Of a stretch of 64,000 bases of DNA, positions 1 to 64,000 are shown one piece after another. The notes under the pieces were generated by a model. The model was not told the DNA's origin. It searched no databases and saw only the letters and a list, made by a program, of their open reading frames with translations. Origin of the DNA: Haloprofundus halobius (GTDB lineage: Archaea > Halobacteriota > Halobacteria > Halobacteriales > Haloferacaceae); assembly GCF_020097835.1 (NCBI RefSeq), contig NZ_CP083666.1, positions 2,604,001-2,668,000 on the forward strand. The letters are read 5' to 3'. A program made the translations under genes and the position numbers. Position 1 is the stretch's first letter. Each line of letters opens with the position of its first letter.

Positions 1-546
1 CACGACCGCGAAGCTCTCTGTCTCTCCGACAGATCCATCCCAAGTTACTGTCCCCTCTGGGAGCACGAACAGAGCCGGAAGCGACGTATCATCAACAACA
101 TCGTTCAGCACATCCCCAGAAGAGAGATACACGACGTTATTTATCTGCTCTACATCTATCCCTGACGCATCGTCAGGAAGTGTGTAGATACCATCGTCAT
201 CATCGTCAGAGAAGGCACCGCCAGACGGCCACTCGGTTTCGGTCTCTCCTCCGAGAGTGAGCGACTCGGTATGAACGCCCGCGAGCGGGTCATCTTCTGT
301 CCCAACCGTTCCCGATCCCGAAGATTGCGCCCGAACAGGTCCGGTCGAGGCCTTCAGCGCTGCCGAACTCGCCGAGTATCCCAGCGCCACCAGCCCGATC
401 GCCTTCAGCGCCTCTCGACGAGACAGTCCCATCCTCTCGAACCACGACACCGACACTTCGTTTCCGTCGCTGTCCGTGGTCGCCAGCTCGTCGCCGACGA
501 TCTCTCGAATCTGTGCTTCTTGCTCCTCGGAGAACCGAGAACTCAT
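1..546 (-). CDS. Tat-type exported protein, C-terminus beyond window
   Basis: Open frame read from the ATG at 546 leftwards to the window edge without a stop, about 182 codons visible. Residues 1-40 are charged, followed by SRREALKAIG and a short hydrophobic stretch ending in VRAQS, which looks like a twin-arginine signal set unusually deep in the protein. After it comes an acidic region with runs such as DDDDDG, then IDVEQINNVVYLSSGD and LPEGTVTWDG, repeats of the kind seen in beta-rich surface or spike proteins. It is the last visible gene of a minus-strand group. Export is supported by the motif; a spike or surface role is inference and the family is unrecognised. Confidence 0.7.
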   Translation of the reverse strand, partial: MSSRFSEEQEAQIREIVGDELATTDSDGNEVSVSWFERMGLSRREALKAIGLVALGYSASSAALKASTGPVRAQSSGSGTVGTEDDPLAGVHTESLTLGGETETEWPSGGAFSDDDDDGIYTLPDDASGIDVEQINNVVYLSSGDVLNDVVDDTSLPALFVLPEGTVTWDGSVGETESFAVV

Positions 547-633
547 ACTACACTACAGACCGGGAGAAATGCAGGTAACAGTAGCGTGACGGCCCGTTAC
601 GACCGGTTACGAGTTTTGGAGGGCCGAAGGAGA

Positions 634-900
634 TCAGTACCCGCGCTGCGCGATGGCCACCCGAATCACGGTCGCGAGAACCGCGATGCCGATGACGCCG
701 ATTACCGTTGTCAGGGGGACCCAGACGAGCGTTACCTCCGCGAGTCGGTCCAGCGGTCCCATCGAGAACGTGCCGTCCTGGACCAACGAACTCTCTGCTG
801 CCTTCTCCGCCAACACCGACAGAATCGTCGGCGCGAAGAGGAAGAACACGAACGCAGCGAACAGCGTACTGATGATCTGCGTGATTCGGCGCAGCACCAT
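634..900 (-). CDS. Small two-helix membrane protein (virus-like module)
   Basis: 88 aa starting MVLRRITQII. Two hydrophobic segments are visible: residues about 8-30 (STLFAAFVFFLFAPTIL) and about 58-83 (VWVPLTTVIGVIGIAVLATV). The start ATG shares one base with the stop codon of the preceding gene, so the two are translationally coupled. There is no recognisable family. Small two-helix proteins encoded next to a long helical protein are common in haloarchaeal virus and provirus genomes, which is the basis for placing it in a mobile module; that placement is inference. Confidence 0.65.
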   Translation of the reverse strand: MVLRRITQIISTLFAAFVFFLFAPTILSVLAEKAAESSLVQDGTFSMGPLDRLAEVTLVWVPLTTVIGVIGIAVLATVIRVAIAQRGY

Positions 901-1184
901 CAGGCCCCACCTCTCGCCGACTGGTACACCGCAGCGCCGAAGACGAACAGCGCGACGAGAACCATCGTCACCGTCGGCATCCCGTCTTGCGCCTGGACGA
1001 TGTACCCGAGACCTTCCTCGGCCTCGACGCTGTACCGGACGTCCTCGTTTCGGTCTTCGGCGTTGTCCTGGAGCGTGCTGAACAGCGGCGCAACCCACAC
1101 GAGCGTCGCGCCGACAATGACGATCGTGATTAGCGCGATCATCAGCTGGTAGGACATCTGCCCGCGTTCGTCACGCCGGAACAT
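900..1184 (-). CDS. Small membrane protein with archaellin/pilin-like N-terminus
   Basis: 94 aa. The N-terminus MFRRDERGQ followed by a hydrophobic helix (SYQLMIALITIVIVGATLVW) resembles the charged-plus-hydrophobic class III signal of haloarchaeal archaellins and pilins, where cleavage follows DERG. A second hydrophobic helix lies at about 70-90, which archaellins do not have. Its start overlaps the stop of the long upstream gene by one base and its own stop overlaps the next start by one base. It is therefore part of one transcript. It could be a virion membrane protein or a pilin-like subunit; the function is unknown. Confidence 0.65.
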   Translation of the reverse strand: MFRRDERGQMSYQLMIALITIVIVGATLVWVAPLFSTLQDNAEDRNEDVRYSVEAEEGLGYIVQAQDGMPTVTMVLVALFVFGAAVYQSARGGA

Positions 1185-3091
1185 CAGAACTCGACCTCCA
1201 TCGCCGCGTCGAGATCGGCGTCGACACCGCCGAAGTCGACCTCGGGCAGGTCGCCGACGTCGCCTGCAACGTCCTCGACGCTGGCGACGGGATTCTCGAA
1301 CTCGTCGGAGAAGAGCCGTCCCAGACGTGCGAGTTTGGCCTCGATGTCCGGTTCGTCCTTTCGCTCGAAGTCCGGGTCGCGTGGAATGCGGTCGACGGGC
1401 TCGCGGAGCGTTGGTTCACGGAGTGTCGGCTCTCTCGGGTCGCGAAACTCCGGCGGAACCTCGGTCGGTGTCTCCAGTATTCGGTCCATCTCGGTGTCGA
1501 CTCGAACGTCGGTTTCGATTTCTGGGAGTTCGAAGACGTCCTCCTCGATTCGGAGGTCAGTATCCGGAATCGTGTCGATATCCGGAATCTCTTCGATCAG
1601 TTCGTCGATGCCGACTTCGGTCTCGACGTCGAGTCCCGTGTCCAACGCCTCGTCGAGTCGGACCTCCGTTTCCTCGACGACATCGAGGAGTCCCTGGACT
1701 TCGCTGTCCGCAGCACGTTCAGAGAGTTCGAGGTCTTCCTTGACGCCCCGAACATTCGAGTCCCCGTCGAGGAACATCTGCTGAGCCTGCTCGATTCGAG
1801 CTTCTGCGCCCTCGATGAGCCGTCCGACGGGGCCTGCGCTCTCCTGTCCGGGTTCGACGCCGACCGCTCCGGGAGTCGCCTCTGACTCGTCGGAGCGCCG
1901 CTGTGGAACATCTCGATTCCGGAGGTCACGAGGGTCGAGTTCCGAGCCCTGAGACTCGCTTCTTCCCGTCTCTTGGAAGTCGCCCGGCTGTGCTTCGGGT
2001 TCTGGGTCCGACTCTCGGTAACGTCGACTCGGTGCGTTGCTCCGCCCCTCGCGGCCGATACGCCGACCGGGAGAGCCGGGGCGGGGGTCGTTCCTCGGAT
2101 TACGCGCGTTGCGTGCGATCCGGTTGTTCGACTCCTGCATCAGGCGCAGGGCTTCGTCAACTTCCGGATTCCCGGTCGACCGCCGACTACTACCGCTCTG
2201 AGTACGTCGGCCACTCGAGCGCTGTCGGCCTGCAGACGATCGGCTTCGTCCCGCCCCAACCTGTGCCCGGTCGTCTCGCGCGAATCGTCTCGCGTTGTCG
2301 ACTGCACGCTGAACGACGTCATTGCTTACGAACCGTCCACCGGCGTCCCGAACGCGGCCCGCTGCGTCGACGCGGAGGTCGCGCAGGTTCGGCGTCCCTC
2401 CACGTTGGACACGACGGCCACCGCGGTAGACGCCTCGACCGACTGCTCGAACCGCTTCCTCACCGGGCTGAATCGCGTACCGCGCAGCCATCGATCCACG
2501 AGTACCGCCGACCGCACGAGCACCACGAACAGCACCGTATCCTCCGGCGAGAGAGCCGGTGAGTTGCGAACCGACTGCGACGGGGTTACTTTCCGCTGCC
2601 AGCGCGAATCTCGATCCGAGGAGTGCCCCTTGGCCCGCTGCCTCGCCGGCGCGTCGCTGCACTTCATCGATGTTTCCGCGTCCTGCAGGACCCGCTACGT
2701 ACGCTCCCGTTTCGCCGATCTCCTTGAGGTCGCTCGCGATGCCAGGGGCGTTGAACAGTTCGCCTGCGCCGATGAGTGCGTTCTCCATCACGCGCTCGCC
2801 GGTCGTCGCCGGCTTCGTCGGGTCGTAAACCTGCGAGAAGTCCGCGTCTCTACCGGACACGAGGTTACGCAGTTCCCGACCCACACGGAATGCTGCAGCG
2901 GCAGGGTTCCTGTCGGTATACTCGCGCGCACCGACTGCGGTAGTGTCGCTGAACGCCTCAGAGCCACGGTTGAGGTAGTCCTCGACGCGCCACGACTCAT
3001 AGCTCTCTTCGGGTCGCGTGTCGACCAGGAGAGAGTCGTCGTCGCCGTCCCGCTTCTCGGCCAGCTCGCGAGCGGTGATTTGGGTGAACAT
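1184..3091 (-). CDS. Long low-complexity protein with truncated rhodanese-like N-terminus
   Basis: 635 aa. Residues 1-36 read like the start of a rhodanese domain (ITARELAEKRDGDDDSLLVDTRPEESYESWRV), but the catalytic Cys loop and the rest of the fold never follow. Residues about 60-230 are Ala/Gly-rich and helical. Residues about 230-410 are Arg/Ser/Gly-rich and disordered. Residues about 420-600 are very acidic with repeated short motifs (DVETEV, DTIPDTDLRIEEDVFELPEIETDVRV, TLREPTLREP). This architecture suits a structural protein of a virus-like element more than an enzyme. It is first in a four-gene minus-strand unit; an AT-rich promoter-like stretch lies at about 3115-3130. No family is recognised beyond the N-terminus. 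Confidence 0.7.
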   Translation of the reverse strand: MFTQITARELAEKRDGDDDSLLVDTRPEESYESWRVEDYLNRGSEAFSDTTAVGAREYTDRNPAAAAFRVGRELRNLVSGRDADFSQVYDPTKPATTGERVMENALIGAGELFNAPGIASDLKEIGETGAYVAGPAGRGNIDEVQRRAGEAAGQGALLGSRFALAAESNPVAVGSQLTGSLAGGYGAVRGARAVGGTRGSMAARYAIQPGEEAVRAVGRGVYRGGRRVQRGGTPNLRDLRVDAAGRVRDAGGRFVSNDVVQRAVDNARRFARDDRAQVGAGRSRSSAGRQRSSGRRTQSGSSRRSTGNPEVDEALRLMQESNNRIARNARNPRNDPRPGSPGRRIGREGRSNAPSRRYRESDPEPEAQPGDFQETGRSESQGSELDPRDLRNRDVPQRRSDESEATPGAVGVEPGQESAGPVGRLIEGAEARIEQAQQMFLDGDSNVRGVKEDLELSERAADSEVQGLLDVVEETEVRLDEALDTGLDVETEVGIDELIEEIPDIDTIPDTDLRIEEDVFELPEIETDVRVDTEMDRILETPTEVPPEFRDPREPTLREPTLREPVDRIPRDPDFERKDEPDIEAKLARLGRLFSDEFENPVASVEDVAGDVGDLPEVDFGGVDADLDAAMEVEF

Positions 3092-3112
3092 CGGCGTGTT
3101 AGTAATGTACAG

Positions 3113-3130
3113 TCTTGTAATTTTTTAATC
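3113..3130 (-). promoter_or_regulatory. AT-rich promoter of the minus-strand virus-like unit
   Basis: The minus strand reads ATTAAAAAATTAC here, about 26-30 bases before the start of the 635-aa gene at 3091. This is the usual archaeal TATA-box distance for a leaderless or nearly leaderless transcript. It is the most AT-rich stretch between this unit and mcm. Confidence 0.45.
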
Positions 3131-3217
3131 ATTATCTCGGGCGTGTCCGCGTCACACAGTTATCACTTCCACCCCAAGGCGATACTTCTTACACGGAGAG
3201 GGCCTAAGCTTGCGTCA

Positions 3218-5323
3218 ATGGCGCAGGCATCGAACCAGGAGTTGACCGAGCGGTTCATCCAGTTCTACCGCAATTACTATCGGGACCGCATCGGCCAGCT
3301 CGCCCAGAACTACCCCAACGAGCAACGTTCGCTCTACATCGACTACGACGACCTCTACACCTTCGATCCGGACCTCGCCGACGACTACCGCTCGCACCCC
3401 GAGCAGATGCAGGAGTACGCCGAGGAAGCCCTCCGCCTCTACGACCTCCCCGCCGACGTCAGTCTCGGGCAGGCGCACGTCCGCCTCGACGGCCTACCGG
3501 AGAGCATCGCGATCCGCGGCATCCGCGTCCACGACGACCACGTCGGCAAGATGGTGAGCGTGCAGGGAATCGTCCGCAAAGCGACCGACGTCCGACCGAA
3601 AGTGACGCAGGCGGCCTTCGAGTGCCAGCGCTGCGGCACGATGACGCACATCCCGCAGTCCGACAGCAGTTTCCAGGAACCGCACGAGTGCCAGGGCTGC
3701 GAACGCCAAGGCCCCTTCCGTGTCAACTTCGACCAGTCGGAGTTCATCGACTCCCAGAAACTCCGCGTCCAGGAGAGTCCCGAGGGACTCCGGGGCGGCG
3801 AGACGCCCCAGAGCATCGACATCAACGTCGAAGACGACATCACCGGCAAGGTGACCGCCGGCGACCACGTCACGATGACGGGCGTGCTCCACATCGAACA
3901 GATGAAGAACGGCCAGGAGAAGTCGCCCATCTTCGACCTCTACATGGACGGCGTCTCGGTGACCATCGAGGACGAGGAGTTCGAGGATATGGACATCACC
4001 GAGGAGGACAAAGAGGAGATAATCGAACTCTCCTCGCATCCGGACATCTACGACGAGATGGTCGCCTCCGTCGCGCCCGCCATCTACGGCTACGAGAAGG
4101 AGAAACTCGCGATGATTCTCCAACTGTTCTCGGGCGTCACGAAGCACCTCCCGGATGGGTCACGGATTCGAGGGGACCTCCACATGCTCCTGATAGGCGA
4201 CCCTGGTACGGGCAAATCGCAGATGCTTTCGTACATTCAAAATATCGCACCAAGGTCAGTTTACACATCAGGAAAAGGGAGTTCCAGTGCAGGGTTGACC
4301 GCCGCCGCCGTCCGCGACGACTTCGGCGACGGCCAGCAGTGGACGCTCGAAGCGGGCGCGCTCGTGCTCGCCGACAAGGGAATTGCAGCTGTCGACGAAC
4401 TGGACAAAATGAGGCCGGAAGATCGTTCAGCCATGCACGAGGCGCTCGAACAGCAGAAGATTTCGGTGTCGAAGGCGGGCATCAACGCGACGCTCAAATC
4501 CCGGTGTTCGCTGCTCGGCGCGGCGAACCCCAAGTACGGCCGGTTCGACCAGTACGAACCCATCGGCGAGCAGATAAACCTCGAACCGGCGCTCATCTCC
4601 CGGTTCGACCTCATCTTTACCGTCACCGACCAACCCGACCCCGAGCACGACGGCAAACTGGCCGACCACATCCTGCAGACGAACTACGCGGGGGAGTTGA
4701 ACACCCAGCGGACGAACCTCACCACCTCGAACTTCACCCAGCAGGAAGTCGACGACGTGACCGAAGAGGTCGCTCCCGAGATCGAGGCGGACCTGCTCCG
4801 GAAGTACATCGCGTACTCGAAGCGCAACTGCTTCCCGACGATGACCGACGTGGCGATGGCGACGATTCGGGAGTTCTACGTCGACCTCCGGGCGAAAGGC
4901 GCCGACGAGGACGCGCCGGTCCCGGTCACCGCCAGAAAACTGGAGGCGCTCGTTCGCCTCGCGGAGGCGAGCGCGCGCATCCGCCTCTCCGACACCGTCG
5001 ACGAGGAGGACGCAGACCGGGCGGTCGAACTCGCGCGTTCGACCCTCCAAGATATCGGCGTCGATCCCGAAACCGGACAGTTCGACGCCGACGTAGTCGA
5101 GACGGGGCAGTCGAAGACCCAGCGCGACCGGAAGATGAACCTCCGCAAACTCATCAGCGACATCGAGGGCGAGTACGACGGCGGCGCGCCCGTGGAGGTC
5201 ATCCTCGAGGAGGCCGAGGAGAAACTCGGCATCGGCGAGCAGAAGGCCGAGAAGGAGATAGAAGGTCTCAAACGAAAGGGCGAACTGTACGAACCGACGC
5301 AGGGTCACCTCCGGACGACGTAA
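3218..5323 (+). CDS. mcm: Replicative DNA helicase MCM
   Basis: 701 aa, the usual haloarchaeal length with no intein. MCM forms the hexameric 3'-5' helicase at the replication fork. The N-terminal domain has a C4 zinc finger (C136-x2-C139, then the ECQGC pair near 160). The AAA+ core has Walker A GDPGTGKS at about 327-334, Walker B with the VDELDKM motif at about 391-397, and the arginine finger in SRFDLIF near 461. A C-terminal winged helix follows (DGGAPVEVILEEAEEKLG). The ATG at 3218 starts the MAQASNQELTERF N-terminus; the long open frame upstream is antisense to another gene and is ignored. Codon usage is anomalous at about 4190-4302 and 4380-4440. Confidence 0.97.
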   Translation: MAQASNQELTERFIQFYRNYYRDRIGQLAQNYPNEQRSLYIDYDDLYTFDPDLADDYRSHPEQMQEYAEEALRLYDLPADVSLGQAHVRLDGLPESIAIRGIRVHDDHVGKMVSVQGIVRKATDVRPKVTQAAFECQRCGTMTHIPQSDSSFQEPHECQGCERQGPFRVNFDQSEFIDSQKLRVQESPEGLRGGETPQSIDINVEDDITGKVTAGDHVTMTGVLHIEQMKNGQEKSPIFDLYMDGVSVTIEDEEFEDMDITEEDKEEIIELSSHPDIYDEMVASVAPAIYGYEKEKLAMILQLFSGVTKHLPDGSRIRGDLHMLLIGDPGTGKSQMLSYIQNIAPRSVYTSGKGSSSAGLTAAAVRDDFGDGQQWTLEAGALVLADKGIAAVDELDKMRPEDRSAMHEALEQQKISVSKAGINATLKSRCSLLGAANPKYGRFDQYEPIGEQINLEPALISRFDLIFTVTDQPDPEHDGKLADHILQTNYAGELNTQRTNLTTSNFTQQEVDDVTEEVAPEIEADLLRKYIAYSKRNCFPTMTDVAMATIREFYVDLRAKGADEDAPVPVTARKLEALVRLAEASARIRLSDTVDEEDADRAVELARSTLQDIGVDPETGQFDADVVETGQSKTQRDRKMNLRKLISDIEGEYDGGAPVEVILEEAEEKLGIGEQKAEKEIEGLKRKGELYEPTQGHLRTT

Positions 5324-5324
5324 G

Positions 5325-5603
5325 ATGGACCGCATCTCCGCGCTTCGGAACGTCGAGGAAGCGCTTCGGGCGTTCGAAGACGGCGAGGTTGACCTCGCAA
5401 CGGCCGAAAGACGGGTCGTCGCGGTGCTTCGGACGTACGCCACCGAGTTCGAAGCCGACGGCCTCTCTGCGTACCGCGCGCGCGGCGACGACCGGGCCGA
5501 CGGACTCGTCGTCGTCGCCGACTCCGAGAGTGCGGCTAGAGAGCGCGTCCGAGCACTTCTCGACGAGGAGGTCGCGTTCGAAATCGCGCTGGTCGAGCGA
5601 TAG
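5325..5603 (+). CDS. Small haloarchaeal conserved protein, operon partner of mcm
   Basis: 92 aa, starting one base after the mcm stop codon, so almost certainly cotranscribed with it. It is acidic and helical in its first half (RNVEEALRAFEDGEVDLATAERRVVAVLRTYATEF), with a short strand-rich end (GLVVVADSESAARERVRALLDEEVAFEIALVER). It has no cysteines or membrane segments. The coupling with mcm suggests a replication-linked role, but no function can be read from the sequence. It looks like a haloarchaeal-only family. Confidence 0.8.
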   Translation: MDRISALRNVEEALRAFEDGEVDLATAERRVVAVLRTYATEFEADGLSAYRARGDDRADGLVVVADSESAARERVRALLDEEVAFEIALVER

Positions 5604-5700
5604 CGGAGCAGGGCGGAGCAGGAGACCGAGGCGAGAGCGAGCAGACGGAGTCGAAGCCGTACGCGCCGAAGACCGGCGAGTGTCGGTGACAATACGTTAC

Positions 5701-5724
5701 AGATACGCAAACACTTTTGTATCT
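5701..5724. promoter_or_regulatory. Inverted repeat upstream of the RecA-fold-like gene
   Basis: AGATAC (5701-5706) and GTATCT (5719-5724) form a perfect 6-bp inverted repeat with a 12-base spacer. A third GATAC follows at about 5730. It lies 60-90 bases before the gene starting at 5788 and may be an operator. A related dyad with GATAC/GTATC cores precedes the next gene at 6416-6435. Confidence 0.35.
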
Positions 5725-5787
5725 TGCTCTGATACATCACCTGAGTAACTTGACAGGGAGCCGGTCGTGAAAGGAGACGTAGCTACG

Positions 5788-6393
5788 ATGGAGACGGTGT
5801 TCGAGGAGGCGTCGAGTGTCCTCCTTCTGTCCCCGTCGCTCGGGGAGGGCGAGAGTGACGCCTGCATCGACCTCCTGCATCCCGACGATGTCGAGAAGAA
5901 CGCGCTGTGGGTCTCGTACACGAAGTCGCCGGACGCACAACTGCGCCGGTGGCGGAACCACAGCGAGAGCCGTCCGGCGAACGTCGGCGTCGTCAGCGTC
6001 GGCGACTCGATGCGGTCGGTGAGCGCCGGGAACCCACAGAGCGCGAACCACGGGTCCGACGGCCTAGACCCCAGTATCGAGACGGTCACCAATCCCAACG
6101 ATCTCACCGGACTCGGAATCAGCATCACCGAACAGCTGACTCGCTGGCACAGCAACGACGCCCGGACCGTCGTCTGCGTCGACTCGCTGACGGCGATGCT
6201 GCAGTACGTCGACCGCCAGACCGCCTACGAGTTCCTCCACGTGCTCACGGGACGACTGTACGCCGCCGACGCCGTCGCACACTTCCACATGGACCCGGGT
6301 GCGCACGACGACCGGACCGTCGAGAGTATCGCGTCGCTCTGCGACGCCGTCGTCGAGCTCCGTGACGGCGAGCGACACATCAGGTGTCGCTGA
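5788..6393 (+). CDS. DUF7504/DUF835-like RecA-fold protein without Walker A
   Basis: 201 aa from the ATG at 5788, which has AGGAG 12 bases upstream; a GTG at 5767 in the same frame is possible. The pattern SSVLLLSPSLGEG, NVGVVSVGD, RTVVCVDSLTAMLQYVD and ADAVAHFHMDPGAHDDRTVESIASLCDAVVEL matches the core strands of the KaiC/RecA fold as found in the haloarchaeal DUF7504 group. The Walker B-like strand VVCVDSLT is kept, but there is no GxxxxGKT. Such proteins often sit near signalling genes; binding of ATP is doubtful. It is probably cytoplasmic. Confidence 0.75.
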   Translation: METVFEEASSVLLLSPSLGEGESDACIDLLHPDDVEKNALWVSYTKSPDAQLRRWRNHSESRPANVGVVSVGDSMRSVSAGNPQSANHGSDGLDPSIETVTNPNDLTGLGISITEQLTRWHSNDARTVVCVDSLTAMLQYVDRQTAYEFLHVLTGRLYAADAVAHFHMDPGAHDDRTVESIASLCDAVVELRDGERHIRCR

Positions 6394-6415
6394 CTCCGAA
6401 GGTTTTACTTTTAGA

Positions 6416-6435
6416 ACGGATACATCCGTATCCGT
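6416..6435 (+). promoter_or_regulatory. Dyad at the start of the 112-aa gene
   Basis: ACGGATAC (6416-6423) and GTATCCGT (6428-6435) form a perfect 8-bp inverted repeat with spacer ATCC. It lies directly after a TATA-like TTTTACTTTTA (about 6402-6412) and overlaps the GTG start at 6434. This is the expected place for a repressor site, or for a 5' hairpin on a leaderless messenger. Confidence 0.5.
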
Positions 6436-6772
6436 GCTGCTGGTCGTCACGTACTCACAGGCCGCGCGAGCGACGCTCCGGAACGTCTGCCGAAGCCACG
6501 AGACGACAGTCGTCAGACGGTTCGGCCGTGCGGCGCTGTTCGCGTCGACCGAACTAGGCGCCTTTCTCGCACTTCGGTTGCGCGCCAAACACGGCGGCGA
6601 CGTCCAACTGTCGCGGACCGAACCGTTCAACGAGTTCGCCGAGGTTGCAGCGGAGATACGCGAGGCCGCGACCGCCTACGAAGCCCGTAACTCGCCGAGC
6701 ACGCCGTACGCGAAGTTCGCTGCGGGGACCGACCACCCGAACACCGAGCAGATGCGCGGTCGAGAGTTGTGA
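6434..6772 (+). CDS. Small haloarchaeal conserved protein
   Basis: 112 aa from the GTG at 6434 (MLLVVTYSQAARATLRNVCRSHETTVVRRFGRAALF). The start is supported by the TATA-like box about 28 bases upstream and by the lack of another good start. The protein has a helix-strand pattern with an ELGAFLALRLRAKHGGDVQL segment and a less ordered tail. The last four bases (GTGA) overlap the start of the next gene, so the two are coupled. Family and function are not recognised; it appears restricted to haloarchaea. Confidence 0.75.
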   Translation: MLLVVTYSQAARATLRNVCRSHETTVVRRFGRAALFASTELGAFLALRLRAKHGGDVQLSRTEPFNEFAEVAAEIREAATAYEARNSPSTPYAKFAAGTDHPNTEQMRGREL

Positions 6773-7383
6773 AGGTCCGCGTCGGAACGTCGGTGTACCG
6801 AGGCCGGGCGGTCGACCTCCGAGCGGTGAGTCTCGCCCCGGAGACGGTGTACGAGGCCGTCTGCGCGGAGGCAGCCTCCGGACGAGTCGCCGTGGACTGC
6901 CCGACACCCCGAGTCGGACACGAAGCGCTGTGGCACGTCGACGACCCGTCCGGCGAGTCGTTGGTGCGGTCGCTGGAGGCGGCGGCGCGCTCGCGCGGGA
7001 TGACCGTCCCCGAGGATACCGAACGCGCGAGCGTAGAGACGACGCTCTCCGAGCTCGACGTTCCGGACGTGGAGACGGCCGAAGCCCGGAGACGCGTCGC
7101 CGATGTCGGAGACGACGAGACACGACTCAGAGAGCGCGTTGCCGCGTTGCGCGGCAAGATACAGGAGCGCCGGGAAGCAGAGCGGGACACGACCGAGGTG
7201 GGCCGAACGCTGACCGGGGCGTCGAAGACGGAGTTCGCACTCGCGGCGTACGTCGAGACGCACGAACCGGTCGAGGAACTGGCCGACGCGACGTCGGGCG
7301 AACTGACGCCCGCGACGAACGCGACGGTGGCCAAACGCGACGCGCTGGCGGAGACGATGAGCGACGCGAGCGAGTTCTTCTGA
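6769..7383 (+). CDS. Haloarchaeal conserved protein, coiled-coil C-terminus
   Basis: 204 aa from a GTG that overlaps the previous stop codon. The N-terminal half (MKVRVGTSVYRGRAVDLRAVS through TPRVGHEALWHV) is strand-rich. Residues about 75-150 form a long charged helix rich in Arg and Glu (ETAEARRRVADVGDDETRLRERVAALRGKIQERREAERDT), likely a coiled coil. It is coupled to the upstream 112-aa gene and lies in the same direction as mcm. No enzymatic motif is visible and the function is unknown. Confidence 0.75.
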   Translation: MKVRVGTSVYRGRAVDLRAVSLAPETVYEAVCAEAASGRVAVDCPTPRVGHEALWHVDDPSGESLVRSLEAAARSRGMTVPEDTERASVETTLSELDVPDVETAEARRRVADVGDDETRLRERVAALRGKIQERREAERDTTEVGRTLTGASKTEFALAAYVETHEPVEELADATSGELTPATNATVAKRDALAETMSDASEFF

Positions 7384-7451
7384 GCCGATATCCTCGGTGA
7401 GAAAGCCGTATTCACTTATTACAGTTTACAGTTGATAGGTAAAGGTCGCGT

Positions 7452-7778
7452 ATGCATTTGGACGAGAGTTCGTCAATCCCGTCGTATCTGGTCGACGAGG
7501 TGCTGTTTAGTGAGCCATCAGGATGGGTTCACGCGTCGGTCCAGTTCGCCAGCGCGCTGCTGTTCACCGGGATATACGTCTACTTCGGCGTTCTAGGTGA
7601 CGTCCCGTTCGACCCAGCGCTCTTTCTCGCCGTCGCCGCTTCGTTGTCCAGCCTTGCGGAATCGCTTCCGAAAGAGCGCCGACGGACGGCAGGGATGTTG
7701 CGTGTACTGGGGATTCTGGTGGCACTCGCCCTGATAGCTCTCGTGCTGCTGGCTCCCGAACACGTTCTACCCAGATAG
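7452..7778 (+). CDS. Small membrane protein, three probable helices
   Basis: 108 aa. Hydrophobic segments at about 25-48 (VHASVQFASALLFTGIYVYFGVL), 52-70 (PFDPALFLAVAASLSSLAE) and 82-104 (MLRVLGILVALALIALVLLA), with the KERRR loop between the last two probably cytoplasmic. It stands alone with a TATA-like ACTTATTAC at about 7412. There are no conserved polar residues inside the helices to suggest transport. The function is unknown. Confidence 0.7.
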   Translation: MHLDESSSIPSYLVDEVLFSEPSGWVHASVQFASALLFTGIYVYFGVLGDVPFDPALFLAVAASLSSLAESLPKERRRTAGMLRVLGILVALALIALVLLAPEHVLPR

Positions 7779-7809
7779 TCGTCCGTCTCGAAAGTTCGTT
7801 CAACTGTTT

Positions 7810-8568
7810 CTACTCGGTCAACCGCCGCAGCGACGACGGGAGGAAACCGTCGACGCTGTCGAGAACGCCCTTCTCTTCGAATTCGAGGTCGAGTTCCGTC
7901 GTCACCGTCGTCTCCGCGGCGTGGGCAACCGTCGGCGCGAACGTTCCGGCCGTGTCGAGCGACGCCGGGACCGGCGCGTCGGTGTCGGGGACGAACGCGT
8001 CCGCGGCCTCGAACCGGCCGTGGGTCGCGAGTGTCGCATGTGTCTCGATACCGAGGTCGGCGAGTCGGTCGCGAAGACGGCGGTTCGCCTCCACGCCGCG
8101 GTCGGTCGCGGGTGCGACGGTGACGACCCGTTGGGCGGCGTCGGCGGCCGCGATGGCCTGGTTCGCGGCGACCGGCGGCACGTCGAGGAGGACGTGGTCG
8201 AACGCCGCGCTCGCTTCGGCGACGCGTGTCCCGAATCGACGGGCGGCCTCGGCGGTCTTCGCGCGGGCGAGGCGCTCGAATGGCGCGCTGGCGGGGACAC
8301 AGGCGACGCTCCCCGGTACCCGCTCGGGTAGCGAGAACTCGGCGAGTCCGGCGTCCAACGGCGTCTCCGGTTCGACCAGGAGCGCCGTCATATCGGTCTC
8401 CAGTCGACCGTCGTGGTAGTCGGCCAGCCCCTGCGTCGCGAACGCGGCGTCGAGTACCGCCACGTCGCGCCCGTCGTTCGCGAGCGTGGTCGCCAGTTCG
8501 AGCGTCGTCCGCGTCGTCCCCGCGCCGCCGGTCGCTCCGACGAGCGCAGCGGAGACCGTGTCAGACAT
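7810..8568 (-). CDS. ParA/MinD-like protein with altered P-loop
   Basis: 252 aa from the ATG at 8568 (MSDTVSAALVG); an earlier in-frame ATG at 8589 is less likely. The fold is ParA/MinD-type: strand plus loop GATGGAGTTRTTLELATTLA, VAVLDAAFATQGL in the switch I position, DHVLLDVPP in the Walker B position and ATLATHGRFE near the base-binding strand. In the loop, both the signature lysine and the P-loop lysine of KGGVGKTT are threonine. ATP hydrolysis of the normal type is therefore unlikely, although this variant loop may be typical of a haloarchaeal subfamily. It is not beside a ParB gene or replicon genes. Confidence 0.8.
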   Translation of the reverse strand: MSDTVSAALVGATGGAGTTRTTLELATTLANDGRDVAVLDAAFATQGLADYHDGRLETDMTALLVEPETPLDAGLAEFSLPERVPGSVACVPASAPFERLARAKTAEAARRFGTRVAEASAAFDHVLLDVPPVAANQAIAAADAAQRVVTVAPATDRGVEANRRLRDRLADLGIETHATLATHGRFEAADAFVPDTDAPVPASLDTAGTFAPTVAHAAETTVTTELDLEFEEKGVLDSVDGFLPSSLRRLTE

Positions 8569-8664
8569 ACGCCGAGTTGGTGCCGCCATCGGGCTAAAAG
8601 TCTGCGGTTCTTTGAACAGTTCGACTCGAAGCGAGTTTCGCCGCGAGGCGACGACGCGACCGAC

Positions 8665-9084
8665 TCACTCGGCGACGTCGTCGGCGATGGCGTCGAGTTC
8701 CTCGTCCGAGAGGTCCGGACGCTCGCCCGCGACGGCGTGAATCGGGCCGCCGCCGTCGCCCTCGAAGCGCGGGACGAGGTGGACGTGGACGTGCGGCACC
8801 TCCTGACCGGCGGCGCTGCCGTCGTTGATGCCGACGGTGACCGCGTCGGCGTCGACGGCCGACTCGACGCGCGGGGTGAGTTCGTGGACCGCCGCGAACA
8901 GCTCGGACGCCTCGTCTCCGGAGAGGTCGTCGAGTCGCTCGGCGTGATTTTTCGGGATGACGAGCGTGTGCCCAGGCGACAGCGGGTTCGCGTCGAGGAA
9001 CGCCAGCGCGCGCTCTGTCTCGTAGACGGTGCGTCCGGGGATGTCGCCCGCGACGATTTTACAGAAGATACAGTCGTCGGCCAT
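8665..9084 (-). CDS. HIT family (histidine triad) nucleotide hydrolase
   Basis: 139 aa from the ATG at 9084 (MADDCIFCKIVAGDIPGRTVYE). The family signature HVHVHLVPR near residue 100 is intact, and CxxC in the first residues is typical of zinc-binding HIT proteins. The segments ALAFLDANPLSPGHTLVIPKNHAE and VGINDGSAAGQEVPHVH fit the Hint/PKCI branch that hydrolyses AMP-lysine or similar phosphoramidates. It is a cytoplasmic homodimer by family knowledge. The gene is monocistronic. Confidence 0.9.
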   Translation of the reverse strand: MADDCIFCKIVAGDIPGRTVYETERALAFLDANPLSPGHTLVIPKNHAERLDDLSGDEASELFAAVHELTPRVESAVDADAVTVGINDGSAAGQEVPHVHVHLVPRFEGDGGGPIHAVAGERPDLSDEELDAIADDVAE

Positions 9085-9204
9085 GGTGTGAGCGTCTCTC
9101 GCCGTCGGCAAGAAAGTTCGGACGAACTGCGAGATGGTTCGGAGAAGGGGTGAGAACTGACGGGCGTAGTGAAGGACAGCCCAACAGTCGAACGAGACCG
9201 TAAC

Positions 9205-9822
9205 TCAGGGTAGATAGTCGGCTATCGCGTCACGGTACTTCTCCGGCGTGTAGCCCAACCGCGAGAGCCACACCTCCTGGTACGAGGGATGCAGAAGCGG
9301 CAGTACGCGGACGCCCAACGTCTGCGAGCCGAACGGTTCCAACACTCGGTCGAGAAAACCGTCGAGCGGCTCGTCGTCGAAGGCGAGGAGCGTCGCCGTC
9401 GCGTGTTTGCCGGTCGTCACCACGAGTTCGGGAGCGACCTGTTCGAGTTCGGTTTCGAGATGGAGTCGACAACTGCGGCGCTCCTCGGGCGTCGGTTCGC
9501 GGTTCGACCCGTCGTCGCCCTCGGGGAAGCAGTTCACGGCGTTCGTGTAGTACGTCCGGTCGGCGTAGCCGAGCGACTCGAACAGCGAGCGGACGCGGCG
9601 GCCCGAGTGTTTGGAGGTGTAGGCGAACCCGGTGTGGTTGCCGCCTTTCCACGTCTCGGCGTCGGGGTCGCCGGCGCCGGGCGCTTCGCCGACGACCACC
9701 ACGTCGGCGTCCATCGGCCCGTTACCCCACGAGATACAGGTGCGCGACTCGGCGAGCGCGGGACAGCGCGCACAGCCCGGTTCGAGGACGTTCTTCTCGG
9801 ATTCGTCCGGATGGGTCGGCAT
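9205..9822 (-). CDS. Uracil-DNA glycosylase superfamily protein (type IV/V-like)
   Basis: 205 aa. The pattern GCARCPALAESRTCISWGNGP, then ADVVVVGEAPGAGDPDAETWKGGNHTGFAY (the GEAPG motif A region), YTNAVNCFPEGDD and the late VLPLLHPSYQ (motif B HPS) identifies the UDG superfamily with the Cys set of the Fe-S enzymes of families 4 and 5. It should remove uracil, arising by cytosine deamination, from DNA. Length is normal for the family. The polar residue after GEAPG is Ala-Gly, so the exact subfamily cannot be fixed by eye. Confidence 0.85.
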   Translation of the reverse strand: MPTHPDESEKNVLEPGCARCPALAESRTCISWGNGPMDADVVVVGEAPGAGDPDAETWKGGNHTGFAYTSKHSGRRVRSLFESLGYADRTYYTNAVNCFPEGDDGSNREPTPEERRSCRLHLETELEQVAPELVVTTGKHATATLLAFDDEPLDGFLDRVLEPFGSQTLGVRVLPLLHPSYQEVWLSRLGYTPEKYRDAIADYLP

Positions 9823-9856
9823 GACGCTAACGTGGACTGGTGGGCGGGTCGGCCGT

Positions 9857-10072
9857 TCAGCGGCCGCGGTGTCGGTCTTCTATCTCCCGTGCCTGTTCGC
9901 CGATTTTCGAGAGTTCGCGCACGACTTCGTCGTCACGCCCCCCGTGTGCGGTCCGGACCGAGAGGTCCAGCGGCGAGGGGACGAACCGGGATTCGTCGGC
10001 TTCGTCTCCGTCGTCCCCGTCGTCTCCGCGGCCGACGAGAGCGAGAAACGCCTCCCAGAGGCTACGAACCAT
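9857..10072 (-). CDS. Small acidic haloarchaeal protein
   Basis: 71 aa starting MVRSLWEAFLALVGRG, then a run of Asp/Gly (DDGDDGDEADE) and a charged helical end (DDEVVRELSKIGEQAREIEDRHRG). It has haloarchaeal amino-acid composition and a clean start, and it sits between two minus-strand genes. No homologue is recognised; the short hydrophobic N-terminus could tether it weakly to a membrane or a partner. Confidence 0.55.
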   Translation of the reverse strand: MVRSLWEAFLALVGRGDDGDDGDEADESRFVPSPLDLSVRTAHGGRDDEVVRELSKIGEQAREIEDRHRGR

Positions 10073-10161
10073 ACGTGCAGTTCACGTCGGGAGATGATGA
10101 GTGTTCGCGCCGGGTTCGGCGGACGGTACTGTCGAGCCCGCCATCTCCTCCCGGGTCAGGT

Positions 10162-10392
10162 TTACTCCGTCAGCGGGAGCGCGATACCGAAGACGAACGG
10201 CGAGAGGAGCGCGATGGCGATGCCGACGATCTCCATGTCGAGAAACAGCGTGTCCTGCCACGCGGGGAGCGTTCCGAAGGCGGCGTGTCCGACAAGTTCG
10301 GCGAGCGCACCCACCGCGAAGAGGGTGACACCGAGGAGGAACGCGGATTTCGTCAGGCGGGGGTAGTCGATGTTACCGTAACGGCCGGTCAT
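10162..10392 (-). CDS. Small two-helix membrane protein
   Basis: 76 aa from the ATG at 10392 (MTGRYGNIDYPRLTKSAFLLG). It has two hydrophobic helices, about 14-36 (KSAFLLGVTLFAVGALAELVG) and about 50-73 (LFLDMEIVGIAIALLSPFVFGIALPL). The Asp/Tyr-rich N-terminus is presumably cytoplasmic. Haloarchaea encode many such proteins; the function is unknown. Confidence 0.65.
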   Translation of the reverse strand: MTGRYGNIDYPRLTKSAFLLGVTLFAVGALAELVGHAAFGTLPAWQDTLFLDMEIVGIAIALLSPFVFGIALPLTE

Positions 10393-10518
10393 ACACACGC
10401 TCTACGAGCGACCAGAAAAACCGTTTCGTTCTCGGGACGGAGAGTACGAGCGCTGGGCGAGAGCGAGCGCTGGACGAGAGCGAAAGAGTGAGGTGGGAGA
10501 GAGACGGAGGGGGAGGAT

Positions 10519-10773
10519 ATGCTCGAATCACTTCTCGAACTGCTGCCGGAGTTCGTCTCCGTGCTGTTCTTCGCGGGCGGAGCCGCCGCGCTCTCCACGC
10601 TCGGCGTCTACATCGAACAGCTCGCACTCGAAACGATGGCTACCGGCGAGACCGTGCTGGCGCTGTGGCTCGCCGTCATCGGACTGATGGCGTTCTACTT
10701 CGGCCCGTACCTGATGGGTTTCACCGAGGCGTTGCCGCGGAGCAGACAGTTGCTCGCCCATCTGACAGAGTAA
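10519..10773 (+). CDS. Small two-helix membrane protein
   Basis: 84 aa starting MLESLLELLPEFVSVLFFAGGAAALSTLGVYIEQLA. Hydrophobic helices lie at about 10-30 and 42-66 (GETVLALWLAVIGLMAFYFGPYLMGF). It converges on prs with only nine bases between the stops. No family is recognised. Confidence 0.65.
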   Translation: MLESLLELLPEFVSVLFFAGGAAALSTLGVYIEQLALETMATGETVLALWLAVIGLMAFYFGPYLMGFTEALPRSRQLLAHLTE

Positions 10774-10782
10774 CCGCCGCGT

Positions 10783-11634
10783 TCAGAGCGCGTCGGCGAC
10801 GACTGACGCGGCGCTGACGGCGCTCACTTCTCGTTCGACCGTGTCGGTTCCGTACACCGCTTCGATACCCGCAGCGGCGAGTTTCGTCCGTGCGTTGCCG
10901 GTGAGCACCGGGTGGACGCAGGTGGCGAAGACGTTGTTCGCACCCCTCTCTGCGAGCGCGTCGACCGCCTCGCTCATCGTCGAACCGGTGGCGATGATGT
11001 CGTCGACGACGACGATATCCCGATTTTCGACCGAGGCGTCGCTCGGTTCGACGCTCACCTCGCCGGTGTCGTAGTCGCGCGTCTTCTCGAAGTAGTCGGT
11101 GTCGCCCGCGCCGTACACGTCGCGGACCTCCTCGGCGAGGTCCTCGGCGCTTTCGTCCGGGCCGAGAAACAGCGGCTCTTCGAGGTCGTCGGGGAGCGGG
11201 GTGGCGAGCAACGACGAGGCCTCGACCGTCTCGCAGGGAACGTCGAAGAAGTCGGCGACGCTCTCTTCGTGCGGCGTCACGAGGACGACGCGGTCGGTGC
11301 CGGAGCTGATCGCGCGGGCGACGGCGCGCGCGGAGATAGGGTGGCCGGATTTGAACGCGCGGTCCTGTCGGCTGTAACCCATGTAGGGAAGGACAGTGAC
11401 GACCTCCTTCGCGCCCGCTTCTCGGGCGGCGTCCTGCAACTGGAGCAGTTCGAGGTGAGCGTCAGAGGAAGTAGTCGCACAGACGACGACGGCGCGGTCG
11501 TCGTCGAACTCGGGCACCGAGGCGAGCAGTTCGCCGTCGGGGAAACGGTCGTACTCGGCGACGGACAGCGACTCGCCCGTCTCGGCGGCGAGGGCGGCCG
11601 ACAGCGCCTGCGAGGTCGAACCGGAGAGTATCAT
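10783..11634 (-). CDS. prs: Ribose-phosphate pyrophosphokinase (PRPP synthetase)
   Basis: 283 aa. It makes 5-phosphoribosyl 1-pyrophosphate from ribose 5-phosphate and ATP for purine, pyrimidine, His and Trp synthesis. The PRPP-binding loop VVVDDIIATGSTM is at about 210-222. The ATP/flexible-loop region VTVLPYMGYSRQDR is at about 83-96, and PISARAVARAIS follows. The length matches archaeal class III-like enzymes, shorter than bacterial Prs. rpiA, which feeds ribose 5-phosphate to it, is also in this window at 59224-59910. Confidence 0.95.
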   Translation of the reverse strand: MILSGSTSQALSAALAAETGESLSVAEYDRFPDGELLASVPEFDDDRAVVVCATTSSDAHLELLQLQDAAREAGAKEVVTVLPYMGYSRQDRAFKSGHPISARAVARAISSGTDRVVLVTPHEESVADFFDVPCETVEASSLLATPLPDDLEEPLFLGPDESAEDLAEEVRDVYGAGDTDYFEKTRDYDTGEVSVEPSDASVENRDIVVVDDIIATGSTMSEAVDALAERGANNVFATCVHPVLTGNARTKLAAAGIEAVYGTDTVEREVSAVSAASVVADAL

Positions 11635-11724
11635 GGGTGCGTCTCTTCGCCCCGGCCTAAACCCGTTTTCGTTACCGTCGCGTCGTCGGTCTCGTCGCGT
11701 CGCCCTCGGCGCTCGTGTCGCGGC

Positions 11725-12543
11725 TCACTCCTCGATGACGCGCACGACGACGCCCGCGATGCCGTCGAGTCCGAGCGTCTGCGAGCGCCAACCGTCGCCC
11801 GCGTCCATGAGCAACGTCCCCGCCTGGGTGACGGCGTACGTCGCCGGACCGTGCGCCACACCGACGATGGGTTCGGCGGCGGGTACGTCGACGGCCTCCC
11901 ACGCGTTCTCCTCGGTGCGCGAGTAGACCCGGCCGTCGCCGACGGCGTGGGCGCGTCGACCGTCGCCGGCGACGACGTGGAACGACCCCGAGAGCGCGTC
12001 CATCCAGCCGTTTCCGAGCGCGTAGAGGCCGGACCCGGTCGCCGCCAGCGGGACGCCCGCCGCCGACACGTCGCGCACGTCGTCGAGACCGACGTTCGAG
12101 AGACCCCCGTCGTCGACACGGTGGACGCCGTCGGCGGCGGCGACGAGCGCGCCGTCTATCGCCCGCGGGTGGTCGACCGGTCCTAGCTCCGTCCACGTCG
12201 CCGAGTCGCCGGCCTCGTCCATGGAGCGACGCGCGACGCGGCCGGACTCGTCGGCGGCGAGCAACGCGTCGCCGTCGAAGCCGACGGCCACGGCCGACCC
12301 GAACCCGACCGCTTCGAACCCCTCGCCGTCGCCGCTGTCGAGGAGTATCGAGTCATCGGTCGCAACTGCGATTCGCTCGCCGTCACCCGCGACGTCGAGG
12401 GCGGTGCATCGGTAGTCGATACCGAATCCGCCGATTCTGTCGTCGGAGACGTCGACGACGACGACGCCGAGCGCTGCCGCGACGAACAGCTCCGCCTTAC
12501 CGGCTTTGTCGGCGTAGACCCGCTTTTCGTCGATAGTAGGCAT
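11725..12543 (-). CDS. Haloarchaeal beta-propeller protein (HVO_0234-like)
   Basis: 272 aa from the ATG at 12543 (MPTIDEKRVYADKAGKAELFVAAALGVVVVDV). Short repeated units ending in a strand and a turn (ALDVAGDGERIAVATDDSILL, GSAVAVGFDGDALLAADESGRVARR, AIDGALVAAADGVHRVDDGG, VAGDGRRAHAVGDGRVYSR, PIVGVAHGPATYAVTQAGTLL) indicate a beta-propeller. There is no signal peptide, so it should be cytoplasmic. From memory, a family with this N-terminus is conserved beside prs and glnA in haloarchaea. The molecular role is unknown. Confidence 0.8.
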   Translation of the reverse strand: MPTIDEKRVYADKAGKAELFVAAALGVVVVDVSDDRIGGFGIDYRCTALDVAGDGERIAVATDDSILLDSGDGEGFEAVGFGSAVAVGFDGDALLAADESGRVARRSMDEAGDSATWTELGPVDHPRAIDGALVAAADGVHRVDDGGLSNVGLDDVRDVSAAGVPLAATGSGLYALGNGWMDALSGSFHVVAGDGRRAHAVGDGRVYSRTEENAWEAVDVPAAEPIVGVAHGPATYAVTQAGTLLMDAGDGWRSQTLGLDGIAGVVVRVIEE

Positions 12544-12593
12544 ACGCCCGTAGTGGGGTGCGAAGTGCGAAAGCGTTCCGCCTAGAACGAGAA

Positions 12594-12669
12594 ACACATT
12601 TAATGTGTAAACCGTCAGGATTGAAGGAGCACCAAACCGTCAGGATATCTGAGAATAGATAGAGAATAG
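12594..12669. promoter_or_regulatory. Palindrome plus two pairs of direct repeats
   Basis: The spacer between the divergent genes at 12543 and 12719 carries ACACATTTAATGTGT (12594-12608, 7-bp arms). AAACCGTCAGGAT occurs twice (12609-12621 and 12634-12646, 25-base period) and GAGAATAG occurs twice (12651-12658 and 12662-12669). Dense repeats in a divergent promoter region suggest operators. Confidence 0.5.
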
Positions 12670-12718
12670 CACGCATGATTTAACCGCAGCGGCGACCCGT
12701 GGTCGGACATCATCAGAC

Positions 12719-12862
12719 GTGTCTCAGAAAGTACTCCTCATCTGCAAACACTGCGACCGAGCGCTCCCCGGTGAGAGACGCGAGGACGGCACACTCCGAC
12801 CGTACGGCGTGAGAGGGTGTCCCAACTGTCACCGCGCCGATTTCGAGGTTCGAGGCGAGTGA
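12719..12862 (+). CDS. Small zinc-finger protein (47 aa)
   Basis: GTG start at 12719, reading MSQKVLLICKHCDRALPGERR through RGCPNCHRADFEVRGE. Two CxxC pairs (CKHC and CPNC) about 25 residues apart form a compact treble-clef or zinc-ribbon site. A TATA-like GATTTAACC lies about 40 bases upstream. Haloarchaea encode many such mini zinc-finger proteins. The partner is unknown; DNA, RNA or protein binding are all possible. Confidence 0.75.
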   Translation: MSQKVLLICKHCDRALPGERREDGTLRPYGVRGCPNCHRADFEVRGE

Positions 12863-12911
12863 GGCCTCTAATCGCCGATTCGGCGCAGTCGGCGACGCCC
12901 CGACCGTCCGC

Positions 12912-13268
12912 TCAGAGGAACTCGCGGACGTCGGAGTACCACATGTCGTGGTAGTCGACGAGTTCCAACGCGTCGGCGATGTCGACGGCGAGCGCGTGCC
13001 AGCAGCGCTGGTCCGGGTCCTCGGGGTCGAGGTTGTACGAACTGTCCTTGCAGGTACAGCCGCCCTCCTCGACGACGTACTCCTCGGCGTAGCCGACGAC
13101 GACGGTGAAGTCGCGGTAGCGCTTGACGCGGCGTTCGGAGACGGCTTCGATGGCCTGTGTCGCTCGCGTCCCGTGCGCGGATACGAGCGTCTCGACTACC
13201 GGACCGGTGAGCTGTCCGGCCTCTCCGAGTGCGGCCTGCCAGTCGTCGTCGCCGTCGCCGCCGTTCAC
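12912..13268 (-). CDS. SWIM zinc-finger protein
   Basis: 118 aa from the GTG at 13268 (MNGGDGDDDWQAALGEAGQ); a TTG at 13295 would add nine residues. The Cys/His pattern GGCTCKDSSYN...DQRCWHALAV is the SWIM finger CxC-x(n)-CxH. It is preceded by a strand motif (KRYRDFTVVVGYAEEYVVEEGG) that often precedes SWIM domains. SWIM domains bind nucleic acid or protein and in archaea can occur with RecA paralogues; none is adjacent here. Length and motif are typical of the haloarchaeal stand-alone form. Confidence 0.8.
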   Translation of the reverse strand: MNGGDGDDDWQAALGEAGQLTGPVVETLVSAHGTRATQAIEAVSERRVKRYRDFTVVVGYAEEYVVEEGGCTCKDSSYNLDPEDPDQRCWHALAVDIADALELVDYHDMWYSDVREFL

Positions 13269-13329
13269 GACGCCGGATTCTCGGGGCCCCCACAAAACGC
13301 GTTCGGTGCGGGCGGCAGTGGGCCGGTCG

Positions 13330-13767
13330 TCACACCGGACCGACGACTTCGACTTTGATTCCTTCGGGGTCCTCGCAGTAGAGGGCGTAGTAGCCGCCGG
13401 CGTAGGGGTGGCGGTCTTCGTAGAGCAGCGTCGCGTCGTCGCGTTCGCGGACGCCCGCGGTGAGGTCGTCGACCTGCTCGCGGGAGGCCGCGTGGAACGC
13501 GAGGTGGTTCAGTCCCGGTTGCCGTCGCTCGAACGGGGAGCCGGAGTCGTCTGCCTGCACGAGAACGACGTAGGTCGGACCGTTGACCCACGACCGACCG
13601 TTCTCCCACTCGTGTTTCCGTTCGTAGCCGAGTTCGGTCAGCAACCACTCCCAGAATCGAGCCGAGGCGTCGAGATCCGATGCGTACAGTTCGACGTGGT
13701 GGAGCTGTCCGGCGGCGTCGGCGTCGGCATGGTCGTAGTCGCCCGCGTCGTAGTCGTCGTGATTCAC
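13330..13767 (-). CDS. VOC (glyoxalase/dioxygenase fold) protein
   Basis: 145 aa from the GTG at 13767 ([20 protein letters not shown]). The [27 protein letters not shown] start, NHLAFHA in the middle and [17 protein letters not shown] at the end mark one vicinal-oxygen-chelate domain. The His near residue 25, the His of NHLAF and the Glu of KVEVV fit the metal ligands. The acidic N-terminal tail ([15 protein letters not shown]) is extra. The substrate cannot be told from sequence. The gene is divergent from trm1. Confidence 0.85.
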
Positions 13768-13867
13768 GGCGCGACGGACGGAACGCGGCGAGATAAAACG
13801 CCGCGTGCGCGCAGCACGGACGAAACGGGACCGCGCCACTTTTCGCCGCTCACGGGCGAGTCGAGAT

Positions 13868-14989
13868 ATGCAGATTCACGAGGGCGGCGTCGACATCGAG
13901 GTCGCCGACTCCCGCGACGGGGCCAGCGAGGGCGCGGGCGACGGGGTGTTCTTCAACCCGACGCAGGAACTGAACCGCGACGTGACGGTCGCGGTGCTCC
14001 GGGCGTACCGCGAACGAGAACCGCGCGCGGAGACGTACCTCGACGCGATGACCGCCAGCGGGATTCGGGCCGTCCGCGCCGCCGCGGAGGGCTGGCGCGT
14101 CACCGGTGCGGACATCGATTCCGAGGCGGTCGAACTCGCACGGTCGAATTTAGAGCGGAACGGGTTGGCGGGCGAGGTACTCGAACGCAACGTCAACGCC
14201 TTGCTCTACGAGGACCGCGAAGTGTACGACGTGGTCGACGTCGACCCGTTCGGCACGCCCATCCCCTTCGCGGACGCGGCGCTGTCGAACGCCCGAAATC
14301 TGGTCTGCGTCACCGCCACCGACACCGCGCCGCTCTGCGGCGCGCACCAGAACAGCGGGATTCGGAAGTACTCGACGCTCCCGCAGAACACCGACTTCCA
14401 CGCCGAGATGGGCCTCCGCGTCCTCCTCTCGGCGCTGATTCGGACCGCCGCGCGCTACGACGTCGCGGCGAAGCCCGTGCTCTCGCACGTGTCGAGACAT
14501 TACGCGCGGACGTATCTCGAACTCGACCACCGCGCGACCAGCGCCGACGCGCTCCTCGAACAGTTGGGCTACGTCCACAACTGCGAGGACTGCCTCACCC
14601 GAACTCACGAGTTCGGCCTGCTGTCACACCCGCCGGAGGCGTGTCCTCGCTGCGAGAGCAACCGCCTGCTGTCGGCCGGGCCGATATGGCTCGGCGAGAC
14701 GGCCGACAGCGAGTTCGCGCTGTCGGTCCGCTCGCATCTCGACGACGGGATGGGGACGAAGAAGCGCGCGGCGCGAATGCTGTCGACGATCGCCGCGGAG
14801 CTCGACGAGCCGACTCACTACGACCAGCACCGCCTCTGCAAGCAGTGGAACCGCTCGGCGAACGCGATGGGCGAGTTCCTTTCGGACCTCCGAGAAGCGG
14901 GATACGAGGCATCGAAGGCGCACTACAGCGGCACCGCGTTCAAGACGAACGCGACTGTCGCCGAGATGCGCGAGGCGACGCGGCCGTAG
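13868..14989 (+). CDS. trm1: tRNA (guanine26-N2)-dimethyltransferase Trm1
   Basis: 373 aa from the ATG at 13868 ([14 protein letters not shown]). It uses S-adenosylmethionine to dimethylate G26 of t[29 protein letters not shown] (SAM loop), [16 protein letters not shown] and the catalytic DPFGTPIPF are all present. A C-terminal zinc site is formed by HNCEDC and ACPRCES. Length is normal for archaeal Trm1. A short direct repeat of the gene's last 20 bases follows the stop codon. Confidence 0.95.
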
Positions 14990-15112
14990 TGACGATGGCG
15001 CGAGGCGACGTGGCCGGAGTGCCGACGGCGCGACCGACGACGGCACGACGGACGACCGTACGAGCGGCGACCGGCGCCCCCGATACGCTCTCTACGGCTG
15101 GTAGTGTCCATC

Positions 15113-15126
15113 GGTTACTTGTAACC
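15113..15126 (+). promoter_or_regulatory. Dyad in the promoter of the YihY gene
   Basis: GGTTAC (15113-15118), TT and GTAACC (15121-15126) form a perfect 6-bp inverted repeat centred about 26 bases before the GTG at 15146. It therefore coincides with the expected TATA-box position. It could be an operator or simply an AT-rich box with symmetry. Confidence 0.35.
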
Positions 15127-15145
15127 AGTTGCTGAACAGTCTCAC

Positions 15146-16423
15146 GTGTCATCGGCATCTATCAACTCCTCGTCCAGTTACGTCGGCACCGCACGGGCCG
15201 TCGTGACGGAGGTGCAGGAGCGCGAAGTGACGTTTCTGGCCGCGAGCATCTCCTACTACGCGTTCGTCTCGCTGATTCCGCTGTTGGTGCTCGCCGTCGT
15301 CATCGCCGGTCTCGTCGGGGGCGAAGCGCTGAGAGGCGAAGTTATGGCGCTGGCCGAGCAGTATCTCGTCCCGTCGGCACAGGATGCGGTTCTCAGCGCA
15401 ATGACCGACCAGGCGGCCCAGGGCGGCCTCGGCGTGGTGAGTTTCCTCCTCACGACGTGGGGCGCGCTCAAACTGTTCCGCGGCGTCGACACCGCGTTCT
15501 CGCGGGTGTACGGCTCCGAGACCGGCGGCATCGCCGACCAGGTGAAGGACGGCCTCATCGTCATCGGAGCCATCGGCGCGGGCGTCGTCGGCGTCATCGC
15601 CGTCGGCGCAGTCATTGCACTACTGCCGATTCCGTACATCGGACTCATCGGACCGATCATGCTGCTCCTGACGCTCTGTGCGGCGTTCTTTCCCCTGTAC
15701 TACGTGTTCCCGGACGTCGACGTCACCCCCCGAGAGGTGCTCCCCGGGACCGTGTTCGCCGCCGTCGGGTGGTCGATTCTCGGCGCGGTGTTCGGCATCT
15801 ACGCCGCCGCCTCCAGCGGCGTCGGCGGTCTTCTCGGCGGCATCTTGCTGCTTCTCACCTGGTTCTACTTCGGCGGCACCATCATCCTCGTCGGCGCGGT
15901 GGTGAATGCCGTTCTCTCGAACCGTCTCACGGACCGGCAGGTACAACAGGAAGGGGCCCGACAGGAGAAACCAAGCGACATGTCCGAGGAGGAGGCACGA
16001 CGAGCGGGGGAAGCGCGACGAGACGAGGACGTAGAACCGAGCGGCGCGCCCGACATCTCCGAACTGTCGCGACAGGTCGCGGAGCTACAGGCGGAGCTCG
16101 ACGCCTTCGAGTCGGACGTGAACGAACGAACGGTCGAGCGGCCGAAACTGGAGGCGGAACTGAAACGCTACGTCCGCGGGCAGATGCGCCGCGGCAAAGC
16201 CCGTGGATGGGGGCCGTACCTCGTGCTTTTGTACGGGACGGTGCTGACGCTGGGCGCGTTCTTCTATCTCGGCGAAGCGCCGCTTATCGCCGTGTTGGCG
16301 ATGCTCATCATCTTCCTGTCGACGCTCGGCCTCTACGTCATCTTCGTCGTCGTCGGCGTCGGCCTCAACGCGCTGGGCGTCCCGAGTCGGGCCGCCGACT
16401 GGGTGCGCAAGCGACGCTCGTGA
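15146..16423 (+). CDS. YihY/BrkB family membrane protein
   Basis: 425 aa from a GTG. The N-terminal SISYYAFVSLIPLLVLAVVIAGLVGG, WGALKLFRGVDTAFSRVYG and PIPYIGLIGPIMLLLTLCAAFFPLYYVFPDVDVTPREVLPG motifs are classic YihY/BrkB, with about six helices up to residue 260. After a charged coiled-coil linker (about 265-345, ELSRQVAELQAELDAFESDVNERTVERPKLE) two more helices follow (about 355-415). The linker plus extra hairpin is an addition to the usual bacterial length of about 290. The function of the family is unsettled; it is named for a mis-assigned RNase BN. Confidence 0.85.
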   Translation: MSSASINSSSSYVGTARAVVTEVQEREVTFLAASISYYAFVSLIPLLVLAVVIAGLVGGEALRGEVMALAEQYLVPSAQDAVLSAMTDQAAQGGLGVVSFLLTTWGALKLFRGVDTAFSRVYGSETGGIADQVKDGLIVIGAIGAGVVGVIAVGAVIALLPIPYIGLIGPIMLLLTLCAAFFPLYYVFPDVDVTPREVLPGTVFAAVGWSILGAVFGIYAAASSGVGGLLGGILLLLTWFYFGGTIILVGAVVNAVLSNRLTDRQVQQEGARQEKPSDMSEEEARRAGEARRDEDVEPSGAPDISELSRQVAELQAELDAFESDVNERTVERPKLEAELKRYVRGQMRRGKARGWGPYLVLLYGTVLTLGAFFYLGEAPLIAVLAMLIIFLSTLGLYVIFVVVGVGLNALGVPSRAADWVRKRRS

Positions 16424-16523
16424 AGCGACTCCGTGTCCCGCACGGACGTTGCTCGCTCGGCGAGAACGGTAGCCCGGTACCCTCACCACTATCACTAAGC
16501 GAGTAGCGATACAACGGTACCCA

Positions 16524-17441
16524 ATGCGAGAACTGGGCATCACCGAGACGCTCTCGAACCTCCCGGACCCCGCCGTCGCCGCGTTCGCGTTTCTCACGCA
16601 ACTCGGCGACGTCTGGTTTCTCTTCGCGGCGCTCGGTCTGTTGTATCTGCTCGCCGGCGAGCGAGTCGCCTCGGCCCCTCGACGAACGGGCGCGTTACTG
16701 ATCGCGCTCTCTATCGGCGCGCTGGCGTTGACGCTCGCGCTGAAGGCCACCTTCGCGTTTCCGCGGCCGCCGGCCGCCGAAACCGCCTCGATTCCACCGT
16801 GGCTGCCGCTGACGTTCGAAGCCGCCTACCTCAACGTCGCGACGGGCGACGGGTTCGGCTTCCCCAGCGGCCACGCTATCGGGTCCACCGTCGCCTACGG
16901 CGGCGCGGCGGCGGTGCTCGACGTGTGGAACCGACGGAAGCGGACGCTCGTCGCGGGCGGTGCCGTCGGCGTCGTCTGTCTCGCGCGACTCGTCCTCGGC
17001 GTTCACTATCTCGTCGACGTGCTCGCCGGCGTCGCCGTCGGTCTCGTCTACCTCGCCGTGGCGCTCCGGGTCGCCGACGGCGACCCCGCCCGCGCGTTCG
17101 GCATCGCCACCGTCACCGCCGCGCTCGCGCTCGCCGCCGTCGTCATGCGAGGCGTCCCTTCGGAACTCGGACCGGTCGCAACGACGCTCGGTGCGGCTTT
17201 GGCCGGTGCCGTCGTCTGGAGACGCCTCGATGCGACGCAGGCGGCCGTCTCACTCCCCGTCGCCGTCGCCGGCCTCGGGCTGTCGGGCGGGCCGTGGATA
17301 TTCGCGTATCTCGCGGAGGTCGGACTCGTCGTCTCGTTCGTCGCGGGGGCGACAGGGCTCTCGATTCTCGTCGCAGTACCGGCGCTCGTGGGACATGACG
17401 AGGGCGAAAAAAGCGGCGGCGGAACGTCGCGGACGGTCTGA
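16524..17441 (+). CDS. PAP2 superfamily membrane phosphatase
   Basis: 305 aa with about eight hydrophobic helices. The phosphatase motifs are KATFAFPRPPA (motif 1 region), FPSGHAIGS (motif 2, catalytic His) and RLVLGVHYLVDVLAG (motif 3, His and Asp). These enzymes remove phosphate from lipid phosphates or polyprenyl pyrophosphate at the membrane; in haloarchaea a dolichyl pyrophosphate or glycerolipid phosphate is plausible. The C-terminal half is an additional four-helix region without motifs. It converges on glnA. Confidence 0.85.
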   Translation: MRELGITETLSNLPDPAVAAFAFLTQLGDVWFLFAALGLLYLLAGERVASAPRRTGALLIALSIGALALTLALKATFAFPRPPAAETASIPPWLPLTFEAAYLNVATGDGFGFPSGHAIGSTVAYGGAAAVLDVWNRRKRTLVAGGAVGVVCLARLVLGVHYLVDVLAGVAVGLVYLAVALRVADGDPARAFGIATVTAALALAAVVMRGVPSELGPVATTLGAALAGAVVWRRLDATQAAVSLPVAVAGLGLSGGPWIFAYLAEVGLVVSFVAGATGLSILVAVPALVGHDEGEKSGGGTSRTV

Positions 17442-17450
17442 GCCAACCGT

Positions 17451-18821
17451 TCAGAACGTTTCGAGGTACCGTTCGACTTCCCAGTCGGAGACGTCGACAC
17501 GGTACTCGTCGTACTCCTGGGTTTTCGCCTCGACGAACTTCTCGCAGATGTGTTCGCCGAGCGCTGCCTGGATGTCCTCGTCCGCTTCGAGCGCGGCCAC
17601 GGCCTCGCCGAGGTTGCCCGGGAGCGTCTCGATGCCGTACTCCTCGCGCTTCTCCTCGTCGAACTCGTAGATGTTGTCTCTCACCGGGTCGGGCGCTTCG
17701 AGTTCCTGCTCGATGCCGTCGAGACCGGCGTGAATCATCACGGCGAGCGCGAGGTAGGGGTTGCACGACGGGTCGGGCGAGCGGAGTTCGATACGACTCG
17801 CGGCCGGGACGCGTGCGGCCGGTTTGCGGATGAGCGCCGAGCGGTTACGGTCGGACCACGCCACGTAGACGGGGGCTTCGTAGCCGGGGACGAGGCGCTT
17901 GTAGCTGTTGACCGTCGGGTTGCAGATGGCGGTGATAGCGGGCGCGTGTTGGAGGATGCCCTGCAGGAACTGCTTTGCGGTCTCCGAGAGGTTGAACTCG
18001 TCGTCGTCGTCGTGGAAGGCGTTCTCGCCGTCCTCGAACAGCGAGATGTGGGTGTGCATCCCCGACCCGTTGATCTTGGCGATGGGCTTGGGCATGAACG
18101 TCGCGTGCAGGTCGTGCTCGGCCGCGATAGCGCGAACGACCGTGCGGAACGTCCCGACGTTGTCGGCGGTGGTCAGCGCGTCGTCGTAGGTGAAGTTGAT
18201 CTCGTGCTGCCCCTCGGCGACCTCGTGGTGGCTGGCTTCGATCTCGAAGCCCATCGACTCGAGGCCGTAGATGATGTCGCGACGGACGTCGGAGGCGAGG
18301 TCTTTCGGCGCGAGGTCGAAGTACCCCCCGGCGTCGTTGGTCTTCGTCGTCGCGCGACCCCCCTCGTCCTCCTCGAAGAGGAAGAACTCGGGTTCGGGCG
18401 CGGCGTTGATGTCGTAGCCCATCTCCTCGGCGCGGGCGATGGCCTGCTTGAGGACGTAGCGGGGGTCGCCCTCGAACGGCTCACCCGTCGAGGTGTCGAT
18501 GACGTCGCAGATGAGGCGAGCGGAGGCACCCTCCTCGCGTTTCCGCCACGGCAGGATCGCGAACGTGCTGGGGTCCGGCTTGAGCCGCATGTCCGACTCC
18601 TGGATGCGAACGAATCCCTCGATGCTCGACCCGTCGAAGTAGATTCCTTCGGAGAACGCCTTCTCGGCCTGTGTGGCCGGAACGGCGACGTTTTTTACTG
18701 TGCCGAGAATATCCGTGAACTGCAAACGGAGGAAATCAACGTTTTTCGACTCGATTTCGTCGATAACTGCCTGCGCTTCGGTGCTCAGCCCCCCGTCCGG
18801 AGATGCGTTTTCGTCCGTCAT
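17451..18821 (-). CDS. glnA: Glutamine synthetase type I
   Basis: 456 aa from the ATG at 18821 ([11 protein letters not shown]). It condenses glutamate and ammonia with ATP and is the main ammonia-assimilating enzyme. Visible motifs are FDGSSIEGF in the beta-grasp domain, [11 protein letters not shown] and [12 protein letters not shown] (metal and glutamate ligands), [12 protein letters not shown], and [10 protein letters not shown] with [14 protein letters not shown] near the ATP and glutamate sites. The length matches the GSI-alpha branch without the adenylylation insert. lrp is divergent from it across a 126-base spacer, so control by that regulator is likely. Confidence 0.97.
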
Positions 18822-18843
18822 ATTTCTGAACAGGCTATGCGTG

Positions 18844-18947
18844 TACACCCAGTATAAAGACGTTATCGCTTACCGCAAAACACCCGCTACTGCTCTATAA
18901 TTGGATATTCGTTAAATTCTAATCCCCCCAGTACGTTCGTGGGTGTA
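18844..18947. promoter_or_regulatory. Divergent glnA/lrp promoter region with inverted octamers
   Basis: The glnA side has CAGTATAAAG at 18850-18859, a TATA box on the minus strand about 30 bases from the glnA start. The lrp side has CTATAATT (18896-18903) and GTTAAATT (18911-18918). TACACCCA at 18844-18851 and its reverse complement TGGGTGTA at 18940-18947 flank the spacer, the second ending directly before the lrp ATG. They may be sites for the Lrp protein. Confidence 0.45.
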
Positions 18948-19406
18948 ATGACGTACGAAAACCTCGACGCAAAACTCATCAATGCACTACTGGGCGACGG
19001 CCGCGCGAGTCTGCGAAGCCTCGGCGAGAAACTGGACGTCTCGGTCACGACCATCTCGAACCACCTCCGCGACCTGGAGGCCGAAGGCGTCGTCGAGGGG
19101 TACACCCCCATCGTCAACTACGACGCGCTCGGCTACGACGTGACCGCGATCATCCAGTTGAAAGTCGAAGGGAGCGCGCTCCCCGACATCACCGAACGCC
19201 TGCAGGAGCAGAAACAGATGATCTCGGTGTACGAAGTCACGGGCGACTACGACGTCATCGCCATCGGCAAGTTCACCGACACCGACGGCATGAACAAGCA
19301 GATAAAGGAGTTGCTGACCGACGCCGACATCCGCGAGTCGAACACGAGCGTCGTACTCAACGCCGTCGTCGAGAACGAACAGTTCGAACTCGATATCGAA
19401 GAGTAG
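18948..19406 (+). CDS. lrp: Lrp/AsnC family transcription regulator
   Basis: 152 aa from the ATG at 18948 ([21 protein letters not shown]). An N-terminal helix-turn-helix ([41 protein letters not shown]) is followed by the RAM ligand domain ([42 protein letters not shown]...). The layout is the standard Lrp architecture, binding DNA as dimers or octamers with an amino acid such as glutamine or leucine as effector. Position and orientation indicate control of glnA and itself. Confidence 0.92.
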
Positions 19407-19593
19407 GCGGGATTCGACTCGTTCTCGGCGTTCGTTCTGTCGACGAGTGAGGACTCTGTCACACACCGCGTTCGCGACACAGAGTCCGCGACACACAGAA
19501 TCCGACCGGCAGGGCGGTTCGGCCGGGATACTGAAGCGGCGGCGGTCCGCTCGGGCAAGCGTCTAACGCGATAGAGAGAGACGGAGGACGTGC

Positions 19594-19624
19594 ACTCGAA
19601 GTCCTCCTCGAACACGAACGTCCC
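19594..19624 (-). pseudogene. Remnant of an M29 aminopeptidase 3' end
   Basis: These 31 bases match 28 of 31 bases of 19689-19719, the last codons of the adjacent aminopeptidase, and on the minus strand would encode GTFVFEEDFE against GTFVFEENFE of the intact gene. The three differences are single bases. It is the only recognisable part of what was probably a tandem second copy that has been deleted. Confidence 0.5.
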
Positions 19625-19637
19625 AGTTCCACCTTTT

Positions 19638-19683
19638 GCTCGCTCACTACGTTCGCTCGCAAAATCTGGACCAAAAAAAAAAA
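19638..19683. repeat. Intergenic motif: GCTCGCTCAC element plus AAAATCTGGACC and A-run
   Basis: Between the convergent lrp and aminopeptidase genes a GCTCGCTCAC...TTCGCTCGC block (19638-19660) is followed by AAAATCTGGACCAAAAAA and more A (19661-19683). The same AAAATCTGnACCAAAAAA word recurs at 41974-41991, also beside a GCTCGCTC block. The A-run gives a T-run on the minus strand and may end the aminopeptidase transcript. Confidence 0.5.
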
Positions 19684-19686
19684 CCG

Positions 19687-20772
19687 CTACTCGAAGTTCT
19701 CTTCGAACACGAACGTGCCGTTGCGCTGCACCACTTCCCCGTCGACTTCGATGGTGGAGTTCTCGCTCATGTCGACGATCATGTCGACGTGTTCGGCGGA
19801 CTCGTTGAGTTCGTTCTCCTCGCCGACACACTCCTCGTAGGCGCTGCCGACGGCCATGTGGACCGTGTCGCCCATCTTCTCGTCGAACAGCATGTTGTAG
19901 GTGAACGTGTCGATGGCGCGGTTCATCCCGATGCCGAGTTCGCCGAGGTAGCGCGACCCCTCGTCGGTGTCGAGGATGCTCGTCAGTAGCTCTTCGTTGC
20001 GCTCGGCGCTGTGGGCGACGACCTTCCCTTCCTCGAACGTGAGGCGCGCGCCCTCGATTTCGCGGCCGTAGCGGTACAGCGGCATGTCGAAGTGGACGTC
20101 GCCTTCGACGCTGTCCTTGACGGGTGCGGTGAACACCTCGCCGCCGGGGAGGTTCGCCTCGCCGTAGTCGTTGATGGTCTCGTTACCCGTCAGACTCATC
20201 GTGAGGGCGGTCTCGTCGCCCGAGGTGATGCGCACCTCGTCGGCGTCGTTCATGATGTCGACCATCTGCTGTTGGAACTCCCGCTGGGCGTCCCAGTCGA
20301 GCGTGACGGCGTCCCAGACGAAGTTCTCGTAGCCCTCGGTGCTCATTCCTGCCAACTGGGCGTGGCCCGTCGTCGGGTACTGCGTGAGACACCACGTCTT
20401 CGAGAGTCGCTCGTGGAGAATCTCCCGTTCGGCCCGGCGGAACGCGGCGTTGGTCTCTGGGTCGACGTCGGCTTTCTCGGAGACGTTGCCGCCGCTTCGC
20501 GCGACGATGTAGACGTCCATCTCCTCGTAGAGCGCGAGTTTGTGCGCCGGGGTGTCGAACTCGTCCTCGCGTGCGCGGAGGAACGCTCGCTCGGCGCGGT
20601 CGGAGTTGTTGAGGTAGATGGGGTTCGCGCCGCGGTCGCCGATGAGTTCGTGGAGCGCGACGGCGAGGTCCTCGGCTTCGCTCGGCATGTGGACGACGAC
20701 GTTGTCGCCCGCGTCGATGTCCGTCGAGTGGTCGACGATGGTCTGTGCGTGTTCGCGGATACGCGGGTCCAT
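19687..20772 (-). CDS. M29 family (thermophilic-type) aminopeptidase
   Basis: 361 aa starting MDPRIREHAQTIVDHSTDIDAGDNVVVH. The metal-ligand regions of family M29 are visible: PGGEVFTAPVKDSVEGDVHFD (conserved Glu), LGELGIGMNRAIDTFTYNMLFDEKMGDTVHMAVGSAYEECVG (Glu and His ligands) and HVDMIVDM (His-x-Asp near the C-terminus). It should cleave N-terminal residues from peptides using two metal ions. There is no signal peptide, so it acts in the cytoplasm. It converges on lrp, and a remnant of a second copy lies beyond its 3' end. Confidence 0.9.
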   Translation of the reverse strand: MDPRIREHAQTIVDHSTDIDAGDNVVVHMPSEAEDLAVALHELIGDRGANPIYLNNSDRAERAFLRAREDEFDTPAHKLALYEEMDVYIVARSGGNVSEKADVDPETNAAFRRAEREILHERLSKTWCLTQYPTTGHAQLAGMSTEGYENFVWDAVTLDWDAQREFQQQMVDIMNDADEVRITSGDETALTMSLTGNETINDYGEANLPGGEVFTAPVKDSVEGDVHFDMPLYRYGREIEGARLTFEEGKVVAHSAERNEELLTSILDTDEGSRYLGELGIGMNRAIDTFTYNMLFDEKMGDTVHMAVGSAYEECVGEENELNESAEHVDMIVDMSENSTIEVDGEVVQRNGTFVFEENFE

Positions 20773-20886
20773 GCGTCGGGGGTTCTTTCGGTGGGGGGTT
20801 ACGGTTTTCGGAGTTGTCGTCTGGATTTCGTGATTGGGTCAACGAACTGTTTGTGTTTAGAGAAGATACTTGTTCGGACGGTGGGA

Positions 20887-21378
20887 ATGAACGGCGTGAA
20901 CCGACGTACGTATCTCGCCTCGGTCGGCGCGAGCGCTGCACTCGCTGGCTGTACTACGCTTGCTGCACCGCAGGACGACTCACGACCGAACTATCTCGGG
21001 AGAGAAATCGTGTACGAGCGCGACGGTTTCGAACTCAGTCTTCTGGACGAAGTAGCTCGTCTGGGAGAGACGGTTGCGTTCGAGGCGACCAACACCGGAG
21101 AGTCGGAGATTTCGCTCGGCTGCAACAGCCCGTGGGCGATTCAGAGAGAGACTGCGGATGGCTGGCAACACACGACGTGGACAGGTGGACGCTACTTCGA
21201 GATGTGTTACTCAGCACTCCGACCGGGCGATTCTGTTAGAGAGGTAGTCACCTTATCCGAGTCCGCACTCGACGGGCAAGTGAGCGAACTGCATACCGAA
21301 CTCCGTCCCGGTCAGTACCGCTTCGTGCTTATCGGCTCAGAGCCCTATCTAGCTACTGATTTCGAGATTTTGGAGTAG
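20887..21378 (+). CDS. Putative Tat-exported lipoprotein
   Basis: 163 aa from the ATG at 20887. The signal NRRTYLASVGASAALAGCTTLAAP combines a twin-arginine motif with a lipobox (LAGC), as in most haloarchaeal lipoproteins. The mature part (GFELSLLDEVARLGETVAFEATNTGESEISLGC, EMCYSALRPGDSVREVVTL, ELRPGQYRFVLIGSEPY) looks like an immunoglobulin-like beta sandwich of the kind found in secreted copper or protease-inhibitor-like proteins. Two Cys remain in the mature domain. No specific ligand can be assigned. Codon usage is less GC-biased than in neighbouring genes. Confidence 0.8.
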   Translation: MNGVNRRTYLASVGASAALAGCTTLAAPQDDSRPNYLGREIVYERDGFELSLLDEVARLGETVAFEATNTGESEISLGCNSPWAIQRETADGWQHTTWTGGRYFEMCYSALRPGDSVREVVTLSESALDGQVSELHTELRPGQYRFVLIGSEPYLATDFEILE

Positions 21379-21473
21379 GTGTGGCAGTCGCTCCACAGCC
21401 AACAGTGCCGTTTCGATTCTAGCTGCCGGGCGCACCGAGAGACCACACCGCCACCTCAGACCTCCCCAGCCTC

Positions 21474-21497
21474 GTCGGCGACACGAGCGTCGCCGAC
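21474..21497. terminator. Perfect 9-bp hairpin between convergent genes
   Basis: GTCGGCGAC (21474-21482), loop ACGAGC and GTCGCCGAC (21489-21497) form a GC-rich hairpin. A second, weaker one (GTCGCC/GGCGAC) follows within 40 bases. It lies between the stop codons of the lipoprotein gene and the regulator gene, so it may act in both directions. No long T-run is present. Confidence 0.4.
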
Positions 21498-21573
21498 TCC
21501 CTCGCGCACGGTTCGTCGCCACGGAGGGCGACGGAGCCGCGCGCCTCGACTCTCGCTGGCCGTAGACTGGTAG

Positions 21574-22353
21574 TCACGGGACGAGATGCTGGAACGCCCG
21601 GAGCGCGTTCTCGCCGTCGTTCGTGAGCGTGACGCGCGTCCGGCGTCCGATGCGCTCGGTTTCGACGTAGCCGCGGGCGAGAAGCGGGTCGAGGACGCGC
21701 GAGTCGAGCAGTCGGTAGTAGGCTTTCTCGGTCGTCGCCGCTGAGGTCGCGACAAAGTCGAAGTCGCGTTCGCGCGCGAAGTCGATGAGATCTCTCTTGT
21801 TCGGTCCGCGGGAGCGGCCGCCGGGGTCGGTCGTCTCGTCGGTTTCGGCGTCGACGTACAAGAGGAACGCGACGAGCGTCGGCGAGGGCGCGTCGATAGG
21901 GTACGTTGGCAGCGCGAACACCGACTCGACCGTGGCGTGCAGTGGGTCCTTGGGGACCTCCCGGCCGTCGGGGCCGTAGTCGGGTTTGGCGTAGAACGGC
22001 GTCGCACCGGTCGCCATGCAGGCGATCATCCCCGCGATAGCGGTGATCTTGCTACCCCCCGAGAGGTTGACGAACACCTCGTCGTCGGCGTGGTCGTCGA
22101 TGGCTTCGGCGATGCTTCCGAGCGCGTCGTAGAGGTCGAAAATGTCGCACGTCCGGAGTTCGAGGTCGATGCGGTCGTTCCCCTCCAGCTCGGCGAGAAA
22201 CGCGTCCAGATAGTCGATGTCGGCGGCGTCGGCGTGTTCGATGGCGACGACCTTGTCGGCGCGCCACCGGAGCACGGGGTCGCGGAATCGGGCGTACTCG
22301 AACCCGAGGGGGACCACCTGCACGCGCAACGGAACCGGAGCGTCCGTAGTCAT
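21574..22353 (-). CDS. CARF-type (HFX_2341-like) regulator with wHTH
   Basis: 259 aa from the ATG at 22353 (MTTDAPVPLRVQVVPLGFEYARF). The N-terminal domain has the Rossmann-like CARF layout: VVPLGFEYAR, a helix region LDAFLAELEGNDRIDLELRTCDIFDLYDALGSIAEAI, then the signature FVNLSGGSKITAIAGMIACM. The C-terminal half (RDLIDFARERDFDFVATSAATTEKAYYRLLDSRVLDPLLARGYVETERIGRRTRVTLTNDGE) is a winged helix. The domains match the haloarchaeal DUF6293/HFX_2341 family, relatives of Csa3. No CRISPR genes are nearby. A cyclic-nucleotide ligand is possible but unproven. Confidence 0.85.
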   Translation of the reverse strand: MTTDAPVPLRVQVVPLGFEYARFRDPVLRWRADKVVAIEHADAADIDYLDAFLAELEGNDRIDLELRTCDIFDLYDALGSIAEAIDDHADDEVFVNLSGGSKITAIAGMIACMATGATPFYAKPDYGPDGREVPKDPLHATVESVFALPTYPIDAPSPTLVAFLLYVDAETDETTDPGGRSRGPNKRDLIDFARERDFDFVATSAATTEKAYYRLLDSRVLDPLLARGYVETERIGRRTRVTLTNDGENALRAFQHLVP

Positions 22354-22432
22354 ATCCGGCGGTCGGCGGCGTCGGTCATGAGACTGTCGAACGGCCCGAA
22401 CCGTCCGGAAATCAGCGCCGGAGAGGCCCCGC

Positions 22433-23347
22433 TCATCGCCTCTGGACGACGAGCGCACCGAGCGCCGCGACGAGGAGGCCGAACCACGCCGTCGGCGAGA
22501 GCGGTTCGTCCAGAAACAGCCAGCCCAAGAGGGCGACCTGGACGAGCATCGTGTTGTTGATGACGCTCGACTCGACGGCCGAGAGCGTCCGCAGCGTCCG
22601 GTTCCAGAGGGTGAACGCGAACGCCGTGTTAACGACCGCGAGCCACCCGACGACGAGCCACGACTCCGTCGACAGCGCCGGGACTCCCTGAACGCTCGCG
22701 CCGACGGCGAGCAGCAGACCGCCGCCGAGGCTCATCGAGAGGGTCGTCACCGCCAGCGGCGACGGGCCGCCTCGATTGACCGCTCGACCGAGCAGCGCCG
22801 CCGTTGCGTTGCCGCCGAGGGCGACGGCGGCCGCCGCGAGTCCGACCCTGTCGCCGCTCGGGGCGACCGGTCCGAGGTAGAGTCCGACGCCGACGAGGAG
22901 GACGGCGATGCCGACCCACTGGCGGACGGTCGGGCGCTCGCCGAGCGCGACGATGCCAGCGGCGGCGACGGCGACGGGAGTGAGCGTGAGCGCGAGACTC
23001 ACCGTTGCCGCGCGCAGCGACGCGAGCGCGACGAACTGCGCACCCTGCGTCATCGCGTACATCGTCAGACCGAGCGAACCGAGAACCGTCCACTCTCGAC
23101 GGGATAGCCCCCGAATCGACGAGAGGCCCTCTCGTCCGAGTAACAGCGGCCATAACAGCGTCGCGGCCAGTGCGTAGCGAAGCCCGGCGAACGTGAGCGC
23201 CGGTATCGCGTCGAGACCGGTTCGGATGAGTACGTACGAACTCGACCACAGGACCGTGACAAACAGCGCTTCGGCGACGGCGACGGCGTGCGGGGAGCGT
23301 CGGAGGAGTCGCGTCCGACCGTCAGGCGTCTCTACGTCGGTGTTCAC
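22433..23347 (-). CDS. EamA/DMT family transporter
   Basis: 304 aa from the GTG at 23347 (MNTDVETPDGRTRLLRRSP). Ten hydrophobic helices in two five-helix repeats (first repeat starts EALFVTVLWSSSYVLIRTGLDAIPALTFAGLRYALAATLL; second contains NATAALLGRAVN and AVESSVINNTMLVQVALLGWLFLDEPLSPTAWFG). These are drug/metabolite exporters of the inner membrane. The substrate is not predictable. The gene ends 80 bases before the regulator gene on the same strand, so cotranscription is possible. Confidence 0.88.
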   Translation of the reverse strand: MNTDVETPDGRTRLLRRSPHAVAVAEALFVTVLWSSSYVLIRTGLDAIPALTFAGLRYALAATLLWPLLLGREGLSSIRGLSRREWTVLGSLGLTMYAMTQGAQFVALASLRAATVSLALTLTPVAVAAAGIVALGERPTVRQWVGIAVLLVGVGLYLGPVAPSGDRVGLAAAAVALGGNATAALLGRAVNRGGPSPLAVTTLSMSLGGGLLLAVGASVQGVPALSTESWLVVGWLAVVNTAFAFTLWNRTLRTLSAVESSVINNTMLVQVALLGWLFLDEPLSPTAWFGLLVAALGALVVQRR

Positions 23348-23384
23348 ACCGAATCGTTCCAAACGGGGGTGATAGCGACGTTGC

Positions 23385-23407
23385 GTTACGGTCGTTACGG
23401 TCGTTAC
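23385..23407. repeat. GTTACGGTC tandem repeat
   Basis: Two full copies of the 9-mer GTTACGGTC and the start of a third (GTTAC) run head to tail about 40-60 bases upstream of the DMT gene start, in the spacer shared with the divergent threonine aldolase gene. Direct 9-base spacing could be an operator array or slippage product. Confidence 0.4.
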
Positions 23408-23515
23408 TATCGATACCGTTCGGGGAACGGACGCATCGAGTCGAAGCGGTCGGAGAAAGTACAACCGTCGCCGAGACCCGCGACTATTTGCGCGTCCGGC
23501 GAGAGGTCTCCGACG

Positions 23516-24541
23516 ATGATAGACCTCCGCAGCGACACCGTCACGAAGCCGAGCGAGGAGATGCGCGAGGCCGCCCGCGACGCCGACGTCGGCGACGACG
23601 TCTACCGCGACGACCCGACCGTCAACGAACTCGAACGCCGCGCTGCCGACCTCGTCGGCAAGGAAGCCGCCCTATACGTCCCCTCGGGGACGATGGGCAA
23701 CCAGATCGCGGTTCGGGTGCACACCGACCGCGGCCAGGAACTGCTCTGCGACGAACAGGCCCACGTCGTCAAGTGGGAACTCGGCGGCATCGCCCAGCTC
23801 TCGCAGCTGCAGGTCCGAACCATCGACTGCGGCGACCGGTGCGTCCCGACGCCCGAACAGATTCGCGAGCGCTACGTCGAGGAGGACCTCCACCGACCCG
23901 GGACGGGCCTCCTGACGCTCGAAAACACGCACAACAGCCGCGGGGGCGTCGCCGTCCCCAAAGAGCACATCGACGCCGCGGCGGAAGCCGCCCACGACCT
24001 CGGCGTGCCGGTCCATCTCGACGGCGCGCGCGTCTTCAACGCCGCCGTCTCGCTCGACGAAGACCCCAGATCACTAGTCGAGAACGTCGACAGCGTCATG
24101 TTCTGTCTCTCGAAGGGACTCGGCGCGCCCGTCGGCTCGATTCTCGCGGGCGACGAGGCGTACATCGACCGCGCGCGCCGCACCCGAAAGCTGCTCGGCG
24201 GCGGCATGCGGCAGGCCGGCATCATCGCCGCTCCCGGCCTCCTGGCGCTCGAAAACGTCGACCGTCTCGCAGAGGACCACGAGAACGCCCGGACGCTCGC
24301 GGCGGGGCTGAACGAACTCGACGGCCTCGTCGCACCCACGCCCGACTCCAACATCGTCGTCGTCGACGTGGCGGACGCGGGCCTCACCGCGAACGAGTTC
24401 GTCGACGCCTGCGTCAACGAGGGCGTCGCCTGCGGCGCGTTCGGCGAGACAATCGTCCGACTCTGTACGAACTGGGACGTCTCCGCGGCCGACGTAGAGG
24501 AGGCGCTCGACCGCATCGCCACGGCCGCCGAGTCGGCGTAG
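23516..24541 (+). CDS. Threonine aldolase / beta-eliminating lyase family PLP enzyme
   Basis: 341 aa from the ATG at 23516 (MIDLRSDTVTKPSEEMREA). PLP fold type I: the N-terminal DLRSDTVTKP and GDDVYRDDPTVNELE are diagnostic of low-specificity L-threonine aldolase, SGTMGNQIAV binds the phosphate, HLDGARVFNAAV holds the Asp to the pyridine nitrogen, and SVMFCLSKGLGAPVGSIL carries the Schiff-base Lys. It should split threonine or allo-threonine to glycine and acetaldehyde. It is a homotetramer by family knowledge. The gene stands alone. Confidence 0.92.
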   Translation: MIDLRSDTVTKPSEEMREAARDADVGDDVYRDDPTVNELERRAADLVGKEAALYVPSGTMGNQIAVRVHTDRGQELLCDEQAHVVKWELGGIAQLSQLQVRTIDCGDRCVPTPEQIRERYVEEDLHRPGTGLLTLENTHNSRGGVAVPKEHIDAAAEAAHDLGVPVHLDGARVFNAAVSLDEDPRSLVENVDSVMFCLSKGLGAPVGSILAGDEAYIDRARRTRKLLGGGMRQAGIIAAPGLLALENVDRLAEDHENARTLAAGLNELDGLVAPTPDSNIVVVDVADAGLTANEFVDACVNEGVACGAFGETIVRLCTNWDVSAADVEEALDRIATAAESA

Positions 24542-24604
24542 ACGGTCGGCGACGTTCGCGACGAGACGGTCGAACTCGTCTCGGCCGAACTCGCCGAACT
24601 CCGC

Positions 24605-27517
24605 TCAGTCGAACTCGGTTGAGATGTGGTCCGGGTCCGTCGAATCATCCCCGCGCATCTCGTTCGCCTCGTCGGTGACGAAGTGGAAGCAGGCCCCCCC
24701 TTCGTGACTCTCACAGACGGTGACCGACCAGTCGTGCGCCTCGGCGATGGTGCGGACGATGTGGAGGCCGACACCGATACCGTCGCCGCCGGTCGAGAAC
24801 CCCTGCTCGAAGACGCGTTCGCGGTCCTCGGGGTCGACGCCCGGTCCGTCGTCGGCGACGAAGAACCCCTCTTCGGTCGGTCCGACGGTGACCGACACCG
24901 ACTCCCCGGCGTGTTCGACGGCGTTCCGGAAGAGGTTCTCGAACAGGCCGCGCAGTCGGCTCTCGTTGGCGTCGACCGGAATCGAGCCGTCCGCGTCGAG
25001 CGTGGCGTCGGCGGTCTCGACGCTGCGCCACGCGCTCCGTGCGACCGTCGCGGCGTCCAGCGGTGTGCGCTCGTCGACGGTTCGGCCCGCCCGCGCCAGC
25101 GAGAGCAGGTCGTCGATGAGGTCGTCCATCCGACCGAGCGACCGCTCGACCGCCTCGAACGACTCCTCCGAACCGGTCTCGCGGGCGAGCGACAGGTGGC
25201 CGACGGCGACCGACAGCGGGTTGCGGAGGTCGTGCGAGACGATGTGGGCGAACTCCTCTAGCTGCTCGTTCTGTCTGGCGAGACGCTTCTCGCGACGGGT
25301 TCGTTCGGTGATGTCGGTGTAGATAGCGTAACCGGCGACGTTCGTCTCGCCGATGGCCAGCGGGACGACGTGCAGGAGGAACTCGCGCGGACCGTCGGCT
25401 GTGAGCCGTCGGCACTCGCAGCGAAGGCTCTCGCCGTCCTGAAGCTGCTGGTTGAGTCGCGGGGCGGAACTCGGATCGCCCGCGTCCGCGTCGTCGGCGA
25501 CGATGTACTCGTCGACGTTCTCGCCGACGATGACGTCTGCGTCGTAGCCGAACACCTCCTCGAACGCCGAGTTGACGCGGCGGACGATGGGTTCGCCGTC
25601 GACGAACTCGTAGGCGACGGCGGCGTCGGGGACGTTCTCGAACAGCGCACTAAGACGGTCGCGCTCGGCGCGCAGTTCCTCCTCCGCCGAGAACGTCGAC
25701 AGCACCTCCGTCACGTGGGCGATGAGCAGTTCGGCGAGTTCGACGTCGGCCTCGTCGAACGCCTCCGGTCCGCTGGAGACGGCCTGAAACACCCCGACGT
25801 TGCCGATGGGGACGCTGATACCGGAGCGGTACTCGGGGCGAGCCGGACGAGCCTCCGGCGTCTCCTCGACCGCCCGGATGATCTGGGACTCGCCGGTCGT
25901 GAACGTCCGTCCGGCGACGCCCTCGGAGACGTGCATCGGACGCGCCCCGTCGGCGGGCGCTTCCGACGACATCGCGCGCGGAATCAGGTAGTCAGCTTCC
26001 TCCTCGGCGACGTAACAGGTGTCGAACTGGAGTATCTCCTCCGCTACCGTGACGACGCCGTCGTAGAGCTCGTCGCGCGAGTGGGCCGACGTGAGCCGAG
26101 CGGTCCCGTCGTGCAGGCGGGTGATGGTCTCTCTGCGTTCGCGGACCGCGCGCTCCGAGCGGATGCGCGAACGGGTCGCCGTCACGTACGAGACGAGTGT
26201 CTCGGCGAACTCCAGGTCGTGGTCGTCGAACGCGTTCGGCGATCCGGACAGCGCCTGGAACACTCCGACGTCGGGGATCGGGACCGACAGCGCCGACCGG
26301 TAGGCGTCGCTCGTCGGGTCGGTCCGGTCGTCGGCGTCCATCTCGGAGACGAGCGTCGACTCGCCGCTCAGATACGTCTGTCCGGTGACGCCGTGGTCGA
26401 CAGGCACGTCGTCGATGTCCCATCCGGGCGTCGGGTTCGACACCGCGCGAACGACGAACCGCCCGTTCTCTACGGAGCGGACGTAACAGGTGTCGAGGTC
26501 GAGTACCTCCGCGGCGGCGTCGACGGCGCGCTGATAGAGGCCGCTCTCGTTCGTACAGCCGACGAGATCCGCCGTCGCTTCGTGGAGCCGCGCGACTTTC
26601 CGCCGGCTCCGGCGCAGTTCGGTCTCCGAACGGATGCGTGAGAGCGTCTCCGCCGCGTAGCGCATCAACAGCTCCGCGAGTTCGAGCTCGACCTCGTCGA
26701 AGGCCGCCGGCTCGGCCGCCAGCGCCTGAAACACGCCGACGTCGCCGAAGGGGACGCTGATTCCCGACCGGTAGGTGTCGTAGATCGGGTCCGCCACGTC
26801 CGAGTCGTGGAAATCGTCGACGAGGAACGACTGTCCGGTTCGGTACGTTGCCCCCATCACGCCGTGGTCCACGGGAAGCGGTCTGTGCGCGGGCGACTGC
26901 TCGGAGGCCGCTACCGGGACGAACGTGTCGCCTTCCACGACGCCGAGGTAGCAGTTGTCGAACGCCAGCACCTCCTCGGCGATGGCGTGTGTCCACTCGT
27001 AGAGCTCTTCGGGAGTGGACGCGCCGATGAGCGTCGCCGTCCGCTCGTGGAAGCGGACGATGCGCGCGCGATGGTCGTCGGAGGGCCGACGGGCGTCGGA
27101 GGTCGAGCGAGCGAGCGCCGAAGGACGACCATCACCGGCGGTTCGAATCGCCCACCGGATCTGTCCGACGAGGTCGCCTGCCTCCGGCGCGGCGTAGCCG
27201 TCGAACCGCTCGGGGGCGTCGACGGCCGTCTGTGTGAGAGGTGAACAGAGAACGACCGGTAGCGACGACGCCGCGACGAACGGAGAGAGCGCTTCGGGAG
27301 AAGTGACGACGACGCAGTCGGCGTCGTCTCCCTCCATCGAGGGAGAAGAGACAGAAGAGGTAGAGGAGGCGGCAGCGGTGGAAGAGGCAGCGGCATCGCC
27401 CGGGCGGAGCGTCCGGACCGAGATCCCGGAAGCGTCCGCGAGACTCGATTCGACCGTCGCGTCGTGCGGCGAGTCGGTCGTGACGAGCAGAACACGGACG
27501 GGCGAAGAAGGCGTCAT
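24605..27517 (-). CDS. Sensor histidine kinase: degenerate receiver, 3 GAF, PAS, HisKA, HATPase
   Basis: 970 aa with no membrane segment. Residues 1-125 resemble a receiver domain (VRVLLVTTDSP, DCVVVTSP, PVVLCSP) interrupted by a Ser/Ala run and without a clear phospho-acceptor. Three GAF domains follow (about 150-310, 320-475, 480-640), each containing a DxCY strand, a DHGV/SEGV(M/T/A)G motif and YRS(G/A)(I/L)SVP. A PAS domain spans about 645-755. The HisKA box HIVSHDLRNPL has its His at about 762. The ATPase has NLFRNAVEHA, DDGPGVD and GDGIGVGLHIV. It probably senses a small molecule, redox state or light in the cytoplasm. No response regulator is adjacent. Confidence 0.93.
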   Translation of the reverse strand: MTPSSPVRVLLVTTDSPHDATVESSLADASGISVRTLRPGDAAASSTAAASSTSSVSSPSMEGDDADCVVVTSPEALSPFVAASSLPVVLCSPLTQTAVDAPERFDGYAAPEAGDLVGQIRWAIRTAGDGRPSALARSTSDARRPSDDHRARIVRFHERTATLIGASTPEELYEWTHAIAEEVLAFDNCYLGVVEGDTFVPVAASEQSPAHRPLPVDHGVMGATYRTGQSFLVDDFHDSDVADPIYDTYRSGISVPFGDVGVFQALAAEPAAFDEVELELAELLMRYAAETLSRIRSETELRRSRRKVARLHEATADLVGCTNESGLYQRAVDAAAEVLDLDTCYVRSVENGRFVVRAVSNPTPGWDIDDVPVDHGVTGQTYLSGESTLVSEMDADDRTDPTSDAYRSALSVPIPDVGVFQALSGSPNAFDDHDLEFAETLVSYVTATRSRIRSERAVRERRETITRLHDGTARLTSAHSRDELYDGVVTVAEEILQFDTCYVAEEEADYLIPRAMSSEAPADGARPMHVSEGVAGRTFTTGESQIIRAVEETPEARPARPEYRSGISVPIGNVGVFQAVSSGPEAFDEADVELAELLIAHVTEVLSTFSAEEELRAERDRLSALFENVPDAAVAYEFVDGEPIVRRVNSAFEEVFGYDADVIVGENVDEYIVADDADAGDPSSAPRLNQQLQDGESLRCECRRLTADGPREFLLHVVPLAIGETNVAGYAIYTDITERTRREKRLARQNEQLEEFAHIVSHDLRNPLSVAVGHLSLARETGSEESFEAVERSLGRMDDLIDDLLSLARAGRTVDERTPLDAATVARSAWRSVETADATLDADGSIPVDANESRLRGLFENLFRNAVEHAGESVSVTVGPTEEGFFVADDGPGVDPEDRERVFEQGFSTGGDGIGVGLHIVRTIAEAHDWSVTVCESHEGGACFHFVTDEANEMRGDDSTDPDHISTEFD

Positions 27518-27584
27518 GTGTCGTGGTGACCTGCTCCTACTTCGAGAGCCAGAACATAATCGTTTCGGCTCTGTGACCAGTTAT

Positions 27585-27764
27585 TTAGCCGATAAGAATC
27601 CCGAGGGGTAAACCGTGACTGTCGGTGTCTCCACCGCGTTCGGCCGACACGTCCCGTTCGGGGAGCGTCTCGTTCGCGCCGACGGCGTTGACGAGGACGA
27701 CGAATCCCAGCGCCGTCGCGAGCGAGCGCCCGTCGGGAGACGTTCGGCTCCGTGTGTGCACCAT
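27585..27764 (-). CDS. Uncertain short ORF, possible TspO-like N-terminal remnant
   Basis: 59 codons from the ATG at 27764. The segment LATALGFVVLVNAVGA is hydrophobic and recalls the first helix of TspO/MBR proteins, but the following residues (NETLPERDVSAERGG) are hydrophilic and the rest of the TspO fold is missing. It could be a small membrane-anchored protein or a decayed gene. The surrounding 357 bases (27518-27874) hold no other gene. Confidence 0.35.
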   Translation of the reverse strand: MVHTRSRTSPDGRSLATALGFVVLVNAVGANETLPERDVSAERGGDTDSHGLPLGILIG

Positions 27765-27844
27765 ATCCGCTCTGAGACGCACCGAGGTCCTAACAGTTCT
27801 CCCGACGAATCACGGAGGGACGACCCCGCGACGTTCCCGAATCC

Positions 27845-27849
27845 TTTTA
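27845..27849 (+). promoter_or_regulatory. TATA-like box of alaS
   Basis: TTTTA centred 28 bases before the ATG at 27875 places the transcript start at or just before that ATG. This supports 27875 over the in-frame ATG at 27857, which would lie upstream of the transcript. Confidence 0.5.
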
Positions 27850-27874
27850 GCCGGTCATGGGCCAAACAGAACCA

Positions 27875-30643
27875 ATGAGCAGTCTCGAATCGGAGTATCG
27901 TCTCGACTATTTCGAGGAGAACGACTTCGAGCGCAAGGAGTGTGTCTCCTGTGGCGACCACTTCTGGACGCGCGACCACGGCCGCGAGACGTGCGGCGAG
28001 CCGCCGTGCGACGAGTACAGTTTCATCGGCGACCCCGGTTTCGCCGAGTCGTACACGATGGAGGAGATGCGCGAGGAGTTTCTCTCCTTTTTCGAGCAGC
28101 ACGGTCACACGCGCATCGAACCGTATCCGGTCGCGGCGAACCGCTGGCGCGACGACGTGCTGCTGACACAGGCGTCTATCTACGACTTCCAACCGCTCGT
28201 CACGTCGGGTGAGACGCCGCCGCCGGCGAACCCGCTGTGCATCAGCCAACCCTGCATCCGGATGCAGGACATCGACAACGTCGGCAAGACGGGTCGGCAC
28301 ACGATGGCGTTCGAGATGATGGCCCACCACGCGTTCAACGCCCGCGAGGAGGTCGGCGACAAGTACGCCTACGAGGGCGAGGTGTACTGGAAGGACGAGA
28401 CGGTCCAGTACTGCGACGAGTTCTTCGAGAGCCTCGGCGCGAACGTTGAGGAGATAACGTACATCGAGGACCCGTGGGTCGGCGGCGGCAACGCCGGGCC
28501 CGCCATCGAGGTTATCTACAAGGGTGCCGAACTAGCGACGCTCGTCTTCATGTCGATGGAACAGGACCCCGACGGCGAGTACGAACTCAAGGATGGCAAT
28601 CGCTACTCGCCGATGGACACGTACATCGTCGACACCGGCTACGGCCTCGAACGCTGGACGTGGATGAGCCAGGGGACGCCGACGGTGTACGAGGCGGTCT
28701 ACCCCGACATGATCGCGTTCCTCAAGGAGAACGCGGGAATCGACCACACCGACGAGGAGGAAGAACTCGTCCACCGCGCCGCCAAGCTGGCGGGCGCGAT
28801 GGACATCGACGAGGCCGAGGACATGAAGACGGCCCGCTCGGACATCGCGGGACGGCTCGACGTCGACGCCGAGGAGCTGACGGCGTTGATGCGGCCGCTC
28901 GAAGACATCTACGCCATCGCCGACCACTGTCGGACGCTCGCGTACATGTTCGGCGACGGCATCGTCCCCTCGAACGTCGGGACGGGCTACCTCTCGCGAA
29001 TGGTGCTGCGGCGGACGAAGCGACTGGTCGACAACGTCGGTGTCGACGCACCGCTCGACGAACTCGTCGATATGCAGGCCAAACGCCTCGGCTACGAGAA
29101 CCGCGACACGGTTCGCGACATCGTCCGGACCGAGGAGCGTAAGTACAGAGAGACGCTCGACCGCGGGGGCCGCCGCGTCCGACAGTTAGCCGAGGAGTAC
29201 GCCGAGAAGGACGAGCCGATTCCGACCGAGGAACTCATCGAACTGTACGACAGCCACGGCATCCAGCCGGACATGGTGCAGGAGATCGCCGACGATCGCG
29301 GCGTCGACGTGGCGATTCCCGACGACTTCTACTCGCTGGTCGCCGCGCGCCACGAGACGCCTCAGCAGAGCCAGGAGACGACCGAGCGTGACGAGCGACT
29401 CGCGGACCTGCCCGAGACCGAACAGCTCTACTACGACGACCAGGACCGGACCGAGTTCGAGGCCGTCGTCCTCGACGTGTTCGAACGCGAGGACGGCTAC
29501 GACGTGGTGTTGGACCAGACGATGTTCTACCCCGAAGGCGGCGGGCAACCCGCCGACCACGGCATCATTACCTCCGAGGACGGCTCCGTCGACGTGACGG
29601 ACGTCCAGCGCCGCGACGGCGTCATCCTCCACCGGACCACCGACGACCCCGGCAAGGGCGAGTTCGTCCGCGGCCAGGTCGACATCGAACGCCGCCGCAG
29701 CCTCATGCAGCACCACACCGCGACGCACATCGTCGGCTACGCGGCCCGGGAGGTCGTCGGCGACCACGTCCGGCAGGCGGGTGCCCAGAAGGGCGTCGAC
29801 CGGTCGCGCTTCGACATCACCCACTACGAGCGCCTCACGCGCGAACAGGTCGAGGAGATAGAGCGTGTCGCCAACAGCCTCGTCCGCGACAACGTCCCGG
29901 TGAAACAACAGTGGCCCGACCGCAACGACGCCCAGGAGAAGTACGGGTTCGACCTCTATCAGGGCGGCATCCCGCCGGGCGAGCAGATTCGGCTCATCGA
30001 GGTCGCCGACGACATCCAGGCCTGCGGCGGCACCCACGTCAAGCGGACCGGCGACATCGGGGCCATCAAAATCCTCACGACGGAGCCGGTGCAGGACGGC
30101 GTCGAGCGCATCGTGTTCGCGGCGGGCGACGCCGCGATTCGCGCGACCCAGGAGACCGAGAACGCGCTGTACGAGGCGGCCGACGTGCTCGACGTGAACC
30201 CCGAGGACGTGCCGGCCACCGCCGAGCGGTTCTTCACCGAGTGGAAGGAGCGGGGCAAGCAGATAGACCGCCTCAAGCAGGAGCTCGCCGAGGCGCGCGC
30301 CGCGGCGGAAGCCGAGGAGATAGACGTCGGCGGCACGCCCGCCGTCGTCCAGCGACTCGACACCGACACCGACGAGCTCCGCGCGACGGCCACCGCGCTC
30401 TCCGAAGACGGCAAAGTCGCCGTCCTCGGCAGCGGCGCGGGCGGCAGCGCCCAGTTCGTCGTGAGCGTCCCCGACGGCGTCGGCATCAACGCCGGCGAAG
30501 TCGTCGGCGAACTCGCCGGGATGGTCGGCGGCGGCGGCGGCGGTCCCGCCGACTTCGCGCAGGGCGGCGGCCCCGACGCCGACGAACTCGACGAGGCGCT
30601 CGACAGAGCACCGGACGTGCTCCGGAACGTCCTGAACGCGTAG
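27875..30643 (+). CDS. alaS: Alanyl-tRNA synthetase
   Basis: 922 aa from the ATG at 27875 ([43 protein letters not shown]). The archaeal N-terminal zinc motif is present. The class II catalytic core includes [31 protein letters not shown] and [13 protein letters not shown]. The editing domain carries HHTATHIV and [14 protein letters not shown] helical and Gly-rich C-terminal domain follows ([36 protein letters not shown]1-like). It charges tRNA-Ala and clears Ser/Gly mischarging. Length is normal for archaeal AlaRS. Confidence 0.97.
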
Positions 30644-30709
30644 ACAGGACCTCCGTGTTCCGCGTCCGCGGACGCAACGCTGACGGTGTCGACGCGTGAG
30701 CTATCGACA

Positions 30710-31495
30710 ATGGTTACCGCAACGAACGGCGGCGTCTCGCTTCACTATCAGACCGACGGCGACGGCGAAACCGTCGCGTTCGTCGGCGACGCGGGCTACG
30801 GCGCGTGGCAGTGGGGCTGGCAGCACGCCGCCGTCGCCGGTCCGTTCGAGAGTCTCGTCTACGACCAGCGCGGCGTCGGTCACTCCGACGCCCCGGACGG
30901 TCCGTACACCGTCGGCGAACTGGCGCAGGACCTCGAAGTCGTGCTCGCCGCCCACAAGGTTCGAAAAGCGCATCTCGTCGGCGCAGGGCTGGGTGGGATG
31001 GTCGCGCTGCAGACGGCGCTCTCTTCGAACCGAGTGGCGAGTCTGACGCTGCTGGCTACCGCCGCGACGGGAGATGGGTTGGACGCCGCGCCGCTGTACG
31101 CGGACCCGACCGACCGCGACGCGCTCCGCCGTGCGACCGAAGCGGCGCTCTCGTCGTCGTTCGTCGAGCGGCATCCCGACGTCGTCGACCGAATCGTCGC
31201 GTGGCGCGCCGACGAGGACGCGTCACCGGGAGCGTGGGAGGCGCAGCGGGCTGCGGTCGAGCGGTTCGACGTGAGCGACCGACTGTACGAAATGACGACG
31301 CCGGCGCTCGTGGTGCACGGCACGGCGGATTCGGCCTGGCCCGTCGAACGCGGCCGCGAACTCGCCGAGGGACTCCCGCGCGGAACGTTCGCGGCCGTCG
31401 ACGGTGCGAACCACCTCGTCGGCGTCGAAGCGTCGAAGGACGTGAACGACCGACTGCTCGCGTTTCTGGAGGGGCAGGCCGACGCGGAGCCGTAG
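30710..31495 (+). CDS. Alpha/beta-hydrolase-fold protein lacking the nucleophile Ser
   Basis: 261 aa from the ATG at 30710 (MVTATNGGVSLHYQTDGDGETVAFVGDAGYGAWQWGWQ). The fold is clear: YDQRGVGHSDAPDGPYTVGELAQDLEVVLAAH, the nucleophile elbow LVGAGLGGMVALQTAL, VVHGTADSAWPVERG (acid) and GANHLVG (His). At the elbow the usual GxSxG reads GAGLG, so the catalytic Ser is Gly. The acid and His sites remain. It may be a non-hydrolytic binder, or use different chemistry as in some fold members. Helix content and length are normal. Confidence 0.85.
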   Translation: MVTATNGGVSLHYQTDGDGETVAFVGDAGYGAWQWGWQHAAVAGPFESLVYDQRGVGHSDAPDGPYTVGELAQDLEVVLAAHKVRKAHLVGAGLGGMVALQTALSSNRVASLTLLATAATGDGLDAAPLYADPTDRDALRRATEAALSSSFVERHPDVVDRIVAWRADEDASPGAWEAQRAAVERFDVSDRLYEMTTPALVVHGTADSAWPVERGRELAEGLPRGTFAAVDGANHLVGVEASKDVNDRLLAFLEGQADAEP

Positions 31496-31584
31496 CCGTC
31501 GCGGGCGACCGCGGACCGCCGCAGACCTCGGCAGGATTCGCCCGGACGCAACGCCTTTCAGCCCCGAGAGACTGATTCTCTACT

Positions 31585-32301
31585 ATGAGCAGACTTCGCT
31601 TCGCGCTTCTCGACGCCTCTCACGGCAGCGGAAGCACCAGACGGAACTTCAGACGCGAACTCGACGCCGACCTCGTGGAGTTCGCCGCCAGCGAGGGAGA
31701 GTTACCGGAGAGCTACGAGTACGACGGTGTCGTCGTCACCGGCTCTCGGGCGTCGGTCTACTGGGACGAAGAGTGGATTCCCCCGCTCGTCGACTACGTC
31801 GCCGAAGCCGCCGAGCGGGGGATTCCGGTTCTCGGCGTCTGTTACGGCCACCAAGTGCTCGCCGAGGCGCTCGGCGGGCGTGTCGGCGGGATGGACGACT
31901 TCGAGATCGGATACAACGAGGTCGAACACCTCGAAAACGACCCGCTGTTCGGCGGTATCGACGAGCGCTTCACCGTCTTCACGACGCACGGCGACACGGT
32001 GCTCGAACTGCCGCCAGGTGCGGAACTGCTGGCGAAAAACCAGTTCGGCGTCCACGCCTTTCGGAAGGGCAACAGCTACGGCGTGCAGTTCCACCCCGAG
32101 TACGACGTGGAGACGGCCCGCGAGGTGACTGACGGCAAGCGCGAGCAGCTCGGCGACACACGGGTCGACGAGGTGCTTTCGGGAATCACGACCGAGCAGT
32201 TCGACGCCGCCTGTGAAGCGAAGCAGTTGTTCGACAATTTCGTCGCCCACGCGGAACGCGTCCGCGAGGAGCGCCGCGAGGAGAAGGCGGCGGAGGTCTG
32301 A
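31585..32301 (+). CDS. Class I glutamine amidotransferase-like protein
   Basis: 238 aa. The triad of class I amidotransferases is present: GVCYGHQ (Cys, about residue 91), FHPEYD (His and Glu, about 173-175), with the oxyanion region VVTGSRASVY. It resembles GuaA-type stand-alone amidotransferases of unknown acceptor. A charged tail (RVREERREEKAAEV) closes it. No synthetase partner is adjacent, so it may act on small gamma-glutamyl compounds or glutamine itself. Cytoplasmic. Confidence 0.87.
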   Translation: MSRLRFALLDASHGSGSTRRNFRRELDADLVEFAASEGELPESYEYDGVVVTGSRASVYWDEEWIPPLVDYVAEAAERGIPVLGVCYGHQVLAEALGGRVGGMDDFEIGYNEVEHLENDPLFGGIDERFTVFTTHGDTVLELPPGAELLAKNQFGVHAFRKGNSYGVQFHPEYDVETAREVTDGKREQLGDTRVDEVLSGITTEQFDAACEAKQLFDNFVAHAERVREERREEKAAEV

Positions 32302-32382
32302 GCCCGCTCGAACTCGGTGCGTCGGTAGGCAACAGGCAACACTTGCGAACGCTTTTTCACACGACGCCCCGCAGAGTCGTAC

Positions 32383-33546
32383 ATGCTCGATTACGTGGAT
32401 TTGGAGGCCGATCTCGACGAGGAGGAGCGGATGATTCGCGACACCGCTCGCCGGTTCGTCGACGAGAAGGTCAAACCCGACATCGGTGACCACTACGAGG
32501 CGGGGACGTTCCCCGGGGAGCTCGTCTCCGAGATGGGTGAGCTCGGCTTCTACGCGCCGAACCTCGACGGCTACGGCCTCCCTGACGTTGGCGAGCGCGC
32601 CTACGGCCTCCTGATGCAGGAGTTGGAGGCCGGCGACGCGGGTATCCGGTCGATGGCGAGCGTGCAGGGCGCGCTCGTGATGTACCCGATTCACGCCTAC
32701 GGGAGCGACGAGCAGAAGGAACGCTGGCTCCCCGACCTCGGGACCGGCGACGCCGTCGGCTGCTTCGGTCTGACGGAGCCGAACCACGGCTCAGACCCCG
32801 GCGGGATGGAGACGCGCGCGGAGGCAGATGGCGACGAGTACGTCCTCAACGGCTCGAAGACGTGGATCACGAACTCGCCCATCGCCGACGTGGCCGTCGT
32901 CTGGGCGCGCGACAGTTCCGCGGAGGACTCGCCGATCCGCGGCTTCCTCGTCGAGACCGACCGCGACGGCGTGACGACGAACAAGATAGAGGACAAACTC
33001 TCGATGCGCGCGTCCATCACGGGCGAAATCGGCCTCAACGACGTCCGCATCCCCGAGGAGAACGTCCTCCCGGGCGTCGAGGGGCTGAAAGGCCCGTTGT
33101 CGTGTCTGACGCAGGCGCGGTTCGGCATCGCGTGGGGAGCGGTCGGGTCGGCGCGCGACTGCTTCGAGACGGCGCGGCAGTACGCCACCGACCGCGAGCA
33201 GTTCGGCGGTCCCATCGCCCGGTTCCAGATTCAACAGGAGAAACTCGCGGAGATGGCGACCCAGATTACGACGAGTCAGTTGCTCGCGTACCGCCTCGCC
33301 GACCTGAAGGAGCGCGGCGACCTCCGACCCGAGCAGGTGTCGATGGCCAAGCGCAACAACGTCCGGATGGCGCGCGACCAGGCCCGCGTCGCCCGGGAGA
33401 TGCTCGGCGGCAACGGCATCACGACCGACTACTCGCCGATGCGACACCTCGCGAACCTCGAAACGGTGTACACCTACGAGGGAACCCACGACATCCACAC
33501 GCTGGTACTCGGGAAGGATCTCACCGGGATTGCGGCTTTCGAGTAG
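32383..33546 (+). CDS. Acyl-CoA dehydrogenase (glutaryl-CoA dehydrogenase-like)
   Basis: 387 aa, the typical family length. FGLTEPNHGSDPGGMETRAE and NGSKTWITNSPIADVAVVWAR are the FAD/substrate signatures. ARFGIAWGAVGSARDCFETARQYATDREQFGGPIARFQIQQEKLAEM and the late LGGNGITTDYSPMRHLANLETVYTYEGTHDIHTLVLG carry the catalytic Glu in YEGTHD. The EGTHDI and RMARDQAR patterns are closest to glutaryl-CoA dehydrogenases. It oxidises an acyl-CoA with FAD and passes electrons to ETF; none is encoded nearby. Confidence 0.93.
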   Translation: MLDYVDLEADLDEEERMIRDTARRFVDEKVKPDIGDHYEAGTFPGELVSEMGELGFYAPNLDGYGLPDVGERAYGLLMQELEAGDAGIRSMASVQGALVMYPIHAYGSDEQKERWLPDLGTGDAVGCFGLTEPNHGSDPGGMETRAEADGDEYVLNGSKTWITNSPIADVAVVWARDSSAEDSPIRGFLVETDRDGVTTNKIEDKLSMRASITGEIGLNDVRIPEENVLPGVEGLKGPLSCLTQARFGIAWGAVGSARDCFETARQYATDREQFGGPIARFQIQQEKLAEMATQITTSQLLAYRLADLKERGDLRPEQVSMAKRNNVRMARDQARVAREMLGGNGITTDYSPMRHLANLETVYTYEGTHDIHTLVLGKDLTGIAAFE

Positions 33547-33552
33547 ATAGTC

Positions 33553-33591
33553 GGGGATCCCCGCAATCGCGGTGAGAGTCCGGAATTGCGG
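33553..33591. terminator. Hairpins after the acyl-CoA dehydrogenase gene
   Basis: GGGGATCCCC (33553-33562) is a perfect palindrome, and CCGCAAT (33561-33567) pairs with ATTGCGG (33585-33591) across a 17-base loop. The two overlapping structures begin seven bases after the stop codon. They look like a terminator or transcript-end structure. Confidence 0.35.
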
Positions 33592-33598
33592 CGTTCGG

Positions 33599-33781
33599 AT
33601 GGATTCGGTAGCGGAGAACTACCAGTCACACCGGGAGACCGACCCGACTAACTTACAGTCAATTTTTGAATCAGTTTTCGGAGAAACGCCGCAGACGTTG
33701 GAAATCACACACTCTCGCCGGAGATGGATGTACGTTTCGGTTGTGACACGGACGGGGAGGCTTTACCTGTTGACAACGTAA
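33599..33781 (+). CDS. Short hypothetical protein
   Basis: 60 aa starting MDSVAENYQSHRETDPTNLQSIFESVFGETPQTLEI and ending RRWMYVSVVTRTGRLYLLTT. It has a helix then strands, and lower GC than the neighbours. It lies in the same direction as and 14 bases upstream of the next gene. No family recognised; it could be a recently acquired or orphan gene. Confidence 0.45.
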   Translation: MDSVAENYQSHRETDPTNLQSIFESVFGETPQTLEITHSRRRWMYVSVVTRTGRLYLLTT

Positions 33782-33794
33782 CGGCGGACGAGCC

Positions 33795-34082
33795 ATGACC
33801 ACTCCAGCGTACAACGGCTCAGCCGAACTCGACCTCACGCACGCCGAGTCGTGGGTCGTCCACGCCGCCGTTCTCGCGGCCATCGAGCGCACGCTCGACA
33901 CCGGACAGAAACCGATGCAGGAGCACACGCTCCGCGAGAAGGTCGAAGAGAACGAAACCTTCACCGGCAGCGAACTCCGCAGGCTCCGACAGATGCTCGC
34001 GACGTATCTCGAGTCCGCCCCCGAACGCGACGTCGAACCCGGCGAAGCCGTACTCGGCTACATCCGCCGGACGATTCAGTAA
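33795..34082 (+). CDS. Small haloarchaeal conserved protein
   Basis: 95 aa, MTTPAYNGSAELDLTHAESWVVHAAVLAAIERTLDTGQKPMQEHTLREKVEENETFTGSELRRLRQMLATYLESAPERD. All-helical and acidic, with no Cys and no membrane segment. It resembles a haloarchaeal-only family of helical proteins of unknown function. It may form a dimer through the two amphipathic helices. It lies between the 60-aa ORF and a convergent DCC gene. Confidence 0.75.
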   Translation: MTTPAYNGSAELDLTHAESWVVHAAVLAAIERTLDTGQKPMQEHTLREKVEENETFTGSELRRLRQMLATYLESAPERDVEPGEAVLGYIRRTIQ

Positions 34083-34141
34083 CGTCCCTCTCGGTCCCCA
34101 CACCGGGTCGAGAACAGCGACCCCGTTAGTTCGTCCTCCCA

Positions 34142-34498
34142 TCACGCCGACGACCGACTGACGATGCGTCCCCAGAGCGCCCGCCGGTCTGCGGCCCACC
34201 GATAGAGACGCTCGCGGACCGCCGGGTACGCCGGTACGCGCCGCAGGAGCGAGAAGACGCACTCGAAAAGCGGATGTGACGTCGCGAGCACCCGCTCTGC
34301 GGCCGCCCCACAGGAGAAGACGGTGTCGTCGGTGAGCAGATGCGCGCACGTCTCGTAGTCGTCGGGGAGGCGAGCGAGTTGGTCGTCGGTGAGCGCCGCG
34401 AACCCGACCAGCTCGAACTCGCCGTAGCGGTCGGCGACGACGGCACACCACGTGCAGAAGCCGCAGTCGTCGTCGTAGACGAGGCGCGGCACGGACAT
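34142..34498 (-). CDS. DCC family thiol-disulfide oxidoreductase-like protein
   Basis: 118 aa. The family name-giving motif is at the N-terminus: RLVYDDDCGFCTWCAVVADRYG (DxxCxxC). It continues with ELVGFAAL, SCGAAAERVLATSHPLFECVFSLLRRVPAYPAVRERLYRWAADRR, the helical C-terminal half of DUF393. The two N-terminal Cys suggest thiol-disulfide exchange. A short gene standing alone; no signal peptide. Confidence 0.88.
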   Translation of the reverse strand: MSVPRLVYDDDCGFCTWCAVVADRYGEFELVGFAALTDDQLARLPDDYETCAHLLTDDTVFSCGAAAERVLATSHPLFECVFSLLRRVPAYPAVRERLYRWAADRRALWGRIVSRSSA

Positions 34499-34543
34499 AC
34501 GTTCGCTTCGGCGGCCGCACCCTTAGTGTATCCAGTTTCTCAC

Positions 34544-35020
34544 TCACTCGTCCCAGTAGCTGACGGTGTCGTCGCGGCGGTAGTACCCCTCGACGAGTCG
34601 GGGGTCGTCGCTGCCGGGAGCCGAACCCGCGAAGATTCCGATCTTCCCGGAGTCGGGGTAGACGCTCACGTCGGGGTCGTCCATCGTCGACAGCACCAGG
34701 TAGCGGAGCGGTTCGTCGGCGTCGTTGCCGACGCGGTGGCCGCCCGCTTCACCGGCGGGAAGCGCCACGTAGTCGCCGGACCGGAGGTCGTGTTCGTCGT
34801 CGCCGAGACGGAGCGTTCCGCGACCCGAGAGCACGTAGATGGCCTCCTCGTTGCCCGTGTGGTAGTGGTAGGGCCACGAGTTGCCGCCGGTCGGGAGTTC
34901 GTAGAGACTACAGCCGAGTCGCTCGCCGCCGGCGGCGCTGGCGAGTTTCTTCCGGCGAAAGTGGGTGTCGTCGCGGTCGGTCTCGCTCCAGTCGAGGTCG
35001 GCGTCGTTGACGGGCTCCAT
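34544..35020 (-). CDS. Cupin-domain protein
   Basis: 158 aa from the ATG at 35020 (MEPVNDADLDWSETDRDDTHFRRKKLASAAGG). The two cupin motifs are PYHYHTGNEEAIYVLSGRGTLRLG (HxH...E) and GDYVALPAGEAGGHRVGN (G...H). These ligate one metal ion inside a beta barrel. The tail ends in a family-typical GYYRRDDTVSYWDE. It may be a small-molecule isomerase, dioxygenase or binding protein; substrate unknown. Cytoplasmic. Confidence 0.88.
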   Translation of the reverse strand: MEPVNDADLDWSETDRDDTHFRRKKLASAAGGERLGCSLYELPTGGNSWPYHYHTGNEEAIYVLSGRGTLRLGDDEHDLRSGDYVALPAGEAGGHRVGNDADEPLRYLVLSTMDDPDVSVYPDSGKIGIFAGSAPGSDDPRLVEGYYRRDDTVSYWDE

Positions 35021-35108
35021 ACGCCGAATTCGGCACCGACCGCTATCAATCCAAGCGGAGAGCGGTAGCACTAACGAAGAAAGAGAACGGGAGACGGACG
35101 AGCGTCGG

Positions 35109-35741
35109 TTAGACCGACGAAGCCGTCGTTTCGGCGACGGCCGGAGCGCGCGTCTCCTCGCGGCCGATGAGAATCCACGCGGCGCAGAACGCGAGCGCGA
35201 AGGCGGCGAAGAGGACGTCGATTCCGGCGACGGCCGTCGGGCCGACCGCGAACCCGACTGCGAACACGACGAGCGCGACGACGGCCAGCGCGCCGGCCGT
35301 TTTCGCGACGCCCGAGCGCCAGAGCGCGATCCCGACGACGGCGCTCCCGGCGATAGCGACGAGCAGACCGATAAACGCGAAGGAGCCGCCGGGAAGGTTC
35401 GGGGCCGCCGGGTTCGCGTCGAGGTAGTTCATCGTCCCGCCGATGGTCATCGACAGGAAGCCGAGCGCCGCCAGCGCGGCCCCGGCGAGTCCGACTCGGC
35501 CGAGCGTCTCGCGGAACCGGGCGACCGCCGCGACTGCACCCACCGTCAGGAGGGCTGCGGCGGCGGTCGTGGCGATGTAGAACGCCGAGTAGAGCATCGT
35601 TCCCGGGATCTCGTCGGCGCGGGGGTAGACGGAGTTCGTCAACATCGACGCCAGGAGGACGACGCCGCCGACGACGGCGGCGATACCGAAGAGTCGAGCG
35701 CGACCGCTCGCGTTCGAGGTAGTTACGTTAGTTGTTTGCAT
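35109..35741 (-). CDS. Multi-helix membrane protein, unknown
   Basis: 210 aa from the ATG at 35741 (MQTTNVTTSNASGRARLFGIAAVVGG). Six hydrophobic helices are visible, including GIAAVVGGVVLLASMLT, AFYIATTAAAALLTVGAVAAVA, VGLAGAALAALGFLSMTIGG, GSFAFIGLLVAIAGSAVVGIALW, AGALAVVALVVFAVGFAVG and IDVLFAAFALAFCAAWILIG. A loop with PNLPGGS follows helix 3. Similar proteins are annotated in haloarchaea only as membrane proteins. A sensor or transport role cannot be decided. Confidence 0.75.
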   Translation of the reverse strand: MQTTNVTTSNASGRARLFGIAAVVGGVVLLASMLTNSVYPRADEIPGTMLYSAFYIATTAAAALLTVGAVAAVARFRETLGRVGLAGAALAALGFLSMTIGGTMNYLDANPAAPNLPGGSFAFIGLLVAIAGSAVVGIALWRSGVAKTAGALAVVALVVFAVGFAVGPTAVAGIDVLFAAFALAFCAAWILIGREETRAPAVAETTASSV

Positions 35742-35870
35742 CGAAACCACTGATTCTACTGAATCGGTGTAGAGAACGTCGTGTAACGGCATAAACCGGT
35801 GCTCTGAGAAACAGGACGGTCCGTTCTCCGAGCGAATCGGTCACGGCGAGAGGTGCGCGACGAGTCGTCC

Positions 35871-35950
35871 GCTCACTCCGTTTGCGAAGACGCCGTCAGA
35901 CGAGTTGTGCGAGTCTGACGAGCCATCTGCTCACTCCGTTCGCAGAGACG
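35871..35950. repeat. Direct repeats flanking an 8-bp hairpin
   Basis: Near-identical 22-base repeats beginning GCTCACTCCG lie at 35871-35892 and 35929-35950. Between them CGTCAGAC (35894-35901) and GTCTGACG (35913-35920) form a perfect hairpin with an 11-base loop. The block sits just upstream of the ferredoxin promoter; its GCTCACT core resembles the block at 19638-19660. Confidence 0.5.
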
Positions 35951-35952
35951 TG

Positions 35953-35962
35953 CCCTTAAGTG
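35953..35962 (+). promoter_or_regulatory. TATA-like box of the ferredoxin gene
   Basis: CCTTAAGTGG is centred about 28 bases before the ATG at 35986, the archaeal TATA distance for a leaderless transcript. Confidence 0.4.
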
Positions 35963-35967
35963 GCTGA

Positions 35968-36306
<339 letters not shown>

Positions 36307-36405
36307 GCGTCTTCGTCCTTCGTCGCCGCGTTCGTTCGGAGACGATAGTCTGCGTCGACGACCGGTGTCCAGTTAGATAACGCTGGACGTGGCACCCACA
36401 GGTGC

Positions 36406-36861
36406 ATGACCACCGAAGAAGTCACCAACACGCTCAGGCAGGCGTACGTGGACGAGATGGAGACGGTGATGAACTACCTGACGAACTCGATCGTGCTCGA
36501 CGGCGTCAGCGCCGAGGAAGTCAAGGAGTCGCTCCGCGAGGACATCCAGGAGGAACTCGGCCACGCGGAGATGCTCGGCGAGCGTCTCAAGCAGCTCGAC
36601 GAGCGACCGCCGGGCTCACAGGAGTTCGAGCCGCGGCAGGAGACGCTCCAGCCGCCGGAGGATACGACCGACGTGCTCTCGGTCATCAACGGCGTCCTCG
36701 ACGCCGAGGAAGACGCCATCGACACCTACCGGACGCTCATCAAGCAGGCCGAGGAGGCCGACGACCCCGTCACCGAGGACATCGGCGTCACCATCCTCGG
36801 AGACGAGGAGGCCCACCGCACCGAGTTCCGCGGCTTCAAGAAAGAGTACAAAAACGACTGA
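36406..36861 (+). CDS. Ferritin-like di-iron protein
   Basis: 151 aa. A four-helix bundle with two Glu/His sets: DEMETVMNYLTNSIVLDG and REDIQEELGHAEMLGERL in the first half, LDAEEDAIDTYRTLIKQAEE and ILGDEEAHRTEFRGF in the second. This is the EexxH/ExxH di-iron pattern of the ferritin/rubrerythrin superfamily. It lacks a rubredoxin domain and has no heme-binding Met. It may store iron or destroy peroxide. It lies 100 bases after the ferredoxin gene. Confidence 0.87.
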   Translation: MTTEEVTNTLRQAYVDEMETVMNYLTNSIVLDGVSAEEVKESLREDIQEELGHAEMLGERLKQLDERPPGSQEFEPRQETLQPPEDTTDVLSVINGVLDAEEDAIDTYRTLIKQAEEADDPVTEDIGVTILGDEEAHRTEFRGFKKEYKND

Positions 36862-36888
36862 GCGAAGAGACGTAGCGGAGAGCCCGGC

Positions 36889-39117
36889 TCAGTCGGCGGT
36901 CGCCGGCCGCGTGTCGTCGCCGGCGGCGGTCGTCTTCTCTCGCTTCGCGTCGAGCGCCTCGATGAGCAGTTCGGCCACGTCGACGATTTCGATGTCGTCT
37001 TCGAAGTCGCCCGTTTTCCTGCCGTCCTCGTACATCGTCATGCACATCGGACAGGCGACGACGAACTTCTCGACTGCCGACCCGGCATCGGTGTCTTCGA
37101 GCGCCTCGCGGAGTCGCTCCTCGCTCGGTTTGGGCTCCTCGTCGAACTCCATCCAGAGGCCGCCGCCGCCGCCACCGCAGCAGAAGGAGTCGGCGCGGTT
37201 GCGCGGCATCTCGTGGAGGTCACAGCCGGTCGCCTCGATGATGTCGCGCGGGGCCTCGTACACGTCGTTGTACCGGCCGAGGTGACAGGGGTCGTGGTAG
37301 GTGACCGTGTAGTCGAGTTCCGTCCCGTCGAGACCGAGGCGGCCCTCGCCGACGAGCTGTTCGACGACCTGCGACCAGTGGTACACCGGAATTTGACCCT
37401 CTTGGTTCCAGAACTCGTCGTACTCGAACGGCATTACGGGGTCGTCGGCGAACTCCCCGAAGTCGATTTCGGGGTACTCGTTCTTCATCGTGTTGTACGA
37501 GTGCGGGTCCGTGCAGACGATTTTCTCGAACTCGCAGTCCTCGAACGTCTCGACGTGGTGGCCGGCGAGTTCGAGGAAGAGGAACTCCTCGCCGACGCGG
37601 CGGACGTCGTTGCCGTCGAACTTCTCGTCGTCGAAGAGGATGCCGAAGGAGACGCCGGCGCGCTCGAGCAGCGTCGCGAGCGAGCGCGCGACCTTCTTGT
37701 TCCGGTCGTCGTAGCTCGGGTAGTCGCCGACGTACCAGAGGAACTCGACTTCCTCCTCGCGGGCGTCGGTGAGGTCGAACGATAACTCCTTCGCCCAGTC
37801 GGCGCGCTTGCGCGGCGGGTCGCCGAACGTGTTGCCCTTCTGCATCAGGTTCCCGAAGACGTCCTGCATGTTCGACTGCACCGCGCCCTCGTCGGTGAGC
37901 TGACGGTTCATCCGGGTGAAGGAGTTGAGGTGCTCTATTTCGACCGGGCACGCGTCCATGCAGGCCATGCAGGCCATGCACGACTCCATCGTCTCGGCGG
38001 CGACGACTGACTCGCCGCCGTCGGCGACTATCGGCTTGGGCTCGGTCTCGCCGGCGTCGAGCGACTCGCGGTAGGATTTGAGGTCGAGAATCACGTCGCG
38101 CGGATCGAGCGGCCGACCGGAGGCTTTCGCGGGGCAGACCGACGAACAGCGGCCGCACTTCGTGCAGGCGTCCTGATCGAGAATCTCCTTCCAGGAGAAG
38201 TCGTCGATGGACTCGGCGTTGACGTGGTCCAGGTCGGCGGGAACGCTCGGCAGCCGCTTGCCCGCTTTCTCGTCGCGGGTGACGACGTTCGCGAACGACG
38301 AGAGCATGTGAAACGGCTTCGCGCGGGGAATCCACGCGATGAATCCGAGCGCGAGCAGCGCGTGACTCCACCAGCCGAACCAGTAGAGCGACTCGGCCTG
38401 CCCGGCGGACATCCCCGCGGCGTCGAACACCAGCGCGAGGAAGTAGCCGACGAAGCTCACCGTCTCGAACTCGGGGAACCCGGTGCCGGCGATGCGGAGC
38501 CCTTCGATGACGTAGCCGCCGACACCGAGTAGGAACAGCGTCCAGATGAACGCGTCGTCCTCCAGAGACGTGTGTTTGCCCCAGAGGCGGTCGTGACGGA
38601 CGGCGTAGCGCCGGTAGAGCGCCATCCCGACGCCGACGACGAACAGAAAGCCCATCGCGTCCATCACGAGTGAGTACGAGAGATAGAAGTTCCCCTGGAA
38701 GAACGACTCCTGACCGAGTAGTTTCGTCCAGATATCCATGTCGACGGCGAGAATCGTCGTCCCGATGAACAGCGTCAGAAAGCCCCAGAGGATGAACGCG
38801 TGCATGATTCCGGCGTAGAGGTCGCGGTCGAACTGCTTCTCGTTCGAGAGGGCGATTCGGGCGGCGATCCCGACTCGCTCCGGGAGGTCGGCGAGGCGGT
38901 CGACGGGGTCGTCGCTGCCGAGGGTGTAGCGGGCTAACCGCTCGTAGACGCCGTAGGCGAAGACGAGAAGCACCAGCGCCGACAGCCAGTAGAAGACCAC
39001 CTCGCCGACGGGGCTGATGGTCCAGAACGTCGGACGCGTCGGCTCTCCCGACTGCAGGAGCACCGCTGGAGCGCCCGGAGACGGCGCGACTGCGCCGCCT
39101 GCCTGCAAATCTGTCAT
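36889..39117 (-). CDS. Fused membrane/Fe-S/CCG oxidoreductase (HdrD/GlpC-like)
   Basis: 742 aa from the ATG at 39117; a TTG at 39123 is less likely. The N-terminal 275 residues have about six helices with His residues in a NarI-like membrane domain. Two 4Fe-4S motifs follow (CTKCGRCSSVCP and CMACMACMDACP). The rest has a partial CCG domain (IVCTDPHSYN) and a complete one (YHDPCHLGRYND, FCCGGGGGG, CPMCMTMYED). Heterodisulfide-reductase-like proteins of this plan take electrons from quinols or flavoproteins to a thiol or lactate-like donor. It probably feeds the quinone pool. Confidence 0.9.
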   Translation of the reverse strand: MTDLQAGGAVAPSPGAPAVLLQSGEPTRPTFWTISPVGEVVFYWLSALVLLVFAYGVYERLARYTLGSDDPVDRLADLPERVGIAARIALSNEKQFDRDLYAGIMHAFILWGFLTLFIGTTILAVDMDIWTKLLGQESFFQGNFYLSYSLVMDAMGFLFVVGVGMALYRRYAVRHDRLWGKHTSLEDDAFIWTLFLLGVGGYVIEGLRIAGTGFPEFETVSFVGYFLALVFDAAGMSAGQAESLYWFGWWSHALLALGFIAWIPRAKPFHMLSSFANVVTRDEKAGKRLPSVPADLDHVNAESIDDFSWKEILDQDACTKCGRCSSVCPAKASGRPLDPRDVILDLKSYRESLDAGETEPKPIVADGGESVVAAETMESCMACMACMDACPVEIEHLNSFTRMNRQLTDEGAVQSNMQDVFGNLMQKGNTFGDPPRKRADWAKELSFDLTDAREEEVEFLWYVGDYPSYDDRNKKVARSLATLLERAGVSFGILFDDEKFDGNDVRRVGEEFLFLELAGHHVETFEDCEFEKIVCTDPHSYNTMKNEYPEIDFGEFADDPVMPFEYDEFWNQEGQIPVYHWSQVVEQLVGEGRLGLDGTELDYTVTYHDPCHLGRYNDVYEAPRDIIEATGCDLHEMPRNRADSFCCGGGGGGLWMEFDEEPKPSEERLREALEDTDAGSAVEKFVVACPMCMTMYEDGRKTGDFEDDIEIVDVAELLIEALDAKREKTTAAGDDTRPATAD

Positions 39118-39211
39118 ACTCAATCACCGGGGTACGGACCGGTTAAATCTTGCCACCCGCTTCGCCGCGCGAGAGAGCGCGAGCGACCCGGAGCAATAGA
39201 CGGCGCGACGG

Positions 39212-39916
39212 TCAGACGAGCGCCCACGCCGCAAGAACTGCCGCGACGGCAAAGCCGAGCAGGTCGAGACGGCCGAAGCGGAGCGCCGGAAGCGTCGGGT
39301 TCCACGCGAAACACCGGGCTCGGAGCGCCAGCGAGAGGCGGTCGGCGCGGCCGAACGCGCGGTTCAGTCCCGCGATCGTCGTGAGCCGAATTCGCTCGAC
39401 GACCGGTCGTTCCCCGCCGAGGCGGGCCGCCGTCGCCTCGCGCGTCCGCCGCAGGTCAGCCAGCAACAGCGGGAAGAACCGAAAGACGAGCGCGATACCC
39501 ATCCCGAGAAACTGGCCGGGTTTGCCGGGCACAGTACGCTGGATGGCCGCTCGAGTGTCGCGGACGGGCGTCGACCGGACGTAACCGGCGCTGACGAGGA
39601 GAACCAAGAACGCGCGGTAGCTGGCGAGGGCGGGTTCGCGGGCGTCGGCGACGACTACCCACGGCGGGCCGAGCGTCAGCGCCGAGACGAGCGGACCGGC
39701 GAAAAGAAACGGGAGGACGAACCGGTACTCGCGAACCGCCGTCGACGGCGAGAGGCCCGACGAGGCGAGCAACGCGGCGGTCACCGCCGAAAGCGCGAGG
39801 AGACCGCGGGGCGTCTCGTTGGCGAACGCGGCGACGACGAAGGCGAACTGGACGAGCAGCTTCGTCCGCGGGTCGAGGCGGTGGGCGAGCGAGTCGTCGG
39901 GAACGTAGTTCAGCAC
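39212..39916 (-). CDS. bioN: Biotin ECF transporter T component BioN
   Basis: 234 aa, five hydrophobic helices. The EcfT hallmarks are LDPRTKLLVQFAFVVAAF at the N-terminus and two Ala-Arg-x coupling motifs in the cytoplasmic helices: RREATAARLGGERPV and LSLALRARCF (AAR/ARG boxes that contact the ATPase). It transmits ATP-driven movement to the BioY subunit. Its start overlaps the ATPase gene by seven bases, in the order bioY-bioM-bioN. Confidence 0.9.
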   Translation of the reverse strand: MLNYVPDDSLAHRLDPRTKLLVQFAFVVAAFANETPRGLLALSAVTAALLASSGLSPSTAVREYRFVLPFLFAGPLVSALTLGPPWVVVADAREPALASYRAFLVLLVSAGYVRSTPVRDTRAAIQRTVPGKPGQFLGMGIALVFRFFPLLLADLRRTREATAARLGGERPVVERIRLTTIAGLNRAFGRADRLSLALRARCFAWNPTLPALRFGRLDLLGFAVAAVLAAWALV

Positions 39917-40629
39917 GGGTCGGTAACCGGGAGGCGAACGTCGATGTCGGAGAGCGACTCGCGGGTCGACGCCGATTCGGTGTCGCCGTCGACGACGACG
40001 CGACCGTCGGCCATCCCGACGACTCGGTCGGCGAGCGAGAACACGTCCCGTAGGTCGTGGGTGACGACGATGACGCTCGTTCCGCCCGTGTGGAGCGCGC
40101 GGAGACGGTCGAGCACCGACCGCCGCGCGGGTTCGTCCAATCCGGTAAAGGGTTCGTCCAGCACGAGATGGGTCGGCTCCATCGCCAGCGCGCCCGCGAT
40201 GGCGACGCGTTCGCGCTCACCGCCCGAGAGGTCGGCGACGCGTTCGCCTTCGCGGCCGTCGAGATTCACCGCCGAGAGCGCGGCGTCGACACGGCGGTCG
40301 ATTTCGGCCCGCGAGAGACCGAGATTCTCGGGGCCGAACGCCACGTCCGCGCCGACGGTGGCCGCGACGAGTTGGTCGCGCGGGTCCTGAAACACCATCC
40401 CGACGGCGACGCGCGCGGCGACGAGGTCCGCGGAGACGGGCGTGCCGTCGACGGACACCTCGCCCGCGTCGGGTTCGAGCAGTCCGTTGAAGTGGCGGAC
40501 GAGCGTCGACTTTCCTGACCCATTTGCGCCGACGACGAGGACGAACTCGCCGTCGGCGACGCTGAGCGAGACGTCGTCGACGGCGACGGTGTCGCCGTAG
40601 CGGTGCGTGAGGTTTCGGACCCGAATCAT
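39910..40629 (-). CDS. bioM: Biotin ECF transporter ATPase BioM
   Basis: 239 aa. ABC ATPase with Walker A GANGSGKST, Q-loop MVFQDPRDQLVA, signature LSGGERERVAIAGAL, Walker B HLVLDEPFTGLD and switch His VVTHDLRDV. It powers the ECF importer for biotin. The operon context with bioY and the upstream operator decide the substrate. It begins five bases after the bioY stop. Confidence 0.93.
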   Translation of the reverse strand: MIRVRNLTHRYGDTVAVDDVSLSVADGEFVLVVGANGSGKSTLVRHFNGLLEPDAGEVSVDGTPVSADLVAARVAVGMVFQDPRDQLVAATVGADVAFGPENLGLSRAEIDRRVDAALSAVNLDGREGERVADLSGGERERVAIAGALAMEPTHLVLDEPFTGLDEPARRSVLDRLRALHTGGTSVIVVTHDLRDVFSLADRVVGMADGRVVVDGDTESASTRESLSDIDVRLPVTDPC

Positions 40630-40634
40630 TTCGG

Positions 40635-41219
40635 TTACGAGGCGGCGACGGCGTCCGAGCGGACGATACCGACGGCGGCGGCGATTTTCAGCGCCTCGGC
40701 TGGCAGGAACGCGACCGCGCCGACGGCGAACGCCTCGCCGACGCCAATGCCGAGAACGAGCATTAGCCCGACCATCCCAAGCGCGTAGATGACGACGGTT
40801 CCGGCAATCATCGCGCCGACGAGCAGCGGCGTGCCCGCCTCGCGGTAGTCGCGCAGCGTGAGGCCCCGATGGACGACGACGCCGACGAGCGCGGCGGCGA
40901 CGGGGTACGACCAGAGGTAGCCGAGCGTCGGGTTCGCCAGCAGCGACCCGATGCCGGCACCGCCGCCCTCGAACACGGGTACGCCCGCGGCCCCGGCGGC
41001 GAGATACAGCACCATCGCCGCACCGCCCCAGACGGGACCGAGCATGATTCCGGCGAGGAAGACGCCGAGTACCTGCAGAGTCACGGGTGCGGGCGAGACG
41101 GGGTTCGGAAACGAGACGTAGGCGAACGCGCCCATCAGCGCCGCGAACAGGGCGGCGCGGGCGACGTTCTTGACGGTCTCGTCGCCGACGAGTTCGACGC
41201 TGTCCGTCGATGTAGCCAT
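40635..41219 (-). CDS. bioY: Biotin ECF transporter S component BioY
   Basis: 194 aa from the ATG at 41219 (MATSTDSVELVGDETVKNVARAALFAALMGAFAYVS). The BioY family pattern is FPNPVSPAPVTLQVLGVFLAGIMLGP, GAAGVPVFEGGGAGIGSLLANPTLGYLWSYPVAA (conserved GYL..P) and later helices. Six helices bind biotin with nanomolar affinity by family knowledge. It starts the bioYMN operon, and the operator lies on its promoter. Confidence 0.94.
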   Translation of the reverse strand: MATSTDSVELVGDETVKNVARAALFAALMGAFAYVSFPNPVSPAPVTLQVLGVFLAGIMLGPVWGGAAMVLYLAAGAAGVPVFEGGGAGIGSLLANPTLGYLWSYPVAAALVGVVVHRGLTLRDYREAGTPLLVGAMIAGTVVIYALGMVGLMLVLGIGVGEAFAVGAVAFLPAEALKIAAAVGIVRSDAVAAS

Positions 41220-41232
41220 AGGGTTGCTGTCT

Positions 41233-41262
41233 CGTAAACCCACTTTAATTCGTTGGTTTACG
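41233..41262 (-). promoter_or_regulatory. BirA-type biotin operator on the bioYMN promoter
   Basis: CGTAAACC (41233-41240) and GGTTTACG (41255-41262) form a perfect 8-bp inverted repeat with a 14-base spacer. The bacterial and archaeal BirA operator is GTAAACC-N14/15-GGTTTAC, so the match is complete in the core. The spacer carries the TATA-like AATTAAAG (minus strand) about 26 bases before the bioY start, so bound BirA would block TBP/TFB. Confidence 0.8.
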
Positions 41263-41326
41263 ACATTTCGTACCCCGCGTAATTTGGCAGTAGGCTTTTG
41301 TACGGCAAGGATGTTCTATAGCCACC

Positions 41327-41926
41327 ATGGACGAGAAGACGGCGGAGCTCCGGGATATCTTCATTGATGCGACCGGGTCGGAAACCGTCACGGAGAGTCA
41401 GGAGGAGGAACGAGGCTCCCTGACCGAAGACGAGGAGAACGTCGAGCGCCGACTCGACGAACTCGTCACGACGATGCGGAGTCGGTACGAGTTCACGAGC
41501 GACCTGCAGACCCAGACGCTCGTGCGAATCGTTCGCGGATTCTACGACGAACAGTCCGACCACGAACTGGCTGCGGAACTGGACGTCGACGAGTCGGCGG
41601 TGTTCGACGCGCGGATGGACCTGCATCTCGTGAGCGAGGCGGATCGCGACGCGCCGTTCGCGCTCGACCAGCTTCGAACGCTCATCGTCGACGACGTGTC
41701 GGTGAGCGACCGGGCCGCCGAACTCGACAGCGACGAGGCGACCGTCCGACGGTACTCGGCTATCGTCGAGGCCGACCAGCGGTCGACCCGAGCGAACGAC
41801 CGCTTCCGCGACGAGTTCGCCGAACTGCTCACCGACTCGGACCTCTCGGCACGTCTCGCCGAAACCGCTCGTGAAGACGGCCTGAAAGACGCGACCGAAG
41901 ATATCGAGACGAACGTTTCCTTCTGA
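41327..41926 (+). CDS. Conditioned-medium-induced protein 4 (Cmi4)-like
   Basis: 199 aa starting MDEKTAELRDIFIDATGSETVTESQEEERGSL. Very acidic, helical. The middle (FYDEQSDHELAAELDVDESAVFDARMDLHLVSE) and later part (VSVSDRAAELDSDEATVRRYSAIVEAD) read like two helix-turn-helix units. From memory, this N-terminus matches a haloarchaeal family named for induction by spent medium. It may be a transcription regulator of stationary-phase genes. Divergent from bioY across 107 bases. Confidence 0.7.
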   Translation: MDEKTAELRDIFIDATGSETVTESQEEERGSLTEDEENVERRLDELVTTMRSRYEFTSDLQTQTLVRIVRGFYDEQSDHELAAELDVDESAVFDARMDLHLVSEADRDAPFALDQLRTLIVDDVSVSDRAAELDSDEATVRRYSAIVEADQRSTRANDRFRDEFAELLTDSDLSARLAETAREDGLKDATEDIETNVSF

Positions 41927-41933
41927 CGCACCT

Positions 41934-41991
41934 TTTTTACTGCGGGGGTGCGCGAAGCGCACCCCGCTTGTAAAAAATCTGCACCAAAAAA
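41934..41991. terminator. T-run, GC hairpin and shared AAAATCTG motif
   Basis: A T6 run (41934-41939) follows the stop at 41926 by seven bases. Then a GC-rich hairpin (41942-41953 with 41957-41967, loop GAA, one bulged G). Then AAAATCTGCACCAAAAAA at 41974-41991, repeated from 19661-19678 with one change, followed by a GCTCGCTC block. The T-run and hairpin probably end the transcript. Confidence 0.5.
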
Positions 41992-42135
41992 GGCCGCTCG
42001 CTCCCTTCGGTCGCTCGCGGTACAACGGCTAGGTAGACCGCCTCCGCACAGCACCGCACCGTCCCGTACTGTATTGTCTGGGCGTCGACGGCGAGGCCCG
42101 TAGGTTCAAATACCGGAACGGAACCAATCTGTTTC

Positions 42136-42810
42136 GTGCCGACGTTCACGGACCTCGCGCGGGCGACGTACTGTCCGCGACAGTTGTACTACGCTCGCCG
42201 CGACGACGAACGGGGACCGCCGCCCGAGGTTGCCGAGATTCGGGAGTTGGCGTTTCGCTACGAGGAACTCGTCGACGCTGACGACGGGACGATTCGAGCA
42301 CTTCCTGTCGCGGTCGAACCCGACGAGTACCGTCGGGCGCTCCGAGGGCTCGGCGAACGCGACGAGTGGCCGAGTCTCTGCACTCCGACCGAACGCGACC
42401 GGCTGCTCCACGGACGGGACGCCCGAGGTATGGCGCACAAGATTCTCGAGGGCGAATCGGAGACCGACGGCGACGTGCCGACACCCACGCTCGTCTCGCC
42501 CGGTCACCCGCCCGAGCAGGGGGTCTGGAAGCCGCAGAAAGTGCGCGCCGTCGCAGCGGCGAAAGCGCTCTCGTGGGAGGAAGAGCGCGAGATCTCGCGG
42601 ACACTCGTCGAGTATCCGGCCGTCGGTGCGGTCAGAACTGTACGGCTGACGACGCGAGCGAAGGCGACGTACCGTACTGCGGTCCGGACGGTTCGGTCGA
42701 TGGACGGCCCACCACCGCGACTCCGCGGCAGCGACAAGTGTTCGACGTGCGAGTATCGCAGTCAGTGCGGTGTCAAAACGCGGTCGCTGCGCTCGCTGTT
42801 CGGCCTGTGA
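42136..42810 (+). CDS. Cas4-like Fe-S protein lacking the ExK nuclease motif
   Basis: 224 aa from a GTG. It opens with FTDLARATYCPRQLYYARRD, the Cas4 signature with the first cluster Cys, and ends with CSTCEYRSQCG, the other three ligands. A helix-strand core with KPQKVRAVAAAKALSWEEE fits the Q-x2-AxA part of the PD-(D/E)XK fold. At the place where Cas4 has a Glu-x-Lys strand the sequence reads PTPTLVSPG, and no Asp-Glu-x-Lys set is visible. It may be a structural or DNA-binding member. No cas1, cas2 or CRISPR array is nearby. Confidence 0.75.
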   Translation: MPTFTDLARATYCPRQLYYARRDDERGPPPEVAEIRELAFRYEELVDADDGTIRALPVAVEPDEYRRALRGLGERDEWPSLCTPTERDRLLHGRDARGMAHKILEGESETDGDVPTPTLVSPGHPPEQGVWKPQKVRAVAAAKALSWEEEREISRTLVEYPAVGAVRTVRLTTRAKATYRTAVRTVRSMDGPPPRLRGSDKCSTCEYRSQCGVKTRSLRSLFGL

Positions 42811-42822
42811 GATCGGAGTGGC

Positions 42823-43410
42823 CTACTCGCGTTTCAGCCACGCCTCGATGTCGTCGGCCCGTGCACCGCGGCGGTGGATTACGTTACGCCCCACGTCGAC
42901 GACGGTGCTCTCGGTGCCGGGCGTCTCGCCGTCGTCGAGTACTGCGCCGACTGATTCGAGAATTCGGGGGTCGAGTTCGTCGACGCGGCGGACGCTTCCG
43001 GCACCGCTCCGGTTCGCGCTCGTCGCCGTCAGCGGCGTTGGCGTGAGTTCGGCGAGCAGTTCGAAGGCCAGGTCGTGGTCGGGGACCCGGATGCCGACGC
43101 GCTCGCGTCCCGCGGTGAGCACATCGGGAACCATCTCCCGGCGGGCGGCGACGACGGTGACAGGTCCCGGAAGGAACTCGCGCATGAACCGAACCTCTCG
43201 GTCGGTCGGGTCGGTGTACCGGAGTGCGGCGTCGACGCTCGGGGCGCCGAGCGACAGGGGGTTGTCGCGGGCGCGACCCTTCAACTCGAACACGCGCTCG
43301 ACGGCGTCGGCGTCGAGGGCGTCCGCGCCGAGTCCGTACACCGTCTCGGTCGGGTAGACGACCGCCTCGCCGCGCTCGACGGCGGCGACGGCGTCTGCGA
43401 CTGTGTCCAT
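42823..43410 (-). CDS. L-threonylcarbamoyladenylate synthase (Sua5/YrdC)
   Basis: 195 aa from the ATG at 43410 (MDTVADAVAAVERGEAVVYPTETVYGLGADALD). It makes threonylcarbamoyl-AMP for the t6A37 modification of tRNAs reading ANN codons. The KxR-x-S signature is FELKGRARDNPLSL, ATSANRSG is the Ser-rich strand, and ESTVVDV is near the nucleotide site. The short form without the Sua5 C-terminal domain corresponds to YrdC. Stand-alone gene. Confidence 0.92.
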   Translation of the reverse strand: MDTVADAVAAVERGEAVVYPTETVYGLGADALDADAVERVFELKGRARDNPLSLGAPSVDAALRYTDPTDREVRFMREFLPGPVTVVAARREMVPDVLTAGRERVGIRVPDHDLAFELLAELTPTPLTATSANRSGAGSVRRVDELDPRILESVGAVLDDGETPGTESTVVDVGRNVIHRRGARADDIEAWLKRE

Positions 43411-43472
43411 AGCCGTGGGTAGACGCTCGGACAAAAAAGCGTACTGCGTTCGGTCGTCGCTCGGTTTCGCGG

Positions 43473-43982
43473 TCAGGCGAGGTCGGCGATGGCCGCCTCC
43501 ACCTCGTCGTAGTCGGGGAAATCGGGCCACTCGCTGGCGACCCACGCGTACTCGACGGTCCGATCCTCGTCAAGTAGGAACACCGCCGGACGCGCCTCGC
43601 TCACGCCGGCCATCCCGTCGAGGTCGTTCTCGACGCCGTACTCGCGGGCGACGCCGTTCTGCGGGTCCGAAAACAGCGAGTACTCCATCCCTCGCTCCTC
43701 GATGAGCGTCTTGTGCTCGTACGGTGACGAGATGGAGAGGCCGACGACGGTGAGCGTGTTCCCCCATTCCCGGTCGCGCATCTCGTTCCACATGTACGTC
43801 GCCGGGAACGCGCCGTCCATCGGGTAGAACACGAGGAGGACGGGTCCGTTGTCGGTGAGCTCCGACAGCGACGCGCCCTCCCAGTACTCGGCGTTGACGA
43901 GCGGGCGGGTGAAGTCGGGTGCCGTGTCGCCGACGTCGACGTGGTCCGTCTCGGGGAGGTCGACGACCTCGAAGTCGACCAT
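43473..43982 (-). CDS. Redoxin-fold protein without cysteine
   Basis: 169 aa from the ATG at 43982, which overlaps the glutaredoxin stop. The thioredoxin-like AhpC/TSA layout is clear: VDVGDTAPDFTRPLVN, PVLLVFYPMDGAFPATYMWNEMRDRE, VVGLSISSPYEHKTLIEERGMEYSLFSDPQNGVAREYGV, RPAVFLLDEDRTVEYAWVASEWPDFPDYDEV. The peroxidatic Cys of the PxxxTxxC loop is absent, and the protein has no Cys at all. It therefore cannot act as a normal peroxiredoxin. It may bind a partner or be a regulatory subunit of the paired glutaredoxin. Confidence 0.85.
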   Translation of the reverse strand: MVDFEVVDLPETDHVDVGDTAPDFTRPLVNAEYWEGASLSELTDNGPVLLVFYPMDGAFPATYMWNEMRDREWGNTLTVVGLSISSPYEHKTLIEERGMEYSLFSDPQNGVAREYGVENDLDGMAGVSEARPAVFLLDEDRTVEYAWVASEWPDFPDYDEVEAAIADLA

Positions 43983-44293
43983 TACGCCGCACCCCCGTCC
44001 TCGGTGTCGTCGTCGAGGTCGGTGCCGCCGTCCGTCGCGGCTCCGCCGTACGTCTCGGTCAGATACTCGACGATGTTCGCCGACTCCGACATCGTCAGTC
44101 CCGTGTTCTCGTCGACGATGGCCGGGACAGTACGTTTCCCGGAGATGCGTTTGACGACGTTGCGCTCGGAGTGCATCGGTTCGACGAACCGCGAGTGGTA
44201 GTCGAGGTCGTACTCGTGGAGTTTTCGGACGACGCGCTCGCAGTACGGACACGCCTGTAATCGGTACAGGGTAATCGCCGGGTCGTCGGACAT
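43982..44293 (-). CDS. Glutaredoxin-like protein
   Basis: 103 aa. The active site is ACPYCERVVRKL (CPYC) near residue 15, with VKRISGKRTVPAIVDENTG (cis-Pro TVPAIV) and MSESANIVEYL, the glutathione-binding face. The C-terminal tail GGAATDGGTDLDDDTEDGG is acidic. It should reduce disulfides or carry Fe-S clusters with gamma-glutamylcysteine as the haloarchaeal thiol. It is first in a two-gene unit with the Cys-free redoxin. Confidence 0.88.
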   Translation of the reverse strand: MSDDPAITLYRLQACPYCERVVRKLHEYDLDYHSRFVEPMHSERNVVKRISGKRTVPAIVDENTGLTMSESANIVEYLTETYGGAATDGGTDLDDDTEDGGAA

Positions 44294-44415
44294 ACCACCG
44301 GGTAGGGGCGTTCGCGGCCTAAGCGCTTCGCTCGCGGAACGTCAGCGATGGTACCAGTTATCAACGTGAGAGAAGACAACTCTTAATTCAGGTCCAAGAT
44401 AAGGATACGTGTCAC

Positions 44416-45831
44416 ATGGGTTTGCCGCTGCCACACACAGCTCATTCTGTGTTTCTACAGTCCGCTCAGGCGACCGGCCCCGTACCGGTCAACCCGACGA
44501 CCGTTGCCATCGGCGGCGTCGCCACCATCGGGATTCTCCTTGCGCTCTCGGCGTTCTTCTCGTCTTCCGAGATAGCGATGTTCTCGCTGGCGAAACACCG
44601 TGTCGACTCGCTCGTCGAGGACAACGTCCCGAACTCGGAGACGGTGCAGTCGCTGAAGCAGAACCCCCACCGCCTCCTCGTGACGATTCTCGTCGGGAAC
44701 AACATCGTCAACATCGCGATGTCTTCCATCACGACGGGACTGCTAGCGTACTACCAGTTCGGCGGCATCGAGTCGGTCCTCATCTCGACGCTCGGCATCA
44801 CGACGCTCGTCCTGCTGTTCGGCGAGAGCGCGCCGAAGTCGTACGCGGTCGAACACACCGAGTCGTGGGCGCTGCGGGTCGCGCGCCCGCTGAAGTACTC
44901 CGAGTACGTCCTCTACCCGCTCGTCGTCGTCTTCGATTACCTCACCCGGCTCGTCAACAAGTTCACCGGTGGCCAGTCGGCCATCGAGTCCACCTACATC
45001 ACCCGCGACGAGATTCAGGACATGATCGAGACGGGCGAGCGCGAGGGCGTCATCGAGGAGGAGGAGCGCGAGATGCTCGACCGCATCTTCCGCTTCACCA
45101 ACACTATCGCCAAGGAGGTGATGACGCCGCGGCTCGACGTGACCGCCGTCCCGAAGAACGCGACCATCGAGGAGGCCATCGAGACGTGCGTCCAGGCCGA
45201 CCACGAGCGCATCCCCGTCTACGACGGCAACCTCGACAACATCATCGGCATCGTCAACGTGCGCGACTTGGTCCGCGAGAAACACTACGGCGAGGGCAGC
45301 GACAACCTCGACGACGTGGTCAACCCGACGCTGCACGTTCCCGAGTCGAAGAACGTCGACGAACTGCTCGCGGAGATGCAGGAAAACCGCCTCCAGATGG
45401 TCGTCGTCATCGACGAGTTCGGGACGACTGAGGGAATCATCACGCTCGAAGACGTCGCCGAGGAAGTCGTCGGCGACATCCTCGAAGGCGACGAGGACGA
45501 GGCGTTCGAGACCGTCGACGAGCGCACGACGCTCGTCCGCGGCGAGGTCAACATCGACGAGGTGAACGAGATGTTGGACCTCGAACTCCCCGAAGGGGAG
45601 GAGTTCGAGACGCTCGCCGGGTTCATCTTCAACCGCGCGGGACGACTCGTCGAGGAGGGTGAGAAGATCGAGTACGACGGCGTCGTCATCCACATCGAGG
45701 AGGTCGACAACACCCGTATCATGCGCGCGCGAATCACGACGCCCGAGTCGACCGCGGAGGAGTCCGACGGCGACGAGGTGGAACAGGAGGTCGACCCGTC
45801 TTCTGAGACCGACCAACCGCGGCGAACATAA
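44416..45831 (+). CDS. CNNM/CorC-type transporter (DUF21 + CBS)
   Basis: 471 aa. The N-terminal DUF21 membrane domain (to about residue 190) includes LSAFFSSSEIAMFSLAKHRVDSL and TLVLLFGESAPKSYAVEH. Two CBS domains follow with EVMTPRLDVTAVPKNATIEEAIETCVQADHERIPVYDGN and VIDEFGTTEGIITLEDVAEEVVGDI, then a CorC_HlyC domain (about 350-440, LVRGEVNIDEVNEMLDLELPEGEEFETLAGFIFNRAGRLV). The family exports or senses Mg2+/Co2+ and is misnamed hemolysin. An acidic tail closes it. Confidence 0.92.
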   Translation: MGLPLPHTAHSVFLQSAQATGPVPVNPTTVAIGGVATIGILLALSAFFSSSEIAMFSLAKHRVDSLVEDNVPNSETVQSLKQNPHRLLVTILVGNNIVNIAMSSITTGLLAYYQFGGIESVLISTLGITTLVLLFGESAPKSYAVEHTESWALRVARPLKYSEYVLYPLVVVFDYLTRLVNKFTGGQSAIESTYITRDEIQDMIETGEREGVIEEEEREMLDRIFRFTNTIAKEVMTPRLDVTAVPKNATIEEAIETCVQADHERIPVYDGNLDNIIGIVNVRDLVREKHYGEGSDNLDDVVNPTLHVPESKNVDELLAEMQENRLQMVVVIDEFGTTEGIITLEDVAEEVVGDILEGDEDEAFETVDERTTLVRGEVNIDEVNEMLDLELPEGEEFETLAGFIFNRAGRLVEEGEKIEYDGVVIHIEEVDNTRIMRARITTPESTAEESDGDEVEQEVDPSSETDQPRRT

Positions 45832-45849
45832 TACGTCTCCAGCGGTAGT

Positions 45850-45930
45850 CGGGAGAGTAATCGAATCGACCGCGACGACGACGGCTGTTCGGTGACGTTC
45901 TCGCTGCCGCGCGTCGGAGACGATGCGGAC
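45850..45930 (+). pseudogene. Remnant of a histidine kinase C-terminus
   Basis: In one frame 45880-45924 reads DGCSVTFSLPRVGDD, the last strand of a HATPase domain. In the next frame, 45851-45871, the bases read GRVIEST, the strand before it. Together they form the last part of a histidine kinase joined by a frameshift. No kinase core precedes it, so it is a fragment left behind between the two transporter genes. Confidence 0.4.
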
Positions 45931-45956
45931 GGGGCGGGCGATACGGACGGCGCGGC

Positions 45957-47162
45957 TCACACCGACGACAGCAACAAGTCGACGGCGGCAAACACGCCGT
46001 AGCCGAGCGCCAGCGCCAGCGCCAGCGACCCGACCCACGCGAGCACCGTGTACAGCATCTTCTGGCGACTCACGCCGCTCCCGCCGGCGGCGTAGCCGCT
46101 GCCGATGATGGCGCTGACGATAATCTCGTTGAACGAGACGGGGATGCCGAAGGCGACGGCCGCCTGCGCGATGGCGAACGAGGGGATGAGTGCGGCGATG
46201 GAGCGGCGCGGACCGAGCGAGGAGTAGTCCTGTGCGATGGCCTTGATCATCCGCGGCGCGCCAGTCCACGACCCCGCCAACAGGCCGAGACCGCCGCCGA
46301 CGAGGACGGCGACGAGCGGAATCGGCATCGCCGGACCCAGAAGCGGCACGAGCGGCCCGATGGCCAACCCGACCTGACTACCGCCCGCCGAGAAGGCGAC
46401 GAGGCCGCCGAGCACCAGGAGAAATCGTCGCTGCCCGGCGTCGGCGTCGCGTACCATGTCGCGGTGGAGCGCGGCAGTGACGAGCGCGGCGAAGACGAGC
46501 GTGACGAGCAGGCGACCGACCGGGAGACCCGAGACGGCAGGGAGTGCGAGTCTCGCGGCGACTACGACGGCGACGCTTGCCCCCTCGCTCCCCGGGCCGA
46601 GCATCGAGAACTGGACGTTCGCGACGAGTGCGGCGACGATACCGGCGAGAAACGGGACGGCGAACCGTTCGGCGATGCGGTCGTTGCGGAGCGTCTTCGC
46701 CGTCGCGTACGCGATGCCGCCGCCGACGAACGGCGTGAGCACCCACAGCGCGACGATCTCTTGGTACTTCGCCCACGCGGGCGCGCCGCCGAGGGCGAGA
46801 CCGACGCCGACGACGGCCCCGGTGACGGTGAACGCCGTGGCGATGGGATAGCCGGTGAAGACGCCGACGGCGACGAGCACCGCGGCCGTCAACAGTCCGA
46901 CCGTCGCCGCGATGGCCGACAGTTCGACCCCGACGATGAGTTCCGTCCCCACGGCTTCGGTGACGCTCGCGCCCTGGAGTACTGCGCCGGCGAAGCCGAG
47001 AATACCGACGATGAAGCCCGCGCGCATCACGGAGATAGCGTTGGCTCCGACGGCGGGGGCGAAGGGCGTCGACCCCGACGACCCGGCACCGATGGCCCAC
47101 GCCATGAACAGACTGGCGAGGGCCGCTACGACGAACGTCGCGACCGTCTCGACGGCTACCAT
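45957..47162 (-). CDS. Inorganic phosphate transporter (PiT family)
   Basis: 401 aa with about ten helices. The two PiT signature repeats are the N-terminal MAWAIGAGSSGSTPFAPAVGANAISVMRAGFIVGILGFAGAVLQG and the later half with IPVSFNEIIVSAIIGSGYAAGGSGVSRQKMLYTVLAWVGS, each containing a GAN/GSG-type phosphate-binding segment. It is likely a Na+- or H+-coupled importer in the cell membrane. It lies opposite a kinase remnant and has no PhoU partner here. Confidence 0.9.
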   Translation of the reverse strand: MVAVETVATFVVAALASLFMAWAIGAGSSGSTPFAPAVGANAISVMRAGFIVGILGFAGAVLQGASVTEAVGTELIVGVELSAIAATVGLLTAAVLVAVGVFTGYPIATAFTVTGAVVGVGLALGGAPAWAKYQEIVALWVLTPFVGGGIAYATAKTLRNDRIAERFAVPFLAGIVAALVANVQFSMLGPGSEGASVAVVVAARLALPAVSGLPVGRLLVTLVFAALVTAALHRDMVRDADAGQRRFLLVLGGLVAFSAGGSQVGLAIGPLVPLLGPAMPIPLVAVLVGGGLGLLAGSWTGAPRMIKAIAQDYSSLGPRRSIAALIPSFAIAQAAVAFGIPVSFNEIIVSAIIGSGYAAGGSGVSRQKMLYTVLAWVGSLALALALGYGVFAAVDLLLSSV

Positions 47163-47256
47163 TATCGTCTCTGCGCGCGCAATTTACAAGTGCCTACCGG
47201 GAATCGCGAGTTTCGACGCGAGTTCGGGGTCGCCGGCGGGTGCTCGACAGTCGGAG

Positions 47257-47445
47257 TCAGCGGCGACGGCCTTCCTGATACCCCTGCTGGAGGCCCGTGA
47301 CAGTCCGCCGGACGAACAGATACGCGAAGAAGACGAAGAGCAGCATGACGACGACGAGGCCGACGAACACCGGGTCGTTGCCGAGCGCCTCGACGACGGT
47401 GTCGACGAGAGACCCTTGGGCGACGACGGACGACGATTCGGACAT
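47257..47445 (-). CDS. Small single-helix membrane protein
   Basis: 62 aa from the ATG at 47445 (MSESSSVVAQGSLVDTVVEALGNDPVFVGLVVVMLLFVFFAYLFVRRTVTGLQQGYQEGRRR). One strong helix at about 24-46 with a positively charged cytoplasmic tail. It lies 94 bases upstream of the phosphate transporter on the same strand and may be coexpressed or regulate it. Unknown. Confidence 0.65.
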   Translation of the reverse strand: MSESSSVVAQGSLVDTVVEALGNDPVFVGLVVVMLLFVFFAYLFVRRTVTGLQQGYQEGRRR

Positions 47446-47552
47446 AGCGACCACTCACCGCGGCGGCCCTATAGCCGTTTCGCCCGGCCGGGACGAGGAG
47501 ACGCCGAGGTGAGGGGAACGCTCTTGTGTACCGCCTCGGAATCGACGCGTAG

Positions 47553-48533
47553 ATGGCCGGTCTGTTGCCCTCCACTCCCGACACCTCCGACGCAGACCCC
47601 GGCGACCCGCGCGTCATCGGCCTCGACAGCGACGCCGCCGACGAGTTGCTCTCGGCGCTCTCGTCGCGGACCGCCCGACGCGTCCTCGCCGAACTCCACG
47701 AGGAACCGACGACGCCCGCCGAACTCGCCGGTCGCGTCGACACGTCGCTACAGAACGTCCAGTACCACCTCGGAAACCTCGAAGACGCCGGCATCGTCGA
47801 AGTCGTCGGCACCGCCTACTCGGAGAAGGGCCGCGAGATGAAGGTGTACGGCCCGTCCGACAGGGCGCTCGTCGTCGTCGCCGGACGGGAAGCGGAGACG
47901 AACGGCCTGCGTGCGCTCCTCTCGCGACTCGTCGGCGGCGTCGGCGTCCTCGGCGTCGCCAGCCTCGCCGTCGACCGGATTCTCGGCGGCCCGACCGCCG
48001 AGCTCGCCCCGTTCGCGCTCGGTTCCGACAGCGGAGCGGAGGGCCAAGGCGGCGAGTACACGTCCGGCGATTCGGGAGACGCCGGTGGCGGCAGCACGGG
48101 CGACAGCGGCGACGACGGAAGCGGAAGCGACGGCGGCGAGTACGACGTCAGCACCGACAGCAACGAGAGCGGCGGCGGCGAGACGGACGAAGCCGCCGGC
48201 GAGACGACAACGGGTACTGAACCGACCGAGACGACAACGGGTACTGAACCGACCGAGACGACGGCGGAGGCGGACGCGGAATCGACGCAGGTCTCGACCG
48301 AGTCGACTCGAACCGCAGAGTCCACGGAGACCGTTGCCGACTCGACGGCGACAGACGGCGGGGGGACGACGACACAGGCGGCCGCCGACACCGCCACCGA
48401 GTTTTCGGGCGAGGCTCTCGACGCCGGCGGACAGCCGCTCGTCGAGGTACTCGTCGCCTCACCCGGCTTCCTGTTCTTCCTCGGCGGCGTCGCGGTGCTT
48501 TTCGTCGCGCTGTTCGTCCTGTCGCGGCGGTAG
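47553..48533 (+). CDS. Membrane-tethered ArsR-like winged-helix regulator
   Basis: 326 aa. The winged helix occupies about 20-115 (ELLSALSSRTARRVLAELHEEPTTPAELAGRVDTSLQNVQYHLGNLEDAGIVEVVGTAYSEKGREMKVYGPSDRALVV). A helix at about 132-155 (LVGGVGVLGVASLAVDRIL) precedes a Ser/Thr/Gly/Asp-rich region of about 130 residues with a twice-repeated nine-residue unit TTTGTEPTE. A second helix closes the protein (about 302-324, FLFFLGGVAVLFVALFVLS). The linker, flanked by two helices, should lie outside the cell and be glycosylated. It may sense surface conditions and act on DNA from the membrane. Confidence 0.82.
   Translation: MAGLLPSTPDTSDADPGDPRVIGLDSDAADELLSALSSRTARRVLAELHEEPTTPAELAGRVDTSLQNVQYHLGNLEDAGIVEVVGTAYSEKGREMKVYGPSDRALVVVAGREAETNGLRALLSRLVGGVGVLGVASLAVDRILGGPTAELAPFALGSDSGAEGQGGEYTSGDSGDAGGGSTGDSGDDGSGSDGGEYDVSTDSNESGGGETDEAAGETTTGTEPTETTTGTEPTETTAEADAESTQVSTESTRTAESTETVADSTATDGGGTTTQAAADTATEFSGEALDAGGQPLVEVLVASPGFLFFLGGVAVLFVALFVLSRR
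48204..48257 (+). repeat. 27-bp tandem repeat inside the tethered regulator gene
   Basis: Two identical 27-base copies (48204-48230 and 48231-48257) encode the repeated TTTGTEPTE unit of the Thr-rich linker. In-frame length variation here would shorten or lengthen the outer linker. Confidence 0.8.
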
Positions 48534-48591
48534 GTGAAACGAGCGTTTGACCTTACGGTGCGTATTTGATACCCGAGGCTGTAGCTGAGTG

Positions 48592-48700
48592 TGCAACCGC
48601 CTCGCTTCGGCCCGACGCGGCGACACCTCCCCTCGACGTCGCGTCGGTCTGCGTGCTGGCCGACGGGCCGAACGAGGCGGTTCAACGGCCCTCCAACCCT
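48592..48700 (+). ncRNA. Candidate structured small RNA
   Basis: In the spacer between two convergent genes AACCGCCTCG plus TTCGGCCCG (48595-48614, one bulged C) pairs with 48664-48682, giving a 19-bp stem. An inner stem GACGCG/CGCGTC (48614-48619 and 48640-48645) sits inside. A TATA-like CGTATTTGATA at 48561-48571 lies about 26 bases before the first arm. Pyrimidine-rich sequence follows to about 48735. It could also be a bidirectional terminator. Confidence 0.4.
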
Positions 48701-48760
48701 CCGGCCCTCCACTCGCCCTCCTCCCTCTCACCTCATCGCCGATACGTCTGGGAGCAGTCG

Positions 48761-49273
48761 CTACTTCGGGTCGATGCGGAACCGCTCGAACACGTCGTCG
48801 TCGGGCGTACAGAGGCGGCCGCGAAGCCCGTCGCCTTCGGGTTCCAACTCGGCGTGCGCCGCCCGATAGCCGCGCGGTTCGGCGTGACTCCCCGGATTCA
48901 GAAGCGCCAACGGGCCCGTCGCGTCGAATCTCGGCTGATGACTGTGGCCGAAGATGACCGCGTCGGCGTCGCGTTCGCGCCCGAACAGCGCGAGCGCCGT
49001 GTCGCCGCCGCGTCGTGTGTGCGTGACCGCAAATCGGACTCCGCCGTACTCGACGGTCCGGGCGGCGGGCAGTCGCTCGCGAATCCCGGCGTCGTCGTTG
49101 TTCCCGTAGACGCCGCGGAGCGTCTCGGCTTCGTCGACGAACGCGTCGAGCACCGGTTCGGCCATGAAGTCGCCCGCGTGGATAACCAGTTCGGCATCGC
49201 GGACGGCCCGGAGCGTTCTCCCACGGAGTCGATGCGAATCGGTCGCGTGTGTGTCGGAGACGACGGTGAGCAC
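48761..49273 (-). CDS. Metallophosphoesterase (YfcE/MJ0936-like)
   Basis: 170 aa from a GTG (MLTVVSDTHATDSHRLRGRTLRA). The five metal motifs are VVSDTHA, IHAGDFM, VYGNNDD, FAVTHTRRGGD and IFGHSHQPRF, followed by LNPGS. These enzymes hydrolyse phosphodiesters with a di-metal centre. The length fits the archaeal MJ0936 group. Cytoplasmic; the substrate is unknown. Confidence 0.9.
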   Translation of the reverse strand: MLTVVSDTHATDSHRLRGRTLRAVRDAELVIHAGDFMAEPVLDAFVDEAETLRGVYGNNDDAGIRERLPAARTVEYGGVRFAVTHTRRGGDTALALFGRERDADAVIFGHSHQPRFDATGPLALLNPGSHAEPRGYRAAHAELEPEGDGLRGRLCTPDDDVFERFRIDPK

Positions 49274-49359
49274 AGCGGGTGTAGGAACCGACGGATACTG
49301 AAACCACCCGCTGGCTGTCGGGCGGAACGGCTATCAGTTAGCGCCGTGACCGATTGGCC

Positions 49360-50304
49360 ATGGCAGGAAGCAAATCGGTCGTCATCGCCGCGCTGATAGC
49401 GAACGGCGCTATCGCGGTGATGAAGTTTCTGGGATATCTGCTGACCGGTAGCCCCTCGATGCTCTCCGAGACGTATCACTCCATCTCCGACACCGGCAAT
49501 CAGGTGTTCCTCCTCGTCGGTATCCGGTACAGCAGTAAAGACCCGGACAGACAGCACCCGTTCGGCTACGGGAAGTCGCAGTTCTTCTACAGCTTCCTCG
49601 TCGCGGTGATGCTGTTCGGCATCGCCGGGTGGGAGAGCGCTAAACACGGCTACAACGCCATCATGCACCCCGGACACGGGGCCGGGTATCAGATGGTCGA
49701 CTTTCTCGGATTCAGTTTCAACTCCGTCTGGGTGAACGTCGTCGTCCTCGTCGGCGCCATCGCCTTCGAGACGTACGCGTTCGTGAAGGCCAACGGCGAA
49801 CTCCAGCGGCAGATCGACGAGTTCGAGTGGAGCGGCATCCCCGAGGCGTTCCGCAAGACGAGTGACGTGACGACGCTGACGGCCTTCACCGAGGACGCCA
49901 TCGCACTCGGCGGTGCGGCCATCGCGCTCGTCGGCGTCCTGCTGTCGTACTTCCTCGACGCGCCGATCTACGACGCCGTCGCGTCGCTCGTCATCGGATT
50001 CCTGCTGATGGGCTTCGCTATCGCGCTGGCGTGGGAGAACAAGCGCCTGCTCATCGGCGAGAGCCTCCCGAAGGATATCGAAGAGAAACTCGAAGCGGTC
50101 ATCGCCGACCACCCCGGCGTGACGGGAATCGACAGTTTCCGCTCGGTGTACGTCGGGGCCGAAAAGGCGCTCGTCACCGCCGAGGTGCGGTTCGACGGCG
50201 AACTCGTCACCGGCGACATCGACGAAGACATCGCCCAGCTAAAGTCGAAGCTCGAAGCGGCCGACAAACGGGTCTCGTACGTCAACATCGAACCCGAAGT
50301 CTGA
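49360..50304 (+). CDS. Cation diffusion facilitator (CDF/ZnT-like)
   Basis: 314 aa from the ATG at 49360 (MAGSKSVVIAALIANGAIAVMKFLGYLLTGSPSMLSETYHSISDTGNQVFLLVG). Six helices precede a cytoplasmic C-terminal domain (VIADHPGVTGIDSFRSVYVGAEKALVTAEVRFDGELV). The HxxxD set of the transport site is SETYHSISDTGN in helix 2 and FTEDAIALGG in helix 5. RYSSKDPDRQHPFGYGKSQF is the typical loop. It exports divalent metals, probably zinc, manganese or iron, in exchange for protons. Confidence 0.9.
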   Translation: MAGSKSVVIAALIANGAIAVMKFLGYLLTGSPSMLSETYHSISDTGNQVFLLVGIRYSSKDPDRQHPFGYGKSQFFYSFLVAVMLFGIAGWESAKHGYNAIMHPGHGAGYQMVDFLGFSFNSVWVNVVVLVGAIAFETYAFVKANGELQRQIDEFEWSGIPEAFRKTSDVTTLTAFTEDAIALGGAAIALVGVLLSYFLDAPIYDAVASLVIGFLLMGFAIALAWENKRLLIGESLPKDIEEKLEAVIADHPGVTGIDSFRSVYVGAEKALVTAEVRFDGELVTGDIDEDIAQLKSKLEAADKRVSYVNIEPEV

Positions 50305-50347
50305 GCGGCGCGGGACGAGCTGATGGCGTACGGAGAAGGAAACGAAC

Positions 50348-50365
50348 CGCTGGATAGTACCAGCG
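50348..50365. terminator. Hairpin after the CDF gene
   Basis: CGCTGG (50348-50353), loop ATAGTA and CCAGCG (50360-50365) form a perfect hairpin, 43 bases after the stop codon of the CDF gene. It is the first structure after that gene. Confidence 0.4.
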
Positions 50366-50373
50366 AACGCGAG

Positions 50374-50440
50374 AAAAACGCACTTGGCGCGACGAACGTC
50401 GCACCGAGGCGTCGGTGTCCGATCGTATCGACACCACCCC
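50374..50440 (-). ncRNA. Candidate small RNA between CDF and rfcS genes
   Basis: The minus strand holds a near-consensus TTTATATA box (50463-50470). A transcript from about 50440 would fold into two hairpins: CACCGA/TCGGTG (50402-50417) and GCGAC-loop-GTCGC (50389-50402). It would end at a T5 run (50374-50378). No ORF of note is inside. Confidence 0.35.
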
Positions 50441-50462
50441 GTTTTCGGATAGCACGGGCCGA

Positions 50463-50470
50463 TATATAAA
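50463..50470. promoter_or_regulatory. Near-consensus TATA box without a downstream gene
   Basis: TATATAAA on the plus strand, reading TTTATATA on the minus, is the best TATA box seen in the window, yet it lies between two genes whose 3' ends face it. Rightward it would produce RNA antisense to the rfcS 3' end; leftward it would produce the candidate small RNA. Confidence 0.55.
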
Positions 50471-50543
50471 TTCTGCCAACGTTCTCACCTGCCGATACAT
50501 GTCGTCGCGCGGAGGACGCAACGCGGACGGCCGCCGCGAGGGC

Positions 50544-51512
50544 TCAGTCGTCGAGCGCGAGCGACGCCAGAAGCGCCTCCAACTGGACCTGCTCGTTCGC
50601 GCCCTCGGTGATGCGGTAGTCGGCCTCGCCGATGCGCTCCATCAGGCGGACCGCCGCGCGGTCGTCGAGGTCGAACTCCCACACCGAGCGGTGGAGCTGG
50701 TCGATGATGTCGCCGCCTGCCATCCCCACGTCGGTGAGCAGGTGGTCGAGTTTCGACCGCGCGGCCGCGAAGTCGCCGTCGAGCGCCCGCGTCACCATCT
50801 CCTCGATGTCCTCGGGGCGCGCCGTGGCGGTGATGGCGTAGACGGCCTCCTCGTCGACGGTCTCGCCGGTCGTCGCCGCCGCCTGCAGCGAGTTGATGCC
50901 GCGGCGCATGTCGCCGTTGGCCGCGTAGACGAGCGCGTCGGCCCCGTCGTCTGTCAACTCGATGCCCTCCGTGTCGGCGATGTGGCGAACCGTCTCCTCG
51001 ACGGCGGCGTCGCCCAACGGCGAGAACCGAAAGACGGCGCACCGCGACTGGATCGGGTCGATGATCTTCGAGGAGTAGTTACACGAGAGGATGAAGCGGG
51101 TGTTGTCGGCGAACTGCTCCATCGTCCGGCGAAGCGCCGACTGTGCGTCGTTCGTCAGCGAGTCGGCCTCGTCGAGGAAGATGATGCGGTAGTCGTGACC
51201 GCCGAAGGAGGCGCGCGCGAAGTTCTTGATGCGGTCGCGCACCACGTCGATGCCGCGTTCGTCGGAGGCGTTGAGTTCGAGGAAGTTGCCGCGCCAGTCG
51301 TCGCCGTACACCTCACGGGCGATGGCGGTGGCGCAGGTGGTCTTCCCGACGCCCGCCGGTCCGGCGAACAGCAGGTGCGGCAGGTCGCGCTGTTCGATGT
51401 AGCTCTGGAGGCGTTCGACGATGCGGTCCTGTCCGACCACCTCGTCGAGCGTCTGCGGGCGGTACTTCTCGATCCAGATTTCGCGACCCGGCGTTCCCTC
51501 GGCCTCGCTCAT
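50544..51512 (-). CDS. rfcS: Replication factor C small subunit
   Basis: 322 aa. AAA+ clamp-loader subunit: [17 protein letters not shown], Walker [34 protein letters not shown] (Walker B and SRC-adjacent region), [23 protein letters not shown] (Arg finger in SRC). The C-terminal collar domain follows. With a large subunit it loads PCNA at primed DNA. It has no intein, and its codons around Walker A are ordinary high-GC ones. Divergent from samp2. Confidence 0.95.
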
Positions 51513-51618
51513 ACCATAGGAAGGAGTCGGTCACCCCATAAACTCCCCGAGACGACCGCGAGGTGAGAGGAGAGCGCCGGACGGAAACGCTGAAACCGCC
51601 GCGAGACCCATCGCGAAC

Positions 51619-51819
51619 ATGGACGTGAGCGTGGAGATAGTCGGCGAGGGAAGCCGCGAAGTGGCCGTCGCCGACGACGCGACGTACGCCGACCTCGTCT
51701 CGGCCGTCGACCTCAGCCCCCACGAGGTGTCGGTGCTCGTCGACGGCCGTCCGGTGCCCGAAGACCAACCCGTCGAGGCCGACCGGGTGAAGGTGCTTCG
51801 CCTCATCAAGGGCGGGTGA
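51619..51819 (+). CDS. samp2: Ubiquitin-like small archaeal modifier protein SAMP2
   Basis: 66 aa ending in Gly-Gly. The sequence (MDVSVEIVGEGSREVAVADDATYADLVSAVDLSPHEVSVLVDGRPVPEDQPVEADRVKVLRLIKGG) matches my memory of Haloferax SAMP2 over its whole length. It is a beta-grasp protein, activated by UbaA and attached to lysines or used as sulfur carrier for tRNA wobble thiolation. The 3' end overlaps a possible GTG start of the acetyltransferase gene. Confidence 0.92.
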   Translation: MDVSVEIVGEGSREVAVADDATYADLVSAVDLSPHEVSVLVDGRPVPEDQPVEADRVKVLRLIKGG

Positions 51820-51839
51820 CGAACGTTCGAGAGTCAAAT

Positions 51840-52229
51840 ATGACCGACGGAGAGCGGACAGCGACCGTCAGAGTCGCCACGGACGACGAACTCGTCGACG
51901 TGATGCGCGTCCTCGACGGTGCGGTGCTCGAAGCCGACGCCGAGACAGTCGAAGCCGGACTCGGCACCGACTCGGTGCTCGTCGCCGAGCGAGGCGGCCA
52001 CGTCGTCGGCGCGCTCGTCCGCGACGACGATCACGTCGAGGCCGTCGCGGTTCGGCGACGGCATCGTGCCGAAGGTGTGGGGAGCGCGCTCGTCCGCGGC
52101 GCGCTCTCTCGAACCGGTCACCTGACGGCGGCGTTCGACCCCCGAGTGCGGGAGTTCTATGAGTCGCTTGGGTTCGAGATACGCGAGCGGAACGGACGAC
52201 TGTGGGGAGAGAAGCGAGCACGTGACTAA
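51840..52229 (+). CDS. GNAT family N-acetyltransferase
   Basis: 129 aa from the ATG at 51840 (MTDGERTATVRVATDDELVDVMRVLDGAVLEADAE); a GTG at 51816 overlapping the samp2 stop is an alternative. The GNAT core is HVVGALVRDDDHVEAVAVRRRHRAEGVGSALVRGALSRTG with the acetyl-CoA loop RRHRAEGVGSAL, and the C-terminal AFDPRVREFYESLGFEIRERNGRLW. The short form matches haloarchaeal GNATs. The acceptor is unknown; position suggests coexpression with samp2. Confidence 0.85.
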   Translation: MTDGERTATVRVATDDELVDVMRVLDGAVLEADAETVEAGLGTDSVLVAERGGHVVGALVRDDDHVEAVAVRRRHRAEGVGSALVRGALSRTGHLTAAFDPRVREFYESLGFEIRERNGRLWGEKRARD

Positions 52230-52711
52230 CGGTCGGTTCGACCGCCGTCGCGGGCGGCTTCGAGGACCGCCGTGGTCGGAGCACGCATGCAGACGGCCGA
52301 CTCGGGACAGAGGTCGTCGAACTGGGTCGTATCTCGTATCGCCGCGGGGACGTCGTCTCGCTCGCACCGTCGGAAACCGAGCGACTCGAAGTAGCCGGAT
52401 GCAGTCTCGGTGAGGAGATAGAGCGTCTCGATACCGCGCTCTGCGGCGTGGTCGGCGGCCGTGGCGACGAGTACACGCCCGTATCCCGTTCCGCGAGCGT
52501 CCGTTTCGACAGCCACAGAGCGGAGGAGCGCGGCGTCCCCGCGCAGTTCGACCCCGCTGACGCCGACGGACTCGCCGTTGACGGCAGCCACGAAGAACCG
52601 CGCGGGTGTGGTCCGAACGTCGTCCGACGGGAGACCGGTCCGTCGGAGCACCGACGCGACGGTTTCGAGCTCCGACTCCGAGACCGGTCGAACCGAGAGG
52701 CTCCGGGACAT
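52226..52711 (-). CDS. GNAT N-acetyltransferase, ArsN-like
   Basis: 161 aa. SLSVRPVSESELETVASVLRRTGLPSDDV, GVSGVELRGDAALLRSVAVETDARGTGYGRVLVATAADHAAERGIETLYLLTETASGYFESLGFRRCERDDVPAAIRDTTQF carries the ArsN2 features (leading two motifs plus the RDTTQF end). ArsN2-type acetyltransferases are linked to arsenic resistance, but no ars genes are nearby. Its stop codon overlaps the stop codon of the convergent GNAT gene by four bases. Confidence 0.8.
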   Translation of the reverse strand: MSRSLSVRPVSESELETVASVLRRTGLPSDDVRTTPARFFVAAVNGESVGVSGVELRGDAALLRSVAVETDARGTGYGRVLVATAADHAAERGIETLYLLTETASGYFESLGFRRCERDDVPAAIRDTTQFDDLCPESAVCMRAPTTAVLEAARDGGRTDR

Positions 52712-52719
52712 CGGTGCCC

Positions 52720-54090
52720 TCAGACGAGCGAGGCGACGAGTTTTCGCCCCTCAGCGAGCAGGTCGGCGACGCTGTCGGCGCTGTCGGACTCGGCGTAGAC
52801 ACGCATCTTCGGTTCCGTCCCGCTCGGGCGGACGAGCAGCCACGACCCGTCTTCGAGCAGCAGTTTGAACCCGTCGAGCGTGACGACCTTCGACACCTCG
52901 CGCCCCGCGACCTCGTCGGGAATCTCGTCTGCGAGGTCGTCGAGCACGCGGGCTTTCTCCGAGTCGGGGCAGTCGACGCTCACCTTGTCGGCGTGAATCT
53001 CGCCGTGTTCGGCTTCGAGACGGTCGACCCGCGAGTCGAACGACTCCTCGGCGGCGATTGCGGCCGCCAGAAGCGAGACGAGGACGCCGTCTTTCTCTCG
53101 GATGTGGCCGCGGACGCTGAAGCCGCCCGACTCCTCGCCGCCGACGAGCGCGTCGTGTTCGCCCATCGCCTGCGCCACCCACTTGAAGCCGACCGCCGTC
53201 TCGACGACCTCCTCGCCGTGGGCCTCGGCGATGCGGTCGATGAGGAACGTCGTCGACACCGTCCGAATCGCGGGGCCGGACTCGTCCTCCAACAGCGCGT
53301 CGTACAGCGCGGCGAAGAAGAGGTTCTCGTCGAGGAAGCCGCGGCCGGGCGTGACGACCGCGAGACGGTCCGCGTCGCCGTCGTTGGCGACGCCGAGGGC
53401 CGCGTCGTGTTCGGCGACGGCATCGACGAGATCCGTGAGGAGTTCCTCGCTCGGTTCGGGCGACTCGCCGCCGAACGTCGGGTCGTCGCCGCAGCGGAGG
53501 CGGACGACGTCGGCCCCGGCGGATTCGAGCAGCGCGTCGGTGACGCCGCGGCCGCTGCCGTGCATCGCGTCGTAGACGACGGTCGTTCCCGAGAGGTCCG
53601 CCTCGACGAGGTCGCGGGCGTGCTCGGCGTGCTCGGCGACGAAGTCGACGCGCCGTATCTCGCCGCGGTCGTCAACTGGGTCGCGCGGTTCCGCGAGACG
53701 CTCCTCGACGGCCATCGTCACCGCCGGGAGCGCAGGCGCGCCGTCGTCGGGGATGAACTTCACGCCGTTGTACTCCGGCGGGTTGTGCGACGCCGTCACC
53801 ATCAGCGCGCCCGAGAGGCCGCGCGAGACGATGTTCCACGCGACGGTGGGCGTCGGACAGTCGCGCTCCGGAAGGAGTACGTCGAAGCCGTTGTCGGCGA
53901 GCACCTCGGCGAGGCTCTCGGCGAAGCCGGGCGAGGACTCGCGGGCGTCGTAGCCGACGGCGACGGGGTCGTCGTACCCCTCGTCGCGGAGGTAGTCGGC
54001 GACGGCCTGTCCGACGATGCGGACTCGGTCGTCGGTGAACGTGTCGAGCGTCGCTCGCCACCCGTCGGTTCCGAAAGAGATCGCGTCCAT
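52720..54090 (-). CDS. Phosphoglucomutase/phosphomannomutase family
   Basis: 456 aa from the ATG at 54090 (MDAISFGTDGWRATLDTFTDD). The phosphoserine loop is LMVTASHNPPEYNGVKF, the metal loop is GVANDGDADRLAVV, the sugar loop is GGEESGGFSVRGHI, and the C-terminal phosphate loop is LVRPSGTEPKMRVYAES. It interconverts hexose 1- and 6-phosphates (glucosamine also possible) for glycan synthesis. Full length, four domains. Codons and context are ordinary. Confidence 0.94.
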   Translation of the reverse strand: MDAISFGTDGWRATLDTFTDDRVRIVGQAVADYLRDEGYDDPVAVGYDARESSPGFAESLAEVLADNGFDVLLPERDCPTPTVAWNIVSRGLSGALMVTASHNPPEYNGVKFIPDDGAPALPAVTMAVEERLAEPRDPVDDRGEIRRVDFVAEHAEHARDLVEADLSGTTVVYDAMHGSGRGVTDALLESAGADVVRLRCGDDPTFGGESPEPSEELLTDLVDAVAEHDAALGVANDGDADRLAVVTPGRGFLDENLFFAALYDALLEDESGPAIRTVSTTFLIDRIAEAHGEEVVETAVGFKWVAQAMGEHDALVGGEESGGFSVRGHIREKDGVLVSLLAAAIAAEESFDSRVDRLEAEHGEIHADKVSVDCPDSEKARVLDDLADEIPDEVAGREVSKVVTLDGFKLLLEDGSWLLVRPSGTEPKMRVYAESDSADSVADLLAEGRKLVASLV

Positions 54091-54253
54091 ACGGCTACGT
54101 CCCACGGGGCGAGCAAAAAAACCTCCTGCGAGTTCCCGGTCGAAACCGGACGACGGGACCGAGCGGAAACGGACGATCCCCCGCGTGTCAACGGAAGAGA
54201 GCGACGAGCGGCCGTTCAACGACCTTTTGAGCGTCGGAGTCGAAGCGAAAGCA

Positions 54254-54841
54254 ATGACACGCGTCCTCGCAGTCTCCGGGAGTCGTCGCGACGGCAGTTA
54301 CACCCGCGAAGCGTTGAAGTACGCCCTGAACGCCGCCGCCGAGACCGGCGTCGAGACCGACTTCATCGACCTCGGTGCGGTCGACCTTCCGCTGTACCAC
54401 CCCGACAGAGACGAACAGGGCGAGTCCGCCGACCTGATGCGGCGGATGCGCGAGGCCGACGGCGTCATCCTCGGGTCGCCCGTCTACCACGGGTCGTACT
54501 CCTCGGCGTTCCGCAGTTTTCACGACTACTGCTCCTTCGACGAGTACGAGGACACCGTCGTCGGCCTGCTCGCAACGGCCGGCGGCGGGTCGTACGGGAG
54601 TACGCTCGAACACATGCGCAGCACGGTTCGCGGCGTCCACGGCTACGTCCTCCCGAACCAGGTCGGTATCCGCAAAGCCTACGAGAAGTTCGAAGATCGG
54701 AGCGAACCGGCGACGAACGGCGAACCGGCGTACGAACTCGTCGACGAAGCCATCGAGGAACGTATCGAGAAACTCGGTCGAACGGTGGCGGAACACGCGA
54801 CGCAAGTGAGCGCCGGAAACAGCCCGTTCGCGAGCGACTGA
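54254..54841 (+). CDS. NADPH-dependent FMN reductase family protein
   Basis: 195 aa from the ATG at 54254 (MTRVLAVSGSRRDGSYTREALKYALNAAAETGVETDFIDLG). The flavodoxin-like fold shows SGSRRDGSYT (FMN phosphate loop), GSPVYHGSYSSAFRSFHDY and LLATAGGGSYGSTLEHMRSTVRGVHGYVLP. It should reduce FMN or quinones, or act on azo or chromate-like compounds. Homotetramer by family knowledge. Cytoplasmic. The start at 54254 lies close to the divergent mutase. Confidence 0.88.
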   Translation: MTRVLAVSGSRRDGSYTREALKYALNAAAETGVETDFIDLGAVDLPLYHPDRDEQGESADLMRRMREADGVILGSPVYHGSYSSAFRSFHDYCSFDEYEDTVVGLLATAGGGSYGSTLEHMRSTVRGVHGYVLPNQVGIRKAYEKFEDRSEPATNGEPAYELVDEAIEERIEKLGRTVAEHATQVSAGNSPFASD

Positions 54842-54885
54842 GGGTGTTTCGGGGCTCCGGACCGCCGAGTCGAGGCGCAGCGGGA

Positions 54886-55092
54886 TCAGACGAGTGTCTC
54901 CTCGTCGACGGTTCCGCAGCGCTTGCACTCGCTTCGGCGACGCGGAACCTTCGCGTACTTCCGATTCTCTTCGGACGTGGCGTCGGTGTGACGATTCGCC
55001 TGTTCGATAGTCACTTCGTGCGGCGTGTGGTCGCCGCAGGCCGTGCAGTACTCCCGTCTGGCGTCGACGTGTGGTTCCCTTCTCGTACTCAT
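54886..55092 (-). CDS. Small zinc-ribbon protein
   Basis: 68 aa, MSTRREPHVDARREYCTACGDHTPHEVTIEQANRHTDATSEENRKYAKVPRRRSECKRCGTVDEETLV. Two CxxC pairs (CTAC and CKRC) about 40 residues apart form a zinc ribbon; the Arg-rich ends suggest contact with nucleic acid. The gene belongs to a common haloarchaeal small zinc-binding family. Partner unknown. Confidence 0.75.
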   Translation of the reverse strand: MSTRREPHVDARREYCTACGDHTPHEVTIEQANRHTDATSEENRKYAKVPRRRSECKRCGTVDEETLV

Positions 55093-55341
55093 CGCTGAGT
55101 GTGTCGTCTCTCCGCTCGTGTGCGAGGCTTGTGTACTTGTGCGCAGTACTGATGTGTCGGGTCGCCGACGCCGCCGAGAGCACCCCCTGTTCTCGAAGCC
55201 GTCCGTAGGTTCGCGTCGGAACCCGTCTCGGCGGGCCTCACGTCAGCGACCGTGTGAACTGCCGGGAGACGGACCGATAGCCCAACTCCTTGTTGAGACA
55301 AGTGGTACAAACCGGTGACGGAGCGGGGACCGGGTTCGAGA

Positions 55342-55722
55342 CTACTCCTCGACGACTTCGGAGAGACAGGAACGCAACTCGTCGACGCTCGCCTCGACGA
55401 CGTCTGCGTCGGGTCCGCGTACCGTACCGGCGTCGGGGTCGTAGTCGAGAAAGCCGACGTCGTCGAGTTTCGGGAGGTGGGTGTGGTGCAGCGCGAACGC
55501 GAGTCGCTCGGGGTCGTCGGCGGTGTTCTCGGCTTCGGCGCAGCGTTCGGCGAGTTCGTCCGTCGAGACGGCCTTGCGGGGCGTCGAGTGCAGATGCGAG
55601 AGCGTCCATCGCCGGACCGGATTCCCGAACGCCTCGAACAGTTCCTCGACGGTACAGGGAAGTGACTCGCGCCGCTGAACCGTATGGAGAGAATCAGGAT
55701 TAGATGAATGTTCTCCGGCCAT
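55342..55722 (-). CDS. DUF7344-type winged-helix protein
   Basis: 126 aa, MAGEHSSNPDSLHTVQRRESLPCTVEELFEAFGNPVRRWTLSHLHSTPRKAVSTDELAERCAEAENTADDPERLAFALHHTHLPKLDDVGFLDYDPDAGTVRGPDADVVEASVDELRSCLSEVVEE. The pattern of a helix-turn-helix with an HHTHLPKL motif before a wing (GFLDYDPDAGTVRG) matches the haloarchaeal DUF7344 family of small regulators. It shares a half-operator with the neighbouring HTH_10 gene. Confidence 0.85.
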   Translation of the reverse strand: MAGEHSSNPDSLHTVQRRESLPCTVEELFEAFGNPVRRWTLSHLHSTPRKAVSTDELAERCAEAENTADDPERLAFALHHTHLPKLDDVGFLDYDPDAGTVRGPDADVVEASVDELRSCLSEVVEE

Positions 55723-55764
55723 GTATGTAATAGGACTGTGCGGTACCAGTTAGTAAGCCGGGTG

Positions 55765-55776
55765 GTTCAAACAAGG
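55765..55776 (-). promoter_or_regulatory. Half-copy of the CTTGTTTGAAC element
   Basis: On the minus strand this reads CCTTGTTTGAAC, identical to 12 bases of the palindrome at 56496-56510. It lies 40-55 bases before the DUF7344 start, just upstream of its TATA-like region (centre about 55757), the place for an activator or cooperative site. Confidence 0.5.
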
Positions 55777-55804
55777 TGTCGCCGCGCGTCGATGAGAGCG
55801 GACC

Positions 55805-56458
55805 CTACGGGTCGTCGGACGCCGAGAGCATCTCCTCGAAGACGGCTTTCGTCCCGCGTCGGATGCGCTGGGAAAGCGCCTGCTGGGAGATATCCAACTG
55901 CGTCGCCAACTCCGAGAGCGTCGTCCGACTCGGGGTGTCGAAGTAGCCCTCCCGCAGCGCGAGCAGTATCGCCCGGCGCTGTTCGGCCGTGAGCGAGTCG
56001 ACGTTTCCCCCCGCCGATTCGCCGAGCGAGTAGATTCGACCGAGCGTGCAGCGAATCTCGGTGTCGAGGCAGAACTCGTGAAACGCGGAGAGATGTTCGT
56101 GCGATGGAAACAGCAGTTTTAGACGCCACGACTCCTCCTCACACCAGCGCGACTGCAGGACGACCGCTTCGGTTTCTTCGAACCCGTCGAGTACCCCGTT
56201 CGAGGAGCGCCGCCACGTCGCGGCGTACAGCGCGGAGTCGTCAAATCGGTCGAGGACCTCGTGTTCGACGACGTCGCTCCGGGAGAGTCGTCGCTCGAAC
56301 TCGTCGACGCCGTCGCCCCGTACCCAAAACAGCGGAGGCGTCTCAGTTCCGAGCGAGACGAGACGCTCGAACTCGATGCGGATGTCCAGTTCGTCGGTCA
56401 GCAGTCGACCCGGGCCGAAAGCAGTAGATGGTAGTGAAAGTTCGGCGATAACGGCCAT
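55805..56458 (-). CDS. Bacterio-opsin-activator-type HTH regulator
   Basis: 217 aa from the ATG at 56458 (MAVIAELSLPSTAFGPGRLLTDELDIRIEFERLVSLGTETPPLFWVRGDG). The C-terminal HTH_10 domain is unmistakable: LTAEQRRAILLALREGYFDTPSRTTLSELATQLDISQQALSQRIRRGTKAVFEEML. The N-terminal part is a sensor of the BAT type (ELSL, FERLVSL, LFWVRGDG, LKLLFPSHEHLSAFHEFC). A palindrome covers the promoter, so self-regulation is likely. A paralogue follows at 56638-57297. Confidence 0.9.
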   Translation of the reverse strand: MAVIAELSLPSTAFGPGRLLTDELDIRIEFERLVSLGTETPPLFWVRGDGVDEFERRLSRSDVVEHEVLDRFDDSALYAATWRRSSNGVLDGFEETEAVVLQSRWCEEESWRLKLLFPSHEHLSAFHEFCLDTEIRCTLGRIYSLGESAGGNVDSLTAEQRRAILLALREGYFDTPSRTTLSELATQLDISQQALSQRIRRGTKAVFEEMLSASDDP

Positions 56459-56496
56459 CAGTGGCACAGAAACAGGGCGGCTAGATCTGTGTCGGC

Positions 56497-56510
56497 CTTG
56501 TTTGAACAAG
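56497..56510 (-). promoter_or_regulatory. CTTGTTTGAACAAG palindrome in HTH gene promoter
   Basis: This 14-bp palindrome lies 39-52 bases before the ATG at 56458, between the TATA-like AATATAAC (minus strand, about 56512-56520) and the expected transcript start. It is a classic place for a repressor. Twelve bases recur upstream of the DUF7344 gene at 55765-55776. Confidence 0.6.
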
Positions 56511-56637
56511 AGCGTTATATTCTCCGGTGCGTCCGCGTCGTCGCCCAACGGCGTCGGGGTGACGCGGTCTGACGCGTCGGGATGACGCGACCAGACGTGT
56601 CGTGATTTAGGGCCAGGTGACGGTAACCGCGCGGCGG

Positions 56638-57297
56638 TCACGCCGCGAGTTGGTCCGCGAACAGTTGTTCGAGGAGTTGCTCGTTTCCGCGTCGAATCCG
56701 CTGAGAGAGCGCCTGCTGGGTGATTCCGAGTTCGTCGGCGAGTTCCGTCAGCGTCACCCGACTCGGCGAGTCGAAGTACCCGCGTCGGTAGGCCAACAGT
56801 AGCGCTTCGCGCTGTTCGGGCGTCAGGTCGATTCGCTGGTCTCGCAGGTCGGAGTCGCTCAGCGTCTGGACGCGGCCGAGCGTGTACGCGATGTCGTTCC
56901 CGAGCAGGAAGTCGTGGAACGCCGAGAGGTACTCGTGGGAGGGAAACATCAGTCGGAAGTCCCAACTCTGGTCGTCGTAGCCGTACGCGCCGAGGATGAC
57001 CGCGTTCGTCTCGACGAGACCGTCGACGAACCCGTGCACGTCTGCGCTCCAGACGACCGAGTAGAGCGTCCTGTCGCCGACGCGCTCGACGACGGTCAGT
57101 TCGTCGACGAATCGACTCGCCCGAACGCGCGATTCGAACGGTTTGAACTCGCCGCCCCACGCCCAGAAGATGGGCAGCACCTGTCTTCCGGCGGGGACCA
57201 GACGCTCGAACTGGACGTGGAACTCGTCGTTCGCGGTGAGCAGCGTCCCCAGCGGAAACGAGTCCGGTGCGATGTTGATCTCGGTGACGACGGCCAT
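56638..57297 (-). CDS. Bacterio-opsin-activator-type HTH regulator (paralogue)
   Basis: 219 aa from the ATG at 57297 (MAVVTEINIAPDSFPLGTLLTANDEFHVQFERLVPAGRQVLPIFWAWGG). It has the same plan as the preceding gene: FPSHEYLSAFHDFLLGNDIAYTLGRVQTL, LTPEQREALLLAYRRGYFDSPSRVTLTELADELGITQQALSQRIRRGNEQLLEQLF. The two are tandem paralogues, with the HTH parts most alike. It lacks the palindrome of its neighbour. It probably senses a metabolite and acts as activator. Confidence 0.9.
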   Translation of the reverse strand: MAVVTEINIAPDSFPLGTLLTANDEFHVQFERLVPAGRQVLPIFWAWGGEFKPFESRVRASRFVDELTVVERVGDRTLYSVVWSADVHGFVDGLVETNAVILGAYGYDDQSWDFRLMFPSHEYLSAFHDFLLGNDIAYTLGRVQTLSDSDLRDQRIDLTPEQREALLLAYRRGYFDSPSRVTLTELADELGITQQALSQRIRRGNEQLLEQLFADQLAA

Positions 57298-57404
57298 GGT
57301 TCGGTCGGGGTCTAAATACACCGCGGAGGCAGAAGAAAGCCGGGGCGTGACCGAGCGACCGACTGTTCGGCGTCGACGACTCTCAGTCGCAGCGTCAGCG
57401 CTCG

Positions 57405-57644
57405 CTAGCCGTCGACGAGTCGTTCCTTCTGCCGCCGCGAGAGCTGTTTTATCTCGTACTCGCGGCGCATCGCGGCGGATTTCGAGGGGTACGACTCGGA
57501 GTGAACCAACTCGACGGGCGTCCGGCCTCGAGTGTACTTCGCACCGTCACCCGCGTCGTGCTCGGCGACGCGTCGCTGCACGTCGGTCGTGTAGCCGGTG
57601 TAGTAGCTGCCGTCGGCGCACTCGACGACGTAGACGTAGTGCAC
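57405..57644 (-). CDS. GIY-YIG nuclease domain protein
   Basis: 79 aa from a [82 protein letters not shown] has [17 protein letters not shown] (GIY-YIG core), the catalytic Arg in RRVAEH, and the Glu in MRREYEIK. It is the small UPF0213/YhbQ-like form with DNase activity in vitro for some members. The biological substrate is unknown. Confidence 0.92.
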
Positions 57645-57734
57645 GCGTCGACGCAGACGGTGACGACGCTAAACGGCGTCGGTTCGGCGCAGAAGGCTTC
57701 GCGTGGTGGTTCTCGATTCAGTACCCGACAGTGG

Positions 57735-57884
57735 TTACGCGTTGCGGGCGCGATGTCGTGCGACGTCCGCGATACCGGCGTTCGCCGAACAAGCTGGACA
57801 GGCCATGAGACGCCCGTACTCGTCGGCAAACACCCGCGCGAAACGTTCGGAGACGTGCGACCCGCAGTAGTCGCAGGTTGGCAT
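57735..57884 (-). CDS. Small zinc-finger protein (49 aa)
   Basis: From the ATG at 57884: MPTCDYCGSHVSERFARVFADEYGRLMACPACSANAGIADVARHRARNA. Two CxxC pairs (CDYC and CPAC) 25 residues apart, and an Arg-rich tail. It corresponds to a very conserved haloarchaeal mini zinc-finger family (DUF7563 type, from memory). Likely a nucleic-acid or protein-binding module. Confidence 0.85.
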   Translation of the reverse strand: MPTCDYCGSHVSERFARVFADEYGRLMACPACSANAGIADVARHRARNA

Positions 57885-58004
57885 CGTTCGGGTCCGGCAT
57901 CCACCAGTCAGCCGGTGTCTCGGTGTACGGGACCGAGGAACGTAGAAGGTGTTGCGCACGCGCGTGACGCGCGAAAACCGCGACGAAGGCGGCCGTAAAG
58001 ACGA

Positions 58005-58772
58005 CTACCCGTCGCGGGCCGCGGAGACAGCTCTCGCGATGAGTCCGGTCTGTGCGCCCGCGACGAACCCGGCGTCGACGTTGACGACCGAGAGCACCGA
58101 ACACGACTGGAGCATCCCCGCGAGCGCGGCCTCGCCCTCGCCGCCGAAGCCGTAGCCGACCGAGACCGGGAGCGCGACGACGGGCGCGTCGACCATCCCG
58201 GCGACGACCGTCGGGAGCGCCCCCTCTCGTCCCGCGGCGACGACAAGCGCGTCGGCCGCGCGAAGCGCCTCGCGCTGGTCGAGCGCGCGGTCGATGTTGG
58301 CGACGCCCACGTCGTCGATGCGGTCGACCGTCGCGCCCATCTCGCGGAGCACCGTCGCCGCCTCGCCCGCGGCCGCGGCGTCGGAGGTCCCGGCGGTGAC
58401 GACCGCGACGGTGGCCTCGAGCGACGGGCGCTCGAATCCGGGCGCGTGCGCGACGACCGTTCGCGCACGCTCGTCGACGTCGACGGTCGCGCCGGGTCGT
58501 GCCTCGCCGACGCGCTCGGAGACGGCCGCGACGGTCGCCTCGTCGGTTCGAGTGACGAGCGCTCGTCCCGTCGTTTCGAGCGCCGTGAGCGCGAGCGAGG
58601 CCGTCTCCTCCGGGATTTTGCCGTCGGCGAGGATCGCCTCCGGCACGCCGCGTCGGTGCTCGCGGGCGGCGTCGAACCGTCCCGCGTCGGTGCTCGCGTA
58701 GCCCGCCAACCGGGCTTCGGCCGCCGCCGGAGAGAGTTCCCCCGAGGCGACTGCCTCCAGAATGTCTCGCAT
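58005..58772 (-). CDS. larB: Nickel-pincer cofactor biosynthesis protein LarB
   Basis: 255 aa. LarB carboxylates and hydrolyses nicotinic acid adenine dinucleotide in making the nickel-pincer nucleotide. The conserved pattern is RGVPEAILADGKIPEE, VVTAGTSDAAAAGEAATVL (PurE-like AIR carboxylase fold), VVAAGREGALPTVVAGMVDAPVVALPVSVGYGFGGEGEAALAGMLQSCS. Length matches the family. No larC or larE gene is adjacent in this window. Confidence 0.93.
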   Translation of the reverse strand: MRDILEAVASGELSPAAAEARLAGYASTDAGRFDAAREHRRGVPEAILADGKIPEETASLALTALETTGRALVTRTDEATVAAVSERVGEARPGATVDVDERARTVVAHAPGFERPSLEATVAVVTAGTSDAAAAGEAATVLREMGATVDRIDDVGVANIDRALDQREALRAADALVVAAGREGALPTVVAGMVDAPVVALPVSVGYGFGGEGEAALAGMLQSCSVLSVVNVDAGFVAGAQTGLIARAVSAARDG

Positions 58773-58901
58773 AGCAGGCGCTCGGCCCGCAGGGCACTCG
58801 TAGCTGTCGTTTCTGGTCCATCGACCCCCTATTACTTAAATCCAACGGCGGATTTGGGCGCGAACACCCGCGAGGGGGTCTGACGGCGCGATTTGGGAAA
58901 T

Positions 58902-58913
58902 CTTATTAATAAG
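58902..58913 (+). promoter_or_regulatory. CTTATTAATAAG palindromic promoter box
   Basis: A perfect 12-bp palindrome centred about 26 bases before the ATG at 58934, so it coincides with the TATA box of the histone-fold gene. It makes the box directionally neutral and would also fire leftwards towards larB, whose start lies 130 bases away. Confidence 0.55.
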
Positions 58914-58933
58914 GCCCCGGTAGCCTCGCTTGC

Positions 58934-59101
58934 ATGGCAGACCTTATCGTCAAGGCAGCTGTTAAGGAAGCGCTCGATGACAAGAACGTCGCGTCGGACT
59001 TCTACGACGCGCTCGACGAGGAAGTCAAAGAGCTTCTCGACGACGCCGCCCGTCGCGCCGAGGCCAACGACCGGAAGACGGTCCAGCCGCGCGACCTCTA
59101 A
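58934..59101 (+). CDS. DUF1931-like histone-fold protein (55 aa)
   Basis: MADLIVKAAVKEALDDKNVASDFYDALDEEVKELLDDAARRAEANDRKTVQPRDL, a single short histone fold: the first helix, LDEEVKELLDDAARRAEANDRKTV as the long second helix, and QPRDL as the start of the third. It lacks a positively charged tail. From memory it is very conserved among haloarchaea. It could bind DNA as a dimer or act as a protein scaffold. The strong palindromic promoter suggests high expression. Confidence 0.88.
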   Translation: MADLIVKAAVKEALDDKNVASDFYDALDEEVKELLDDAARRAEANDRKTVQPRDL

Positions 59102-59223
59102 GTCGGCGAATAACCCACGATTTTTTCGCAACCCACGCCCGCCAGCGGCGGCGCTCGCGCCCCGGACAGACGAGGAGAGCCTCGGCTACGCAGAAGCGTC
59201 GTGGCTACGCAGAAGAAGCGCAG

Positions 59224-59910
59224 TTACGCGGATTCGACGCGCACGTCGTCGTCGGTGCCGACGTGTATCTCGTCGGCGAGGCCGACGAACAGGCCGTGCT
59301 CGACGACGCCGGGGACCGCAGAGAGCGTGCGCGAGAGCGCCGCCGCGTCGTGAATTTCGCCGAACTCGCAGTCGAGCACCAGATTGCCGTTGTCGGTGAC
59401 GACCGGCCCGTCCTTTCGCTCTGCCTCGCGGAGCGTCGGCTCGCCGCCGGCGTCGGAAACGGCGGCGGCGACCGTACTGCGCGCGTCCGGTAGCACCTCG
59501 ACCGGCACCGGGTGCGAGAGCGTCTCGGCGACTTTGGAGGGGTCGGCGACGACGACGAACCGGTCGGCGAACGCGTCGACGACCTTCTCGCGGGCGTGGG
59601 CCGCACCCCCACCCTTCACGAGGTCGAGTCCCGCTACCTGGTCGGCCCCGTCGATGGCGAGGTCCACCGCGTCGACGTCGTCGAGCGCGACGAGCGGAAC
59701 GCCGACCTCGCGGGCGAGTTCGCGCGAGGCGAACGACGTCGGCACACCGCGTACGTCGAGTCCGGCGTCGACCTTCCGGCCGAGTGCGCGAATCGCGCGC
59801 GCCGCCGTGCTCCCCGTCCCGAGGCCGACGACCATCCCGTCGGTCACGAGGTCGGCCGCACTCTCGCCCGCGCGTCGTTTCGCCTCGTCGCTTCCACCGG
59901 TCGTCTTCAT
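59224..59910 (-). CDS. rpiA: Ribose-5-phosphate isomerase A
   Basis: 228 aa from the ATG at 59910 (MKTTGGSDEAKRRAGESAADLVTDGMVVGLGTGSTA). The RpiA motifs are VGLGTGSTAARAI (phosphate loop), DLAIDGADQV (catalytic DGAD), LVKGGGAAHAREKVV (KGGGA), and FVVVADPSKVAETL. It equilibrates ribulose and ribose 5-phosphate, feeding PRPP synthesis (prs). Standard length for archaea. Divergent from the next gene. Confidence 0.96.
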   Translation of the reverse strand: MKTTGGSDEAKRRAGESAADLVTDGMVVGLGTGSTAARAIRALGRKVDAGLDVRGVPTSFASRELAREVGVPLVALDDVDAVDLAIDGADQVAGLDLVKGGGAAHAREKVVDAFADRFVVVADPSKVAETLSHPVPVEVLPDARSTVAAAVSDAGGEPTLREAERKDGPVVTDNGNLVLDCEFGEIHDAAALSRTLSAVPGVVEHGLFVGLADEIHVGTDDDVRVESA

Positions 59911-60050
59911 GGACGAGGCTTCGGCGACGACGATAAAAACGCTCCGGGGTCGGGCGACGGCGAGCGTTACGTGGTGGAGTCGGTACGTCTTCGGAGACAC
60001 TCCGTCCGCGAAGTCACTCAGCGGGGGCGACAAGTAGTCGACCGTCTGAC

Positions 60051-60060
60051 CTATATAGTA
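60051..60060 (+). promoter_or_regulatory. TATA box of the sugar-isomerase-like gene
   Basis: CTATATAGTA, about 30 bases before the ATG at 60088, sits within the archaeal TATA range and contains an 8-bp palindrome. Confidence 0.5.
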
Positions 60061-60087
60061 TCGGACGAAAAGACGGCTGAACAGTCA

Positions 60088-60876
60088 ATGACCGACATCA
60101 GGAGCGGATTCGTCACGCAGACGCACACGGGCGACGTGACCGCGCTCGAAGCCGTCGAACAGGCCGACGCGTTCGACTTCGACTTTCTCGAACTGTACAT
60201 GGACGGTGCGACGGAACGGAGTCGACTGGACCGCGAGGCGTTCGTCGCCGCCGTCGACGACGCCGGAGTCGACGTACTCGTCCACCTCCCGTTCGTCGAT
60301 TTGGACCTCGGCACGCCGCGCGACGGCGTTCGCGACGCCGCACTCGACGAACACCGCGCGTGTCTCGACGCCGCCGCGGAACTGGGTACGGAGAAAGCGG
60401 TCCTCCACGCGAGCACGCACGCGACGTATCCCGAATGGGACGCCGAGACGACTCACCCGCGGATGCTCGACGCGATACGCCGACTGGACGACCACGGCCG
60501 AGACGTCGGTGTCGAGGTGTGCGTCGAGAACCTTCCGAGCGTCTCCTTCACCGTCCACGAGTTCGACCGCGTGTTCGCCGAAACCGACGCGTCGATGACG
60601 TTCGACACGGGGCACGCCCGCGTCGACGGGATGGACGCCGAGGCGTCGGCGGCGTTTCTCGACGACCACCGCGAGCGCGTCTCGCACGTCCACGTCAACG
60701 ACGCCCGCGGCGCGAGCGACGAACACGTCCCGACCGGTTCCGGAACCACGGATTTCGAGACGATTCTCGCACCGCTTCGCGAGAACTGGGGTGGCACCGT
60801 CTCCGCGGAAGTGTACACGTTCGACGCCGACTACCTCGAACTCAGCAAGCGAAAACTGGACGAGGTTCTCGCCTGA
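60088..60876 (+). CDS. Xylose-isomerase-like TIM-barrel (sugar phosphate isomerase/epimerase)
   Basis: 262 aa. TIM-barrel ligands appear in series: FLELYMDG (Glu), LVHLPFVDL (His), AVLHASTHATYP (His), VCVENLPS (Glu), MTFDTGHARVDG (Asp-x-x-His), HVHVNDARG (His-x-His-x-x-Asp), SAEVYTFD (Glu). This is the AP endonuclease 2/xylose isomerase-like family, binding two metals. It either isomerises a sugar or cuts abasic DNA; the sugar form fits better. Two bases separate it from the next gene. Confidence 0.88.
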   Translation: MTDIRSGFVTQTHTGDVTALEAVEQADAFDFDFLELYMDGATERSRLDREAFVAAVDDAGVDVLVHLPFVDLDLGTPRDGVRDAALDEHRACLDAAAELGTEKAVLHASTHATYPEWDAETTHPRMLDAIRRLDDHGRDVGVEVCVENLPSVSFTVHEFDRVFAETDASMTFDTGHARVDGMDAEASAAFLDDHRERVSHVHVNDARGASDEHVPTGSGTTDFETILAPLRENWGGTVSAEVYTFDADYLELSKRKLDEVLA

Positions 60877-60878
60877 GG

Positions 60879-62207
60879 ATGCAGGACGAGGAGTTGCCGC
60901 CCGGGGAGGTGACGGGCGGACGCGAGGAGTCAGAGACGGGCGAGGCGAACGACTCAGAAGCGGGCGGACGCGGGGAGTTCGACGAGACACGCGACGGAAA
61001 CGGGATGGAAGGACGAACTCGCCGGCAACAGTTGCTCTACTACGTCTCGCTGTTCTTCGAGGCCGTCGCCGTCTTCGTCGTCGGCGCGGTGACGCGGCGG
61101 GTCGGCCGCGACGACTCGCTGTGGGTGTTCGGTGCGCGCGGCGGCACCGACTTCGGCGAGAACACGAAGTATCTGTACCTCTCGGTCGCCGCCGACAAAC
61201 CCGACGTGCGACCGGTCTGGGTGACGAAGAATCCCGCTATCGTCCGCGAACTCCAGACGCACGGCTACGAGGCGTACCACGCGTTCTCGCCGCGGGGTAT
61301 CTGGCTGCAACTCCGGGCGGGGACCGTCTTCCTGACGCACAACCTCAAGGACGTGAACCGCTTCGCCGTCGGCGGCGCGACGCTCGTGATGCTGTGGCAC
61401 GGTATCCCCCTGAAGCGCATCTCCTGGGACGCGGAACTCGCCGAGCGTCCGCGACCAGTACGGGCGCTCTCGCGGTATCTGTACGACCAGTACGACCTCG
61501 TGACGCTCACCGGGTCGGGGGTGCGCGACGCGTTCCGAACGGGGTTCGGCCTCCCCGACGACCGACTGGTCGTGACGGGGTATCCGCGGACCGACGCGTT
61601 CTTCGGGTCGGTGGCGGGCGCGACGCTCTGCACCGACGAACCGGCGCTGGAGCGAGTTCGGCGACTCGCCGAGGGCCACGAGGTGTGGCTCTACATGCCG
61701 ACGTTCCGCGAGGACCCGGCGAAGCGGGCGCCCGAACACGTCGACTTCGCGGCGCTCGAAGGCGTGTTCGCAGAGCGTGACGCCTACCTCGTCGTCAAAC
61801 TCCACCCGAGGGAGCGACTCGACGCCGACCTCTCGTCGTTCGACCACCTCCTCGAACTCCCGCCGGGCGTCGACGTGTACCCGTTGCTCCCGGCGACCGA
61901 TGGCCTGATAACGGACTACTCGTCGGTGTTGTTCGACTACCTGCTTCTCGACAGGCCAGTCGTCTGCTACGCGTACGATCTGGAGTCGTACCGCGCCGGA
62001 CGCGGGTTCTACTACGACTACGAGACGGTGACGCCCGGGCCGACGGCGCGGGGCTTCGACGAACTGCTCGACGCGCTCGAATCGGCGCTCGACGGCGACG
62101 ACGACTACGGGGCCGAGCGGCGCGCCGTCCGCGACCGGTTTTTCGACGACGACGAGGGCGGCTACGCGGACGCCGTCTACGAGGCGGTGAGACAACGACG
62201 TGGTTGA
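60879..62207 (+). CDS. CDP-glycerol glycerophosphotransferase-like protein
   Basis: 442 aa. An acidic N-terminal 45 residues and a hydrophobic helix (LLYYVSLFFEAVAVFVVGAV) precede the catalytic domain. The TagF-like GT-B-type motifs are VMLWHGIPLKRISWD (about 170), VTGYPRTDAFFG, KLHPRERLD and LITDYSSVLFDYLLLDRPVVCYAYD. In bacteria these polymerise glycerol or ribitol phosphate from CDP-activated donors on a membrane lipid. In this archaeon it would build a phosphate-containing surface polymer or modify a glycolipid. It lies beside a GDPD and a nucleotidyltransferase. Confidence 0.9.
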   Translation: MQDEELPPGEVTGGREESETGEANDSEAGGRGEFDETRDGNGMEGRTRRQQLLYYVSLFFEAVAVFVVGAVTRRVGRDDSLWVFGARGGTDFGENTKYLYLSVAADKPDVRPVWVTKNPAIVRELQTHGYEAYHAFSPRGIWLQLRAGTVFLTHNLKDVNRFAVGGATLVMLWHGIPLKRISWDAELAERPRPVRALSRYLYDQYDLVTLTGSGVRDAFRTGFGLPDDRLVVTGYPRTDAFFGSVAGATLCTDEPALERVRRLAEGHEVWLYMPTFREDPAKRAPEHVDFAALEGVFAERDAYLVVKLHPRERLDADLSSFDHLLELPPGVDVYPLLPATDGLITDYSSVLFDYLLLDRPVVCYAYDLESYRAGRGFYYDYETVTPGPTARGFDELLDALESALDGDDDYGAERRAVRDRFFDDDEGGYADAVYEAVRQRRG

Positions 62208-62376
62208 CAGTCGACCGAAAGATACAGAACAGCGTGTGCGGGAGGGCGGATGTGAACCGGAACGATGGGCCGTGACGGGCGAAGCGCTCCGGAGAGATAT
62301 AGTCAACTAGGAGAGGTATGTACGCGAACGGAGATAGTTTGATGTACGTGACGGTACAAGGTTCGAACACGAACGC

Positions 62377-63327
62377 ATGGCACAGCTAGCAGGGCAGGCA
62401 ACGACGACCGAGACGGAGACGGACGTGTCGCTCATCGCCCACCGGGGGTTCGCGGGTGTCTACCCGGAGAACACGCGGGCGGCGTTCGGGCGCGCGGTCG
62501 GCGTCGGGGACGCGACGCTGACGCCGCAAGCGGACGTCGTCGAACTCGACGTGATGCCGACGGCGACGGGTGAGGTCGTCGTCTTCCACGACACCGACCT
62601 CGGCCGGCTAACGGACGCGCCGACGACGCTCGCCGACCGGAAAGTGTGGGAGACACCGTACGAGACGCTGCGTGGGTTCGAGGTGCTCGGAACCGGCGAG
62701 TCGGTGCCGCTACTCTCGGAGATTCTCGACCTGATTCCGGCGAGCGTCGGCGTCAACGTCGAGTTCAAGAACCCCGGCGTCGACGACGTTCGGTACGGCC
62801 CCCTCGACGCCGCCGACCTCGACGCCCGGCGCGAGGTCTGGGAGCCGTTCGTCGACCGCACGCTCTCGTCGCTGGCCGACTACCCCCACGAGATGCTGGT
62901 CTCGTCGTTCCACGAGGGCGCGCTCGCCGCCGCTCGGGAGTTCGACGAGTCGGTGCCGCTCGCGTCGGTGTTCTGGGACGACATCGAGGCCGGACTTCGA
63001 ACCGCCCGACGCTACGACTGTGAAGTGGTACACGTGCCGTGGAACATGGTGCACGGCACCGAACTGTTCAACGCGGAGTATCTCGCGGGGCCGTTCGACC
63101 CGATAGACGTCGTCGAAATCGCCCACGAAGAGGGACGGCGCGTCAACGCCTGGACCGTCGAGAGTTGGTATCAGGCCGACCAACTCCGACAAGCGGGCGT
63201 CGACGGCCTCATCGCGGACTATCCGAACCTCCTCCACTACGGTTCGAAGCGACCGGAGGCGGCGGAACCGGTCGAACCGACCTCGGCGAAGGGGTCGCCG
63301 AACACTCCCGACGCGCCGTCTCGGTGA
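62377..63327 (+). CDS. Glycerophosphodiester phosphodiesterase
   Basis: 316 aa. The GDPD set is LIAHRGFAGVYPENTRAAF (HRG, EN), VVELDVMPTATGEVVVFHDTDLGRLTD (ExD, HD), VNVEFKNPG (Glu of the metal site) and VNAWTVESWYQADQLRQAGVDGLIADYPNLL (the C-terminal strand pair). It splits glycerophosphodiesters into an alcohol and glycerol phosphate with Ca2+ or Mg2+. There is no signal peptide, so it is cytoplasmic. It could recycle glycerol phosphate units for the transferase before it. Confidence 0.92.
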   Translation: MAQLAGQATTTETETDVSLIAHRGFAGVYPENTRAAFGRAVGVGDATLTPQADVVELDVMPTATGEVVVFHDTDLGRLTDAPTTLADRKVWETPYETLRGFEVLGTGESVPLLSEILDLIPASVGVNVEFKNPGVDDVRYGPLDAADLDARREVWEPFVDRTLSSLADYPHEMLVSSFHEGALAAAREFDESVPLASVFWDDIEAGLRTARRYDCEVVHVPWNMVHGTELFNAEYLAGPFDPIDVVEIAHEEGRRVNAWTVESWYQADQLRQAGVDGLIADYPNLLHYGSKRPEAAEPVEPTSAKGSPNTPDAPSR

Positions 63328-63432
63328 GTGTCGGCGAAACCGTAGGTCCGTCTCGGACTACTTACTCTCGAAACCCTCATTCCGTAATTCGGTAATCCTC
63401 ACTTATTGTCCCGGGCGTGGTACACATAGAGA

Positions 63433-64000
63433 ATGACATTTCCAGAAACGGCAGTCATTCTCGCTGCGGGCATCGGCTCTCGACTCCGACCGATAACGCT
63501 TCGCAAACCGAAATGTAGCGTCACCGTCGACGGAACGCCGATTCTCGAGTACCAACTGCGCGCGTACGCCGAGTCGGGCCTCGACGAAGTCGTCGTCGTC
63601 GCCGGCTACCTGAGCGAGAAGACGCGGGCGTTGGCAGAGGGTGTCGCCGCCGAGTACGACGCGTTCTCGGTCACCGTCGTCGAAAACGAGGTGTACGCCA
63701 ACACCGACAACATGTACTCGCTGTCGCTCGTCGAACCGCTTCTCGACGGCGAACCGTTCTTCCTGAGCAACGGCGACGTGGTGTTCGACCCCGAGGTGGT
63801 CGAGCAGTTGGCGGCCGCCGACGCCGACAGCGCCATCGCCTGCGACACCTCGCTGTTCTCCGAGGAGGCGATGAAGGTGACCGCTGACGACCGTGACTGC
63901 ATCTCCAGTATCTCGAAGGAGTACACCGACTCGGAGGCCCACGCCGTCTCCATCGACCTCTACCGGTTCTCCGGGGCGTTCTCGGCGGCGCTGTTCGACG
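63433..64000 (+). CDS. Sugar/choline-phosphate nucleotidyltransferase, C-terminus beyond window
   Basis: About 189 residues visible, starting MTFPETAVILAAGIGSRLRPITLRKPKCSVTVDGTPILEYQLRAYAESGLDEVVVVAGY. The nucleotide loop AAGIGSRLRP, the second Lys in KPKCSVTVDG, and FLSNGDVVFDPEVV (Asp of the metal site) are those of the LicC/GlmU-like NTP transferases. Such enzymes make CDP-choline, CDP-glycerol or NDP-sugars. The neighbours favour a CDP-alcohol. A TATA-like CACTTATTG at about 63400 lies about 30 bases upstream. Confidence 0.85.
   Translation, partial: MTFPETAVILAAGIGSRLRPITLRKPKCSVTVDGTPILEYQLRAYAESGLDEVVVVAGYLSEKTRALAEGVAAEYDAFSVTVVENEVYANTDNMYSLSLVEPLLDGEPFFLSNGDVVFDPEVVEQLAAADADSAIACDTSLFSEEAMKVTADDRDCISSISKEYTDSEAHAVSIDLYRFSGAFSAALFD

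Follow-up and report, generated by a model that had tools for sequence, protein, structure and literature searches.

A probable BirA-type biotin operator at the bioYMN promoter of Haloprofundus halobius and its counterparts at bioY and bioB of other haloarchaea

An inverted repeat lies in front of a biotin-importer operon in the window (the whole 64 kb stretch of DNA analysed here), and the question it raises is whether it serves as an operator and, if so, for which gene and which repressor. The operon is on the minus strand, in the order bioY, ECF ATPase, ECF T protein. The bioY gene (40635..41219) codes for the biotin-specific S component of an ECF transporter (194 aa; PF02632, 1.1e-35), and its best relative in the public genome collection is BioY of Haloprofundus marisrubri, at 87%. 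It is followed by bioM (39910..40629), the ECF transporter ATPase (ABC_tran, 3.9e-30; TIGR04520 ECF_ATPase, 5.6e-70, a match that falls below that model's curated cut-off), and by bioN (39212..39916, GTG start), a T component of the CbiQ family (PF02361, 1.8e-15).

An earlier note on this DNA had read the repeat as a BirA-type operator, CGTAAACC-N14-GGTTTACG at 41233..41262 (no strand), and we found exactly this sequence there. Its core, GTAAACC-N14-GGTTTAC, occupies 41234-41261, with arms at 41234-41240 and 41255-41261. As the note had claimed, all 14 core bases agree with the published BirA consensus, TTGTAAACC-[N14/15]-GGTTTACAA, as quoted in PMC545781, and so does the N14 spacing. The outer TT/AA of the consensus is not matched: TC precedes the left arm and GA follows the right arm. 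The window contains one copy of GTAAACC-N10..18-GGTTTAC, with 0 expected from 100 dinucleotide shuffles, and the exact dyad with any spacer of 12-17 is likewise single in the 3.95 Mb genome. Allowing up to 3 mismatches at N14 gives 46 sites genome-wide, against 29 for a reversed-pattern control. Besides the bioY dyad, only one of the genome's sites has fewer than 3 mismatches; it has 2 and falls within an ORF of C4, a smaller contig, and we rejected it as a second operator. The window genome is therefore without a second clear site, and evidence for a regulon has to be drawn from relatives.

The dyad is placed on the promoter of bioY. Its core ends 14 bp upstream of the bioY start codon (ATG at 41219). 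Numbered from this codon, the two arms span -42..-36 and -21..-15, with TTAAAG in the spacer between them at -29..-24 (41243..41248, minus strand). In an alignment of 132 bioY sites the arms are near-invariant and the spacer is variable except for the TATA-like bases, with an AT peak at site positions 13-17, some 28 nt ahead of the start codon. A leaderless haloarchaeal gene should have its TATA box at this distance. We therefore assign the TATA-like TTAAAG as the putative TATA box of bioY, on position and conservation, and on that assignment the dyad does lie across the bioY TATA box, as had been proposed. A scan for sigma-70 promoters and terminators found nothing.

Could the dyad be aimed at the gene on its other side, either besides bioY or in place of it? 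It sits in an intergenic region shared with a divergent plus-strand gene (41327..41926), 64 bp before that ORF. This gene codes for a 199-aa protein without an assigned function, which matched nothing in Pfam or NCBIfam, and a homologue stands beside bioY in many loci of the same family. In loci L010, L011, L015-L017 and L032-L034, however, bioY has kept the dyad although the divergent gene was not found adjoining it; other species have the dyad at bioB; and in the window it overlaps the core promoter of bioY, not the expected TATA position of the divergent gene. On gene context we rejected the divergent gene, which we do not think is a target of the dyad, and regulation of it by the dyad seems to us very improbable.

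We found the same dyad in front of bioY in nearly all haloarchaea. Of 392 genomes surveyed across the order, 78 contain the exact dyad at some position; the reversed pattern is found in 4. Among 29 exact-dyad loci that we inspected in other haloarchaea, 24 place the dyad 8-15 bp before bioY, 4 at bioB, and one adjoins no bio gene. Among 119 genomes without an exact copy, the bioY promoter has a one-mismatch site in 71, a two-mismatch site in 28 and a three-mismatch site in 12 (111 of 119 in total); the corresponding counts are 0, 0 and 5 in shuffled DNA (5 of 119) and 0, 0.4 and 4.9 for scrambled motifs. These inexact sites nearly always have the N14 spacer, and most are at the same distance from BioY. 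In a separate collection of named genomes (Haloferax, Halorubrum, Halobellus, Halorussus, Halobacterium, Natrinema and others), 45 of 47 bioY loci have the dyad. With 111 of 119 genomes and 45 of 47 named-collection loci, the conservation in related haloarchaea on which the earlier note had staked its reading is borne out. The haloarchaeal consensus is GTMAACC-N14-GGTTKAC, and variation at position 3 tends to be symmetrical (A-T in 44 sites, C-G in 22, mixed A-G or C-T in 33). Outside the order exact matches are rare; of 6 such matches, 4 are at a bioY start in other archaea of the phylum.

These figures also decide whether the dyad might be a mere product of chance or a structural feature, such as promoter symmetry or an RNA hairpin, with no regulator at all. 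It does overlap an AT-rich core promoter, as such an origin would have it. Against this stand the expectation of 0 copies, the excess of exact dyads over the reversed pattern, the retention of the dyad across families amid diverged intergenic DNA, and an Rfam search of the region that returned no family. Chance is refuted, and we give this reading as a whole next to no credence.

Some lineages depart from the common form. The spacer is 13 bp instead of 14 at bioY in L087, L089 and L276 and at bioB in L184, L185 and L198. In three Halorientalis loci (L281, L284, L297) the dyad has 3-4 mismatches, with GGTAGAC or GGTACAC as the right arm, and is about 51 bp from the matched start, which may mean that regulation is decaying or has shifted, or that the start was wrongly placed. 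Three further matches (L009, with an N15 site in G073, L258 and L262) have no bio gene nearby, and we took them as chance occurrences.

A second probable target, bioB, appears in other species. Of the 392 genomes, 177 pass the cut-off of a curated biotin-synthase model, and a dyad with no more than 3 mismatches is present at every one of 60 bioB starts, compared with 1 of 60 in shuffled DNA. The arrangement is not that of bioY: the dyad overlaps the bioB start codon, with the left arm upstream of it, while the right arm, GGTTTAC, takes in the final base of the ATG or GTG together with the two codons that follow (Val-Tyr), and a conserved TATA-like TTTAT lies outside the operator, about 28 nt before the start. 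The bioB gene is probably leaderless. In the bioB loci L183-L242 the right arm doubles as codons 1-3 of BioB (M-V-Y or M-V-D), so operator and protein sequence constrain each other. The expectation of further motif copies at bio genes thus holds for the bioB genes of other species and fails for the window genome, which has its single site. We found no convincing bioB in that genome (best biotin-synthase match, 1.1e-8), and uptake is probably the organism's sole source of biotin. Judged from these sites, it is well supported that the window dyad belongs to a haloarchaeal biotin regulon comprising bioY and bioB.

If the dyad is a BirA operator, the genome should encode a biotin ligase with a DNA-binding domain. 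The earlier note had predicted one, and it exists. Two members of the ligase superfamily are encoded in the window genome. One is lipoate ligase-like, and the other, of 324 aa, has its gene at another place on the chromosome than bioYMN, at positions 1204-2178 of locus L002. The latter has an HTH_11 domain (1.1e-11), a BPL catalytic domain (2.5e-16) and a BPL_C domain (6.3e-11), and matches TIGR00121 at 9.9e-47. The helix-turn-helix (PF08279, residues 13-55) is above the curated cut-off of its Pfam model; by TIGR00122 it scores 1.9e-13 and 50 bits, under the curated cut-off of 70, and a below-cut-off score with this model is common to every genome of the order. The catalytic motifs GRGRxxR and KWPND are present (as GGRGRLSREW and IKWPNDVL), and the protein aligns with the E. 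coli and S. aureus BirA structures, HTH region included. Its gene begins about 100 bp beyond an ORF that combines traits of a biotin carboxylase and a biotin carrier. With both the catalytic motifs and an N-terminal winged HTH, the protein is by sequence a group II biotin protein ligase.

Is this ligase the protein that reads the dyad? Across the 392 genomes of the order, HTH-BirA (scored as present below about 1e-7) and BioY occur together in 356, are both missing in 22 and occur singly in 14, with P = 3e-24, a value that is optimistic because it ignores shared ancestry. The best link between dyad and BirA comes, on sequence comparison, from one genus (g17; G248, G296, G634, G635), which counts as one evolutionary event. 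Its members keep bioY and a ligase 54-59% identical to BirA, and the HTH is absent in 4 of 4 genomes: the ligase match begins at residue 38 or later by tblastn, and at residue 44 or later by whole-genome search, in every member. A looser search setting stretched one of these alignments into the preceding DNA. Pfam finds only the ligase domains in the two g17 ligases searched, and in the same two genomes a divergent gene seems to stand just upstream of the ligase. Both arms of the bioY operator are gone in all 3 readable g17 promoters, and the TATA-like element is retained. These three promoters (L319, L320, L321) share a different element, cgttYCGTAACGTYnAA, which covers what is presumably the BRE, directly ahead of the TATA. 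This near-palindrome may be the site of a replacement regulator or simply a sign of shared ancestry.

We also considered that the dyad might be the bioYMN operator for some other HTH protein with the same target, the HTH of BirA being vestigial. Several haloarchaeal genomes do have more than one TIGR00122-like HTH match, and four genomes (G026, G127, G008, G182) have HTH-BirA and no good bioY site. Yet the dyad is the BirA consensus in sequence, and g17 loses the BirA HTH and the operator together while keeping the ligase part and bioY, so we regard another repressor as unlikely. The reading we prefer, with a probability of about 0.92, is that bioYMN is controlled by a BirA-type biotin repressor, with the dyad as its operator.

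Two of the four genomes without a good bioY site, G026 and G182, keep a bioB site. In family f10 (L192, L200, L117), G026 has HTH-BirA and a bioB operator and no bioY operator, and G038, of the same genus, has a bioB site; regulation of biotin uptake and regulation of biotin synthesis appear to have become uncoupled here. Two genomes of other lineages, G019 and G015, have neither an HTH match nor a bioY site; these are incomplete drafts (63% and 76% complete), and they are the basis for HTH loss outside g17. BioY is absent, as is a good HTH-BirA match, from groups of related genomes: g55 (G075, G119, G143, G195, G198, G271, G319), g63 (G109, G221, G262, G277) and g32 (G012, G039). This double absence recalls Halorhabdus utahensis, reported in PMC3102087 to be without biotin ligase and BioY.

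How would a BirA-type repressor work at an archaeal promoter? By analogy with bacterial BirA, from which we infer the ligand, dimerisation, binding and repression, the HTH-bearing ligase would carry biotinoyl-5'-AMP when biotin is plentiful, surplus biotin being the source of this ligand, and would dimerise and bind both arms of the dyad. The promoter geometry at bioY suggests that the dimer would cover the BRE and TATA elements and block TBP and TFB, so that the importer would be turned off. Under biotin scarcity, with plenty of unbiotinylated carboxylase carrier present, biotinylation would occupy the ligase and bioYMN would be expressed. At bioB the dimer would lie over the start and leave the TATA open. 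We lean, with some reserve, towards a general picture in which a bacterial-type operator acts on the archaeal machinery in two ways, by covering BRE/TATA at bioY, so that no pre-initiation complex forms, and by overlapping the start codon at bioB, and in which g17 dismantled the system through deletion of the HTH.

The regulatory signal itself is not new. A BirA signal with a consensus conserved in Bacteria and Archaea was reportedly described by Rodionov, Mironov and Gelfand in 2002 (Genome Res 12:1507). With the motif and an archaeal BirA signal already published, the window dyad is a further member of a known system. The bioO operator of E. coli, between bioA and bioB (L318), has the same GTAAACC/GGTTTAC arms at a biotin promoter, with a spacer of 16 between the 7-bp arms instead of the 14 of the haloarchaeal dyad; it serves two divergent biosynthetic promoters, whereas the haloarchaeal dyad covers one uptake-operon promoter of the TBP/TFB type. 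In the Firmicutes, BirA1 of Lactococcus lactis and BirA of Streptococcus suis resemble the haloarchaeal case in being group II ligases with a predicted palindrome at a bioY promoter and a link to biotin scavenging. For L. lactis, EMSA was used to test whether BirA1 binds the bioY promoter (PMC4861984), background on S. suis BirA is given in PMC4877710, and both papers cite Rodionov 2002 for group II ligases in Archaea. Firmicutes bioY has a bacterial sigma-factor promoter and, in L. lactis, EMSA data, whereas haloarchaeal bioY has an archaeal core promoter and is known from sequence. PMC545781 also lists delta-proteobacterial BirA sites at bio genes that include GTcAACC-[N14]-GGTTgACA variants. 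The GTCAACC..GGTTGAC class of haloarchaeal sites is the same as these variants, which are listed there at biosynthetic genes (bioB, bioF, bioW), whereas the window dyad is at an uptake operon.

Among titles and passages searched, no experiments on a BirA operator from haloarchaea came up, and in the papers searched we found no description of the order-wide coverage, the start-overlapping bioB operators or the loss in g17. The proposed repressor and operator form a pair that can be tested in genetically workable haloarchaea and whose ligand can be predicted; exact dyads occur in Haloferax species of the named-genome collection. The operator, arms and TATA together, might be put to practical use in haloarchaea as a promoter regulated by biotin. 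More broadly, the same DNA signal would be working with both bacterial and archaeal promoters, and for the window organism the operator model explains how its biotin uptake could be controlled.
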